Source of the DNA: Bacillota bacterium
GTDB lineage: Bacteria > Bacillota > UBA994 > UBA5500
NCBI GenBank assembly: GCA_012735505.1
Contig: JAAYHE010000079.1
Coordinates: forward strand, 1-43,190
Length of the DNA: 43,190 nt
Direction: 5' to 3'
The notes under the pieces are model-generated. The model ran no database searches and was not told the origin of the DNA. It was given only the letters and a program-made list of their open reading frames with translations. This document shows, piece by piece, positions 1 to 43,190 of the stretch. Every line of letters starts with the position of its first letter. Positions within the stretch are counted from its first letter, which is position 1. The translations under genes and the position numbers were made by a program.

Positions 1-882
1 CTCATGATCGGTCCTCCCGGCTCGGGCAAGACCCTGCTCGCGCGCCAGCTGCCAACCATTTTGCCCAGCATGACCAGGGCTGAGGCCCTAGAGGTAACCA
101 AGATCTATAGTGTCAGTGGTCTGCTGCAAGGGCGCGAGGGGCTCATCAGCCAGAGGCCCTTTTGTGCTCCCCACCATAGTATCTCCTACGCAGGCCTCAT
201 CGGCGGTGGACGTATTCCTAAACCAGGACAAGTTAGTCTAGCCCATAACGGCGTGCTATTTCTAGACGAACTACCTGAATTCCCTCGCCGCATCTTAGAG
301 CAACTACGCCAACCCCTCGAAGACGGAGTCGTCTATATTTCTCGGGCCCAAGCCAGTTTGACGTATCCAAGCCGTTTCATGCTGGTAGCTGCAATGAATC
401 CTTGCCCGTGTGGTTTTTACCAGGATCCCTACCGCGAATGTACTTGCTCACATACCGAGATCCACCGTTATCTAAGCCGCCTATCGGGCCCCTTGCTGGA
501 CCGCATTGACCTGCAAATTAATGTTCCCAGGCTTGATTATGAAGAAATGACTAGGGCTGAAGCAGGCGAAACATCTAGGGTTGTGCAGGCGCGGGTAGAA
601 GAAGCTCGCCAACGCCAACTGCGGCGGTTCGCAGGCAGTAACCTGAACTGTAACGCAGCTATGAACACCCGTATCCTACGCGAAGTCCTCAATCTGCATC
701 CAGCCGGCGAGCAGATGATACAAGCAGCTTTTACCCGCCTTCAGCTATCAGCTAGAGCCTACGAACGCATTTTGAAGGTTGCGCGCACCATCGCTGATTT
801 GGCTGGCAGCGACCTGGTGGAGGCCCAGCACGTGGCCGAAGCCCTTAGCTATCGCGCCTATGATCGACACGGGATGATGTAA
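1..882 (+). CDS. comM: ComM/YifB-family Mg-chelatase-like AAA+ ATPase, C-terminal part (5' end outside window)
   Basis: The reading frame is open from the first base, so about 293 C-terminal residues of a protein usually near 500 aa are present. The P-loop GPPGSGKT lies at the very start. A Walker B segment, GVLFLDELPEF, follows near residue 85, and the family-typical NPCPCG stretch sits near residue 131. The C-terminal half matches the Mg-chelatase C domain (RIDLQINVPRL, then a helical tail). The missing N-terminus would carry the Lon-S5-like domain. ComM proteins are hexameric helicases that aid branch migration in natural transformation; that role is known for the family in other bacteria and is only inferred here. 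The gene converges on the minus-strand small membrane gene, with a terminator between them. Confidence 0.93.
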   Translation, partial: LMIGPPGSGKTLLARQLPTILPSMTRAEALEVTKIYSVSGLLQGREGLISQRPFCAPHHSISYAGLIGGGRIPKPGQVSLAHNGVLFLDELPEFPRRILEQLRQPLEDGVVYISRAQASLTYPSRFMLVAAMNPCPCGFYQDPYRECTCSHTEIHRYLSRLSGPLLDRIDLQINVPRLDYEEMTRAEAGETSRVVQARVEEARQRQLRRFAGSNLNCNAAMNTRILREVLNLHPAGEQMIQAAFTRLQLSARAYERILKVARTIADLAGSDLVEAQHVAEALSYRAYDRHGMM

Positions 883-904
883 TACTGAAAGGTCTAATGG
901 CAAC

Positions 905-944
905 AAAAAGGCTGATCCCGGCTTTGGGGACCAGCCTTTTGCTT
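905..944. terminator. Bidirectional rho-independent terminator between comM and the 58-aa gene
   Basis: The arms at 906-914 and 932-940 pair perfectly, and an inner TCCC/GGGA extension pairs across a small mismatch. The stem is followed by TTTT on the plus strand and preceded by AAAAA, which reads as U's on the minus strand. It lies between two convergent genes. Confidence 0.75.
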
Positions 945-957
945 ATCAGCAAGAATG

Positions 958-1134
958 CTAATTCATCATACTTAATAAGACAATAATACTCAGGACTAAA
1001 ACAATACCATCAATACTATTGGGAAAGAAGACCAAACGGATCATTTCCAGCAGCACAATAACTGCGCAAGCCCAAAATGCAGCTAGATCTAATAAATTGC
1101 CCCATACGCGCTGTAACCGCGGCCGTTTCTTCAC
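958..1134 (-). CDS. Small membrane protein, 58 aa, unknown function
   Basis: The GTG start at 1134 is preceded by GAGGGAGG about 7 bases upstream. The product begins VKKRPRLQRVWGNLLDLAAF, a basic N-terminus, and continues with two hydrophobic stretches, roughly residues 17-37 and 42-56, separated by FFPNSIDG. This predicts a two-helix membrane protein with a positive cytoplasmic N-terminus. It lies 86 bp downstream of yraN on the same strand and ends just before the bidirectional terminator, so it is probably the last gene of the rbgA-rnhB-yraN group. I do not recognise a family. The ribosome binding site and coherent hydrophobic pattern argue that it is real, but no homology could be tested. 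Confidence 0.6.
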   Translation of the reverse strand: MKKRPRLQRVWGNLLDLAAFWACAVIVLLEMIRLVFFPNSIDGIVLVLSIIVLLSMMN

Positions 1135-1220
1135 TAGCTTTCCCTCCCTCGGTGAGCTAGCTCTACATTAGAATTTCACCCAACATATTTATATGCAGGT
1201 GCAAGCTCACACGGAACAGG

Positions 1221-1580
1221 TTAGCCAATATTCTTATAATGTCTGATTGACAAAGTCCGCAAAGTCTTAGGTTCAATGTCGACGGCGACGGCGTCCAAGC
1301 GTATGCCGCGGTGACGGGGAGCACCTTGAGCCAGATAGATGGCAACCAATTGGCGCATCTTTTGCAGTTTACGCCAAGTAATTGCTTCTTCTGCTTGCCC
1401 ATACCGCAGGCTGGTACGAGCCTTTACTTCTACAAAAACTAGCTGCTGTCCCTCTAGCATGATCAAATCTAGTTCACCATAGCGGGTATGGAAGTTGCGC
1501 TCCACCAGACGATAGCCTTGGTCTTCTAAATAGCGCAAAGCTGCGTCTTCCCCATAACGTCCGACTTGGTTAGCTCTCAT
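1221..1580 (-). CDS. yraN: YraN/UPF0102 family endonuclease-like protein
   Basis: The product is 119 aa, the usual size for this family. It opens with [22 protein letters not shown] and carries the PD-(D/E)XK-like core, GELDLIM followed by VFVEVKAR. In restriction-fold nucleases this D...E-x-K arrangement binds the metal. Biochemical function is not settled. The ATG at 1580 lies inside the 3' end of rnhB (11-base overlap), so translation is probably coupled. The rnhB-yraN order is conserved in Firmicutes. Confidence 0.92.
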
Positions 1581-2367
1581 GGTTTTCTACCTCATAGAAC
1601 TTACGCAGAAATGATTGCCGATGTATGGGACACGGTCCTAAGCGATGCAAGGCTTGGTAGTGTTCGCGACTCGGGTACCCCTTGTGCCGTTTGAAGCCGT
1701 AGCCAGGGTAAACACTATCTAATTCCACCATCAGGCGATCTCGGGTTACTTTAGCCACTATCGAGGCAGCCGCTATACTACAGGAACGCCCGTCGCCTCC
1801 TACCACGGCCCTGCTGGCAAAGCCCCAATCAGGCAATAAATTGCCGTCTACTAGAGTCAAATCTGGCGTTTGCGGCAGGCCTTGCACGGCTTGCTGCATA
1901 GCTAGTTTAGTTGCCTGCAATATGTTATGAGTATCGATGCAATACTGATCCATTATCCCGATGCCAATGGCAAAGGCCTGCTCGCAAATGGCAGCGTATA
2001 ATTGTTCCCGCCTCTTTTCTGACAACTGCTTAGAATCGTTAAGACCGATGATAGGCACAGGCTGCTTGAAAATCACTGCCGCCGCTACGACAGGTCCAGC
2101 CAAAGGTCCTCGGCCCGCCTCGTCCACACCTGCTACCCAGCGATACCCGTCTTGCCAAGCTTGCTTTTCCAATTGCCACATCTGCTCAAGCCGCTGCAGC
2201 TCAGAGCAACGGCGGGAATGGGCACGATCATAACGTTCAACCAATTGCCTCACCGATACCCGGGCATCTTGACGCAATCGCTGCAGGTCTTTAGCTGTAA
2301 CCTGCCCATCCCTAACCTGTAACCAGTCTTTAATCTGAGCCACCGTCATTGCCTGCAAATCATGCAT
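1570..2367 (-). CDS. rnhB: Ribonuclease HII
   Basis: RNase HII cleaves the RNA strand of RNA-DNA hybrids and removes single ribonucleotides from DNA. The motif [13 protein letters not shown] supplies the first catalytic Asp and Glu. LVDGN carries the third acidic residue, and [13 protein letters not shown] carries the last one. The C-terminus holds the [10 protein letters not shown] block. I place the start at ATG 2367, giving 265 aa (B. subtilis RnhB is 255 aa). AGGTGA sits 5 bases upstream, and the ATG overlaps the rbgA stop by 8 bases. The frame stays open back to 2463, and an ATG at 2388 is a less likely alternative. The extra N-terminal helical region before the catalytic core is typical of Firmicutes RnhB. 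Confidence 0.95.
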
Positions 2368-3238
2368 CTTGGTCACCTTGTTGGTCATGACTAGGCGGTC
2401 TTTCCAGCGTAATCGGGCCCATTTTCCCCGTACGAAAATCGGCCAACACAATAGCAGCTGCACGCAGCAAATCTACTTTACCACTGGCAACCAAGCAACC
2501 GCGTGCCCTGCCAACTTGCTCTAACAGTTGCTCGCCAGACAAAGTATAATCCTCTATCTGGTAGCGGCCAAGGGCAGCATGGAAATTCCTTGCTAGAAAC
2601 TGTAAAAACCATGCGGTTAACTCGTACTCATCAAAGCCACCCTGGCCAACTGCGCCAGTGACCGCCAACAACCTAGCTACGCGAGTGTCATCTAGCCTAG
2701 GCCAGAGAATGCCAGGCGTATCCAGTAACTCAACCCGGGATGCCAGTTTAATCCATTGCTTAGTGCGGGTCACTCCCGGCAGCGCCCCGGTTTTGGCTCT
2801 AGCCTTGCCGCTTAAAGAGTTTATTAGAGATGATTTGCCCACGTTGGGAATGCCAACTACCATCGTCCGCGCCGGGCGTAAGGGAAAATTTCCCTTTTTG
2901 CTTTTTGGCACTAAAGGTTCGGACAAAGCTTGAATGTGTGGCAGCAAAGCGCGAGTAGCAAGATTCGTTTGTTTTAAATTCAAACCAACAACAGTTACTT
3001 GTTCCACCTGCTCCATGTAGTCAATCCATTGACGCGTTAACAGCTTGTCGGCCAAATCAGTCTTCGCCAACACAATGATACGTGGCTTCTGCCCGATGAT
3101 CTCATCTAGCAGAGGATTGGCGCTAGCTAACGGTATGCGAGCGTCGCGTAACTCAATCACTACATCAACCAATTTTATGTTTTCTAACAATAAACGCTTG
3201 GCTTTCGCCATATGACCCGGGAACCATTGAATTGACAT
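2360..3238 (-). CDS. rbgA: Ribosome biogenesis GTPase RbgA (YlqF)
   Basis: RbgA is a circularly permuted GTPase that acts late in 50S assembly. The G motifs appear in permuted order: G4 LAKTDL near residue 57, then G1 [12 protein letters not shown] near residue 129, then G3 DTPGIL near residue 173. The N-terminal [11 protein letters not shown] is the family signature. The length of 292 aa is close to the B. subtilis protein (282 aa). Start ATG 3238 follows AGGGGGTG. The gene sits downstream of lepB and overlaps rnhB. Confidence 0.96.
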
Positions 3239-3267
3239 CTGTTTTACACCCCCTGAGGGCTGATTCC

Positions 3268-3795
3268 CTACCGACTAATCACCCGCATCATATGTAAGGG
3301 CCAATAGACCAAGATAGCCTTGCCCCGAATGTTCCCATAGGGCACCATGCCTACCGAAGCATCGCGGCTATCCATACTGAGGTTACGATTATCACCTAGG
3401 ACAAATACGGTGCCTTCCGGCACAGTAACAGGGCCGTAATTACCCAAGGTAACTCCACTAAGATATGGCTCCGACTGCACTTTATTGTTTATATACAGCT
3501 TACCATCTTTAATTTCAACCTGGTCTCCTGCAATACCCACGACACGCTTAACAAAATCGCGCCAGGGTTCACGAGTATATTTAAAGACGATAATATCTCC
3601 TCGCTGGGGCGACTGCCCTAGCTTCTGGCCCAACTTATACACTAAGACCCGATCTTGATCGTGCAAAGTGGGCAACATGGAGTCACCGTCTACAATATAG
3701 TTGTCAATTACAAATATACGCAGAACTAATGCAAGTACGATTGCCAGTAATAGGGCTTTCGCCCACTCTTTAAGCTCGTTTTGCCACCGCGGCAT
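3268..3795 (-). CDS. lepB: Signal peptidase I
   Basis: This membrane enzyme removes signal peptides from exported proteins. The N-terminal anchor, about residues 13-30 (ALLLAIVLALVLRIFVI), precedes the serine box DGDSMLPTL (Ser39). The lysine box RDFVKRVVGIAGD has the catalytic Lys at residue 83, and the C-terminal GDNRNLSMDSR box is intact. The size (175 aa) is that of short Gram-positive type I enzymes. I choose ATG 3795 because AAAGGAG lies 8 bases before it; the ATG two codons earlier (3801) nearly touches that site. It lies between the rplS terminator and rbgA. Confidence 0.95.
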   Translation of the reverse strand: MPRWQNELKEWAKALLLAIVLALVLRIFVIDNYIVDGDSMLPTLHDQDRVLVYKLGQKLGQSPQRGDIIVFKYTREPWRDFVKRVVGIAGDQVEIKDGKLYINNKVQSEPYLSGVTLGNYGPVTVPEGTVFVLGDNRNLSMDSRDASVGMVPYGNIRGKAILVYWPLHMMRVISR

Positions 3796-3847
3796 GGCCA
3801 TCTCTCCTTTAGCATCAAAAAATGCACTGGCGATTCGCCAGAAGTTT

Positions 3848-3872
3848 GCAAAAAGGGACCTTGCGGTCCCTT
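3848..3872 (-). terminator. Rho-independent terminator downstream of rplS
   Basis: The arms AAGGGACC (3853-3860) and GGTCCCTT (3865-3872) close a four-base loop. The minus-strand transcript continues into UUUUU. A second small palindrome at 3827-3841, CTGGCGA-T-TCGCCAG, is followed on the minus strand by TGCA and six T's, and may act as a weak tandem terminator before lepB. Confidence 0.8.
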
Positions 3873-3881
3873 AATAGCGGG

Positions 3882-4229
3882 TTAGCGGCGGCGAATATCT
3901 TCGATACGAGCTGCCTTCCCGGTGAGATTACGGAGATAATACAGCTTGGCTCGACGCACACGGCCGCGACGCATAACTTCAATTTTGGCTATCCGCGGAG
4001 AATGTAGTGGGAAGACACGTTCTACGCCAATACCATAGGACATACGGCGGACAGTAAAGGTTTCCCGGATGCCACCACCACGGCGAGCAATGACAACGCC
4101 CTCAAAAACCTGAATCCGTTCACGGGCCCCTTCTACAACTCTAACATGAACGCGCACGGTGTCGCCCGCTTTAAAATCGGGAATATCGGTGCGCAGTTGT
4201 TCTCTTTCTAGGGATTGCAAAATATCCAC
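3882..4229 (-). CDS. rplS: 50S ribosomal protein L19
   Basis: L19 sits at the 30S/50S interface. The product contains the family-typical [20 protein letters not shown] and the [10 protein letters not shown] segment. It ends in an Arg/Lys-rich tail ([20 protein letters not shown]). I prefer the GTG at 4229, which gives [13 protein letters not shown] and matches the usual L19 N-terminus. It is 8 bases from AGGGAGG. A TTG at 4235 is an in-frame alternative. It is the last gene before a terminator in the ffh-rpsP-rimM-trmD-rplS operon. Confidence 0.96.
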
Positions 4230-4284
4230 GGTCAAAACCTCCCTCCTGACAAAAAATTATACCATATCATTGTCGCTTGTATAC

Positions 4285-5016
4285 TCATTCTTGCTGCCGC
4301 AACTCTGCTAAGAAAGCACGGTCAGCAGCGCTTAAAACCGCTTTTTCTAACAAATCGGGCCTTCGCTCCCAGGTGCGCCTCAGAGACTCCTGCCGTCGCC
4401 AAGCGGCAATCTTTTGATGGTTGCCTGATAATAAGACAGCAGGCACTGCCAGCCCTTTATATTCTGGAGGACGAGTATAGTGAGGGTATTCCAAAAGTCC
4501 ATCGCCAAATGAATCTTCCCTGGCAGACTGCTCTGACCCCAATGCCCCGGGCAGCAGCCTTACTACGCTATCGACCAGAACAGCGGCTGGCAACTCTCCC
4601 CCAGTCAGGACATAATCGCCGATAGAGATTTCTTCGTCGACATAAAGGGTGCAGACCCGTTCATCAACGCCTTCATAATGCCCACAAAGGACAATAAGAT
4701 GCTCGTATTCCGCCAGCTCCCAAGCCTTCTGCTGCGTCAGCACTTGCCCCTGCGGGCTCATATATACAACCCGCGCATCAGGACTGCTTTGTCGAGCAGC
4801 AGTAATTGCTCTGCCAATAGGCTCGGGTTTCATCACCATACCGGCTCCGCCGCCATACGGATAGTCGTCCACAACCCTATGCTTGTCGAAAGCATAATCA
4901 CGGATGTTGATGGTATTAAGCGTTACTAGCTGGCGTTCTACTGCCCGTTGTAGAATGCTGGTAGCAAAAATGCTGTCGAAAAACTGCGGGAACAAAGTGA
5001 GAATATCAATTCGCAT
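4285..5016 (-). CDS. trmD: tRNA (guanine-37-N1)-methyltransferase
   Basis: TrmD makes m1G37 in tRNAs, which prevents +1 frameshifting. The N-terminus [13 protein letters not shown] and the trefoil-knot motifs [10 protein letters not shown] and [12 protein letters not shown] are diagnostic of this SPOUT enzyme. I choose ATG 5016 (243 aa) because GAGG lies 9 bases upstream; the ATG at 5025 abuts that site. The start overlaps the rimM stop by 11 bases, so the two are probably translationally coupled. A 49-base gap separates it from rplS. Confidence 0.97.
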
Positions 5017-5539
5017 GGGATTCATCCTCGATGTCTAATAGCCCTGGCAAAGGTCGGATGAGCATACGCTTAGCCGCCAGATCAATATTGAGCACCACTT
5101 GTTTAATAGCCGGAATTAACAGCTCGTGCCCTTGAGAATTCCTTACCACGTAGACATCGTTAGCCCCGGGCTGGAGCACATCCACTATTTCGCCAAGTAC
5201 CACACCAGCCTCTGTTTCTACCTGTAAGCCGATAATCTGAAAGATATAATATTCACCGGCAGGTAGCGGCAGCACATTCTGCTTTGAAATCTGCAGTTCA
5301 CCCCCGATTAGGGCTTGCGCCTGCTCTCGAGTGTTGATCCCCTCTAAGCGTAAATACCAGAAAGAACGTTGCTCTCTCGCTTGTAACACCCGGTAGGGAT
5401 CGCGAATCCCGTCCTTGTAGACAAAGACCTGCAAGTTAGGAAGGGTCCGCAGACGGTCTGGGTGATCGCTAGTTGGTGCCACCCGGAGCTCTCCTCGCAC
5501 TCCAAAAGTGCCGCTGATGATACCCACAGTGACAAACAT
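5006..5539 (-). CDS. rimM: 16S rRNA processing protein RimM
   Basis: RimM assists maturation of the 30S head and binds S19. The N-terminal domain begins [18 protein letters not shown] with the family-typical GxxGxxGE(L/V) pattern. The C-terminal half contains a PRC-barrel ([18 protein letters not shown], then NDVYVV and [10 protein letters not shown]). The product is 177 aa, normal for the family. Start ATG 5539 has AGGGAG 10 bases upstream. Confidence 0.95.
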
Positions 5540-5545
5540 CGATCA

Positions 5546-5974
5546 TTAGCTCCCTGAACTCGACGGGCCAGCCTCACGGATCTCTACGACAATATCGTCT
5601 TTGAGTATTATTTCGGTGCCATAAATCTCTTTCCAGTTCTGGCCAACCTCTACCGTCCATTCGGCTTCAACCGTGCTATGCACGACTTCTTGCCCTAGCT
5701 CTAGGGCATCAACTGCTTGCATTTTTTGTGCTAACTCTTTCTTGGCGTCGAGACGCTTCTGACGCTCGGCCTCAAGCTGTTGCTTAAAAACGTCTATTCG
5801 CTCCGACCCCTGCTTTTCCAAGTCAGCTAGCAGCCTCTTGCCCTCGAACTCGAGTTGTTGCAAATCGAGTTCCACCTTTTGCATGGCCTCTTGCAGATCC
5901 ATGAGTAGCTCATCCTTCAGTCCATCGGTAACAATGGCCTTTACCGTAACTGGGCGACGAATAACTAATGCCAA
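5546..5974 (-). CDS. ylqD: YlqD-family protein
   Basis: The 142-aa product starts at TTG 5974, six bases after AAAGGAG. It begins ALVIRRPVTVKAIVTDGLKD, followed by a long charged helical segment (about residues 24-80) likely to form a coiled coil. A short beta-rich C-terminal region contains VGQNWKEIYGTEIILKDDIV. The family is found in Firmicutes between khpA and rimM, exactly as here. Its function is unknown; the neighbours suggest a link to ribosome maturation or RNA handling, which is inference. Confidence 0.85.
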   Translation of the reverse strand: MALVIRRPVTVKAIVTDGLKDELLMDLQEAMQKVELDLQQLEFEGKRLLADLEKQGSERIDVFKQQLEAERQKRLDAKKELAQKMQAVDALELGQEVVHSTVEAEWTVEVGQNWKEIYGTEIILKDDIVVEIREAGPSSSGS

Positions 5975-5993
5975 CTCTCTCTCTCCTTTACGG

Positions 5994-6227
5994 TTAATCG
6001 GAAAGGATGTCTACCATGATGCGTCTAGGTTCTCTACTGGAAGCAGCTTTGACAATAGATCGAATGGCCCTAGCAATCCGACCCTGCTTACCAATAACCT
6101 TCCCCACATCTTCTGGCGCAACCTTGACCTGTAATATTAAACCACGTTCGCTTTCGACTTCAATAACCTCAACCTGGTCAGGGTGATCAACTAGCGAGCG
6201 ACTGATAAAAAGCACCAACTCACGCAT
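5994..6227 (-). CDS. khpA: KH-domain RNA-binding protein KhpA (YlqC)
   Basis: This is a 77-aa single KH domain. The GxxG loop that contacts RNA is intact in VGKVIGKQGRIARAIRSIV (residues 41-59). The N-terminal helix and strands (MRELVLFISRSLVDHPDQV) fit the family. Homologues pair with KhpB/Jag and bind many RNAs, affecting cell division and elongation. The gene lies between rpsP and ylqD, its standard place. Start ATG 6227 has GGAGGTG 5 bases upstream. Confidence 0.94.
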   Translation of the reverse strand: MRELVLFISRSLVDHPDQVEVIEVESERGLILQVKVAPEDVGKVIGKQGRIARAIRSIVKAASSREPRRIMVDILSD

Positions 6228-6245
6228 GAGTACACCTCCTACACA

Positions 6246-6503
6246 CTAGCCGTCATCACGGCTAAGCACTCCTGCTTGCACAAACAGGCGGCGAACGGTG
6301 TCCGTCATTTGTACACCTTCTTTCAACCAAGCTGCAGCTCGCTCGTGGTCAACTTTGACAGTAGCGGGATCGGTGGTAGGGTCATAATAGCCGATTTCTT
6401 CGATAAAACGCCCATCCCGGGGCGAACGAGAATCTGCAACAACGATTCTATAGAATGGCGCTTTCTTAGCACCCAACCTACGCAAGCGAATCTTAGTGGC
6501 CAT
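6246..6503 (-). CDS. rpsP: 30S ribosomal protein S16
   Basis: S16 helps fold the 16S rRNA 5' domain. The product of 85 aa begins [19 protein letters not shown] and contains [21 protein letters not shown], the classic S16 signature. The start ATG is 7 bases after AAAGGAGGTG, a near-perfect ribosome binding site. It follows ffh by 33 bases. Confidence 0.98.
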
Positions 6504-6536
6504 TCACTTTCACCTCCTTTCAAGAATAGTTATTAA

Positions 6537-7871
6537 TTAAAAGGGAAAGGGGAAGCGACTTCTTCTACGTCCACCCTTATCTCCCAATTGCCTCATCATC
6601 TTTCTCGTCTGCTCAAACTGCCGCAACAAGCGATTGACGCTTTGAATACTAGTTCCGCTTCCTGCCGCTATTCGTCGGCGCCGACTACCATTGATAATCT
6701 CTGGCTGCCGGCGTTCGGCAGGAGTCATGGAATAAATAATAGCCTCGATTTGTGCCAAATGCTTTTCATCAGGCTGTAAATCCTTAAGTTGCTTAGCTTG
6801 GGCCATACCCGGGATCATGCCCAGCAGTTGATCTAACGGGCCCATATTGCGTACCTGTTGCAGCTGATCCAAAAAATCTTCCAAAGTAAATTGAGCCGAA
6901 CGAATCTTCTTGCTCAATTCTAACGCTTTTTGTTCATCTAGAGTCGCCTGAGCCTTTTCTATAAGCGTAAGGACGTCGCCCATACCTAAGATACGGGAAG
7001 CCATCCGGTCAGGGTGAAAAACTTCTAATGCGTCCAGCTTTTCCCCTGTAGCGGCAAACTTGATCGGTTTGCCAGTTACCGCCTTAACGGAAAGAGCTGC
7101 CCCTCCCCGAGTATCGCCATCTAGTTTAGTCATGATCACCCCATCGATACCCAGGTGCTCGTCGAAAGCGGTAGCTACATTGACAGCATCCTGCCCGGTC
7201 ATGGCGTCGACTACTAACAATACTTCATGTGGCCCTACTTCTGCCTTGATGCTAGTTAGTTCTTGCATCAGCTCTGTATCAATATGCAATCTGCCAGCAG
7301 TATCAATAATCAAAACATCTCGGCCGTCGCGCAAAGCCTTTTCTAAGCCAGCTTTGGCAATGTGTACCGGGCTTAATTTGTCTCCCATACTAAAAACCGG
7401 TACTTCGACTTGCTCACCAACTATATGCAACTGCTCGATGGCTGCAGGCCGGTACACGTCGGCCGCTACCAGTAACGGGCGGCGACCATTCTTGCGTAAA
7501 TGGTTGGCCAATTTACCGGCAGTTGTGGTTTTACCAGCACCTTGCAGACCCACCAACATAATAATCGTGGGGGGCTTGCTAGCCATCTGTAAACGCCCGG
7601 CCGTGCCGCCCAACAGTTCAATCATTTCCTCATGCACGATTTTAACCATCTGCTGGCCAGGAGTGATGCTCTCCATCACCTCAGCCCCGATGGCCCTTTC
7701 TTTTATAGCAGCTACGAAATCGCGTACAACACGATGGTTAACGTCGGCCTCTAGGAGGGCCAAACGCACCTCGCGCAGAGCCGTATTTACATCTTTTTCA
7801 GTTAGCTTGCCTTTGCTCCGCAAGCGCCTAAATGTTGCCTGCAACTTCTCGGTTAAGCCGGAAAATGCCAC
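6537..7871 (-). CDS. ffh: Signal recognition particle protein Ffh (SRP54)
   Basis: Ffh binds signal sequences of nascent membrane proteins and docks with FtsY. The N domain spans about residues 1-95. The G domain has the P-loop GLQGAGKT at 108-115, the DTAGR box, and TKLDGDTRGGAALS. The C-terminal M domain starts near residue 325 (NMGPLDQLLGMIPGM) and contains SRRRRIAAGSGTSIQSVNRLLRQF, the 4.5S/scRNA-binding segment. The length of 444 aa is normal. It lies directly after ylxM in the usual ylxM-ffh-rpsP order. Confidence 0.97.
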   Translation of the reverse strand: MAFSGLTEKLQATFRRLRSKGKLTEKDVNTALREVRLALLEADVNHRVVRDFVAAIKERAIGAEVMESITPGQQMVKIVHEEMIELLGGTAGRLQMASKPPTIIMLVGLQGAGKTTTAGKLANHLRKNGRRPLLVAADVYRPAAIEQLHIVGEQVEVPVFSMGDKLSPVHIAKAGLEKALRDGRDVLIIDTAGRLHIDTELMQELTSIKAEVGPHEVLLVVDAMTGQDAVNVATAFDEHLGIDGVIMTKLDGDTRGGAALSVKAVTGKPIKFAATGEKLDALEVFHPDRMASRILGMGDVLTLIEKAQATLDEQKALELSKKIRSAQFTLEDFLDQLQQVRNMGPLDQLLGMIPGMAQAKQLKDLQPDEKHLAQIEAIIYSMTPAERRQPEIINGSRRRRIAAGSGTSIQSVNRLLRQFEQTRKMMRQLGDKGGRRRSRFPFPF

Positions 7872-7884
7872 GCTGCTCTCCCTC

Positions 7885-8223
7885 CTATTTACTCAACTCA
7901 GCCAGCAGGGCAAAAACCTGCTGCCAGCGGGGGTCAGCCTCATCATCTCTCAATTGTTTTAATAGTTGATCCAACTTGGCCAACTGTTCTTGTCGTCTAG
8001 CGTAGCTCTCGGCCAGCCCTAATTTTTCCTCATAGGCCGTGAGTGTCTGCTCAGCGCGTTTTAACAAATCATGAACGGCCTGGCGGCTGATACCGAGCTC
8101 ACTTGCAATCTCAGCCAAGGACAAATCATGACCAAAATACCACTCCACCGCTAGACGCTGTTTTTCGGTCAGGAGTTGCCCATAAAAACTAAATAACTGG
8201 TAGACCCGGATAAAGTGTTCCAT
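7885..8223 (-). CDS. ylxM: YlxM/UPF0122 helix-turn-helix protein
   Basis: The product is about 112 aa from ATG 8223. A sigma-70 region-4-like HTH is clear: LTEKQRLAVEWYFGHDLSLA, then EIASELGISRQAVHDLLKRA. A charged helical C-terminus follows. YlxM is nearly always encoded with ffh and ftsY; in streptococci it associates with the SRP and modulates its GTPase, which may also hold here. ATG 8235 is an in-frame alternative start, but the later one fits the usual family N-terminus better. A consensus promoter lies immediately upstream. Confidence 0.9.
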   Translation of the reverse strand: MEHFIRVYQLFSFYGQLLTEKQRLAVEWYFGHDLSLAEIASELGISRQAVHDLLKRAEQTLTAYEEKLGLAESYARRQEQLAKLDQLLKQLRDDEADPRWQQVFALLAELSK

Positions 8224-8259
8224 AAACAATCTCATCCTGTTAAGTCATTTGCCTTGACA

Positions 8260-8288
8260 ATGATAGCAAGCTAACAGCAACCTGTCAA
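8260..8288 (-). promoter_or_regulatory. SigmaA-type promoter of the ylxM-ffh-rpsP operon
   Basis: The -35 TTGACA (8283-8288) is a perfect match. The spacer is 17 bases and the -10 is TATCAT (8260-8265, 5 of 6). It lies in the 90-base gap between ftsY and ylxM on the minus strand. An inverted repeat CTTGACA...TGTCAAG (plus-strand arms at 8253-8259 and 8283-8289) brackets the promoter and could be an operator. Confidence 0.78.
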
Positions 8289-8313
8289 GCACAAAACCTT
8301 GCCACTCGCAAAT

Positions 8314-9228
8314 TTAAGTAGCTTGGTCAAACAGGGCTTCCACAAATTGATCGGGGTCAAAGTCTCTTAAATCGTCCATACCTTCACCAACGCCGATAAA
8401 TTTTACTGGCAATTCTTGCTGGCTAGCGATAGCGAAAATTATGCCTCCCTTGGCAGTGCCATCCATTTTGGTCAGCACTAGTCCCGTTAAAGGAACACTT
8501 TTCCCAAATTGCTCTGCCTGGACTACAGCATTCTGCCCAGTAGTAGCATCGATAACCAACAGGACCTCGTGGGGAGCACCCTGACACTCTCTACCTGCTA
8601 CTCGCACTATTTTTGCCAACTCCTGCATCAGGTTGCTCTTGGTATGCAAACGCCCAGCTGTGTCGACGATTAACACGTTAATCCCGCGTGCTTTTGCCGA
8701 TTGTACGGCATCATAGACGACAGCAGCCGGGTCGGCCCCTTCTCCGTGGCGCAAAACGGGAACGGCTAATCTCTGCCCCCAGATTTCCAACTGTTCTGCA
8801 GCCGCGGCTCTAAAGGTATCGCCTGCAGCCAGCATCACCTTTAAACCCTGCTTCTTATACTGGTGCGCTAGTTTCGCAATGGTAGTTGTCTTGCCAACCC
8901 CGTTCACACCAACCACTACTATGACGTTGAGTCGCCCCGGCTCGATATTCATCGGCGCCGGCTCTCCTAGAAGTTCCCGCAGTTGCGACTTGAGCAAGGC
9001 TTTTAGGCTATCGCCATCAGCCAACTTTTGTTCTTTAGCTGCGTGACGCAAGGATTCCACTAAATCCAAGGAGGTATGTACCCCAACGTCGCTAATAATG
9101 AGTAGTTCTTCCAACTCCTCGTAAAGGGATTCATCGATCTTACGACCTGTAATCAATTGTTCGATTTTGCCTACAAAACTCTGCCGTGTCTTCTGCAGGC
9201 CCTGCTTCAACTTACTGAAAAAACTCAT
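8314..9228 (-). CDS. ftsY: Signal recognition particle receptor FtsY
   Basis: FtsY is the membrane-associated SRP receptor GTPase. The N-terminus MSFFSKLKQGLQKTRQSF is the amphipathic membrane-contact helix typical of Gram-positive FtsY, which lacks the long acidic A domain. The P-loop GVNGVGKT lies at residues 107-114, followed by AGDTFRAAAAEQL, DTAGRLHTK and TKMDGTAKGG. I choose ATG 9228 (304 aa) with AAGGAG 10 bases upstream. The frame is open to 9264, but that would overlap the end of smc. It begins 19 bases after the smc stop. Confidence 0.96.
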   Translation of the reverse strand: MSFFSKLKQGLQKTRQSFVGKIEQLITGRKIDESLYEELEELLIISDVGVHTSLDLVESLRHAAKEQKLADGDSLKALLKSQLRELLGEPAPMNIEPGRLNVIVVVGVNGVGKTTTIAKLAHQYKKQGLKVMLAAGDTFRAAAAEQLEIWGQRLAVPVLRHGEGADPAAVVYDAVQSAKARGINVLIVDTAGRLHTKSNLMQELAKIVRVAGRECQGAPHEVLLVIDATTGQNAVVQAEQFGKSVPLTGLVLTKMDGTAKGGIIFAIASQQELPVKFIGVGEGMDDLRDFDPDQFVEALFDQAT

Positions 9229-9247
9229 GCTAGCCACGCTCCTTTTT

Positions 9248-12200
9248 TCATTGATCTTCTTCATCTGTTAACTCTACTGCTATTAACTGGGACACACCTT
9301 GTTCCGGCATAGTTACCCCATAGAGGGTATCAACTGCTAACATGGTTTCCTTAGAGTGAGTAATGATGATAAACTGTGTGTTTTGCGCAAGCCGGGAAAT
9401 GACACGCATAAATCTGCGTATATTGGCGTCGTCTAGCGAAGCATCTATTTCATCCAGCAAGCAAAATGGTGTTGGCTTCACCTCTAAAGTGGCACATAGG
9501 AGGGCAATGGCCGTAAGCGCCTTTTCGCCTCCAGACAAGAGACTAATATTCTGTAGTTTTTTGCCAGGTGGTTGGGCCATTATTTCGATACCTGTAGTCA
9601 AAGGGTTATCCGGGTCGCTCAGGAGCAATTCTGCTTCACCGCCACCGAACAATTCATGGAACATGCGCTGAAAGGCTCTCCTCACCTCTTCAAAACTATC
9701 AACAAAACGTTTGGCCATCAGCTTATCTATTTCTTGAATTATTTCCTCCAGCGACTGGCAGGATAAGACGACATCTGCCTCTTGTTTGCGCAAGAAATCA
9801 ATCCTCTGGTTTAGCCTTTCTAGTTCCTGTAAAGCACCCACCCGCACTGGCCCCAACTCCAGTAACTCCTCCTGCAAACGACTCAACCTTTCTTCGCCCT
9901 GAGTGCGGCTGGATAAGGTGGAATGAAGCCCTTGTCGGTCTTCTACACCAAAGTCGCGTTGGAGACGCTTCAACAAGCCCTCCCAATCGGCGTCCAGGCG
10001 GGAAAGGCGTAATTCTACATTGTATAGCTGTGTCTTACTGGCTTCTAACGCTTCTCGGGCTGCTCTGATCTGATTCCGCATCTCCAACAAACGCTGGTTA
10101 GCCTGCACGATAGTCTCTTTCAAACTCGCCACTTGCCCTTGCCAAGTTCTTTCGGCCCCGGCTTGTACGGCGATTGCCTTCTCTAGCTTGTCCAGCTCGA
10201 GACTATCCTGCTCCGTTTGCTGGGCGAGGGTTTCCTGCTCTGCCACCACTGACTGGATAGCAGCTTGGATTTCTCGCAGTCGGGATCTAATTCCATCTAA
10301 TTCGCGGATGCGGCTCGCCTCCTGTTCGCGCAAGCGTGCCAAATTCAATTCGGCTTGATGCAGTTCTGCAGCCAAAGCCTGGCGTTGTTCATCGCGTCCA
10401 GCCGTCGCTTGCTGTAGCGCCCTCAGAGATTCTTCTTGTTGTGCATACGCCTCGATTGCAGCCTCCAGCTGGACTTCTGCCTCTCTATAAGCAGCCTGAC
10501 TTTCCTCCAATTTCGAGCTGAGGGCCTGTAACGCTTGTTCGCCTTCATGCAATCTTTGTTCTTGCTCTGCCTGTGCCCTCTCGGCCGCGGCCAGCAGCGC
10601 TTCCGTTTGGCGCAAGATCTCAGCCTGTTCGTTCAATTCCCTTTCTTGCTTTTGCAAGGCGGCCTGCACCTGCGCCAATCTGTCTTGCCGTAACTCTACC
10701 TCTGCCTCTTGGCCAGTCAATAAACCGTCTAGCTTGCGTAGGCGAGCATCCAACTGAACTAGTTGCCGCTGGCGACCCAGCAGTCCACTACCCCGTTGCT
10801 GACGACTGCCGCCAGTAATAGAGCCCCCAGGCATCAAGACGTCACCTTCAAGCGTGACCATCCGCACCTGATGACTTGTACGGCGAGCGATCTCGAAGGC
10901 CTGCTCCAGTGTCTCTACAATAACGATATTACCTAACAAGTGGTGAACCACGCGGTCCAAGTAAGGGTCATACTCGATTAAGTCTGCGGCAAAACCTAGT
11001 GCGCCCGGCTGCCCAACTGCTTCCAGGTCAACCGACCGCCGCTGCCGCGGCGCAACCACATTCAAGGGCAAGAAGGTAGCCCGTCCCTTTTTGTTAGCCT
11101 TCAGCCAATTTATCCCGCGCTGGGCATCCTGCTCAGTCTCAGCAACCAAAAACTGAACACTGCCACCTAGGGCGGCTTCTATGGCTGTTTCGTAACGAGG
11201 ACTAACCCGCAGCAAATCGCCTACAGCACCTACTATACCCTGCAGCGTCTTTTCGCCCCGCCTCTTGGCTTGCAACAGGTTACGCACCCCATACTGATAG
11301 CCTTCCTGCGAGTTGATCAGCTCTCGCAATAAACTAGCCCGATTCTTAGCAACAGCTATTTCCTGCTGTAAACGCCGTTTTTCATCTTGCGCAGTTGCCA
11401 GCTGTTCCTGTGCTGCTGTCCGGTCATGCTCCAATCGGCGCAATTCTTCCGCCAGCTGCTGTAACTTATCGTTGGCGCGCTGCCTAGCTGCCGCAGCCTG
11501 GTTCGCATCTGCTTGCAGGCTCCTATAACGATTTTCACTTTCTAACTGCTGCTGCCGCAAAGTTGAAAGCTCGTTCTGCAATCGCGTTCTGCGATCATGC
11601 CAGACACCTAGATTTAATTCAGCCGCACTCCGAGCTGCTGCTAGTTGTTCCAAAGCTGCCCGCTCTTGCTCTAGCTGCTGAATCAGGTGAGAATCGGACA
11701 AGTTCTGTAGCTGGTCTTGACAAGTACTGATGGCTGCTTCATGCTCGGCTTTAGCCTGCGCAATCGAGGACAAATCAGCTAAGCAAGCCTGTTCTTCTCG
11801 GGCTTGATCTGCCTCATTAGCCAATAGCTCTGCTTTCCTGCTCTGCAACAGCGCCCAATGGGCTTGCCGGTCTTCTTGTCGGCTGGCCAAAAGACGCTGT
11901 TCACTACCCAACTGTTCCCTTTTGCGGGCAGCTGTCAATAAAGCCTGATTGGCCTTCTCTAAATCTTCCTGTAAAGTTGCCGTCTGCAAGCGCAAAGATT
12001 CTTCTAAGGCCTCTAATTGCAGAAGTTCAGCCTGCTGCTGATGATTCTTATCCTGCAAATCTTCCTTCTGCCGGCTGTCGCGTTCGCGTCGGCGCTCTAG
12101 CATATTGAGCTCGTATAGTAACAAATCTTTTTCCGCGCTCTTAATAGCCGCCTCGAGACGCAAATATTCCCGCGCCCGGGCAGCTTCTTCTTCCAAAGGT

Positions 12201-12808
12201 TCTTGCTCGGCCTCTAACTCGTATAGAAGATCCTGAGTCCGAGTCAGGGCAGCTTGTGCATCCTTTAGCTTATTCTCGGTTTCTCGCTTCCGCGCTTTAT
12301 ATTTGGCGATACCAGCCACCTCTTCAAAGATAGCCCGCCTATCCTCCGGCTTCACCGATAACAGCTCGTCGATACGCCCTTGGCCAATAAAAGAATAGGC
12401 ATCTTTGCCTATACCTGTATCTAAGAAAAGATCCTGAATATCTCGTAGACGGCACTTAGTCTGGTTGATGTAATATTCACTTTCACCCGATTTAAAGAGA
12501 CGGCGGGTGACGGCTATTTCATTAAAGGCGAGGGGAAAGCGCCCACTCTCGTTGTCAAAAATCAAGCTAACCTCAGCTAAACCGACTCCCCGTCGCGCTT
12601 CGGTTCCAGCAAAAATTAGTTCATCCATACGTGAACCCCGCAAAGCTTTAACACTTTGCTCTCCTAGAACCCATTTGATTGCGTCAGCTAGGTTACTCTT
12701 ACCACTACCATTAGGGCCAACCACGGCTGTTATGCCATCTGCTAATTCCAGCTCAGTCTTATCAGCGAAAGACTTGAAGCCTTTTAGTTCCAAACGCTTG
12801 ATGTGCAT
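9248..12808 (-). CDS. smc: Chromosome segregation ATPase SMC
   Basis: SMC is the core of the bacterial condensin. The N-terminal head has the Walker A GPNGSGKSN at residues 31-39. Two long coiled coils flank a hinge domain near residues 505-640 (GIVGAVGDLLRVSPRYETAI and GGSVQFLVAETEQDAQ). The C-terminal head has the signature LLSGGEKAL near 1090 and Walker B CLLDEID near 1117. The length of 1186 aa matches B. subtilis SMC. Start ATG 12808 has GAGGAGGG 5 bases upstream. The rnc-smc-ftsY order is conserved, with spoVS inserted here. Confidence 0.98.
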   Translation of the reverse strand: MHIKRLELKGFKSFADKTELELADGITAVVGPNGSGKSNLADAIKWVLGEQSVKALRGSRMDELIFAGTEARRGVGLAEVSLIFDNESGRFPLAFNEIAVTRRLFKSGESEYYINQTKCRLRDIQDLFLDTGIGKDAYSFIGQGRIDELLSVKPEDRRAIFEEVAGIAKYKARKRETENKLKDAQAALTRTQDLLYELEAEQEPLEEEAARAREYLRLEAAIKSAEKDLLLYELNMLERRRERDSRQKEDLQDKNHQQQAELLQLEALEESLRLQTATLQEDLEKANQALLTAARKREQLGSEQRLLASRQEDRQAHWALLQSRKAELLANEADQAREEQACLADLSSIAQAKAEHEAAISTCQDQLQNLSDSHLIQQLEQERAALEQLAAARSAAELNLGVWHDRRTRLQNELSTLRQQQLESENRYRSLQADANQAAAARQRANDKLQQLAEELRRLEHDRTAAQEQLATAQDEKRRLQQEIAVAKNRASLLRELINSQEGYQYGVRNLLQAKRRGEKTLQGIVGAVGDLLRVSPRYETAIEAALGGSVQFLVAETEQDAQRGINWLKANKKGRATFLPLNVVAPRQRRSVDLEAVGQPGALGFAADLIEYDPYLDRVVHHLLGNIVIVETLEQAFEIARRTSHQVRMVTLEGDVLMPGGSITGGSRQQRGSGLLGRQRQLVQLDARLRKLDGLLTGQEAEVELRQDRLAQVQAALQKQERELNEQAEILRQTEALLAAAERAQAEQEQRLHEGEQALQALSSKLEESQAAYREAEVQLEAAIEAYAQQEESLRALQQATAGRDEQRQALAAELHQAELNLARLREQEASRIRELDGIRSRLREIQAAIQSVVAEQETLAQQTEQDSLELDKLEKAIAVQAGAERTWQGQVASLKETIVQANQRLLEMRNQIRAAREALEASKTQLYNVELRLSRLDADWEGLLKRLQRDFGVEDRQGLHSTLSSRTQGEERLSRLQEELLELGPVRVGALQELERLNQRIDFLRKQEADVVLSCQSLEEIIQEIDKLMAKRFVDSFEEVRRAFQRMFHELFGGGEAELLLSDPDNPLTTGIEIMAQPPGKKLQNISLLSGGEKALTAIALLCATLEVKPTPFCLLDEIDASLDDANIRRFMRVISRLAQNTQFIIITHSKETMLAVDTLYGVTMPEQGVSQLIAVELTDEEDQ

Positions 12809-12930
12809 GGCAGCCCTCCTCTCTAAAAAAAGGTATACAGGTTTAATATTGGCTGCCCCGTTCTAAAAACCTCTATTCCCCAGCGGCAATTACTCCGACA
12901 GTATCTGACAAATATAGTCCCTAAATAGTA

Positions 12931-12957
12931 TTAAAGCCTGCCTCAGCGGCAGGCTTT
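12931..12957 (-). terminator. Probable terminator downstream of spoVS
   Basis: A perfect 10-bp stem, AAAGCCTGCC / GGCAGGCTTT, closes a five-base loop. On the minus strand the stem runs into UUUAAUAC, a short U-tract, so termination may be partial. It lies just past the spoVS stop and about 125 bases before smc. Confidence 0.6.
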
Positions 12958-12965
12958 ACCTTTTG

Positions 12966-13226
12966 TTAGCGTGGTGCGACAATGAATTTTATGGCTGTAC
13001 GCTCTTCTCCATCGATGTTAATATCAGCAAAGGCAGGAATAGTGATTAGATTGATTCCGTTGGGTGCTACATAACCACGGCAAATAGCGATAGCCTTTAC
13101 AGCCTGATTGACAGCCCCTGCGCCGACGGCTTGTATTTCAGCCAAACCACGCTCGCGCAAAACAGCAGCCAATGCTCCAGCAACAGATTTGGGTTGAGAT
13201 AAAGCAGAGACTTTTAACACTTCCAT
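12966..13226 (-). CDS. spoVS: Stage V sporulation protein S
   Basis: The 86-aa product is almost colinear with B. subtilis SpoVS: MEVLKVSALSQPKSVAGALA, then LRERGLAEIQAVGAGAVNQA, VKAIAICRGYVAPNGINL, and the tail DGEERTAIKFIVAPR. SpoVS is an Alba-like small protein that affects asymmetric septation and later sporulation stages. The length is identical to the family norm. Start ATG 13226 has GAGAGG 8 bases upstream. It sits between rnc and smc, separated from rnc by a 290-base gap and from smc by a terminator, so it is likely its own transcription unit. Confidence 0.95.
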   Translation of the reverse strand: MEVLKVSALSQPKSVAGALAAVLRERGLAEIQAVGAGAVNQAVKAIAICRGYVAPNGINLITIPAFADINIDGEERTAIKFIVAPR

Positions 13227-13516
13227 TCGTTCAACCTCTCCCTTTTCGATTTTTGCGACGTAGCATGCCTCCAGTGTTTATGAGAGCTCGTTTCGTCTTG
13301 ACAGTATCTACGTACGCACGGAAGAAAAGCACCTCCCGCAATTCCCTCTGGAAGTATCGGCCGCCCAAAGGGTTGAGGCGGAAGACGCATTATACGTAAG
13401 ACACTCCCGAGCTCTCCTCCACACATTTGGCTTTTGCTAATAGGTATATGCAACAAACGGCTGAAAGTGACTGGAAGAAGAAAAACAAAAGGACTGCCTC
13501 GTCGTTAGTGTAAGGA
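13227..13516. other. 290-base gap between rnc and spoVS, no confident gene
   Basis: Nothing here can be assigned with confidence. A minus-strand frame of 80 codons (13214-13456) is open and overlaps the start of spoVS, but it resembles no family I know and has no convincing ribosome binding site. A minus-strand TATAAT occurs near 13393, without a recognisable -35. The region should contain the spoVS promoter. Confidence 0.4.
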
Positions 13517-14221
13517 TCACTGCTTACGGCAACCAAAATTCTGCAAGGCTTCCTTTGCAGCCATTTGTTCCGCTTCCTTCTTGCTTCTGCCACTACCGCG
13601 CCCGAGCACCTTGCCTGCCTGTGTCAAAGCTACAAAAAAAGTTTTGGCATGATCAGGCCCACTTTCGGCAACTACATGGTAGGCTAATTCTGCACTAGGC
13701 TGCTCTTTCTGCACCAGTTCTTGCAACTTCGTTTTATAATCTCGCCACAGCTCACCCCGCTCGAGCGCGAGCATGGCTTTAGCAAATAACCGGCTATAAA
13801 CCTTAGCTGCAGCGTCTAGACCACCCCACAAGTAGACTGCCCCCAGCAATGCTTCTACCGCGTCCGCTAACAGCGAAGGGCGCTCTTTACCACCCGTTGC
13901 TAGCTGACTCTTGCCTAGCTGCAATAAATCGCCCAGCTGTAGCTGGGTAGCAATTTGCGCTAAAGTCGGCTCACACACCAAATTGGCTCGCATTCGAGTT
14001 AGCTCGCCCTCGGGCAAATCAGGATAACGCTCATAAAGATGCTGGCTAACTAATAATTCCAAGACAGCATCACCTAGAAATTCTAAGCGTTCGTTATGAG
14101 CAACGTTCTCCTCATTGGCATATGAAGAATGTGTTAAAGCCTGCCAAACCAAATCTCGATCTATCTGGGGGGTTCCCAAGCTGACTAGCAATTCGTCTAA
14201 CAACTGCTCGTTCCGCGACAC
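13517..14221 (-). CDS. rnc: Ribonuclease III
   Basis: RNase III cleaves double-stranded RNA and matures rRNA and scRNA. The catalytic signature NERLEFLGDAVLELLVSQ appears near residue 42, with the later acidic pair in SLLADAVEALLGAVYLWGG. The C-terminal double-stranded RNA-binding domain runs from DYKTKLQELVQ to AAKEALQNFG. The product is 234 aa. The GTG start at 14221 has GGAG 9 bases upstream. It follows the acpP terminator and is probably expressed by readthrough or an unseen promoter. Confidence 0.97.
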   Translation of the reverse strand: MSRNEQLLDELLVSLGTPQIDRDLVWQALTHSSYANEENVAHNERLEFLGDAVLELLVSQHLYERYPDLPEGELTRMRANLVCEPTLAQIATQLQLGDLLQLGKSQLATGGKERPSLLADAVEALLGAVYLWGGLDAAAKVYSRLFAKAMLALERGELWRDYKTKLQELVQKEQPSAELAYHVVAESGPDHAKTFFVALTQAGKVLGRGSGRSKKEAEQMAAKEALQNFGCRKQ

Positions 14222-14261
14222 CTGTAACCACTCCTACTTTTTGACTAGCCCCCTTATCACA

Positions 14262-14290
14262 GAAAAGAGCACGCGTTTATCGTGCTCTTT
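14262..14290 (-). terminator. Rho-independent terminator downstream of acpP
   Basis: The arms AAAGAGCACG (14264-14273) and CGTGCTCTTT (14281-14290) form a 10-bp stem. The minus-strand transcript ends in UUUU. It lies between acpP and rnc, so it probably attenuates rather than isolates rnc. Confidence 0.78.
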
Positions 14291-14302
14291 CAACGCTACC
14301 CC

Positions 14303-14542
14303 TTATTCAATATGTTTCTTGATAAAACGGATCGCATCTCCTACCGTCTTGATACTTTCCGCTTCCCCTTCGTCAATCTCTATGTCAAACATTTCTTCCA
14401 TGCCCATGATCATTTCTACTAGGTCTAAAGAATCTGCCCCGAGGTCATCCCTAAAGGATGATTCTAACGTGATCTGTTCTTCGTCCTTATTGAGGTGCTC
14501 GGCAATCATTTTCCGCACTTGTAGAAACAATTTGTCTGACAT
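14303..14542 (-). CDS. acpP: Acyl carrier protein
   Basis: ACP carries acyl chains on a 4'-phosphopantetheine arm. The attachment motif GADSLDLVEMIMGMEE is intact with Ser38. The 79-aa acidic protein has the expected four-helix pattern. Start ATG 14542 has AAGGAGG 8 bases upstream. It lies 23 bases after degV, so plsX-degV-acpP look co-transcribed. FabD and FabG, commonly between plsX and acpP, are absent. Confidence 0.97.
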   Translation of the reverse strand: MSDKLFLQVRKMIAEHLNKDEEQITLESSFRDDLGADSLDLVEMIMGMEEMFDIEIDEGEAESIKTVGDAIRFIKKHIE

Positions 14543-14565
14543 CTGACTTGATCCTCCTTCATAAG

Positions 14566-15423
14566 TTACTCTTGCACCGGCGTAGCGACAAAGCCGATGG
14601 TGCCCGGGCCGGTATTAACACCTATGACTGGCCCGACAGAAGTGATGATTTGTTCTCTGACCGTATATTTCTCCTCTAAAAGCTTAGCCACATACTCGGC
14701 TAAATCGGGTCGCTCGGCATGCACAATACCTATATAAACGGGTTGTTCTGTGCTTACCAAGTCGGTCATAGCTGTTACCATTTGTCCCAACACCTTCTCC
14801 ATTTTGCCGCGCAGTTTGTCATGGGGGGTAATAATCCCTTCTTCTAAACGCAATACCGGTCGCACATTTAGCAAGCCCCCGAGCATAGCGCTAGCTTTAC
14901 CGATACGCCCATTTTTATGTAACCACGTGAGAGACTCTACTGTCAAGAGAATTGCCTGTTCTGCAGCCGCCTTTTGCACCACCTCGATAACCTTGTCCAG
15001 AGGCTTGCCTTCTTCTATGGCGCGGGCTGCCAGAAGCACTATCCAACCTAAGGCAATAGAAGCAGACCTACTGTCTATAACCGTGATATCAGCCTGTGGG
15101 AAAAGATCTTTTGCCATCAACGCGGACTGGTAAGTGCCACTCAATAAAGAAGAAAGGTGAATGGAAAGGATATGATCATACTCTCCTTGCAACCGATCGT
15201 ATACCTGGGCAAAATCACCAGGTGCAGGTTGGGACGTACGAGGGTGATGCTCGGTTTCTGTCCTTAACATTGTAAAGAACCGCTCGGCATCTATAGTTAC
15301 TCCATCATGGTAGTTTTTATCCCCAAAGATGACGTTAAGGGGAACAGTATGGATATTGTATTTCTCCAAAAAAGCTGTCGGCAGGTCACACGTACTATCT
15401 GTCACTAAAGCAATACGGCCCAT
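14566..15423 (-). CDS. DegV/FakB-family fatty acid-binding protein
   Basis: The 285-aa product begins MGRIALVTDSTCDLPTAFLE, the DegV signature, and has PRTSQPAPGDF and HLSSLLSGTYQSA, the segments that line the lipid pocket. DegV proteins bind one fatty acid; those called FakB present it to the FakA kinase, which makes acyl-phosphate. Its start lies one base after the plsX stop (TGA-C-ATG), so it is translationally coupled to PlsX, an enzyme that uses acyl-phosphate. A fakA gene lies in this window at 22571. The FakB role is therefore a reasonable inference; which fatty acid it binds cannot be read from sequence. Confidence 0.9.
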   Translation of the reverse strand: MGRIALVTDSTCDLPTAFLEKYNIHTVPLNVIFGDKNYHDGVTIDAERFFTMLRTETEHHPRTSQPAPGDFAQVYDRLQGEYDHILSIHLSSLLSGTYQSALMAKDLFPQADITVIDSRSASIALGWIVLLAARAIEEGKPLDKVIEVVQKAAAEQAILLTVESLTWLHKNGRIGKASAMLGGLLNVRPVLRLEEGIITPHDKLRGKMEKVLGQMVTAMTDLVSTEQPVYIGIVHAERPDLAEYVAKLLEEKYTVREQIITSVGPVIGVNTGPGTIGFVATPVQE

Positions 15424-15424
15424 G

Positions 15425-16444
15425 TCAGTTTTCCCCCTTTACTCTTCTGGCGGCTATAGCTTGAGCCATGACTTCCGACGAACGATTTTCCACAAAGCGC
15501 TGAGCCTGTTGGAGGCCGTTAGCAATGGCCCGCGCCCGCGAGCTGCCGTGGCATTTAATCATAGCTTGTTTTACCCCTAGGAGAGGGGCGCCACCATATT
15601 CGGAGTAATCTAGACTATCCTTGAGACGGCGCAAAGCAGGACGCAAAAGGCCAGCGCCTAATTTGCTACGCCAATCTCGGATAAACTCGTCCTTCATCAT
15701 TGCAAATAAGCTGGCAGCCATGCCCTCCATAAACTTGAGTACTACGTTGCCCGTAAAACCATCGACAACGACTACGTCGGCATGCCCTGCTAAGAGATCG
15801 CGGGCTTCGATGTTACCCACAAAGTTAATCGATTGGTCAACGAGCATCTCGTAAGCCTCCTTGACCGCCATGTTACCCTTGCCCGGTTCCAAACCTACAT
15901 TCAACAGACCAACTCTAGGTTGGGATCTTCCTAACACTTGTTCAGCATAGACAGAACCCATAATAGCGTATTGCAGCAGATGGTCTGGCGTAGCATCCAT
16001 ATTGGCTCCCACGTCGAGCAAGACTACACCTTTCCCATCTACAGTTGGCAAAACAGGAGCAAGAGCAGGGCGCCCTACGCCAGGCAGCCGGCCTAAAACT
16101 AAGAGGCCAGCAGCCATAAACGCTCCCGTGCTACCAGCGGTCACTAGTGCTTGCACATGCCCTTCCTTCAACAGTCGTGTAGCTACTACGATAGAGGCGT
16201 CTTTCTTACGCCGAACAGCTATTGCTGGAGCCTCATCATTCCCGATGACCTCACTCGCAGGTACAATGCTAATCCTGTCCCGCACCGTCTGGTCTGCAGT
16301 CGCCACCAAGCTTTCTAGGGCCGACTGTTGCCCGACTAAGTGGACAGCCATTTGCGGCGAAGCGCTAAGAGCTAGAGCTGCACCGGCCACGATTTCGTCT
16401 GGGGCATGATCGCCACCCATGGCATCAACCGCTATCCGTATCAC
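15425..16444 (-). CDS. plsX: Phosphate acyltransferase PlsX
   Basis: PlsX interconverts acyl-ACP and acyl-phosphate, the donor for PlsY in phospholipid synthesis. The N-terminus IRIAVDAMGGDHAPDEIVAG is the family hallmark; later blocks include GSTGAFMAAGLLVLGRLPGV and VDGFTGNVVLKFMEG. I favour a GTG start at 16444 (339 aa) with AAAGG 9 bases upstream. The ATG at 16453 sits too close to that site. The frame continues to 16531, but a candidate promoter at 16479-16508 would exclude that start. B. subtilis PlsX is 333 aa. Confidence 0.95.
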   Translation of the reverse strand: MIRIAVDAMGGDHAPDEIVAGAALALSASPQMAVHLVGQQSALESLVATADQTVRDRISIVPASEVIGNDEAPAIAVRRKKDASIVVATRLLKEGHVQALVTAGSTGAFMAAGLLVLGRLPGVGRPALAPVLPTVDGKGVVLLDVGANMDATPDHLLQYAIMGSVYAEQVLGRSQPRVGLLNVGLEPGKGNMAVKEAYEMLVDQSINFVGNIEARDLLAGHADVVVVDGFTGNVVLKFMEGMAASLFAMMKDEFIRDWRSKLGAGLLRPALRRLKDSLDYSEYGGAPLLGVKQAMIKCHGSSRARAIANGLQQAQRFVENRSSEVMAQAIAARRVKGEN

Positions 16445-16478
16445 TCCGCTCATCCTTTCCGATTCTTGAATCATTGCT

Positions 16479-16508
16479 AGTATATCTCGATGCCAACCAA
16501 TGCTGCAA
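16479..16508 (-). promoter_or_regulatory. Candidate plsX promoter
   Basis: The -10 TATACT (16479-16484, 5 of 6) is preceded by an 18-base spacer and a weak -35, TTGCAG (16503-16508). It lies between the rpmF terminator and plsX, and would give a 5' leader of roughly 28 bases. Confidence 0.45.
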
Positions 16509-16540
16509 GAGAGTTGCGCAAAAATGTGCACATACCCCAG

Positions 16541-16577
16541 AAAAAAACAGGTTCCACTCTACAAGTGGAACCTGTTT
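16541..16577 (-). terminator. Rho-independent terminator downstream of rpmF
   Basis: A 14-bp stem (16545-16558 with 16564-16577) closes a five-base loop. The minus-strand transcript runs into seven U's. It is strong and separates the yceD-rpmF unit from plsX. Confidence 0.9.
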
Positions 16578-16586
16578 GACTGCTGC

Positions 16587-16766
16587 TTAATCGACTTCTA
16601 TAACCACACGGTTCTTGTAATACCCACAATGCGGGCAAGCCCTGTGGGGCAACCTTGCCTCATGGCACTGGGGGCATTCAACCAAACCTTTAGCTCGCAA
16701 TGCAAAATTAGCGGCCCGACGCCGTCTGCTACGGCTCCTAGAAAGCTTTTGCTTGGGTACTGCCAT
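16587..16766 (-). CDS. rpmF: 50S ribosomal protein L32, zinc-ribbon form
   Basis: The 59-aa product begins MAVPKQKLSRSRSRRRRA, the standard L32 N-terminus. Two CxxC pairs, CPQC and CPHC, form a zinc ribbon, so this is the zinc-binding (C+) version. ATG 16766 is chosen because GGAGGTG lies 5 bases upstream; the frame is open for nine more codons without family similarity. The yceD-rpmF-plsX order is widely conserved and links ribosome and lipid genes. Confidence 0.96.
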   Translation of the reverse strand: MAVPKQKLSRSRSRRRRAANFALRAKGLVECPQCHEARLPHRACPHCGYYKNRVVIEVD

Positions 16767-16807
16767 CGTCACACCTCCTCCAGAAGCTCCCACGAATATC
16801 CGAACAT

Positions 16808-17329
16808 TTATTTCTTACCCTTTTCCAGAAGTTGCCCTAGTTTGGCCCAACGCGGATCAATTTGATCAGTAGCACAGTCACAGTCGCCCTGGTTGAGGTC
16901 CTGACCGCAAACCGTACATAGGCCACGGCAATCTCGTCGGCAAAGGGGTTGCAATGGGAAGTTTTCCAGCAACACCATCAGACTAAACTCGCTCAGGTCG
17001 AGTTCATCTGTTTCCTGGTCTAAGAATAGCGACGTCCAGTAACCATCGGGATCGTCGTCAGGATTGAGAGGGATAATCTCACTAACTTTGTAGCGCACCG
17101 GCTGAACAAACGGCGCGGTACAACGGCTACAAGTCAGCTCCATCTCGGCCACTATCTCACCGCGCACCAGCAGTGAAGATCCACTACTAGTTAGGTGAAA
17201 AGAAAGCTGCACCGGACCTTTGAACCCAATGGTCTGCCCCTGAAAAGTAACGCTATCCCAAAGCTCTGATTCGGTAACTGTTTGCTCCTGGCCGTCTACT
17301 TCCCGCCAATCGCTAAGAGATATCTGCAT
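16808..17329 (-). CDS. yceD: YceD/DUF177 family protein (YlbN)
   Basis: The 173-aa product has the family's C-terminal cysteine cluster, CRRDCRGLCTVCGQDLN, followed by CDC, and an upstream CSRC pair, which suggests metal binding. YceD proteins are encoded beside rpmF in most bacteria and have been linked to 23S rRNA accumulation in plants and E. coli; their exact activity is not settled. Start ATG 17329 follows GAGGTGA by 7 bases. A consensus promoter sits directly upstream. Confidence 0.92.
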   Translation of the reverse strand: MQISLSDWREVDGQEQTVTESELWDSVTFQGQTIGFKGPVQLSFHLTSSGSSLLVRGEIVAEMELTCSRCTAPFVQPVRYKVSEIIPLNPDDDPDGYWTSLFLDQETDELDLSEFSLMVLLENFPLQPLCRRDCRGLCTVCGQDLNQGDCDCATDQIDPRWAKLGQLLEKGKK

Positions 17330-17346
17330 GGGAAAATCACCTCAAC

Positions 17347-17376
17347 ATTATACAGTGGGGCAAGAGGCTTTGTCAA
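17347..17376 (-). promoter_or_regulatory. SigmaA-type promoter of yceD-rpmF
   Basis: Both boxes are perfect: TTGACA (17371-17376) and TATAAT (17347-17352), with an 18-base spacer. It fills the gap between ackA and yceD. Transcription would begin within or next to the yceD ribosome binding site, giving a very short leader. Confidence 0.72.
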
Positions 17377-17380
17377 TCAA

Positions 17381-18577
17381 TTACCCGCGAACTAGCTCTA
17401 CCGTGTCTCTAGCGATCATCAACTCTTCGTTGGTGGGTATGAGGAGGACGCGCACTTTTGCATCATCCGCACTCACATCTACATCCTTACCCCGCACATC
17501 ATTCTTGACCGGGTCGATGGCTACACCCAGGAATTCAAGCCCTTCGCAGATGCTTTGCCGCATGGAGGCAGAGTTTTCACCCAGTCCAGCGGTAAAGACG
17601 ATGGCATCTACCCCGCCCATGGCTGCTGCGTAAGCGCCAATGTATTTCCGGACACGATACGCAAACATTTCCATAGCCAATTCGGCGCGTCTATTGCCCT
17701 GCTGGCTGGCTTCTTCTAATGAGCGGAAATCGCTGCTAACTCCAGAAATGCCTAAGACACCTGACTTCTTATTGAGCAGGTTGTTCATTTCTTCGCTGGT
17801 CAGGTTTTCCTTTTCTTGCAGGAAAGTAACGACGGCCGGGTCTAGGTCTCCGGAACGGGTGCCCATGATTAAGCCTTCTAGTGGTGTAAAGCCCATGCTA
17901 GTATCAACAGATTTGCCATTCTTAACTGCCGTCACACTTGCCCCATTGCCGAGATGGCAGGTAATGACCTTCAGTTCGCTTAAAGGACGACCTAAAAGGC
18001 TAGCAGCGCGCTGGGCAACATACTTGTGCGATGTGCCATGGAAGCCATAACGGCGTACCTTGTACTTTTCATACAGTTCGTAGGGTAAGGCGTATAAGTA
18101 GGCATAGTCGGGCATGGTCTGATGGAAAGCAGTATCAAACACAGCTACATGTTTAACGTCAGGCATTAGCCTTTGAGCTACTTCAATACCCATAATGTTC
18201 GGCGGGTTATGTAGCGGTGCTAAATCTACACATTCGCGGAGAGCAGCCATCACGTCATCGTCGATCAGCACTGAACGGGCATATTTTTCACCGGCGTGCA
18301 CCACACGGTGGCCGACAGCTTCTATTTCGCTTACGCTAGCTAGGACGCCATACTCTTTATGAGTGAGGGCATCGAAGACCAGCTGAATAGCAACCTCATG
18401 GTTCGGAATTTCTGCCTCGACCGTGATTGTATCCTCGTCGCCACGGCGATACTTGAGGAAGGCACCATCAATGCCAATACGCTCCACGTTCCCCTTGGCT
18501 AGCACGGTTTCAGTTTCCATGTCGAACACTTGGTACTTGAGGGAGGAGCTCCCACAGTTGATAACTAAGACTTTCAC
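17381..18577 (-). CDS. ackA: Acetate kinase
   Basis: AckA converts acetyl-phosphate and ADP to acetate and ATP. The 398-aa product begins with [16 protein letters not shown] and contains [31 protein letters not shown] and TAGLGENS, all family blocks including the catalytic regions. I choose GTG 18577 because GGAGG lies 7 bases upstream; the frame is open nine more codons. No pta gene (phosphotransacetylase) is adjacent. The gene is divergent from tmcAL, and yceD-rpmF follow it. Confidence 0.97.
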
Positions 18578-18614
18578 TTGATAACCTCCTTTAGAGCTTG
18601 GCAAACTACCCTAT

Positions 18615-18644
18615 ATTATATATCCTGTCTCTAAAAAGGGACAA
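18615..18644 (-). promoter_or_regulatory. Candidate ackA promoter
   Basis: The -10 is a perfect TATAAT (18615-18620). An 18-base spacer leads to TTGTCC (18639-18644), 4 of 6 for the -35. It lies in the divergent ackA/tmcAL gap. I saw no comparably clear plus-strand promoter for tmcAL there. Confidence 0.55.
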
Positions 18645-18693
18645 GCCGCTCACTATTTTGCAGCTCGCAACTTTAGAGAGGAGAATATACGGA

Positions 18694-19899
18694 ATGAAGA
18701 TTCTAGGATTGGTTGTTGAATACAATCCCTTGCACCTCGGTCACTTGCATCACCTACGAGCGGCCCAATCACTTGTCCAGCCTACGGCCACTATTGCTGT
18801 GATGAGCGGTTCATTCACCCAGCGCGGAGAGCCGGCCATAGTTGACAAGTGGGCCCGGGCAGAAATGGCTCTCGCAGCCGGGGTTGACTTAGTGATAGAG
18901 CTGCCTACCGCCTGGGCGACCCAGAGCGCTCCTAATTTCGCCGCCGGTGCTGTCCGCCTACTGGCTCTAGCAGGTGCGACCGACATCTGTTTCGGCAGCG
19001 AGCAAGGGCATCTTGCTCCTCTGCAAGAAGTAGCTAACATACTACTAACGGAGCCCCTCGCCTTTCGGGAGACTCTACACGCAGCCTTGCAACAAGGTCA
19101 TTCCTATGCAGCGGCTCAAACTATAGCTCTGCAGGCTACCAACCCAGATCTCGATGCCGACTTATATAGCTTGCCTAATAACACTTTAGGCGTACAATAT
19201 CTCTTGGCCATCAAGAAGTATGCACTGCCGCTGAGGGCACATACTATCCCCCGCATCGGGGCTTATCATAGCTTAGACTATAGTGGCCCCCTGCTATCGG
19301 CCAGCGCCATTAGACACCGCCTGTTAGCTACCGGACAAGCTACAGCTATGCCTCCTGCCGCCACAGAGATACTCCTTGAGCGGCTGCGCCAAGGACGAGG
19401 CCCAGTGACCTGGCAGCAATTAGCCCCCTATCTTTTTTACCGCTTACGCACTCTGCCGAAAGCTGCTATGAATGACTGGCCAGAAGCCTCTGCCGGGCTA
19501 GGCGATCGCCTGTGGACGGCGGCCCGTTCTACTAACGACTGGGATGAATTTATCAGCCGCTGCCAAACGCGACGCTTCCCCCTCACCCGCTTACAGCGAG
19601 TCCTCACTTATATATTGCTAGGCCTGGGATCCGAGGCACTAGAGCGAATTAACATTCACGCACCGCCACCCTACTTGCGAGTTCTGGCCATAAATACGCG
19701 GCAGGCCGCTATACGCCAACTGCTCAAACAGAGCCAAGTCCCCCTTATCTATGGGGCTGCCCGACTGCCCGCCCAGACGAACGGCCGCTTGCAGGCTAGC
19801 TTGCAGCTAGATACACAGGCTACCGACATTTATACTTTAGCCTGGAAACAGGGTAGCCGAGCCGGTTTAGATTACACCCATCCCATTGTCACTAGTTGA
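18694..19899 (+). CDS. tmcAL: tRNA(Met) cytidine acetate ligase TmcAL (YlbM)
   Basis: TmcAL acetylates the wobble cytidine of elongator tRNA-Met using acetate and ATP. The N-terminus KILGLVVEYNPLHLGHLHH carries the nucleotidyltransferase HxGH motif (residues 14-17). MSGSFTQRGEPAIVDKWARA and AGVDLVIELPTAWATQSA are strong family blocks. I choose ATG 18694 (401 aa; B. subtilis YlbM is about 415 aa), with GAGGAG about 10 bases upstream. The frame is open to 18598 without family similarity. It runs head to head with acetate kinase, which fits but does not prove a shared acetate theme. Confidence 0.94.
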   Translation: MKILGLVVEYNPLHLGHLHHLRAAQSLVQPTATIAVMSGSFTQRGEPAIVDKWARAEMALAAGVDLVIELPTAWATQSAPNFAAGAVRLLALAGATDICFGSEQGHLAPLQEVANILLTEPLAFRETLHAALQQGHSYAAAQTIALQATNPDLDADLYSLPNNTLGVQYLLAIKKYALPLRAHTIPRIGAYHSLDYSGPLLSASAIRHRLLATGQATAMPPAATEILLERLRQGRGPVTWQQLAPYLFYRLRTLPKAAMNDWPEASAGLGDRLWTAARSTNDWDEFISRCQTRRFPLTRLQRVLTYILLGLGSEALERINIHAPPPYLRVLAINTRQAAIRQLLKQSQVPLIYGAARLPAQTNGRLQASLQLDTQATDIYTLAWKQGSRAGLDYTHPIVTS

Positions 19900-19917
19900 A
19901 CAGGCAGATGTAGGCTT

Positions 19918-19947
19918 GTCATAGTTCTGCCCACCCTTCATATACAT
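19918..19947 (+). promoter_or_regulatory. Candidate sigmaE-type sporulation promoter of ylbJ
   Basis: GTCATAGT (19918-19925) resembles the sigmaE -35, and CATATACAT (19939-19947) resembles its -10, with a 13-base spacer. It lies about 50 bases before ylbJ, whose B. subtilis counterpart is sigmaE-controlled. A 9-bp stem (arms 19951-19959 and 19970-19978) follows in the leader. Confidence 0.5.
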
Positions 19948-19996
19948 AAGTGAAAGTGGTAAAGCAAGACCGCTTTCATAGAGGGAGGGTAACTAG

Positions 19997-21295
19997 ATGC
20001 AATGGACTATTGCCTTACTACTTTGTGCCCCCGTTGGCTGGCTTGTGATAACACGGCAGCAGCTGTTCCGACGCTATTTTGGCACCTTCTTTTTAGCAAT
20101 CCTGGGCGTGGCCCTAGCTGTTGGCATGGTGGGAGCACCGGAAGACGCCTTTGCCTCCGCCTTAGAAGGGCTTAAAGTTTGGTGGGAAATAGTTTTCCCA
20201 GCTTTACTGCCCTTCTTTATTGGCTCGGAAATCCTCATGGGGCTAGGCGTTGTCAATTTTATGGGGGTAATATTAGAACCCCTGATGCGTCCTCTTTTTA
20301 ATGTACCTGGCAGCGGATCATTCGTCATGGCTATGGGTTTAGCTTCTGGTTATCCCATCGGCGCAATTCTAACCAGACGCTTATACCAAAACAACCTATG
20401 CAACAAGGTAGAAGCGGAACGACTCCTATCATTCTGCAATACGGCAGATCCTCTCTTTATGGTGGGAGCCGTTGCCGTTGGTATGTTCGGCAACGTCAAA
20501 TTGGGCATTATTATAGCTATAGCCCATTACATCTCCAGCGTCCTAGTAGGCATATGTATGCGCTTTTATGGACGGCACCAGCCAGCCAGCGAACAAATTG
20601 GTGGACCCCGCGGCAACATGTTAGTCCGCGCCACAAAAGAACTGTATCGGGCTCGTCAGCGAGATGGCAGGCCCTTTGGGCAACTCTTAGGCGATGCTGT
20701 TAAGAACTCGGTCAATTCACTGCTCATGGTCGGTGGTTGTATCATCTTGTTCTCGGTTATCATGCGTATGGCCACCGTTTATGGAGTAGTAGGCATGATC
20801 GGTAATGGCATCACCGGCTTGTTGCGTCTTTTTGGTTTATCACCTGCACTCGGCCACGCAACTGTAACTGGCTTTTTCGAAATCACCATCGGCTGCAATG
20901 TAACTAGCCAAGCTCTCGCCCCCCTTATGGACAGGGTGATCTTGACTAGCGCCATCATTGCCTGGAGCGGTCTGTCGGTGCATGCGCAGGTTGCAGCCGT
21001 TATCCATGATACCGACATCAAGCTGCGGCCCTACATATTGGCGCGCGTACTACAGGCCTTGCTAGCAGGGCTGGCTACTTGGTTACTTTGGGATCATTTC
21101 CCGCATGTAGCCGACGCTATAGTATTACCTGCATTTCTCCAGACCCAACCTAACGCAAGCATCGGCTTCTGGTGGCAACGCCTGACTTTCACCGGTGCCA
21201 GGGCTGGCTTAGCTTTAGGAAGTATCATAGCCCTATCGTTAGTCTTCAATACCCTAAGCAGTCTACGTTGGGCTATTTGGCGTCGCCGCGCATAA
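19997..21295 (+). CDS. ylbJ: Sporulation integral membrane protein YlbJ
   Basis: The 432-aa product is largely hydrophobic with about eight likely membrane segments. It has Gate (nucleoside-recognition-like) features: FPALLPFFIGSEILMGLGVV, GLASGYPIGAILTRRLY, and CNTADPLFMVGAVAVG. YlbJ is needed for normal spores in B. subtilis; its transported molecule is unknown to me. ATG 19997 has GGAGGG 7 bases upstream. The last 23 bases overlap the 3' end of the convergent coaD. Confidence 0.93.
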   Translation: MQWTIALLLCAPVGWLVITRQQLFRRYFGTFFLAILGVALAVGMVGAPEDAFASALEGLKVWWEIVFPALLPFFIGSEILMGLGVVNFMGVILEPLMRPLFNVPGSGSFVMAMGLASGYPIGAILTRRLYQNNLCNKVEAERLLSFCNTADPLFMVGAVAVGMFGNVKLGIIIAIAHYISSVLVGICMRFYGRHQPASEQIGGPRGNMLVRATKELYRARQRDGRPFGQLLGDAVKNSVNSLLMVGGCIILFSVIMRMATVYGVVGMIGNGITGLLRLFGLSPALGHATVTGFFEITIGCNVTSQALAPLMDRVILTSAIIAWSGLSVHAQVAAVIHDTDIKLRPYILARVLQALLAGLATWLLWDHFPHVADAIVLPAFLQTQPNASIGFWWQRLTFTGARAGLALGSIIALSLVFNTLSSLRWAIWRRRA

Positions 21296-21764
21296 TAGCC
21301 TGTCGCATCCGCTCTTCCACTAGCGGCGGTACGAGTTCACGCACACACCCGCCCAGACGTAGTACCTCTTTTACTAAACTAGAACTCAGGTAGGAATAGC
21401 GACCGCTAGTCATCATGAATAGCGTCTCTATGTGCGGATTTTGCTTGCGATTCATAAGAGCCATTTGAAACTCATATTCGAAATCAGAAACCGCCCGCAA
21501 GCCTTTTACTATCACTTGAGCGCCTTGTTCTTCCACATACTTAACTAGCAGCCCCTCAAACTGACTTACCGTTACGTTAGGCAGGTCGCTCGTACAAGCG
21601 CGAATTAACTCTACCCGCTCTGACAAAGAAAAGAGCGGGTTTTTGTTTGGGTTATGTACTACTGCCACGTTTAACTCGTCAAATACAGCTGCCGCTCGCC
21701 GGATCACATCCAGGTGTCCATATGTAATCGGATCAAAACTACCGGGATAAACAGCTTTAGCCAC
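21273..21764 (-). CDS. coaD: Phosphopantetheine adenylyltransferase
   Basis: CoaD makes dephospho-CoA from 4'-phosphopantetheine and ATP. The motif VYPGSFDPITYGHLDVIRRA carries the TxGH nucleotidyltransferase signature at residues 14-17. RYSYLSSSLVKEV is the second nucleotide-binding segment. The length of 163 aa is typical. The start is GTG 21764, with GGAG 5 bases upstream. It follows rsmD by 15 bases, the normal rsmD-coaD pair, and overlaps the 3' end of ylbJ. Confidence 0.97.
   Translation of the reverse strand: MAKAVYPGSFDPITYGHLDVIRRAAAVFDELNVAVVHNPNKNPLFSLSERVELIRACTSDLPNVTVSQFEGLLVKYVEEQGAQVIVKGLRAVSDFEYEFQMALMNRKQNPHIETLFMMTSGRYSYLSSSLVKEVLRLGGCVRELVPPLVEERMRQAIMRGDAK
21613..21650 (+). 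terminator. Plus-strand terminator embedded antisense in coaD
   Basis: The arms ACCCGCTC (21613-21620) and GAGCGGGT (21633-21640) pair perfectly over a 12-base loop. The plus strand continues TTTTGTTT. It lies 318 bases beyond the ylbJ stop, inside the coaD coding sequence, and is the first plausible end for the ylbJ transcript. Confidence 0.55.
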
Positions 21765-21779
21765 TCCTTCTCCATCCTC

Positions 21780-22328
21780 TCATGATCTTTTGCTTGCCGT
21801 TAGAAACGTCAAGGCTGTATCGCCATATTGTTTGTTTTGTACCAGATGCCAATAGCTACCTAAGTCGAGCTGTAAGCGACTCGGATGTTCCAAACATAGT
21901 ATCCCGTCAGGCTGGAGGATACCCGCCTCGGCCACCAGCGCCATAATGTCAGCATACCAACTAACGGTAAATGGTGGGTCTGCATAGATGATAGAAAATC
22001 GCTCTCCCGAAAGCCGTTGTATAGCCTGCCGCCAATCTGCTCGTAAGCAAACAGCATCGGTAAAACCTACTAGCTGCAAATTCTCCTGCAATAGGCGGTA
22101 AACTTGCGGGTTCTTCTCCACGAATACTACTCGCTCTGCACCGCGACTCCAGGCTTCAATGCCTATCGCCCCACTACCAGCGAACAGGTCCAAAAAGGTG
22201 CTAGTGGGAACAGAAGGTGCCAAGACGTTAAAAACAGCTCCCTTCACCTTATCGCTGGTTGGACGCACAAGCTTCCCCGTTGGGGTTTTCAGTTTTCTAC
22301 CCTTCGCCTTCCCGGCAATTACGCGCAT
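21780..22328 (-). CDS. rsmD: 16S rRNA (guanine-966-N2)-methyltransferase RsmD
   Basis: RsmD methylates G966 of 16S rRNA during 30S assembly. The product (182 aa from ATG 22328) begins MRVIAGKAKGRKLKTP, followed by RPTSDKVKGAVFNVL. The SAM site FLDLFAGSGAIGIEAWSRGA and the catalytic YADPPF are clear. The frame stays open to 22373, but a strong promoter at 22345-22373 places the transcript start near 22338, so the later ATG must be used. The leader holds GGTGA 5 bases before the start. Confidence 0.96.
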   Translation of the reverse strand: MRVIAGKAKGRKLKTPTGKLVRPTSDKVKGAVFNVLAPSVPTSTFLDLFAGSGAIGIEAWSRGAERVVFVEKNPQVYRLLQENLQLVGFTDAVCLRADWRQAIQRLSGERFSIIYADPPFTVSWYADIMALVAEAGILQPDGILCLEHPSRLQLDLGSYWHLVQNKQYGDTALTFLTASKRS

Positions 22329-22344
22329 ACACATCACCACGCTT

Positions 22345-22373
22345 ATTGTACAACTTTCGTGTCGTTCTGCCAA
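22345..22373 (-). promoter_or_regulatory. SigmaA-type promoter of rsmD-coaD
   Basis: TTGGCA (22368-22373, 5 of 6), a 17-base spacer and TACAAT (22345-22350, 5 of 6). The predicted start is about 10 bases before the rsmD ATG. This separates rsmD-coaD from fakA. Confidence 0.7.
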
Positions 22374-22402
22374 AAAATTTACATGTTAATGTATAGTTAG
22401 CT

Positions 22403-22447
22403 TTAGAGACAGCCATAATAGACACGGAAGCAACAACATTTCCCCAT
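22403..22447 (-). CDS. Cys-rich 14-codon mini-ORF with strong ribosome binding site (speculative)
   Basis: The sequence reads MGKCCCFRVYYGCL, four cysteines in 14 residues. GGAGG lies exactly 8 bases before the ATG. It sits between the fakA terminator and the rsmD promoter. No promoter was seen for it and no family is known to me. It may be chance, or a short regulatory peptide. Confidence 0.22.
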   Translation of the reverse strand: MGKCCCFRVYYGCL

Positions 22448-22477
22448 AAGCTCTTCCTCCGGTTTCTCCTCTCCCAA

Positions 22478-22506
22478 CTGGTGGCATTAGCCACCAGATT
22501 TTTTTT
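22478..22506 (+). terminator. Orphan plus-strand rho-independent terminator
   Basis: CTGGTGG (22478-22484) and CCACCAG (22491-22497) close a six-base loop, followed by A and eight T's on the plus strand. No plus-strand gene ends nearby; ylbJ ends 1.2 kb upstream. It could end a small RNA or an antisense transcript across coaD-rsmD. Confidence 0.7.
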
Positions 22507-22510
22507 GCAC

Positions 22511-22546
22511 AAAAAAACCCGCAAGGCCCAACACTGCCCTACGGGT
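22511..22546 (-). terminator. Rho-independent terminator downstream of fakA
   Basis: An 11-bp stem with G-U pairs (22517-22527 with 22536-22546) runs into seven U's on the minus strand. It lies 25 bases past the fakA stop. Confidence 0.85.
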
Positions 22547-22570
22547 CGGACGCAGCATCGCTAACGCCCA

Positions 22571-24184
22571 TTATTCAACGGATACAATATAATGATAGAC
22601 CGGCTGGCCGCCTGGGCGCAGCTCTACGTCCAAATCTGGGAAAGCTACAGCCAGTTGTTCGGCAACGTTCTCTGCTTCCTCAGCAGTAACTTCAGCACCG
22701 TAGAAAAGACTCAACAATCCAACCTCGTCATCTACCATAGCAGCGACTAGATCATAGACAACCTGGTTCAGATCGGAGCCAAAGACGATAATGTCGTTTT
22801 CTAGGATACCAATAAAATCGCCTTCTTTAATCTCCCCAGCACTGCCATTATGATCTCGCACGGCAACCGTCACTTGCCCACTCTTGACTTGGGCCATATT
22901 TCTCTCCATATTTGCCACCATTTGCTCGAAATCGCTGGGCTCGCTAGTGTATGCCATGAGAGCGCTTAAGCCTTGGGGCAGGCTGCGCGTAGGAACTACG
23001 CATATCGGTTTGTCGATAACTTCTGCCACCTGTTCTGCCGCCATCACAATATTCTTGTTATTAGGCAGAATAATGACTCGCTCAGCCCTGACGTTGGCAG
23101 CAGCCTTAGCCAGATCTTCAGTGCTAGGGTTCATAGTTTGTCCCCCGGTAACCACCGCATCTACACCAAGGCTGAGAAAGATCTCCTCCATACCAGAACC
23201 GACGGCGACTGCTATAATACCTACCGGCTTAACAGGTTGCACAGGCTCTGCTGAAGTGTTCGCATATAAGGATGTATGCTGCTCTCGCATATTTTCTATC
23301 TTAATACCAGTTAGTTGCCCGTATTCCAACCCAATTTGTAGAGCCTGGCCAGGAGCATTAGTATGCACATGCACCTTTAGGAGATCAGCATCACCAACGA
23401 CTAATAACGAATCACCTAAAGATTCTAGGCGTTGATGTAGTTCATCCTCCCCGACATTAGGAGACAGAATCATAAATTCGGTACAATACCCAAACTCAAT
23501 TTGATCGTCGGCAGGGGTGGTCACTAGCGGCTGCGTGGCTACTTCGGGTTCTGCCGGACTAGCCAAAAGTTCCTGGCCCTGAGCGGCTGCTAACCACCCG
23601 CCAAAAATATACACTAAGCCTTTGCCGCCGGCGTCAACAACACCAGATTGCTTTAACACTGGCAGCAGCTCTGGCGTCTTTGCTAGAGTTTTTTCTGCTT
23701 GGTCCACCAAAGCCTGCAGGGTTGATAACAATTCGTTATGACGGCGAGCTGCAGTCACCGCTGTTTGTGCCGCCTCACGCATTACCGTCAGCATAGTCCC
23801 TTCCACGGGCTTACGCACCGCCTTGTAGACAGTTTGCACACCCATTTCTAAAGCTTGTGCTAAGTCGAGGGCGGTGACTTCAGTTTTATGCCCAAGGTAA
23901 TTTCCAAACCCGCGAAACAACTGGGACAAGATAACGCCCGAGTTGCCTCGAGCTCCCATTAAAGAACCTGTAGCGCAAGCCGCGGCCAAACTCCCCACAG
24001 TGGGGTCAGACAATTGGTTAACCGCTTTAACAACGGCCTGCATAGTCAAATTCATATTAGTGCCAGTATCACCATCGGGCACAGGGAAAACGTTTAGAGC
24101 GTCGACTGCGGCACGATTTTGCTCCAAGTTTTGTGCGCCCATCAGCATCATCCGCTTAAACAAATCAGCCTGTATTTTTTGCAT
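22571..24184 (-). CDS. fakA: Fatty acid kinase catalytic subunit FakA (DAK/YloV family)
   Basis: FakA phosphorylates a fatty acid held by a FakB/DegV partner. The N-terminal DhaK-L-like domain carries NVFPVPDGDTGTNMNLTM (residues 31-48) with the metal-binding aspartates, and MGARGNSGVILSQLFRG. A middle domain includes EFGYCTEFMI and HVHTNAPGQAL; the C-terminal domain follows. The length of 537 aa is typical. It pairs with asp23 (yloU), the usual order. In many clostridia recG follows, but here a terminator and a gap do. The DegV protein at 14566 is a likely partner. Confidence 0.94.
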   Translation of the reverse strand: MQKIQADLFKRMMLMGAQNLEQNRAAVDALNVFPVPDGDTGTNMNLTMQAVVKAVNQLSDPTVGSLAAACATGSLMGARGNSGVILSQLFRGFGNYLGHKTEVTALDLAQALEMGVQTVYKAVRKPVEGTMLTVMREAAQTAVTAARRHNELLSTLQALVDQAEKTLAKTPELLPVLKQSGVVDAGGKGLVYIFGGWLAAAQGQELLASPAEPEVATQPLVTTPADDQIEFGYCTEFMILSPNVGEDELHQRLESLGDSLLVVGDADLLKVHVHTNAPGQALQIGLEYGQLTGIKIENMREQHTSLYANTSAEPVQPVKPVGIIAVAVGSGMEEIFLSLGVDAVVTGGQTMNPSTEDLAKAAANVRAERVIILPNNKNIVMAAEQVAEVIDKPICVVPTRSLPQGLSALMAYTSEPSDFEQMVANMERNMAQVKSGQVTVAVRDHNGSAGEIKEGDFIGILENDIIVFGSDLNQVVYDLVAAMVDDEVGLLSLFYGAEVTAEEAENVAEQLAVAFPDLDVELRPGGQPVYHYIVSVE

Positions 24185-24201
24185 AGGCTTGGTGTCCCTC
24201 C

Positions 24202-24567
24202 CTACTTGACCTGACTGACGCGCACTCCCTGCACGTTTACGTTGACTTGGTCAACTTTCAGACCAATCAGGTTTTCCACCGCATACTTTACGGTTTCCAT
24301 AACGTTTTGCGCGACCTCGGAAATTTTAGTCCCATAGCTGACTATGATAAACAAGTCAATGATAACCTTATCATCATTAAGGGAAACTTCCACCCCACGC
24401 GAGAGGTTCTCCATACCGAGTAGTTCGACGAAGTTATCCTTAAGGCGACTACGGGAACACATACCGACTAAACCATAACATTCGAGTGCGGCAATGCCAG
24501 CTACCGTTGCAATAGTTTCTTCGGAGACCACTATCTGGCCAAACTCGTTCACTATGACTTGGCCCAT
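24202..24567 (-). CDS. yloU: Asp23/Gls24-family envelope stress protein (YloU)
   Basis: The 121-aa product from ATG 24567 begins MGQVIVNEFGQIVVSEETIA, then CYGLVGMCSR and VEVSLNDDKVIIDLFIIVSY, the Asp23 pattern. Family members associate with the cell envelope and respond to alkaline or envelope stress. The start has AGGGGGG 6 bases upstream; the frame is open to 24615 without family match. It overlaps no gene and precedes fakA by 17 bases. Confidence 0.93.
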   Translation of the reverse strand: MGQVIVNEFGQIVVSEETIATVAGIAALECYGLVGMCSRSRLKDNFVELLGMENLSRGVEVSLNDDKVIIDLFIIVSYGTKISEVAQNVMETVKYAVENLIGLKVDQVNVNVQGVRVSQVK

Positions 24568-24604
24568 CAATAACCCCCCTATAGGCTCATGGCCAATAAG
24601 CTTA

Positions 24605-24622
24605 TTCCTACGCATGTAGGAA
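24605..24622. repeat. Perfect inverted repeat in the yloU leader
   Basis: TTCCTAC-GCAT-GTAGGAA forms a 7-bp palindrome about 40 bases downstream of the yloU -10 box. It may be an operator or an RNA hairpin in the leader. Confidence 0.5.
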
Positions 24623-24660
24623 ACAATCTGCTTTCTAGATTTTCGTTACATAGCCTTTAC

Positions 24661-24689
24661 ATTATACCACAGCTGAGCCTGATGCAGAA
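24661..24689 (-). promoter_or_regulatory. Extended -10 promoter of yloU-fakA
   Basis: TGGTATAAT is a perfect extended -10 (TATAAT at 24661-24666). The -35 is weak, TTCTGC (24684-24689) at 17 bases. It is divergent from the rpmB promoter and gives a leader of about 85 bases. Confidence 0.6.
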
Positions 24690-24722
24690 TTAACTTCTCT
24701 GACGACCCTATTCCTTAAACGC

Positions 24723-24752
24723 TTGTCAAGCGCTCATAGCCCATGGTACAAT
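24723..24752 (+). promoter_or_regulatory. SigmaA-type promoter of rpmB
   Basis: TTGTCA (24723-24728, 5 of 6), an 18-base spacer and TACAAT (24747-24752, 5 of 6), followed by a leader of about 20 bases to the rpmB start. Confidence 0.7.
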
Positions 24753-24778
24753 GTCAGGGTAGCAAAGGAGGTGCGCTC

Positions 24779-24970
24779 ATGAGCTCAAAATGCGATATCT
24801 GCGGCAAGACTCGTTCTGTTGGTCATAGAATCACTAGAGCTGACAATAGGGTAAAGAGAATATGGAAGCCTAACATTCAGCGAATCAGAATTGTTGTCGA
24901 TGGTCGCAATGTCCGTAAGAACGTGTGCACAACCTGCATCCGCTCTGGCAAGATCACACGGGCAATTTAG
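24779..24970 (+). CDS. rpmB: 50S ribosomal protein L28
   Basis: The 63-aa product begins MSSKCDICGKTRSVGHRIT and continues with WKPNIQRIRI and NVRKNVCTTCIRSGKI, the L28 pattern. Two CxxC pairs (CDIC and CTTC) make it the zinc-binding form. ATG 24779 is 7 bases after AAAGGAGG; the frame is open 12 codons earlier without similarity. It is a single-gene unit with its own promoter and terminator, flanked by divergent yloU and convergent spoVM, as in B. subtilis. Confidence 0.97.
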   Translation: MSSKCDICGKTRSVGHRITRADNRVKRIWKPNIQRIRIVVDGRNVRKNVCTTCIRSGKITRAI

Positions 24971-24981
24971 TATAAGAAGCC

Positions 24982-25010
24982 AAAAGCACTGGCGTACCAG
25001 TGCTTTTTTG
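24982..25010. terminator. Bidirectional terminator between rpmB and spoVM
   Basis: An 11-bp perfect stem (24982-24992 with 24997-25007) closes a four-base loop. It ends in T's on the plus strand for rpmB, and in U's from AAAA on the minus strand, four bases past the spoVM stop. Confidence 0.88.
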
Positions 25011-25014
25011 CTGT

Positions 25015-25086
25015 TCATTTGGAACGAATAAACAGCCGCAACAGACTGCGTAAGAAACGAGGAACACGAAATACATAAAAACGCAT
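25015..25086 (-). CDS. spoVM: Stage V sporulation protein M, 23 aa
   Basis: The peptide begins MRFYVFRVPRFLRSLLRLF and ends IRSK. It aligns without gaps at its N-terminus to B. subtilis SpoVM (MKFYTIKLPKFLGG...), keeping the M-[KR]-F-Y start, the helix-breaking Pro at position 9, and basic residues on an amphipathic helix. SpoVM recognises the convex forespore membrane and anchors SpoIVA for coat assembly. The position between rpe and rpmB is the expected one. GAGAGGGGG precedes the ATG. It is too short for most gene callers. Confidence 0.88.
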   Translation of the reverse strand: MRFYVFRVPRFLRSLLRLFIRSK

Positions 25087-25128
25087 TCAACCTGCCCCCT
25101 CTCCCACATTCCTCCGGTTAGCGGTAAA

Positions 25129-25308
25129 TCAGCCGATTACCAGTAGAAGGCCGCAGGCAATACAAAACAGAGCCACCAATCCCCAGAGGGCCCAAGGTGG
25201 CATCAATTTTAGTAGGATAAACACCCCGCCTACTACTAGCAAGCTACCAATAACTAGCCTACTTTCGCTGTGGCGCCCTCGCCTTGAAATTCTTCGAGGT
25301 CGGCGCAT
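25129..25308 (-). CDS. Small membrane protein, 59 aa, unknown function
   Basis: The product begins MRRPRRISRRGRHSESR, a very basic N-terminus, then hydrophobic LVIGSLLVVGGVFILLKLM, a short PPWALW turn and GLVALFCIACGLLLVIG. This predicts a two-helix protein with its N-terminus inside. ATG 25308 is preceded by GGAGGGGGGTGG. The frame is open further upstream, without such a site. It lies 42 bases before spoVM on the same strand and may be co-transcribed with it. I do not recognise a family. Confidence 0.65.
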   Translation of the reverse strand: MRRPRRISRRGRHSESRLVIGSLLVVGGVFILLKLMPPWALWGLVALFCIACGLLLVIG

Positions 25309-25380
25309 GTTTGCCACCCCCCTCCATCTATCTATACGCAGGCATATTTTGTCCACATTACTGCTTGGCGCCAAGAAATT

Positions 25381-25417
25381 CGCCCCCCAGATCTGCCGCA
25401 TCTGGGGGGCGCTTTTT
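25381..25417. terminator. Strong hairpin terminator downstream of rpe
   Basis: A GC-rich 12-bp stem (CGCCCCCCAGAT with ATCTGGGGGGCG, 25381-25392 and 25400-25411) follows the rpe stop. The minus-strand side has only a weak U-tract (AAUUUCUU). The plus-strand side has TTTTT, so it would work better for plus-strand transcription, although no gene there needs it. Confidence 0.7.
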
Positions 25418-26066
25418 ATAGACTTCCTTTCATCTGCTGCACAAAAACAGTCTTATCTTCGGACCGGAAAAAAGCAGAGCCGGTGATCAAAATATTAGCT
25501 CCGGCCGTGCGCAGTTTTTCTACATTGGGGAGACCAACGCCGCCATCCACCCAAATAGGCAAATCCAAACCCTTTTCCTGCAAGTACTGGCGTAAAGAAG
25601 CTATTTTAGGCAACACCGCTTCGATGAAAGGTTGTCCCCCGAAGCCCGGGTTAACGGTCATGATAAGCACATAATCAATTAGCGGAAGCATGGGCTTTAT
25701 AGTTTCCCAAGGCGTAGCGGGGTTGAGAGCAATACCTGCTTGGCAGCCGCCGACCTGGATCTGTTGCACCGCCCGGTGTAAATGGTAGGTGCTTTCTGCA
25801 TGCACGCTAATAGCTCTAGGTTTAGCCGCTAAGAAGCTAGCCAGATGCCGTTCGGGTTTTTCAATCATCAGATGTACTTCCACTGGCAAATGGGTAGCAG
25901 ACACTACTGCCTTGGCCACATCAGGCCCCATCGATAGGTTAGGCACAAAGTGCCCGTCCATCACATCGACATGCAGCCAATCTGCCCCAGCCTCTTCGGC
26001 CAGCCTGATAGAAGCTCGCAAATCTAGCCAGTCAGCGGCTAGGAGCGAGGGTGCAATCTTGAGCAT
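25416..26066 (-). CDS. rpe: Ribulose-phosphate 3-epimerase
   Basis: Rpe interconverts ribulose-5-P and xylulose-5-P. The 216-aa TIM barrel begins MLKIAPSLLAADWLDLRASI, with the metal/catalytic motif HVDVMDGHFVPN (His32, Asp34). VLIMTVNPGFGGQ and the second catalytic Asp in IWVDGGVG are intact. The start lies two bases after the rsgA stop. The rsgA-rpe-spoVM order is conserved; thiN, present in B. subtilis, is absent. Confidence 0.97.
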   Translation of the reverse strand: MLKIAPSLLAADWLDLRASIRLAEEAGADWLHVDVMDGHFVPNLSMGPDVAKAVVSATHLPVEVHLMIEKPERHLASFLAAKPRAISVHAESTYHLHRAVQQIQVGGCQAGIALNPATPWETIKPMLPLIDYVLIMTVNPGFGGQPFIEAVLPKIASLRQYLQEKGLDLPIWVDGGVGLPNVEKLRTAGANILITGSAFFRSEDKTVFVQQMKGSL

Positions 26067-26068
26067 AG

Positions 26069-26953
26069 TTAGTATCGCCTCTCCCTTTCATCTAACTCCT
26101 GATATAACTGTCGGTAACTATCCATTCGCGATTGAGCAACCAAGCCTGATTGCAGCGCCTCCTGTACAGCACAGTCGGGCTCCTGCAAGTGCGCACAACT
26201 GCTGCCAAAGCGGCAATTAGCAGCGAAACGCCGCAACTCGGGAAAATACTGATCTAGCTGAGCCGCCTGGAGATCTGCCGGTAACTGCAGGCGGCTAAAG
26301 CCAGGCGTGTCTACTAAGAAGCCGTCGATAGGAGGGGGCAAGGGCAATAGTTCTACATGCTTGGTGGTATGCCGTCCTGTCCCACTTCTCTGACTAACGC
26401 TACCAGTTTCAGCAACACGTTCAGCCACCAGCGTATTCAGCAAGCTAGATTTGCCAACACCCGACTGGCCAGCCAAGACAGTCACATGCCCGCTTAAATG
26501 CCGCTTTAACTCCTCTAAGCCACCCGCTTGCTTTAAGCTGAAGAAAAAGCAAGGGTAGCCGATATTTTCATATAACCTTTTCAAGGCTGCCCCAGTTCCT
26601 TCGGTATCTAAATCTGCCTTATTAACTCCTACAATTGCCGGTAACTGCATAAATTCTGCCGTCACCAACAAACGGTCTATAAGACTGAGGTTGGGAGAGG
26701 GAGCAGCAGCAGCACACATTACCAAGACCTGATCAACATTAGCTACCAAAGGGCGCTCCAGATAACTCTGGCGCGGCAGAATCTCCTCTAAGACACCAGT
26801 TTCATCCGTCAACAGACTACATCGCACCCGATCGCCTACCAAAGGCTTAGCTTCCCCTTGTCTAAATCTGCCGCGCGCCCGACAAGTAATAAGGCCAACC
26901 TCTGTTTGTACGAAATAGTAACCTGCCAAAATTTTAGTGATGATACCTTTGAT
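26069..26953 (-). CDS. rsgA: Ribosome small subunit-dependent GTPase RsgA, probable ATC start
   Basis: RsgA is a circularly permuted GTPase that checks late 30S assembly. An OB-fold comes first, then G4 GVNKADL, G1 LAGQSGVGKSSLLN and G3 VDTPGF, then a zinc site CRFGSSCAHLQEPDC. The first conventional start is TTG 26929 (286 aa), but it has no ribosome binding site at a proper distance and lacks the usual N-terminus. Reading back eight codons to ATC 26953 gives IKGIITKILAGYYFVQ, which matches the family start. That ATC overlaps the prkC stop as TAATC and has AGAGGTG 8 bases upstream. A TAATG with a G-to-C change or sequence error would look the same. Confidence 0.93.
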   Translation of the reverse strand: MKGIITKILAGYYFVQTEVGLITCRARGRFRQGEAKPLVGDRVRCSLLTDETGVLEEILPRQSYLERPLVANVDQVLVMCAAAAPSPNLSLIDRLLVTAEFMQLPAIVGVNKADLDTEGTGAALKRLYENIGYPCFFFSLKQAGGLEELKRHLSGHVTVLAGQSGVGKSSLLNTLVAERVAETGSVSQRSGTGRHTTKHVELLPLPPPIDGFLVDTPGFSRLQLPADLQAAQLDQYFPELRRFAANCRFGSSCAHLQEPDCAVQEALQSGLVAQSRMDSYRQLYQELDERERRY

Positions 26954-28821
26954 TAAGGATACACCTCTTCCTTTACAACCTGTCCATCATCCTTAATTGT
27001 AATGCGCAAGAAACCAGCTCCAGTGAGATTCCACTGTATCGTTTCTCCGCGCTTATGGCGTGCCGAATACTCTAAAACAACACCGTTTACATCTTCCCGA
27101 TACACTTCAATCTGATGATTGTTTCTTTCGCTATTGGCTGGAACCGTATATGATGCAATAGCGGTAACCTCTTTCGGTCCAAACTTGAGGGAAATTGTTT
27201 GGCCGGGTAGCACAGGTGTACCCGAGGCTGGTGTTTGTTCAACAACGATCCCATCTACCATGGGGCCACTGGTATCCCCCAAGACTAAGCCTAATTCAGC
27301 CAAGTGCTGTTGCGCTTCCGTAGCCGTCTGACCGCGGAAGCTAGGCAAAACAAAAGGCTGCGGGGCAGGACCTTGGCTAACAGTCAACATAATTGGCGTT
27401 GAGCGTTTAAGCCGCGTATTACCTACCGGATTCTGTCCCACCACTTCATCTACCGGCTGGTCTGAATAGACGCGGTTGATAGGATCAGCAACAAAACCAG
27501 CGTTTTGCAGTTCAACTTGAGCGATGCGCAGCGGTTTACCCACTACATCGGGCACTTCTGCATACTCGGGTCCCTTGCTGATAACCAGAGTGATAGTCCG
27601 CCCGGCCCGCACTTTACGACCTTCTGGCAAATCCTGACTCAAAACCACATTAGGTTCTGCATCACTATACTGTTCGCTACCAACGATAAAACCTAGACTG
27701 CGCGCACTCAATACACGTTGCGCGTCAGAAAGAGTCATCCCTACCACATTAGGGACTTCCACAATAGCACCAGGCCGAAACCACCAAAACAAGAATATGA
27801 AGCTGGTTAACAATAAGACGCCGCCAGTAGCTATGATATATTGCCACCACGGGCGCTTCCTTGCTTGCGGCCGGCTTTCCCTGCTCTCCTTAGCCGCCGG
27901 CTGGTGTTCAGGCCCCGCAATAGTTTTCTCTAGTGCGCTCGTATCCGCCTGTGTAGAAGCGGTCAGATCATCCACCAAGGCGGCGAGATCGTCCGTCTGT
28001 TGCTCCTCTTGTAGCAACTTCTGCAAATCCGCAGCCAGCTCATCTGCCGTCTGATAACGGCTAGCTTGATCCTTGCTCATAGCTTTTGCCACTACTTGCT
28101 CTACTCGGGCAGGAATGTCAGGGTTGATCTCTCGCAAAGACTTAGGAGTCTCCTGTAAGTGTTTCAGAGCAATAGAAAACATACTATCGCCGGTAAAGGG
28201 AACTTGCCCTGTCAGGAGTTCATACAGCACTACCCCTAAGGAATAGATATCCGAACGTTCACCGACTATACCCCCCCGGGCTTGTTCGGGCGATATATAG
28301 TGAACTGAGCCCATTAATGCTCCCGAATCAGTCAGGGTAGAAGTAGTGGCAGCGCGGGCAATACCAAAATCTGTTACTTTAACATGCCCGTCGGGTGTCA
28401 ACATAATGTTGTGCGGCTTGATATCGCGATGAATGACCCCGTATTTATGCGCCACTTGCAGTGCCTCGGCAATTTGCCGCCCAATCTGCAAGGCGTCGGC
28501 AACAGCAAGCGGCCCCTTTTCATTTAATACCTGCTTCAAAGTCTTACCATGCAAAAATTCCATGACGATGTAATGGACATCGCCATCTTGCCCTACATCA
28601 TATACGCTAACAATATTAGGGCTCGAGAGCCTAGCTGCCGCTTGCGCCTCCCGACGAAATTTACGTACAAAATCTTCGTCGCCAGTAAAGTGAGGGCTTA
28701 AAATCTTGATGGCTACAATGCGGTCTAGGAGTAAATCGCGGGCTCGATAAACAAAAGCCATACCGCCCCCACCTACGCGTTCTAATAGCTCATAGCGGTT
28801 GCTCAGGATGCGTCCGGTCAC
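26953..28821 (-). CDS. prkC: PASTA-domain Ser/Thr protein kinase PrkC
   Basis: PrkC senses muropeptides and beta-lactam-like ligands and phosphorylates cell-wall and translation proteins. The kinase domain (about 1-265) has GGGGMAFVYRA, Lys39, HRDIKPHN (Asp133) and DFG (Asp151). A single membrane helix spans about 325-348. Three PASTA domains follow (about 354-418, 421-485 and 489-549), with a C-terminal Ig-like tail to 622, as in B. subtilis PrkC. I choose GTG 28821, which overlaps the prpC stop as GTGA and yields MTGRILSNRYELLERVG; GTG codons at 28830 and 28836 are alternatives. PrpC and RsgA flank it. Confidence 0.96.
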   Translation of the reverse strand: MTGRILSNRYELLERVGGGGMAFVYRARDLLLDRIVAIKILSPHFTGDEDFVRKFRREAQAAARLSSPNIVSVYDVGQDGDVHYIVMEFLHGKTLKQVLNEKGPLAVADALQIGRQIAEALQVAHKYGVIHRDIKPHNIMLTPDGHVKVTDFGIARAATTSTLTDSGALMGSVHYISPEQARGGIVGERSDIYSLGVVLYELLTGQVPFTGDSMFSIALKHLQETPKSLREINPDIPARVEQVVAKAMSKDQASRYQTADELAADLQKLLQEEQQTDDLAALVDDLTASTQADTSALEKTIAGPEHQPAAKESRESRPQARKRPWWQYIIATGGVLLLTSFIFLFWWFRPGAIVEVPNVVGMTLSDAQRVLSARSLGFIVGSEQYSDAEPNVVLSQDLPEGRKVRAGRTITLVISKGPEYAEVPDVVGKPLRIAQVELQNAGFVADPINRVYSDQPVDEVVGQNPVGNTRLKRSTPIMLTVSQGPAPQPFVLPSFRGQTATEAQQHLAELGLVLGDTSGPMVDGIVVEQTPASGTPVLPGQTISLKFGPKEVTAIASYTVPANSERNNHQIEVYREDVNGVVLEYSARHKRGETIQWNLTGAGFLRITIKDDGQVVKEEVYP

Positions 28822-29564
28822 TTGCTCCACCCCCACCTAGCCAACACTACGGAAATATTGTCGTGCCCGCCCAGCTCGTTGGCACTTGCTACCAATTTCT
28901 CCGCTGCCGCTTGTAGATCATGTTCGGTGGCTAAGTGCGCAGCTAGAGTAGCATCGTCTAGTAAAGAAAACAAGCCGTCAGAAGCGATTAAAACGATGTC
29001 GTCGGGCTTAATTGCACTAGTCAGCAGATCTATCTCCAAGTCGGTATCAATACCAACAGCACGGAGCAGCACGTTACGCTGGGGATGAACCCGAGCTTCT
29101 TCTGGAGACAACTCGCCGTTTCTCACCAACTCGCTCACTAAACTGTGATCATTGGTCAGCTGACGACAAATGCCGTCGCGATACAAATATAACCTCGAGT
29201 CACCAACATGACCGATAAATAGTTCGTCAGGGGTTAACAAGGCTGCTGTCAAGGTCGTTCCCATGCCAGCCAGACGAAAATCTGAAACTGCTAGGTCATA
29301 TACCGCCCGATTAGCTCGGCGGATAGCCATTTCTAAGGCTAACAAAGGAGCCGTTTCCTCTCTGAGGGCAGCTAACACTTCTTCTTCTAAGCAGTTGATG
29401 GCAGTACGGCTAGCCACATCCCCGGCCCGATGCCCGCCTACCCCATCGGCTATTGCCAGAATCGCCCACTCTTTCCCGCTAAAAGCTGCGGTTCGGGCCA
29501 AATAAGAATCCTCGTTGGCCGACCGCATCTGTCCTAGATCGCTCTTCATCCCCAGTTGCAGCAT
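28818..29564 (-). CDS. prpC: PP2C-family Ser/Thr phosphatase PrpC
   Basis: PrpC reverses PrkC phosphorylation. The 248-aa product has the PP2C metal motifs: RSANEDSYL, then IADGVGGHRAGDVAS, VGDSRLYLYRDG, and DGLFSLLDD with the terminal GGHDNISVVL. The first ATG is at 29564; a second (MKSDLGQMR) lies five codons on. The stop overlaps the prkC start. The rlmN-prpC-prkC-rsgA order is the Firmicutes standard. Confidence 0.96.
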   Translation of the reverse strand: MLQLGMKSDLGQMRSANEDSYLARTAAFSGKEWAILAIADGVGGHRAGDVASRTAINCLEEEVLAALREETAPLLALEMAIRRANRAVYDLAVSDFRLAGMGTTLTAALLTPDELFIGHVGDSRLYLYRDGICRQLTNDHSLVSELVRNGELSPEEARVHPQRNVLLRAVGIDTDLEIDLLTSAIKPDDIVLIASDGLFSLLDDATLAAHLATEHDLQAAAEKLVASANELGGHDNISVVLARWGWSK

Positions 29565-29570
29565 ACTTTC

Positions 29571-30617
29571 CTACTCCTCTCCTTGGAGTCTCCTTCTAAG
29601 CTGCCCGCAAGCAGCTTCTATTTCGGGACCTAGTTCTCGGCGTAAGGTAACTGCCACACCTCGTCGTTCTAGGGCCCGGATAAAAGTGCGCACTTGCCCT
29701 TCGCTGGGAGTTTGCCAAGGCAAACCTGCTACCTCGTTATAAGGTATTACGTTGACATCAGCCATAATACCTGCCACGAGGTCTGCTAATTTTTCCGCAT
29801 GCACCAACTGGTCATTAACACCTGCCAACAGGACATACTCAAAGGTAACCCGCCGCCGCGTGGCAACTGCATAATCCCGCACTGCCGGTATCAATTTGGA
29901 CAATGGATATCTTCGGTTCACTGGCATCAGTTGGTCCCGCAGATAGTCCATGGGCGCATGCAAGGAAACAGCTAGGGTTATAGGGAGATTTTCTTCCGCC
30001 AATTGCCGGATAGCCGGGACAATGCCGGCGGTAGAAATAGTAATATTGCGAAGCCCGATGTTATAACAGAGCTTGTTATTAGCCATGCGAATGCTGTTGA
30101 GCACCTGGGAGTAATTGTCTAGCGGCTCCCCCATTCCCATATATACCAGATGCCCTACCCGTTGTTGCCTCGGGGCCAATTCCTTGTTAGCCCACCAGAT
30201 TTGCTCGATAATCTCTGCAGCCGTCAGATCAGCTGCGAATCCTTCTAAGCCTGAAGCGCAAAAAGCGCAACCCATTTTACAGCCGACTTGGCTGGAGAGG
30301 CACAAAGTCACGCCATGGTGATAATTTAAGATAACACATTCCACAATCTTGTCGTCTGGGAAGGCAATTGCCAATTTGGTAGTGCCATCAGGTGCTGACT
30401 GGCGAGCAATCACCTGCCCCACCCCAATCACAGCTGCCTCTGCCAACTGTTGTCGTAATTTCTTGGGAAAATTAGTCATTTGTTCAAAATCGCTGACCCC
30501 ATGGCGATACACCCATTCCATCAGCTGCCGCGCCCGATATTCGGGCTGGCCCAAATCGGCAAAGAAATCGGTGAGGGCAGGCCAGGGCAAACCTAGAAGA
30601 TTTCGCTTAGTCGTCAA
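29571..30617 (-). CDS. rlmN: Dual-specificity RNA methyltransferase RlmN
   Basis: RlmN is a radical-SAM enzyme that makes m2A2503 in 23S rRNA and m2A37 in tRNA. The Fe-S motif CKMGCAFC lies at residues 113-120. Catalytic residues include Glu93 (VECV) and a C-terminal Cys (EAACGQL). The N-terminal RNA-binding region has PEYRARQLMEWVYRHG. The product is 348 aa. The start is TTG 30617; GGAGG is 12 bases upstream, which is rather far. It follows rsmB by 33 bases. Confidence 0.97.
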   Translation of the reverse strand: MTTKRNLLGLPWPALTDFFADLGQPEYRARQLMEWVYRHGVSDFEQMTNFPKKLRQQLAEAAVIGVGQVIARQSAPDGTTKLAIAFPDDKIVECVILNYHHGVTLCLSSQVGCKMGCAFCASGLEGFAADLTAAEIIEQIWWANKELAPRQQRVGHLVYMGMGEPLDNYSQVLNSIRMANNKLCYNIGLRNITISTAGIVPAIRQLAEENLPITLAVSLHAPMDYLRDQLMPVNRRYPLSKLIPAVRDYAVATRRRVTFEYVLLAGVNDQLVHAEKLADLVAGIMADVNVIPYNEVAGLPWQTPSEGQVRTFIRALERRGVAVTLRRELGPEIEAACGQLRRRLQGEE

Positions 30618-30650
30618 TTTGGGCTAGCACCTCCTTCTGTATTGGCCTTG

Positions 30651-31979
30651 CTATCGCCTGCGCCCCAAACGAGCTATGAAAAAGCCGTCTAACCCATGTC
30701 GGTGGGGATGAGTAGTCAATGTTCCAGCTTCCAGCTCTGCCCCCCACACTGCCTGCAGTGGTTCTGGCCAGGGCAGGGGCTCAAAGGCTGGTTGCTGTTG
30801 TAGGAAGGCGTCAACTATTTCACTAGATTCCTCCGGCTCAGTACTACAAACGCTATAAACTAATACCCCGCCTACCTTCACTAAAGAGGCCGCTTGTTGC
30901 AAGATCTTTATTTGTAAAGCGCTAAGCTGGCGAATATCAGCAGGCTGGCGTTGCCAACGAATATCCGGCTTGCGCCGAATTACACCGAGGCCAGAACAGG
31001 GGGCATCAACAAGCACGCAGTCGGCCGGCTCCCACCCTTGTTCAGCTAGCTTGGTCGCGTCGATACAACGGGTATTTACACTGTTGATTTGCAGGCGTTT
31101 CGCTGCTTTTTCTATCAGCCCGAGGCGCCGGGAATGGATATCGAGGGCAACTACTTGCCCCGTATTCTGCATTAGCTCGGCCATGTGCAAGGCCTTACCC
31201 CCAGGTGCGGCGCAAACATCATAGACGAGTTGACCAGGCTGGGGATCTACTACCTGACCTACCAAAGTAGATGCCGCGCCTTGCACGGTGCAGCGCCCCT
31301 TCGCTAGAGCTGACAAATGGGGCAAAGAAGCGGCCGTCAGATGTACGCTATTCTTCACCCACCTATTTGCCTCGGCCTCCAGCCCTTCGGCCTCTAATTC
31401 GGCCAATAACTCGGCTTGTGTGTTCAGCAGCGTATTGACCCGTAAGTCAATCCCTGGCACTTGGTTATGAGCCTGGCACAAGGCTCTTGTTTCTTCTGTT
31501 CCGTAGCGCTCTAACCAGCGAGCTATCATCCATTCGGGAAAACTATACCGAACACTGAGATTGTATGTAGCAGATTCAGTCTGTGGCCAAGGCAGGTCAT
31601 CTTTACAGCGAACTGCCCGGCGCAAGACGGCATTGACTAAACCCGCTACGCCCTTATGCCCTACCCGATGTGCTAGCCGCACACTTTCATCTACAGCAGC
31701 ATGATCGGGCACCTGTAAATAAATAATTTGATAAAGCCCTAGGCGCAATACGTTGCGAATAGCTGGTTGTAACTTGGCTAAAGGGCGGGTCAACCACTGG
31801 CTTAGCAAATAGTCTAAACTAGCGCGATAGGTAAGGGTGCCATAAACCAGCTGCTTAATTAAAGCTGCATCGGTGCTAGAGACATTCTTGGTAGCTTGTT
31901 TTAAGGCCAAATTACTATAGGCACCCGCCTCTAAGACAGCCGTAATCGCTTCTAAAGCTTTACCCCGTGCCGTAACCAC
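30651..31979 (-). CDS. rsmB: 16S rRNA (cytosine-967-C5)-methyltransferase RsmB
   Basis: The 442-aa product has an N-terminal NusB-like domain (about 1-130) and a C-terminal SAM methyltransferase. YDVCAAPGGKALHMAEL is the SAM site, and VDAPCSGLGVIRRKPDIRW and YSVCSTEPEES carry the two catalytic cysteines. The GTG start at 31979 overlaps the preceding stop as TAGTG, so it is coupled to yugP. It belongs to the fmt-rsmB-rlmN cluster. Confidence 0.97.
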   Translation of the reverse strand: MVTARGKALEAITAVLEAGAYSNLALKQATKNVSSTDAALIKQLVYGTLTYRASLDYLLSQWLTRPLAKLQPAIRNVLRLGLYQIIYLQVPDHAAVDESVRLAHRVGHKGVAGLVNAVLRRAVRCKDDLPWPQTESATYNLSVRYSFPEWMIARWLERYGTEETRALCQAHNQVPGIDLRVNTLLNTQAELLAELEAEGLEAEANRWVKNSVHLTAASLPHLSALAKGRCTVQGAASTLVGQVVDPQPGQLVYDVCAAPGGKALHMAELMQNTGQVVALDIHSRRLGLIEKAAKRLQINSVNTRCIDATKLAEQGWEPADCVLVDAPCSGLGVIRRKPDIRWQRQPADIRQLSALQIKILQQAASLVKVGGVLVYSVCSTEPEESSEIVDAFLQQQPAFEPLPWPEPLQAVWGAELEAGTLTTHPHRHGLDGFFIARLGRRR

Positions 31980-32668
31980 TAGTCTCGAGACCGCCGTAGG
32001 AGTAACAGACGTATTAGTTGAGCCACAGCAGTAGCAGCTGCCGCTACATAGGTTAACGCCGCCGCCTGCAAAACAGAGCGCACCGGTTTTAACTCGTGTT
32101 GAGTTAAGTAGTTACCGTTACTAAGCATAGCAATCGCGCGGGCGCTAGCGTTAAACTCTACGGGCAGAGTAATAACCTGAAACAAGACTGCGCCTAGGAA
32201 GAAAAGAATCCCTAAGTCGGCTAAACCGGGCAAGCTCATAGCAAAGCCTAAGACAAAAAGAGGCCAAGCCAAGGTAGAGCCTAACTGGGCAACCGGAACA
32301 AAGGCATTGCGCAGCGCTAATGGTGCATAAGCCGAGCTATGCTGTACGGCATGCCCCGTTTCATGGGCTGCGATACCTAAGGCGGCTAGAGAAGTACCAT
32401 GGTAAATCTCTGGCGATAAACGCACTTTTTTGCTGCGGGGATCGTAGTGGTCGGTCAAACGACCGCGGGTCATTTCTACTTCTACGTCATGTAGGCCATG
32501 CTGCTTGAGCAAGGCGCGTGCCGTTTCGGCACCAGTTAACCCACGGCTATTAGCAACGCGAGCATATCGTTCGTACGCAGCCGTTACCTTATTTTGAGCA
32601 TATATAGATAATAAGAAGGCTAACAGCACAAAAATTGTACCTGGTCCACCAACCCAAAACATACGCAT
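31979..32668 (-). CDS. yugP: YugP-family zinc metallopeptidase
   Basis: The 229-aa membrane protein has the zincin motif HETGHAVQH (His102, Glu103, His106). It has an N-terminal membrane helix (residues 8-23) and further hydrophobic segments near 130-165 and 200-220. PVEFNASARAI is another conserved block of the family. Its substrates are unknown. In many clostridia it sits between fmt and rsmB, as here. ATG 32668 has AAAGGGAGG about 5 bases upstream. Confidence 0.92.
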   Translation of the reverse strand: MRMFWVGGPGTIFVLLAFLLSIYAQNKVTAAYERYARVANSRGLTGAETARALLKQHGLHDVEVEMTRGRLTDHYDPRSKKVRLSPEIYHGTSLAALGIAAHETGHAVQHSSAYAPLALRNAFVPVAQLGSTLAWPLFVLGFAMSLPGLADLGILFFLGAVLFQVITLPVEFNASARAIAMLSNGNYLTQHELKPVRSVLQAAALTYVAAAATAVAQLIRLLLLRRSRD

Positions 32669-32700
32669 CCTCCCTTTCTAAAACAAATTATCTGCAGGCG

Positions 32701-33636
32701 TTAACCGAGGCGGCTACCTGGAGCCAAGGCATGGCCACGGGCATAGTCGGTACCACTCATCCGCCGCTTACTTTCGGGCTGTACCTCTTGCAAGAGCAAT
32801 ACGCCGTCACCCGTTTGCACCAAGGGGCCTTCAGACTCTATCTCTATAACACAACCAGGCGATGTTGATCGTGCCAGGGTACCTGTCTCGACCACACGCG
32901 TGCTAAAAATGCGCAGCCTCTTACCGTTATGGCTAGTGTAAGCTACGGGCCACGGATTCAATCCTCGCACCTGATTATGAATAGCTATCGCACTCTTATC
33001 CCAATCGATGAGCCCGTCTTGCTTGGTCAAATTGCGAGCGTAGGAAACGCCCTCCTGCGGCTGAGGTTTGGGTTCAAGTTTGCCCTCCCGCAAGGCAGCC
33101 AAAGTTCTGGACAAGGTCTCCGCCCCGAGCTCAGCAAGTTGGTCATGTATCTGGCCACAAGTGTCGTTAGGGCCGATAGGCAAGACATCCTGCAGCAGGA
33201 TATCTCCCGCATCTAATTCTTCGCTCATATACATGGTTGTAATGCCTGTTGCCGTTTCGCCGTTGATTATAGCCCAATGGATAGGCGCTCCCCCACGGTA
33301 TGCCGGCAAAAGAGAGGCATGCACATTGATACAGCCATACGGCGGCAAAGACAAAATCTGGGGCGTAAGAAGCTGGGCATAGGCAACTACCACGATCAAA
33401 TCCGGATCTAAGGCCTGTAACTGTTCTAGGCACGCTGGCTCCCGCAAGCGCGGTGGTTGGTAAACGGGCAGGCCAAGCTCAAGTGCTACCTGTTTGACTG
33501 GGGGAGCGGTCAAGACTAGGCCTCGACCCTGGGGGCGATCGGGTTGGGTGAAAACACCGACTACCTCAGTTTCAGCCGCTAAGCGGCGTAAACAAGGCAC
33601 GGCGAATTCAGGCGTACCCATAAATACTGTCCGCAT
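32701..33636 (-). CDS. fmt: Methionyl-tRNA formyltransferase
   Basis: Fmt formylates initiator Met-tRNA using 10-formyl-THF. [16 protein letters not shown] opens the protein; CINVHASLLPAYRGGAPIH is the catalytic segment with Asn and His. The C-terminal OB domain contains RGLNPWPVAYT. The ATG at 33636 shares its A with the def stop (TGATG), so the two genes are coupled. The length is 311 aa. Def, directly upstream, removes the formyl group after translation starts. Confidence 0.97.
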   Translation of the reverse strand: MRTVFMGTPEFAVPCLRRLAAETEVVGVFTQPDRPQGRGLVLTAPPVKQVALELGLPVYQPPRLREPACLEQLQALDPDLIVVVAYAQLLTPQILSLPPYGCINVHASLLPAYRGGAPIHWAIINGETATGITTMYMSEELDAGDILLQDVLPIGPNDTCGQIHDQLAELGAETLSRTLAALREGKLEPKPQPQEGVSYARNLTKQDGLIDWDKSAIAIHNQVRGLNPWPVAYTSHNGKRLRIFSTRVVETGTLARSTSPGCVIEIESEGPLVQTGDGVLLLQEVQPESKRRMSGTDYARGHALAPGSRLG

Positions 33637-34121
33637 CAATCCTCCACCACCTCGCCTTCCAGTTCTTCTGGCGGCAAAATGCGTGTGGCCCTGTCGATAA
33701 AGAGAATACCATCCAGATGATCGATTTCGTGCTGCAAAACTCGCGCCAACAGGCCTTCGGCCTCTAACTCAAACTCGTTACCCGAACGGTCTTGAGCTGT
33801 AACTGTCACGTTAGTGGCTCGCGGCACTTCTCCATAGGTATTCGGGATGCTTAAGCACCCTTCCACATCCACCTCTTCCCCAGAGGCAGCTACTATTTCG
33901 GGGTTGACTAGTTCCAGCAGCCCCGACTCTCCAGTATCTATTACAATAATGCGCTTACTAATACCTATTTGAGGCGCAGCCAAACCTACACCCGCGTAAT
34001 GATAGAGACTTTCTGCCATATCATCCAGTAGTCGCCCTAAAACGTCATTAAAACGCTTGACGACTATGGCCTTCTGCCGCAATACAGGGTCACCTTCTGT
34101 TCGCATAAATCTGATAGCCAC
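33636..34121 (-). CDS. def: Peptide deformylase
   Basis: Def removes the N-formyl group from new proteins. The three motifs are intact: [10 protein letters not shown] (residues 45-54), EGCLSIP with metal ligand Cys89, and QHEIDHLDG with His131 and His135. The 161-aa product starts at GTG 34121, 8 bases after AGGAGG. That ribosome binding site overlaps the priA stop (TAGGAGG). Confidence 0.97.
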
Positions 34122-34133
34122 TAACTTTACCTC

Positions 34134-36320
34134 CTAAGCGTCAAACTCTAGTATAATCTGGGTGCGGCGTTTGTGGTTCCGATATTCCTCCAAGGCTTGC
34201 GCCACTATCTGGCGCAGGCGCATACGCTGCCCCGACTTGACAATCAACTGCCAACGCCAGTTATCTTTGATCTTACTGACGCTGCAGGGAGCGGGGCCGA
34301 TGATTTGCCCTACCCCTTCTAAATGCTGAGCAAGTAATTCTGCTAACCAAACGGCATCTTCTACAAGCTCTGCTTCATCTTCACTCGTAAATAGCAGTGT
34401 GATCATGTAACCCAAGGGCGGATAAGCCCCGTGGCGGCGCACAGCCATTTCCTGCCGATAGAAGCCCCAATAATCGTGGTTCTTGGCACATTCTATAGCA
34501 TAATGTTCGGTATTAAAGGCCTGAAAAATTACCTCACCTGGCCGATCGCCCCGCCCGGCTCGGCCAGCCACCTGGGTCAACAGTTGAAAAGTGCGCTCTG
34601 AGGAGCGGAAATCGGGTACATATAGCCCACTATCAGCCCCTACCACGCCGACCAAGGTTACGCGGGGAAAATCTAGCCCCTTCGCAATCATCTGTGTCCC
34701 AACTAGGATGTCATACTGCCCCTGCCCAAAAGCTCGTAAAAGGCGCTCATGGGCATCGCGTTTGGTGGTGGTGTCTCGATCCATGCGTGCTATCCGCGCC
34801 TGGCTAAACCTCTCGGCCAGGTAGGCCTCTAACTGTTCTGTGCCTACCCCTTGGGCTTTTAGTTGATCACTACCACACTCGGAGCAGACACGCAAGACGT
34901 CTTGTTCGTGACCACAGTAGTGACAGCGCAAGCATTGATCTCGCCGGTGATAGGTAAGCGAAATATCGCACCGCGGGCAAAATGGGACTGCGCCGCAATC
35001 GGGGCAAAGTAGATAATTAGCAAAACCTCGCCGATTTAGCAAAATAATAGCTTGTTCCTGCCGCACTAAACATTCATTTAAGGCATATTCTAGACGGCGG
35101 CTTAACAAGCCCTTATGCCCTGCTCGGAATTCTTCCCGCATATCGACTACGTGTACGGCAGGCAAGGGGCGTTTGCTGACCCGTTGCCTGAGCTCTAACC
35201 TGTGGCACTTGCCACTTTCGCTAGCGGCATAGGTTTCTAGAGCCGGAGTAGCACTGCCCAACAACAGGAGGCTGCCAGTTGTACGCTGCCGCAGTTGGGC
35301 CACTATGCGCGTGTGATAGCGGGGATTTTCCTCTTGCTGATAACTGTGTTCGTGTTCTTCATCTAAGATTATTACTCCTAAACGGGTTAAGGGCACAAAA
35401 ATGGCTGATCTGGCCCCGATAACAATTTGTGCTTCATTTGACTTGATGCGCTTCCACTCGTTGAATCGTTCCCGCGGTGTTAAAGCACTGTGCCAAACTG
35501 CCACTTGGCTACCAAAACGGGCCTGAAAACGAGCCACCGCCTGTGGTGTTAAAGAAATTTCAGGCACTAGCATGAGGCATTGTTTACCCTGCAACAAAGC
35601 TTCCTGAATAAGACGCAAGTAAATTTCTGTTTTACCGCTACCAGTAACCCCATGCAGCAGCCAAGTGCTAGTTTGCCCCTCGGTTAATGCCTCGAGCAAG
35701 CTCTGCAAAACAGCCTCTTGCTCGTTCGTGAGAGTCGGGGGGCGAATGAGGCTAGTAACGTCAGAAACTAGCGGTTCTTCTTTAACTGGCACTACTACCT
35801 CCCGGGCATAGCCCTTTTTCACAAGCTGCTTGGCCGCTGAGGGAGAAGTAATCTCTGCTTGCGAGAGCTCGCCGCGCTGTAGCAAAGCAGCAAGCAATTC
35901 TCTTTGTTTAACTGCCCGAGCTGACAGATCACTCGGCATGGCTTCTACGACCGGAACTAACACTTTCTTAGTTTTAGGCCGTGGCCAACTCGAGCTATCT
36001 AAACGAAAAGGAATCATCTGGCGCAGAATCAGGCTTAACGGGCAAAGGTAATAGTCGGCTAAGAGGCGTGCTAGTTCTAACTGTTCTTCGGTAACAACAC
36101 TATCTCCATTATATAAAACCTCACCTATATTCTTAAGTCTAGGAAAAGGAGATTCTGTGCAGAAACCTACGACAACACCAACGACAGACCGCCAGCCAAA
36201 AGGTACGCGTACCGCCTGCCCTAACCGCAGGGTCATTGTGGACGGTATCGCATAGTGAAAAACGCGGTCTACCTCATGTACCGCGACATCAACATAGACT
36301 TCAGCAATATTGCCTTCCAC
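34134..36320 (-). CDS. priA: Primosomal protein N' (replication restart helicase PriA)
   Basis: PriA reloads the replisome at stalled forks. The N-terminal DNA-binding region begins AEVYVDVAVHEVDRVFHYAI. The helicase core has GVTGSGKTEIYLR (Walker A) and ILDEEHEHSYQ (DEEH). A zinc cluster CPDC, CPRC, CLRC and CSEC pattern lies between the helicase lobes. I choose GTG 36320 (728 aa), about 9 bases after GGGGG; TTG 36329 (GGAGG 10 bases upstream) is equally plausible. The frame reaches 36377, but that would start inside a terminator hairpin. coaBC, usually between rpoZ and priA, is missing. Confidence 0.95.
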   Translation of the reverse strand: MEGNIAEVYVDVAVHEVDRVFHYAIPSTMTLRLGQAVRVPFGWRSVVGVVVGFCTESPFPRLKNIGEVLYNGDSVVTEEQLELARLLADYYLCPLSLILRQMIPFRLDSSSWPRPKTKKVLVPVVEAMPSDLSARAVKQRELLAALLQRGELSQAEITSPSAAKQLVKKGYAREVVVPVKEEPLVSDVTSLIRPPTLTNEQEAVLQSLLEALTEGQTSTWLLHGVTGSGKTEIYLRLIQEALLQGKQCLMLVPEISLTPQAVARFQARFGSQVAVWHSALTPRERFNEWKRIKSNEAQIVIGARSAIFVPLTRLGVIILDEEHEHSYQQEENPRYHTRIVAQLRQRTTGSLLLLGSATPALETYAASESGKCHRLELRQRVSKRPLPAVHVVDMREEFRAGHKGLLSRRLEYALNECLVRQEQAIILLNRRGFANYLLCPDCGAVPFCPRCDISLTYHRRDQCLRCHYCGHEQDVLRVCSECGSDQLKAQGVGTEQLEAYLAERFSQARIARMDRDTTTKRDAHERLLRAFGQGQYDILVGTQMIAKGLDFPRVTLVGVVGADSGLYVPDFRSSERTFQLLTQVAGRAGRGDRPGEVIFQAFNTEHYAIECAKNHDYWGFYRQEMAVRRHGAYPPLGYMITLLFTSEDEAELVEDAVWLAELLAQHLEGVGQIIGPAPCSVSKIKDNWRWQLIVKSGQRMRLRQIVAQALEEYRNHKRRTQIILEFDA

Positions 36321-36365
36321 TACATCCAACCCCCATAAGCCTCCACCACTTGCACTCCCAGTGGG

Positions 36366-36396
36366 TAAAAAAAGCATGACTAGGCCGTCATGCTTT
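36366..36396 (-). terminator. Rho-independent terminator downstream of rpoZ
   Basis: A 10-bp stem (36371-36380 with 36387-36396) closes a six-base loop and runs into seven U's on the minus strand. It ends the yicC-remA-gmk-rpoZ unit. Confidence 0.88.
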
Positions 36397-36418
36397 GCTC
36401 TGCTATCGGTTAACCGGA

Positions 36419-36631
36419 CTAACCTTCCTTTCTTTCTTGATAAGTGTAAGTGATAATACCGGTATCTATCTCCTCCAAAGCCAGCGTCACCGGCTTCTTT
36501 GGCCTTACCCCTTCCTGAGGCTTGTTTTGTGTATCCTGCAATTCGCGCGCCCGCTTGGCAGCAGCAACTACTAAGGCATACTTGCTGTCTACTTTACGCA
36601 TCAAGCTGTCAATAGACGGATAGATCAACAT
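36419..36631 (-). CDS. rpoZ: RNA polymerase omega subunit
   Basis: The 70-aa product [20 protein letters not shown] and [12 protein letters not shown] is the omega signature; the [13 protein letters not shown] segment follows. It stabilises the beta' subunit and mediates (p)ppGpp effects in some bacteria. ATG 36631 has AAAGGAGG 8 bases upstream; that site overlaps the last codons of gmk. gmk-rpoZ adjacency is conserved. Confidence 0.95.
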
Positions 36632-36634
36632 AGC

Positions 36635-37255
36635 CTAAACCTCCTTTAAGATTGCTTGGAGCTGGGAGAGGCGCCTTGCGACTTTAGCTTTTTCTGCCAC
36701 AAGAATAGCTTCCACTTCGCCAACAGCGGCATCTACTTGACCCGGGTGATTAACAACAACATAGTCGTAGTTAACAACATGAGCCATTTCTAGTTTAGAT
36801 TTTCTTAATCTACGTTCTATAGCCTCCGGTGTTTCCGTACCCCGCTGTCGAATGCGGCGCTCCAATTCATCTACTGTGGGTGGCCATACAAAAATAGTTA
36901 CGCACTCGGGAAACGAGGCTTTTACTTGCATAGCTCCTTGTATATCTATCTCCAAAAGAACATCTTTTCCTGCATCTAGGGCTGCTTGCACCGCGTAGCG
37001 CGGAGTGCCATAAAAATTGCCAAAGACCTCTGCCCATTCGAGCAGCTCGTCATTAGCCCGCATGCGCATAAATTCTTCCTCAGAAACAAAGTAATAATTG
37101 ACGCCCTCTTGCTCTCCCACACGGGGATCTCTAGTAGTAACTGATATCGAAAACTGGATATCAGTCAGTTTCTGGAGAAGCCGGCTGCAAATAGTGCCTT
37201 TACCAACGCCCGACGGGCCAGAAATAACCAAAAGAATGCCTTGATTTGGTTGCAT
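36635..37255 (-). CDS. gmk: Guanylate kinase
   Basis: Gmk phosphorylates GMP to GDP. The P-loop is VISGPSGVGKGTI. SVTTRDPRVGEQEGVNYYFV is the GMP-binding segment, followed by LLEIDIQGAMQV and RLRKSKLEM in the lid. I choose ATG 37255 (206 aa), 9 bases after AGGAG; the ATG at 37264 abuts that site. It follows remA by about 20 bases. Confidence 0.97.
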   Translation of the reverse strand: MQPNQGILLVISGPSGVGKGTICSRLLQKLTDIQFSISVTTRDPRVGEQEGVNYYFVSEEEFMRMRANDELLEWAEVFGNFYGTPRYAVQAALDAGKDVLLEIDIQGAMQVKASFPECVTIFVWPPTVDELERRIRQRGTETPEAIERRLRKSKLEMAHVVNYDYVVVNHPGQVDAAVGEVEAILVAEKAKVARRLSQLQAILKEV

Positions 37256-37277
37256 GTCTAACATCTCCTATGGCTTC

Positions 37278-37532
37278 TCAGTCTTCCTCTGTCTCTTTCC
37301 CCAAACGATGAGCAACCGTTTCCGGCTGCACAGCAGAAAGAATAATGTGATCGCTATCGGTAACAATCACGGCCCGGGTGCGTCGCCCATAAGTGGCATC
37401 AATTAACATACCGCGGTCGCGAGCTTCTTGAATGGTTCGCTTGATTGGGGCCGACTCGGGGCTAACCATTGCTATCAAGCGGTGAGCCGCTACAAAATTG
37501 CCAAATCCGATATTGATAAACTTGATATCCAC
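37278..37532 (-). CDS. remA: Extracellular matrix regulator RemA (DUF370)
   Basis: RemA is a small DNA-binding protein that activates biofilm matrix and osmoprotection genes in B. subtilis. The 84-aa product includes [55 protein letters not shown] and [16 protein letters not shown]. It is very close to the family consensus. GTG 37532 is 5 bases after AAGGGTG; GTG 37538 is an alternative. It lies between yicC and gmk, as in B. subtilis. Confidence 0.96.
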
Positions 37533-37542
37533 CAGCACACCT

Positions 37543-38421
37543 CTATTCTATATTCTGAGTTTGCTCCCGTATTTTTTCTAGCTCGCTTTTCATTTCGACA
37601 ACTAACTGGGCTATCTTGGCATCGTTAGCTTTAGAGCCGATGGTGTTGATTTCCCGATTCATCTCCTGCACTAGAAAGTCTAGCTGGCGGCCAACGGCTC
37701 CTTGACGGTCTAGCAAGGGAACAAACTGGGCAAAGTGACTGCGTAGCCGCACTATTTCTTCTGTGATACAAGCTTTGTCGGCCAAGATGGCCACTTCTTG
37801 CGCTAAACGAGCCTCATCGATCAAGCCATCAGGCAGCATTTCCTGCAAGCGCGCCGTAAGTTTCTGCCTATAATCGCTAACTACTTCCGGGCTCCGAGCC
37901 TCCACAGCCGCCAGTAGTTCCGTTAGAGTAGCCAAGCGCTCTCGCATATCGGCAACTAACCGCTCTCCTTCCTGCTTCCGCATTTCGGTCAGCTGGTCTA
38001 GCGCCATTTGCGCCACTTCCAGTAGGGGGCGACGCAATAAGTCGGTATCTACGACCGGTTCTTCTAGCCGTATGACCTCGGGCAGGGTCAGAAGATCTCG
38101 GGGAGTCAACTGGCCGGCTAGCTCGGTTTCTGCGTGCAGTATGCGTACTTGCTCTAAATAAGCCTTTGCTAAAGGCAAATTTACAGTCACTGTAGGAGCT
38201 TGATCGACAGAAGGCGTAAACCGGACATAAACATCTACCCGCCCCCGCGACAGGGTTTGCCGAATTGTAGCCCGTAGATCTTCCTCTAAAGCATTAAACT
38301 CCTTCGGAGCGCGGATAGCAATATCCAGATAGCGGTGATTAACTGCTTTCATCTCTACAACAATCGTGCCGACACTAGTCGTCACCTCACCTCTCCCATA
38401 ACCAGTCATACTTAATGCCAA
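37543..38421 (-). CDS. yicC: YicC/YloC-family endoribonuclease
   Basis: The product begins [20 protein letters not shown], then [20 protein letters not shown], and ends with the DUF1732 segment [20 protein letters not shown]. Members have been shown to be endoribonucleases acting on structured RNA. The length is 292 aa, normal. The start is TTG 38421, 8 bases after GGGAGG. It leads the yicC-remA-gmk-rpoZ operon. Confidence 0.94.
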
Positions 38422-38439
38422 AACTATTTCCTCCCCTAT

Positions 38440-38468
38440 ATATTACTAAACCACGTTCTACAGGACAA
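38440..38468 (-). promoter_or_regulatory. Candidate promoter of yicC-remA-gmk-rpoZ
   Basis: TTGTCC (38463-38468, 4 of 6), a 17-base spacer and TAATAT (38440-38445, 4 of 6), about 20 bases before the yicC start. A GGTGGC-CGCCACC palindrome lies immediately upstream (about 38470-38482). Confidence 0.4.
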
Positions 38469-38504
38469 TGGTGGCCGCCACCTGTCTTAATATAGCCTTT
38501 CAAA

Positions 38505-38536
38505 CTAAATAAAGAAGGACGTTTATCGCCCTTCTT
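38505..38536 (-). terminator. Rho-independent terminator downstream of the P-type ATPase
   Basis: A 10-bp stem with one G-U pair (38512-38521 with 38527-38536) is followed by UUUAUUU on the minus strand. It lies 80 bases past the ATPase stop and before yicC. Confidence 0.75.
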
Positions 38537-38617
38537 CATTTCGGCTCGCTTTGCTGCTTCTCCTGCTTACGGCTGCCAAAGCCAAAATTGTTGCACGTGC
38601 AGGCCCCTACACTGTCT

Positions 38618-41329
38618 CTACCTGCGCAATTTACGACGGATAGAAATCAAGAGCGTTGGCAACCCGGCTGCCAAGAGCACGACTAGCCACTGTTCAAAAT
38701 CGAGGGCCACCGTATTAAATAGGTGCCGCAGAGCCGGTATGTAAAGCACCGCCAAAAACATCAGGCTGGAAAGAAAAACGGCACCGATTAAATATGGGTT
38801 CGTAAAGAATCCCTTCTCCATTATACCCATTATTTCTGAGCGGCAATCGAAAACATGGAACAGCTGGCAAAATACTAAGGTAGCAAAGGCCATGGTGCGC
38901 GCTAGTCGTAAATCTCCTATACACCACATGGTGGAAGAAAAGACAAAAGTGGTGGTAACACCAATCAAGGTGCCCCGGACTAGAATCCGGCGACCTAACC
39001 CCCGCGCAAATATACCCTCGTTCTTAGGGCGCGGTGGACGCTGCATTAAGTCTGGATCAGCCGGCTCTACCCCTAACGCCATGGCGGGCAAACCATCGGT
39101 TACAAGGTTGACCCACAGAATCTGTAGGGGCTTGAGGGGTAACGGCAAGCGGAGCAGCATGGTTAGCAAGACAGTCATCAATTCTCCTACGTTACAAGAT
39201 AACAGATAGCGAATAAACTTACGGATATTATCGTAAATTGCCCGCCCTTCGCGGATAGCGGCCACTATGGTAACGAAATTATCATCCTCGAGCACCAGGG
39301 CTGAAGCTTCTTTCGCCACGTCGGTACCGGTTTGCCCCATAGCCATACCGATATCGGCCTCCATAAGAGCCGGTGCATCGTTGACGCCGTCACCCGTCAT
39401 GGCTACCACGTGGCCAGCCTGCTTGAGGGCACGCACAATTTGCAGCTTATGCTGGGGGGCAACCCGAGCGAAAATGCGCCCTTGGCGCAAAGCGGCGGCC
39501 AATTCGGCTCCTTGCAGGCGATCTAGGTCGACCCCAGTGTATACTCGCTCATTGGAGTTAATCATCCCGAGCTCCAAACCAATAGCTTTGGCCGTGCGAG
39601 CATGATCGCCGGTAATCATTAAGGTATGGATGCCCGCACTGCGGCAAGTTTGCAGTGCTGCTCTAGCTTCCGGGCGAGGAGGATCAATCATGCCCACGGC
39701 ACCTACTAGCACTAAGTCGGACTCTAGCCTTTCGGCTTGCTCCCTCTGCTCTGTTGGAGCTATGCCACGGTAGGCTACGGCCAACACCCGCAGAGCTGCA
39801 TCGCCCATTTCTGCCACCTTCTCTTGCACCTGCTGCCGTACCGCTGGCGTCAGGCGGCGTACGGTCGTACCATCGAGATAATGGCTACAAAGGGGCAACA
39901 AGACTTCGGGGGCCCCTTTACTAAAGAGCCACCGCTTGCCAGCAGAATCTGTTGTCAGCACACTCATACGTTTTCGCTCAGAATCGAAGGGGATTTCATC
40001 TATAACCTCATATTCTTTCAGTAGCCCCTGCCGACTAATACCAGCCTTAGCGGCAGCTGTCACCAGGGCGGCTTCCGTTGGGTCACCTTTAGCTGCATAA
40101 ATGGTACGCCCTCGCCGCAAAGGCCCTGTCCCAATGGTTTCGGCTATAACATCGGAACTATTGCAAAGGGTGGTAATCGTTAAGAGTCGCTTTAAATCGG
40201 GGGCATGCTCAGCGGCCAAGACGCGCCCATGCCTTGTCAACTCGCCTTGCGGTGCATAGCCGTCGCCACTGACCTCCACCCAACCGCTGGCCAACCAAAG
40301 GCGCCGCACGGTCATCTCGTTCTTAGTGAGAGTGCCTGTCTTATCGGAGCAAATCACACTAGAGCTGCCTAAGGTCTCCACCGCAGGCAGTTTGCGTACG
40401 ATAGCGCGAGCCTTAACCATACGCTGCACCCCGATGGCTAACGCTATCGTCACGATAGCCGGCAACCCCTCGGGAATAGCGGCCACTGCCAAGCTGACAC
40501 CTGCCAAGAACATGGTTGTAGGGTTTTCTCCGCGATAAATCCCCAAGATAACTACGGCAGCACAGACAAAGAGGCAACCCCAAACTATGTATTTTCCCAG
40601 TTGCTCTAAACGGACCTGTAAGGGGGTAGGCTCCCGCTCTACCTCTTGCAGCATTTGCGCAATACGGCCCACTTCCGTTTGCATGCCAGTGGCCACTACT
40701 AGACCGCTGCCATGGCCACGGGTAATGAGGGTGCCTGCGTAGAGCATGCTAAGGCGGTCATGCACTGGTACCGACTCGGCGACAGCAGCAGCCGATTTAC
40801 GCACAGGTACCGATTCACCGGTCAAGGCGGCTTCGTCGACTTCTAAGGCAGTAGCTGCAACAATGCGAATATCGGCCGGGACCCGCATCCCTGCTTGCAG
40901 ATAAACTATGTCACCGGGCACCAATTCCCCCACGTCTACCGTCAGATCACGACCGTCTCGCCTAATATCCACATGAGGCGAGTTTAATTTGGCCAGAGCG
41001 GCGATAGCTTGTTCTGCGCGATATTCCTGGATAAAGCCTAAAATAGCGTTGACTAGCACAATGGCAATAATACTTAACGAATCGGCATATTCCCCTAACA
41101 GGCCAGAAACTAAAGTAGCAGCCAGCAATACTAGGGTCATGAAGTCTTTAAACTGTTCCAAGAAGATCTGCCAAGCCGATAGTGTAGGTGCCTGCTCCAA
41201 CCGGTTCGGACCAAACTGCTGCAAGCGACGTTGCACCGCCGCTGTTGTCAGACCTTGCTCAGCATCGCTGTCTAGGAGCATGACACAATCCACCCAGTCG
41301 AGGCTGTGCCAACGGGCCTCTGTCTGCAA
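38618..41329 (-). CDS. Calcium-transporting P-type ATPase (SERCA type, YloB-like)
   Basis: The 903-aa product has the full P-type layout: cation ATPase N-domain (1-70), TGES actuator loop at 170-173, PEGLP in M4 at 286-290, SDKTGTLT with phosphorylated Asp329, GDGVNDAPALMEADIG, and M6 LWVNLVTDGLPA. PEGLP in M4 and NLVTD in M6 match SERCA-type Ca2+ sites, so calcium efflux is likely, though Mn2+ is possible. About ten membrane helices are visible. The start is TTG 41329, preceded by GAGGTGA. In B. subtilis yloB lies between rqcH and yloC, the same place. Confidence 0.94.
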   Translation of the reverse strand: MQTEARWHSLDWVDCVMLLDSDAEQGLTTAAVQRRLQQFGPNRLEQAPTLSAWQIFLEQFKDFMTLVLLAATLVSGLLGEYADSLSIIAIVLVNAILGFIQEYRAEQAIAALAKLNSPHVDIRRDGRDLTVDVGELVPGDIVYLQAGMRVPADIRIVAATALEVDEAALTGESVPVRKSAAAVAESVPVHDRLSMLYAGTLITRGHGSGLVVATGMQTEVGRIAQMLQEVEREPTPLQVRLEQLGKYIVWGCLFVCAAVVILGIYRGENPTTMFLAGVSLAVAAIPEGLPAIVTIALAIGVQRMVKARAIVRKLPAVETLGSSSVICSDKTGTLTKNEMTVRRLWLASGWVEVSGDGYAPQGELTRHGRVLAAEHAPDLKRLLTITTLCNSSDVIAETIGTGPLRRGRTIYAAKGDPTEAALVTAAAKAGISRQGLLKEYEVIDEIPFDSERKRMSVLTTDSAGKRWLFSKGAPEVLLPLCSHYLDGTTVRRLTPAVRQQVQEKVAEMGDAALRVLAVAYRGIAPTEQREQAERLESDLVLVGAVGMIDPPRPEARAALQTCRSAGIHTLMITGDHARTAKAIGLELGMINSNERVYTGVDLDRLQGAELAAALRQGRIFARVAPQHKLQIVRALKQAGHVVAMTGDGVNDAPALMEADIGMAMGQTGTDVAKEASALVLEDDNFVTIVAAIREGRAIYDNIRKFIRYLLSCNVGELMTVLLTMLLRLPLPLKPLQILWVNLVTDGLPAMALGVEPADPDLMQRPPRPKNEGIFARGLGRRILVRGTLIGVTTTFVFSSTMWCIGDLRLARTMAFATLVFCQLFHVFDCRSEIMGIMEKGFFTNPYLIGAVFLSSLMFLAVLYIPALRHLFNTVALDFEQWLVVLLAAGLPTLLISIRRKLRR

Positions 41330-41388
41330 ATCATCTCACCTCACTAACAATCAGCTTCACAGAAGAATATGCGAAGGAGGTGGACAAC

Positions 41389-41493
41389 ATGCCTGACCAG
41401 AAATTGACCCGAGACAAGGCCCGCGATATACTTAGTCACGAATTGAGAAAGTTGCTAGGGGGGATAAGCATATGGCTTACGATGGGCTGGTGA
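41389..41493 (+). CDS. 34-codon ORF overlapping the start of rqcH
   Basis: AAGGAGGTGG lies upstream of ATG 41389, a near-perfect ribosome binding site and stronger than that of rqcH. The product is MPDQKLTRDKARDILSHELR, then KLLGGISIWLTMGW: a charged helical stretch with a hydrophobic end. It runs 22 bases into rqcH in another frame. It may be a leader peptide that couples translation into rqcH, or a small protein. I know no family for it. Confidence 0.45.
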   Translation: MPDQKLTRDKARDILSHELRKLLGGISIWLTMGW

Positions 41494-43190
41494 TGGCAGC
41501 TATCGCTGCCGAATTGAATGCCTGGTGCGACGCTCGCATCGAAAAAATCTTCCAACCGGAAGCGACTACCCTCAGCCTCCTACTACACCATAGACAGCTA
41601 GGCAAAGGGCGCCTTATTCTTTCTGCTAATCCGCGCCTGCCCCGCGTGCATCTGACTACTACCAAAGCAGAAAACCCACTCACTCCCCCCATGTTTTGCA
41701 TGCTCTTACGGAAGCACCTAGAGGGGGCAAAATTACTAAAGGTCGAGCAGCTAGGTTTAGAGAGGGTGTTGACCCTTAATATTAGCGGTAAGGATGAACT
41801 GGGCAACCTGGTAACCTATAGGCTAATAGCCGAGATAATGGGACGCCATAGCAATATCGCCCTAGTCGGCCCCGATAACAAAGTGATCGACTCTATCATC
41901 CGGGTGCCACCAGCTATGAGCAGTATACGTATCATGTTACCAGGGATCAGCTACCAATACCCAGGCCACCAGGAGCGGACTGATACGCTCAGCATTACGA
42001 ATGCTCAAGAGCTACAGGTAGCCCTAGAAAACAGTGCAGGCAACCTAAGCAAAACATTGGTGCGACGCCTAACTGGCATTAGCCCCCTATTAGCTAACGA
42101 ATTACTTGCCCGGGCCCAACTACCAACAAACATAACGGCTGGCGAACTCACAACCAGGGACTGGGACCGACTGTGGCAAGAGATAGCTAACCTGCAAACA
42201 ATAGTGCAAACAGCTAACTTCTCGCCCTCCCATTTCGATAACGACTATGCAGCCATTAACATCACCCATAAACAAGCTGCAGCCTGGGCAGATAGTGTTA
42301 ACGAATTGGTCGACCAGCAGGTACGGCAAAAGCTAGAAGGCAGTGCCCTGCAGCAAACCAAGCGCAGGCTTCATGGTATAGTGAAGCACTTGCTGCAAAA
42401 AGAGGCACGCAAACTCGGCAACCAAGAGCGCGAACTGGCGACTATGCAGGAGGATCTTGATCTACGCCTAGCAGGCGAACTAATCTTGGCTAACATGCAC
42501 TTAATACAACCGAAGGCCACAAAGGCAGAGCTCGTCAACTATTACGACCCCGAGCTTGCTAACGTCACTATCGGGCTAGACCCTAGCTTAGATGCCGTGC
42601 AAAATGCACAACGCTACTTTAAACGCTACGAACGAGCCCGCAATGGTATTCCTATAGTAGAGAAGAACATTGCCGCTACCAAGCGCATGTTAAGCTACTT
42701 ACAGTCGCTAGAAGACAGCTTAGCTAGGGCCGAAACAGCCGTACTAGTGCAAGAAATAGAGGCCGAAATGCAACAAAGTGGCCTCTTACCAACCAAGCAA
42801 AAAACTAGAAAAAAGGAGAAGGAACAACCGAGCACTCTTTTGCGCTTCCAGTCGCCCAGCGGTCGCGAAATCTTGGTTGGCCGCAACAACCTGCAAAACG
42901 AACGCCTGTTACGTTCCGCTGCCCCGGACGACTGGTGGCTACACGCTAAAGACATACCCGGCTCCCACGTGCTCATTAAAGGCAGTAACGAGCCCGACGC
43001 ACCAACCCTAGAAATGGCAGCCCAACTGGCCGCCTACTACAGCCAAGCCCGTCAAGGCAGCAAGGTGCCCGTCGACTACACCCGCCGCAAGCACGTGAAA
43101 AAGCCCAGCGGTTCCCCGCCAGGCTATGTGATCTATACTGAGCAAAAGACGGTGTTGGTGGAGCCGGTTGGGCATGAGGCGAGTAAACTA
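41472..43190 (+). CDS. rqcH: Ribosome quality control protein RqcH (NFACT family), 3' end outside window
   Basis: RqcH binds stalled 50S subunits and adds C-terminal alanine tails to nascent chains. The frame is open to the window end (573 residues present). NFACT-N includes MAYDGLVMAAIAAELNAW, PPMFCMLLRKHLEGAK and AEIMGRHSNIALVG. A coiled-coil region (about 290-440) follows, then NFACT-R with SPSGREILVGRNNLQNERL and DDWWLHAKDIPGSHVLIKG. At the functional D97/R98 position the sequence is GLER, so Glu97-Arg98. ATG 41472 is 8 bases after GGGGGG. It is divergent from the calcium ATPase, as yloA/yloB are neighbours in B. subtilis. Confidence 0.95.
   Translation, partial: MAYDGLVMAAIAAELNAWCDARIEKIFQPEATTLSLLLHHRQLGKGRLILSANPRLPRVHLTTTKAENPLTPPMFCMLLRKHLEGAKLLKVEQLGLERVLTLNISGKDELGNLVTYRLIAEIMGRHSNIALVGPDNKVIDSIIRVPPAMSSIRIMLPGISYQYPGHQERTDTLSITNAQELQVALENSAGNLSKTLVRRLTGISPLLANELLARAQLPTNITAGELTTRDWDRLWQEIANLQTIVQTANFSPSHFDNDYAAINITHKQAAAWADSVNELVDQQVRQKLEGSALQQTKRRLHGIVKHLLQKEARKLGNQERELATMQEDLDLRLAGELILANMHLIQPKATKAELVNYYDPELANVTIGLDPSLDAVQNAQRYFKRYERARNGIPIVEKNIAATKRMLSYLQSLEDSLARAETAVLVQEIEAEMQQSGLLPTKQKTRKKEKEQPSTLLRFQSPSGREILVGRNNLQNERLLRSAAPDDWWLHAKDIPGSHVLIKGSNEPDAPTLEMAAQLAAYYSQARQGSKVPVDYTRRKHVKKPSGSPPGYVIYTEQKTVLVEPVGHEASKL

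What the first reader, a model, noticed from the sequence alone, without database searches (positions are those of the whole stretch)
26927..26960. rsgA probably starts at ATC in a TAATC stop/start overlap
Seen: the prkC stop TAA shares its last A with an ATC (26953-26951). AGAGGTG lies 8 bases before that ATC, and reading from it restores the RsgA N-terminus (IKGIITKILAGYYFV). No ATG, GTG or TTG occurs in frame between the upstream in-frame stop and TTG 26929. Known: TAATG overlaps are common in operons, and ATC starts are very rare. Inference: either a real non-canonical start that lowers RsgA relative to PrkC, or a G-to-C change or sequencing error.
Basis: partly seen in the sequence, partly recalled or inferred. 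Interest (0 to 1): 0.6.

Follow-up and report, generated by a model that had tools for sequence, protein, structure and literature searches.

The report
rsgA starts at conserved AUC codon
In a small family of uncultured Bacillota, the ribosome-assembly gene rsgA has no normal start codon and almost certainly begins at AUC or AUU, overlapping the stop codon of the gene before it; four separately assembled genomes share this, so it is a real, selected feature rather than a sequencing error.

Summary
The prkC stop TAA (26955-26953) shares its last A with an in-frame ATC (26953-26951). An SD-like AGAGGTG ends 8 nt upstream, and no ATG/GTG/TTG occurs between the in-frame TGA and TTG 26929.

None has a canonical start before codon 20-29. 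TTG 26929 is TTA or CTG in them. Error and TTG initiation are therefore rejected.

The SD-bearing prkC codons (GAA GAG GTG TAT) are identical in all four genomes, against 12% of conserved prkC codons. Among about 45 conserved ORFs of the window, only rsgA lacks a canonical start. The family's infC also appears to start at ATC. Non-canonical rsgA starts (CTG, ATC) recur in five other Bacillota families. Control gene rpe shows none clear in 72.

Best reading: conserved AUC/AUU initiation, SD-driven and coupled to prkC termination, giving low and probably IF3-sensitive RsgA synthesis. The regulation is inferred. Non-canonical starts are a known kind (infC, sigR, ccpN); I found no report for rsgA.

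The parts
26953..28836 (-). prkC: PASTA-domain Ser/Thr kinase (Stk1/PknB type); its stop TAA (26955-26953) overlaps the rsgA start
   Evidence: NF033483, 599.9 bits over cut-off 450; three PASTA domains
26959..26970 (-). Ribosome-binding stretch for rsgA inside the last prkC codons: GAA GAG GTG TAT, containing AGAGGTG
   Evidence: 4 of 4 codons identical in four species, against 22 of 179 conserved prkC codons; the next codon CCN already varies (T/A/G/G); predicted pairing -14.8 kcal/mol with an assumed anti-SD
26951..26953 (-). ATC start codon of rsgA (AUC; AUU in one relative), overlapping the prkC stop
   Evidence: TAATC/TAATC/TAATT/TAATC in four genomes
26069..26953 (-). rsgA: small-subunit biogenesis GTPase, 294 aa from the ATC
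   Evidence: PF03193 171 bits, PF16745 from profile position 1; best PDB match 1t9h (B. subtilis YloQ/EngC) from residue 3
26927..26929 (-). TTG, the only nearby canonical codon; rejected as the start
   Evidence: TTA, CTG, CTG in the relatives; weak predicted SD pairing (-6.4 kcal/mol)
26987..26989 (-). in-frame TGA bounding the rsgA frame upstream
   Evidence: TGA at the same position (codon -12) in all four genomes
25416..26066 (-). rpe, next gene of the operon (ATG); used as control gene

Best explanation
In this family rsgA is translated from an AUC (AUU in one species) start codon that overlaps the prkC stop codon (UAAUC). A strong Shine-Dalgarno stretch in the last prkC codons (AGAGGUG), together with ribosomes finishing prkC, places a 30S or post-termination ribosome over the AUC. 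Initiator tRNA-fMet then pairs with it imperfectly. Shown by sequence: the AUY codon, the absence of canonical starts, the conserved SD and the overlap. Inferred: that initiation occurs there, that it is coupled to prkC translation, that it is weak, and that initiation factor IF3 represses it as for infC and sigR, keeping RsgA low and tied to the state of the initiation machinery. The confidence given is for initiation at this AUY codon; I would put coupling at about 0.6, IF3 control at about 0.5.
For:: all four genomes of the family (two genera) have ATC/ATC/ATT/ATC at the same overlap; the first canonical codon in the three relatives is codon 29, 20 and 20; the TTG candidate is not conserved. 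SD codons 4/4 identical against 12.3% background (about 2e-4 if codons are independent); the SD region is predicted to pair at -14.1 to -14.8 kcal/mol in all four; the AUC start restores the complete RsgA_N domain; no other conserved ORF in the window lacks a canonical start; infC of the same family appears to start at ATC after GGAGGGG, and the sister family uses ATT. Precedent: IF3 represses non-canonical starts of infC and of sigR (GTC) in Streptomyces (PMC5472188); conserved AUU/AUA starts with extended SDs lower expression in S. aureus (PMC13009471).
Against: No protein or ribosome-profiling data. The assemblies of the family look like metagenome bins, and three of the four come from one genus. 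The 16S 3' end was not found in any of them, so the anti-SD is assumed. RNA folding around the site is no stronger than chance, so nothing suggests a structural switch. IF3 sensitivity and coupling were not tested. A general tolerance of non-canonical starts in the clade cannot be excluded beyond the 43 kb compared.
Confidence: 0.85

Rival explanations
1. Sequencing or assembly error, or a recent G-to-C mutation of an ATG start.
For: ATG at this spot would give the common TAATG overlap; the genome is a fragmented assembly.
Against: Three other separately assembled genomes have ATC, ATC and ATT there.
Confidence: 0.01
2. RsgA starts at TTG 26929 and is 8 residues shorter.
For: It is the first canonical codon and the start a mechanical ORF caller reports.
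Against: The codon is TTA, CTG and CTG in relatives, whose first canonical codons would remove 20-29 residues of the OB domain. It removes the first 8 positions of RsgA_N and has a weak, badly spaced SD (-6.4 kcal/mol).
Confidence: 0.03
3. RsgA is made as a PrkC-RsgA fusion by -1 frameshifting within the 11-codon overlap, not by initiation.
For: The frames overlap for 11 codons, and the -1 reading is open in all four genomes.
Against: No X XXY YYZ slippery heptamer was seen by eye in the overlap, and the folding is at chance level. The conserved bases are an SD, not a slip site. PrkC carries C-terminal PASTA domains, which in known kinases are extracellular, so a fusion would put RsgA outside the cell.
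Confidence: 0.04
4. Initiation at another near-cognate codon: codon -1, codon 3 (ATC/ATT) or codon 7 (ATT/ATA).
For: Codons 3 and 7 are AUH in all four genomes.
Against: Codon -1 is TTA/GTA/ATA/GTA. Codon 3 lies 17 nt and codon 7 lies 29 nt after AGAGGTG, too far for SD use. Codon 0 gives exactly the N-terminus of the Pfam domain.
Confidence: 0.06

Closest known systems
infC (IF3) with AUU/AUC/AUA start
   Same: Near-cognate AUH start conserved over a lineage, strong SD, product acts on the 30S subunit; infC of the same family appears to use ATC.
   Different: IF3 itself inspects the start codon, so autoregulation is direct. RsgA is an assembly GTPase with no known start-codon proofreading role.
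sigR of Streptomyces (GTC start, repressed by IF3; PMC5472188)
   Same: A non-canonical start keeps one operon gene low relative to a partner and makes it IF3-sensitive.
   Different: sigR is a sigma factor; no overlap of its start with an upstream stop codon was noted in the passages read.
cvfC1 (AUU) and ccpN (AUA) of S. aureus (PMC13009471)
   Same: Conserved AUU/AUA starts in Bacillota with extended SD; lower yield measured with reporters.
   Different: Different genes; no prkC-type stop/start overlap described in the passages read.
TAATG stop/start overlaps in operons (translational coupling)
   Same: Same one-base overlap geometry with an SD inside the upstream gene.
   Different: The start is AUC/AUU instead of AUG.

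Membership tests
Genes with a conserved non-canonical (AUH/CUG) start codon | No ATG/GTG/TTG at a position compatible with the conserved N-terminus | tested here: met
Genes with a conserved non-canonical (AUH/CUG) start codon | Conserved across related species | tested here: met
   4 of 4 genomes, two genera
Genes with a conserved non-canonical (AUH/CUG) start codon | SD at proper spacing, conserved | tested here: met
   AGAGGTG 8 nt upstream in all four; wobble conservation
Genes with a conserved non-canonical (AUH/CUG) start codon | Initiation shown by N-terminal peptide or ribosome profiling | not testable with these tools
   no expression data held
infC-type IF3-controlled start | Expression rises when IF3 fidelity falls | not testable with these tools
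   needs genetics
[quoted passage not shown]
   63.9 bits (cut-off 27) and 171 bits (cut-off 30)
Translationally coupled gene pair | Stop and start overlap, SD within the upstream gene | tested here: met
Translationally coupled gene pair | Downstream expression depends on upstream translation | not testable with these tools
   needs reporter assay

The most novel reading that the evidence does not exclude
The AUC/AUU start makes RsgA synthesis a sensor of 30S quality: when mature 30S or IF3 is short, start-codon discrimination weakens, AUC initiation rises and more RsgA is made to finish 30S assembly. This would be a feedback loop parallel to infC, and it would explain why non-canonical rsgA starts arose several times.
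Probability: 0.15. Interest if true: 0.8.

Novelty: new member of a known kind. Interest (0 to 1): 0.55.

Why it matters
Few natural AUC/AUU start codons are documented, and standard gene callers miss them. A lineage-conserved one on a 30S assembly GTPase, in a genome whose infC appears to use the same codon, and a recurrence of CUG/AUC rsgA starts in other Bacillota families, suggest that this gene is repeatedly put under start-codon-fidelity control. That can be tested with reporters and IF3 fidelity mutants.

Tried and rejected
Sequencing error and TTG initiation: rejected by the relatives. Frameshift fusion: no slip site seen in the overlap; topology argument. RNA structure around the site: at chance level, z from 0.34 to 2.15. 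A special initiator tRNA: the 30 tRNA loci of the own genome that I fetched showed only ordinary CAU tRNA-Met among tRNA-Met genes; the other loci were not all examined. Verifying the anti-SD: the 16S 3' end was not found in any of the four assemblies. Other candidate non-canonical starts in the window (rsmB, fmt, priA and others flagged) were gene overlaps or had canonical starts in relatives. More relatives of the ATC-start genome G020: only that genome is held for its family. The Hecht et al. 64-codon paper was not held.

Full report
What is there. On the minus strand the prkC gene ends ...GAA GAG GTG TAT CCT TAA, and the last A of the stop is the first base of an ATC that opens the rsgA frame. 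The rsgA frame is open for 11 codons above that ATC, none of them ATG, GTG or TTG, and then closed by TGA. Below, the first canonical codon is TTG 26929, eight codons in. The protein read from ATC is an ordinary RsgA: Pfam RsgA_N from its first profile position and RsgA_GTPase, both well over cut-off, with B. subtilis YloQ (1t9h) as the nearest solved structure, aligned from residue 3.

The test against relatives. The order and family of this genome hold four species. The three others, which belong to a second genus and were assembled in separate projects, have the same junction: TAATC, TAATT and TAATC. They have no canonical start between the same in-frame TGA and codon 29, 20 and 20 respectively. 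The window's TTG is TTA, CTG and CTG in them. Error, recent mutation and TTG initiation are thereby excluded as far as sequence can do it. The third base of the codon varies between C and T but is never G.

The ribosome-binding site is under selection. Aligning the prkC C-termini, the codons GAA GAG GTG TAT are identical in all four species. Only 22 of 179 other conserved prkC codons are identical in all four, and the next codon (CCN) already differs. This is the pattern expected of an SD embedded in coding sequence. Pairing with a standard anti-SD is predicted at -14.1 to -14.8 kcal/mol in all four, extending towards the start codon across one bulged base. The TTG candidate has only -6.4. The anti-SD itself could not be read, because the 16S 3' end was not found in these assemblies. 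Folding around the start is not stronger than in shuffles.

How special is rsgA? Comparing the whole window with syntenic stretches of the relatives, about 45 conserved ORFs were examined. The ones flagged for lacking an early canonical start all resolve to canonical starts once gene overlaps and relatives are considered. Only rsgA does not. Outside the window, infC of this family appears to start at ATC after GGAGGGG, while the sister family uses ATT after GGAGGTGG.

Recurrence. In a survey of 130 rsgA loci of the phylum, 109 have a canonical codon within four codons of the expected start. Of the 21 that do not, seven have an acceptable or unclear start further up. I judge 14 to be non-canonical from SD position: the four here (ATC/ATT), four in family f69 (CTG; a fifth has GTG), three in f49 (CTG), and one each in f95 (CTG), f76 (CTG) and f9 (ATC). 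The control gene rpe, next in the operon, had two unclear and no convincing case in 72 loci; Fisher p is 0.002 to 0.035 depending on how these two are counted. That test ignores shared ancestry and partly rests on my reading of each site, so it is suggestive only. Seventy-seven other loci, mostly Bacteroidota, all have ATG or TTG.

Mechanism. Shown by sequence: the AUY codon, the lack of alternatives, the conserved SD, the stop/start overlap. Inferred: initiation with fMet-tRNA at AUC/AUU, helped by the SD and by ribosomes terminating at the overlapping UAA; reduced yield; IF3 sensitivity. The inference rests on infC and sigR, whose non-canonical starts are repressed by IF3 (PMC5472188), and on S. 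aureus AUU/AUA starts, which lower reporter yield and carry extended SDs (PMC13009471). Start-codon change to CUG or AUU is very rare in general: of 61,358 ancestral AUG starts, 2 went to CUG and 1 to AUU (PMC5622118). That makes conservation by neglect unlikely.

Known or new. Genes with conserved non-canonical starts are a known kind. I found no report of rsgA among them (open-access papers only). This is a new member of that kind. The speculative step is that start-codon discrimination couples RsgA synthesis to 30S maturation; nothing here tests it.

Noticed in passing
L108, L109, L110, L112 (second RsgA-like gene of sister-family genomes G007, G014, G008, G012): These diverged RsgA paralogs also seem to lack a usable canonical start: after the SD come ATT ATT CTA (L108), ATA ATC ATA (L109), ATA CTA ATC (L110) and CTG ATT AAG (L112) before the conserved GGTAAAGT. 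In L109 and L112 an in-frame TGA lies in the SD region.
   Followed up: partly
L206, L208, L212 (infC of the window's family): infC appears to start at ATC (GGAGGGG...ATC AGT AGG) in three genomes of the family; sister family f3 uses ATT in all eight genomes examined.
   Followed up: partly
L123, L127, L128, L129 (f69); L160, L180, L195 (f49); L142; L287: rsgA with apparent CTG starts at good SD spacing, conserved within two families.
   Followed up: partly
L264 / L310 (G020): An unrelated family (f9) with an apparent ATC start of rsgA (AAGGGAGAGATAAGT ATC GAA GGG); no second genome of that family is held.
   Followed up: partly
window 28818-28836: The prkC start (GTG 28836) overlaps the 3' end of the upstream PP2C phosphatase gene and has almost no SD pairing (-2.2 kcal/mol), so prkC itself may depend on coupling.
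   Followed up: no
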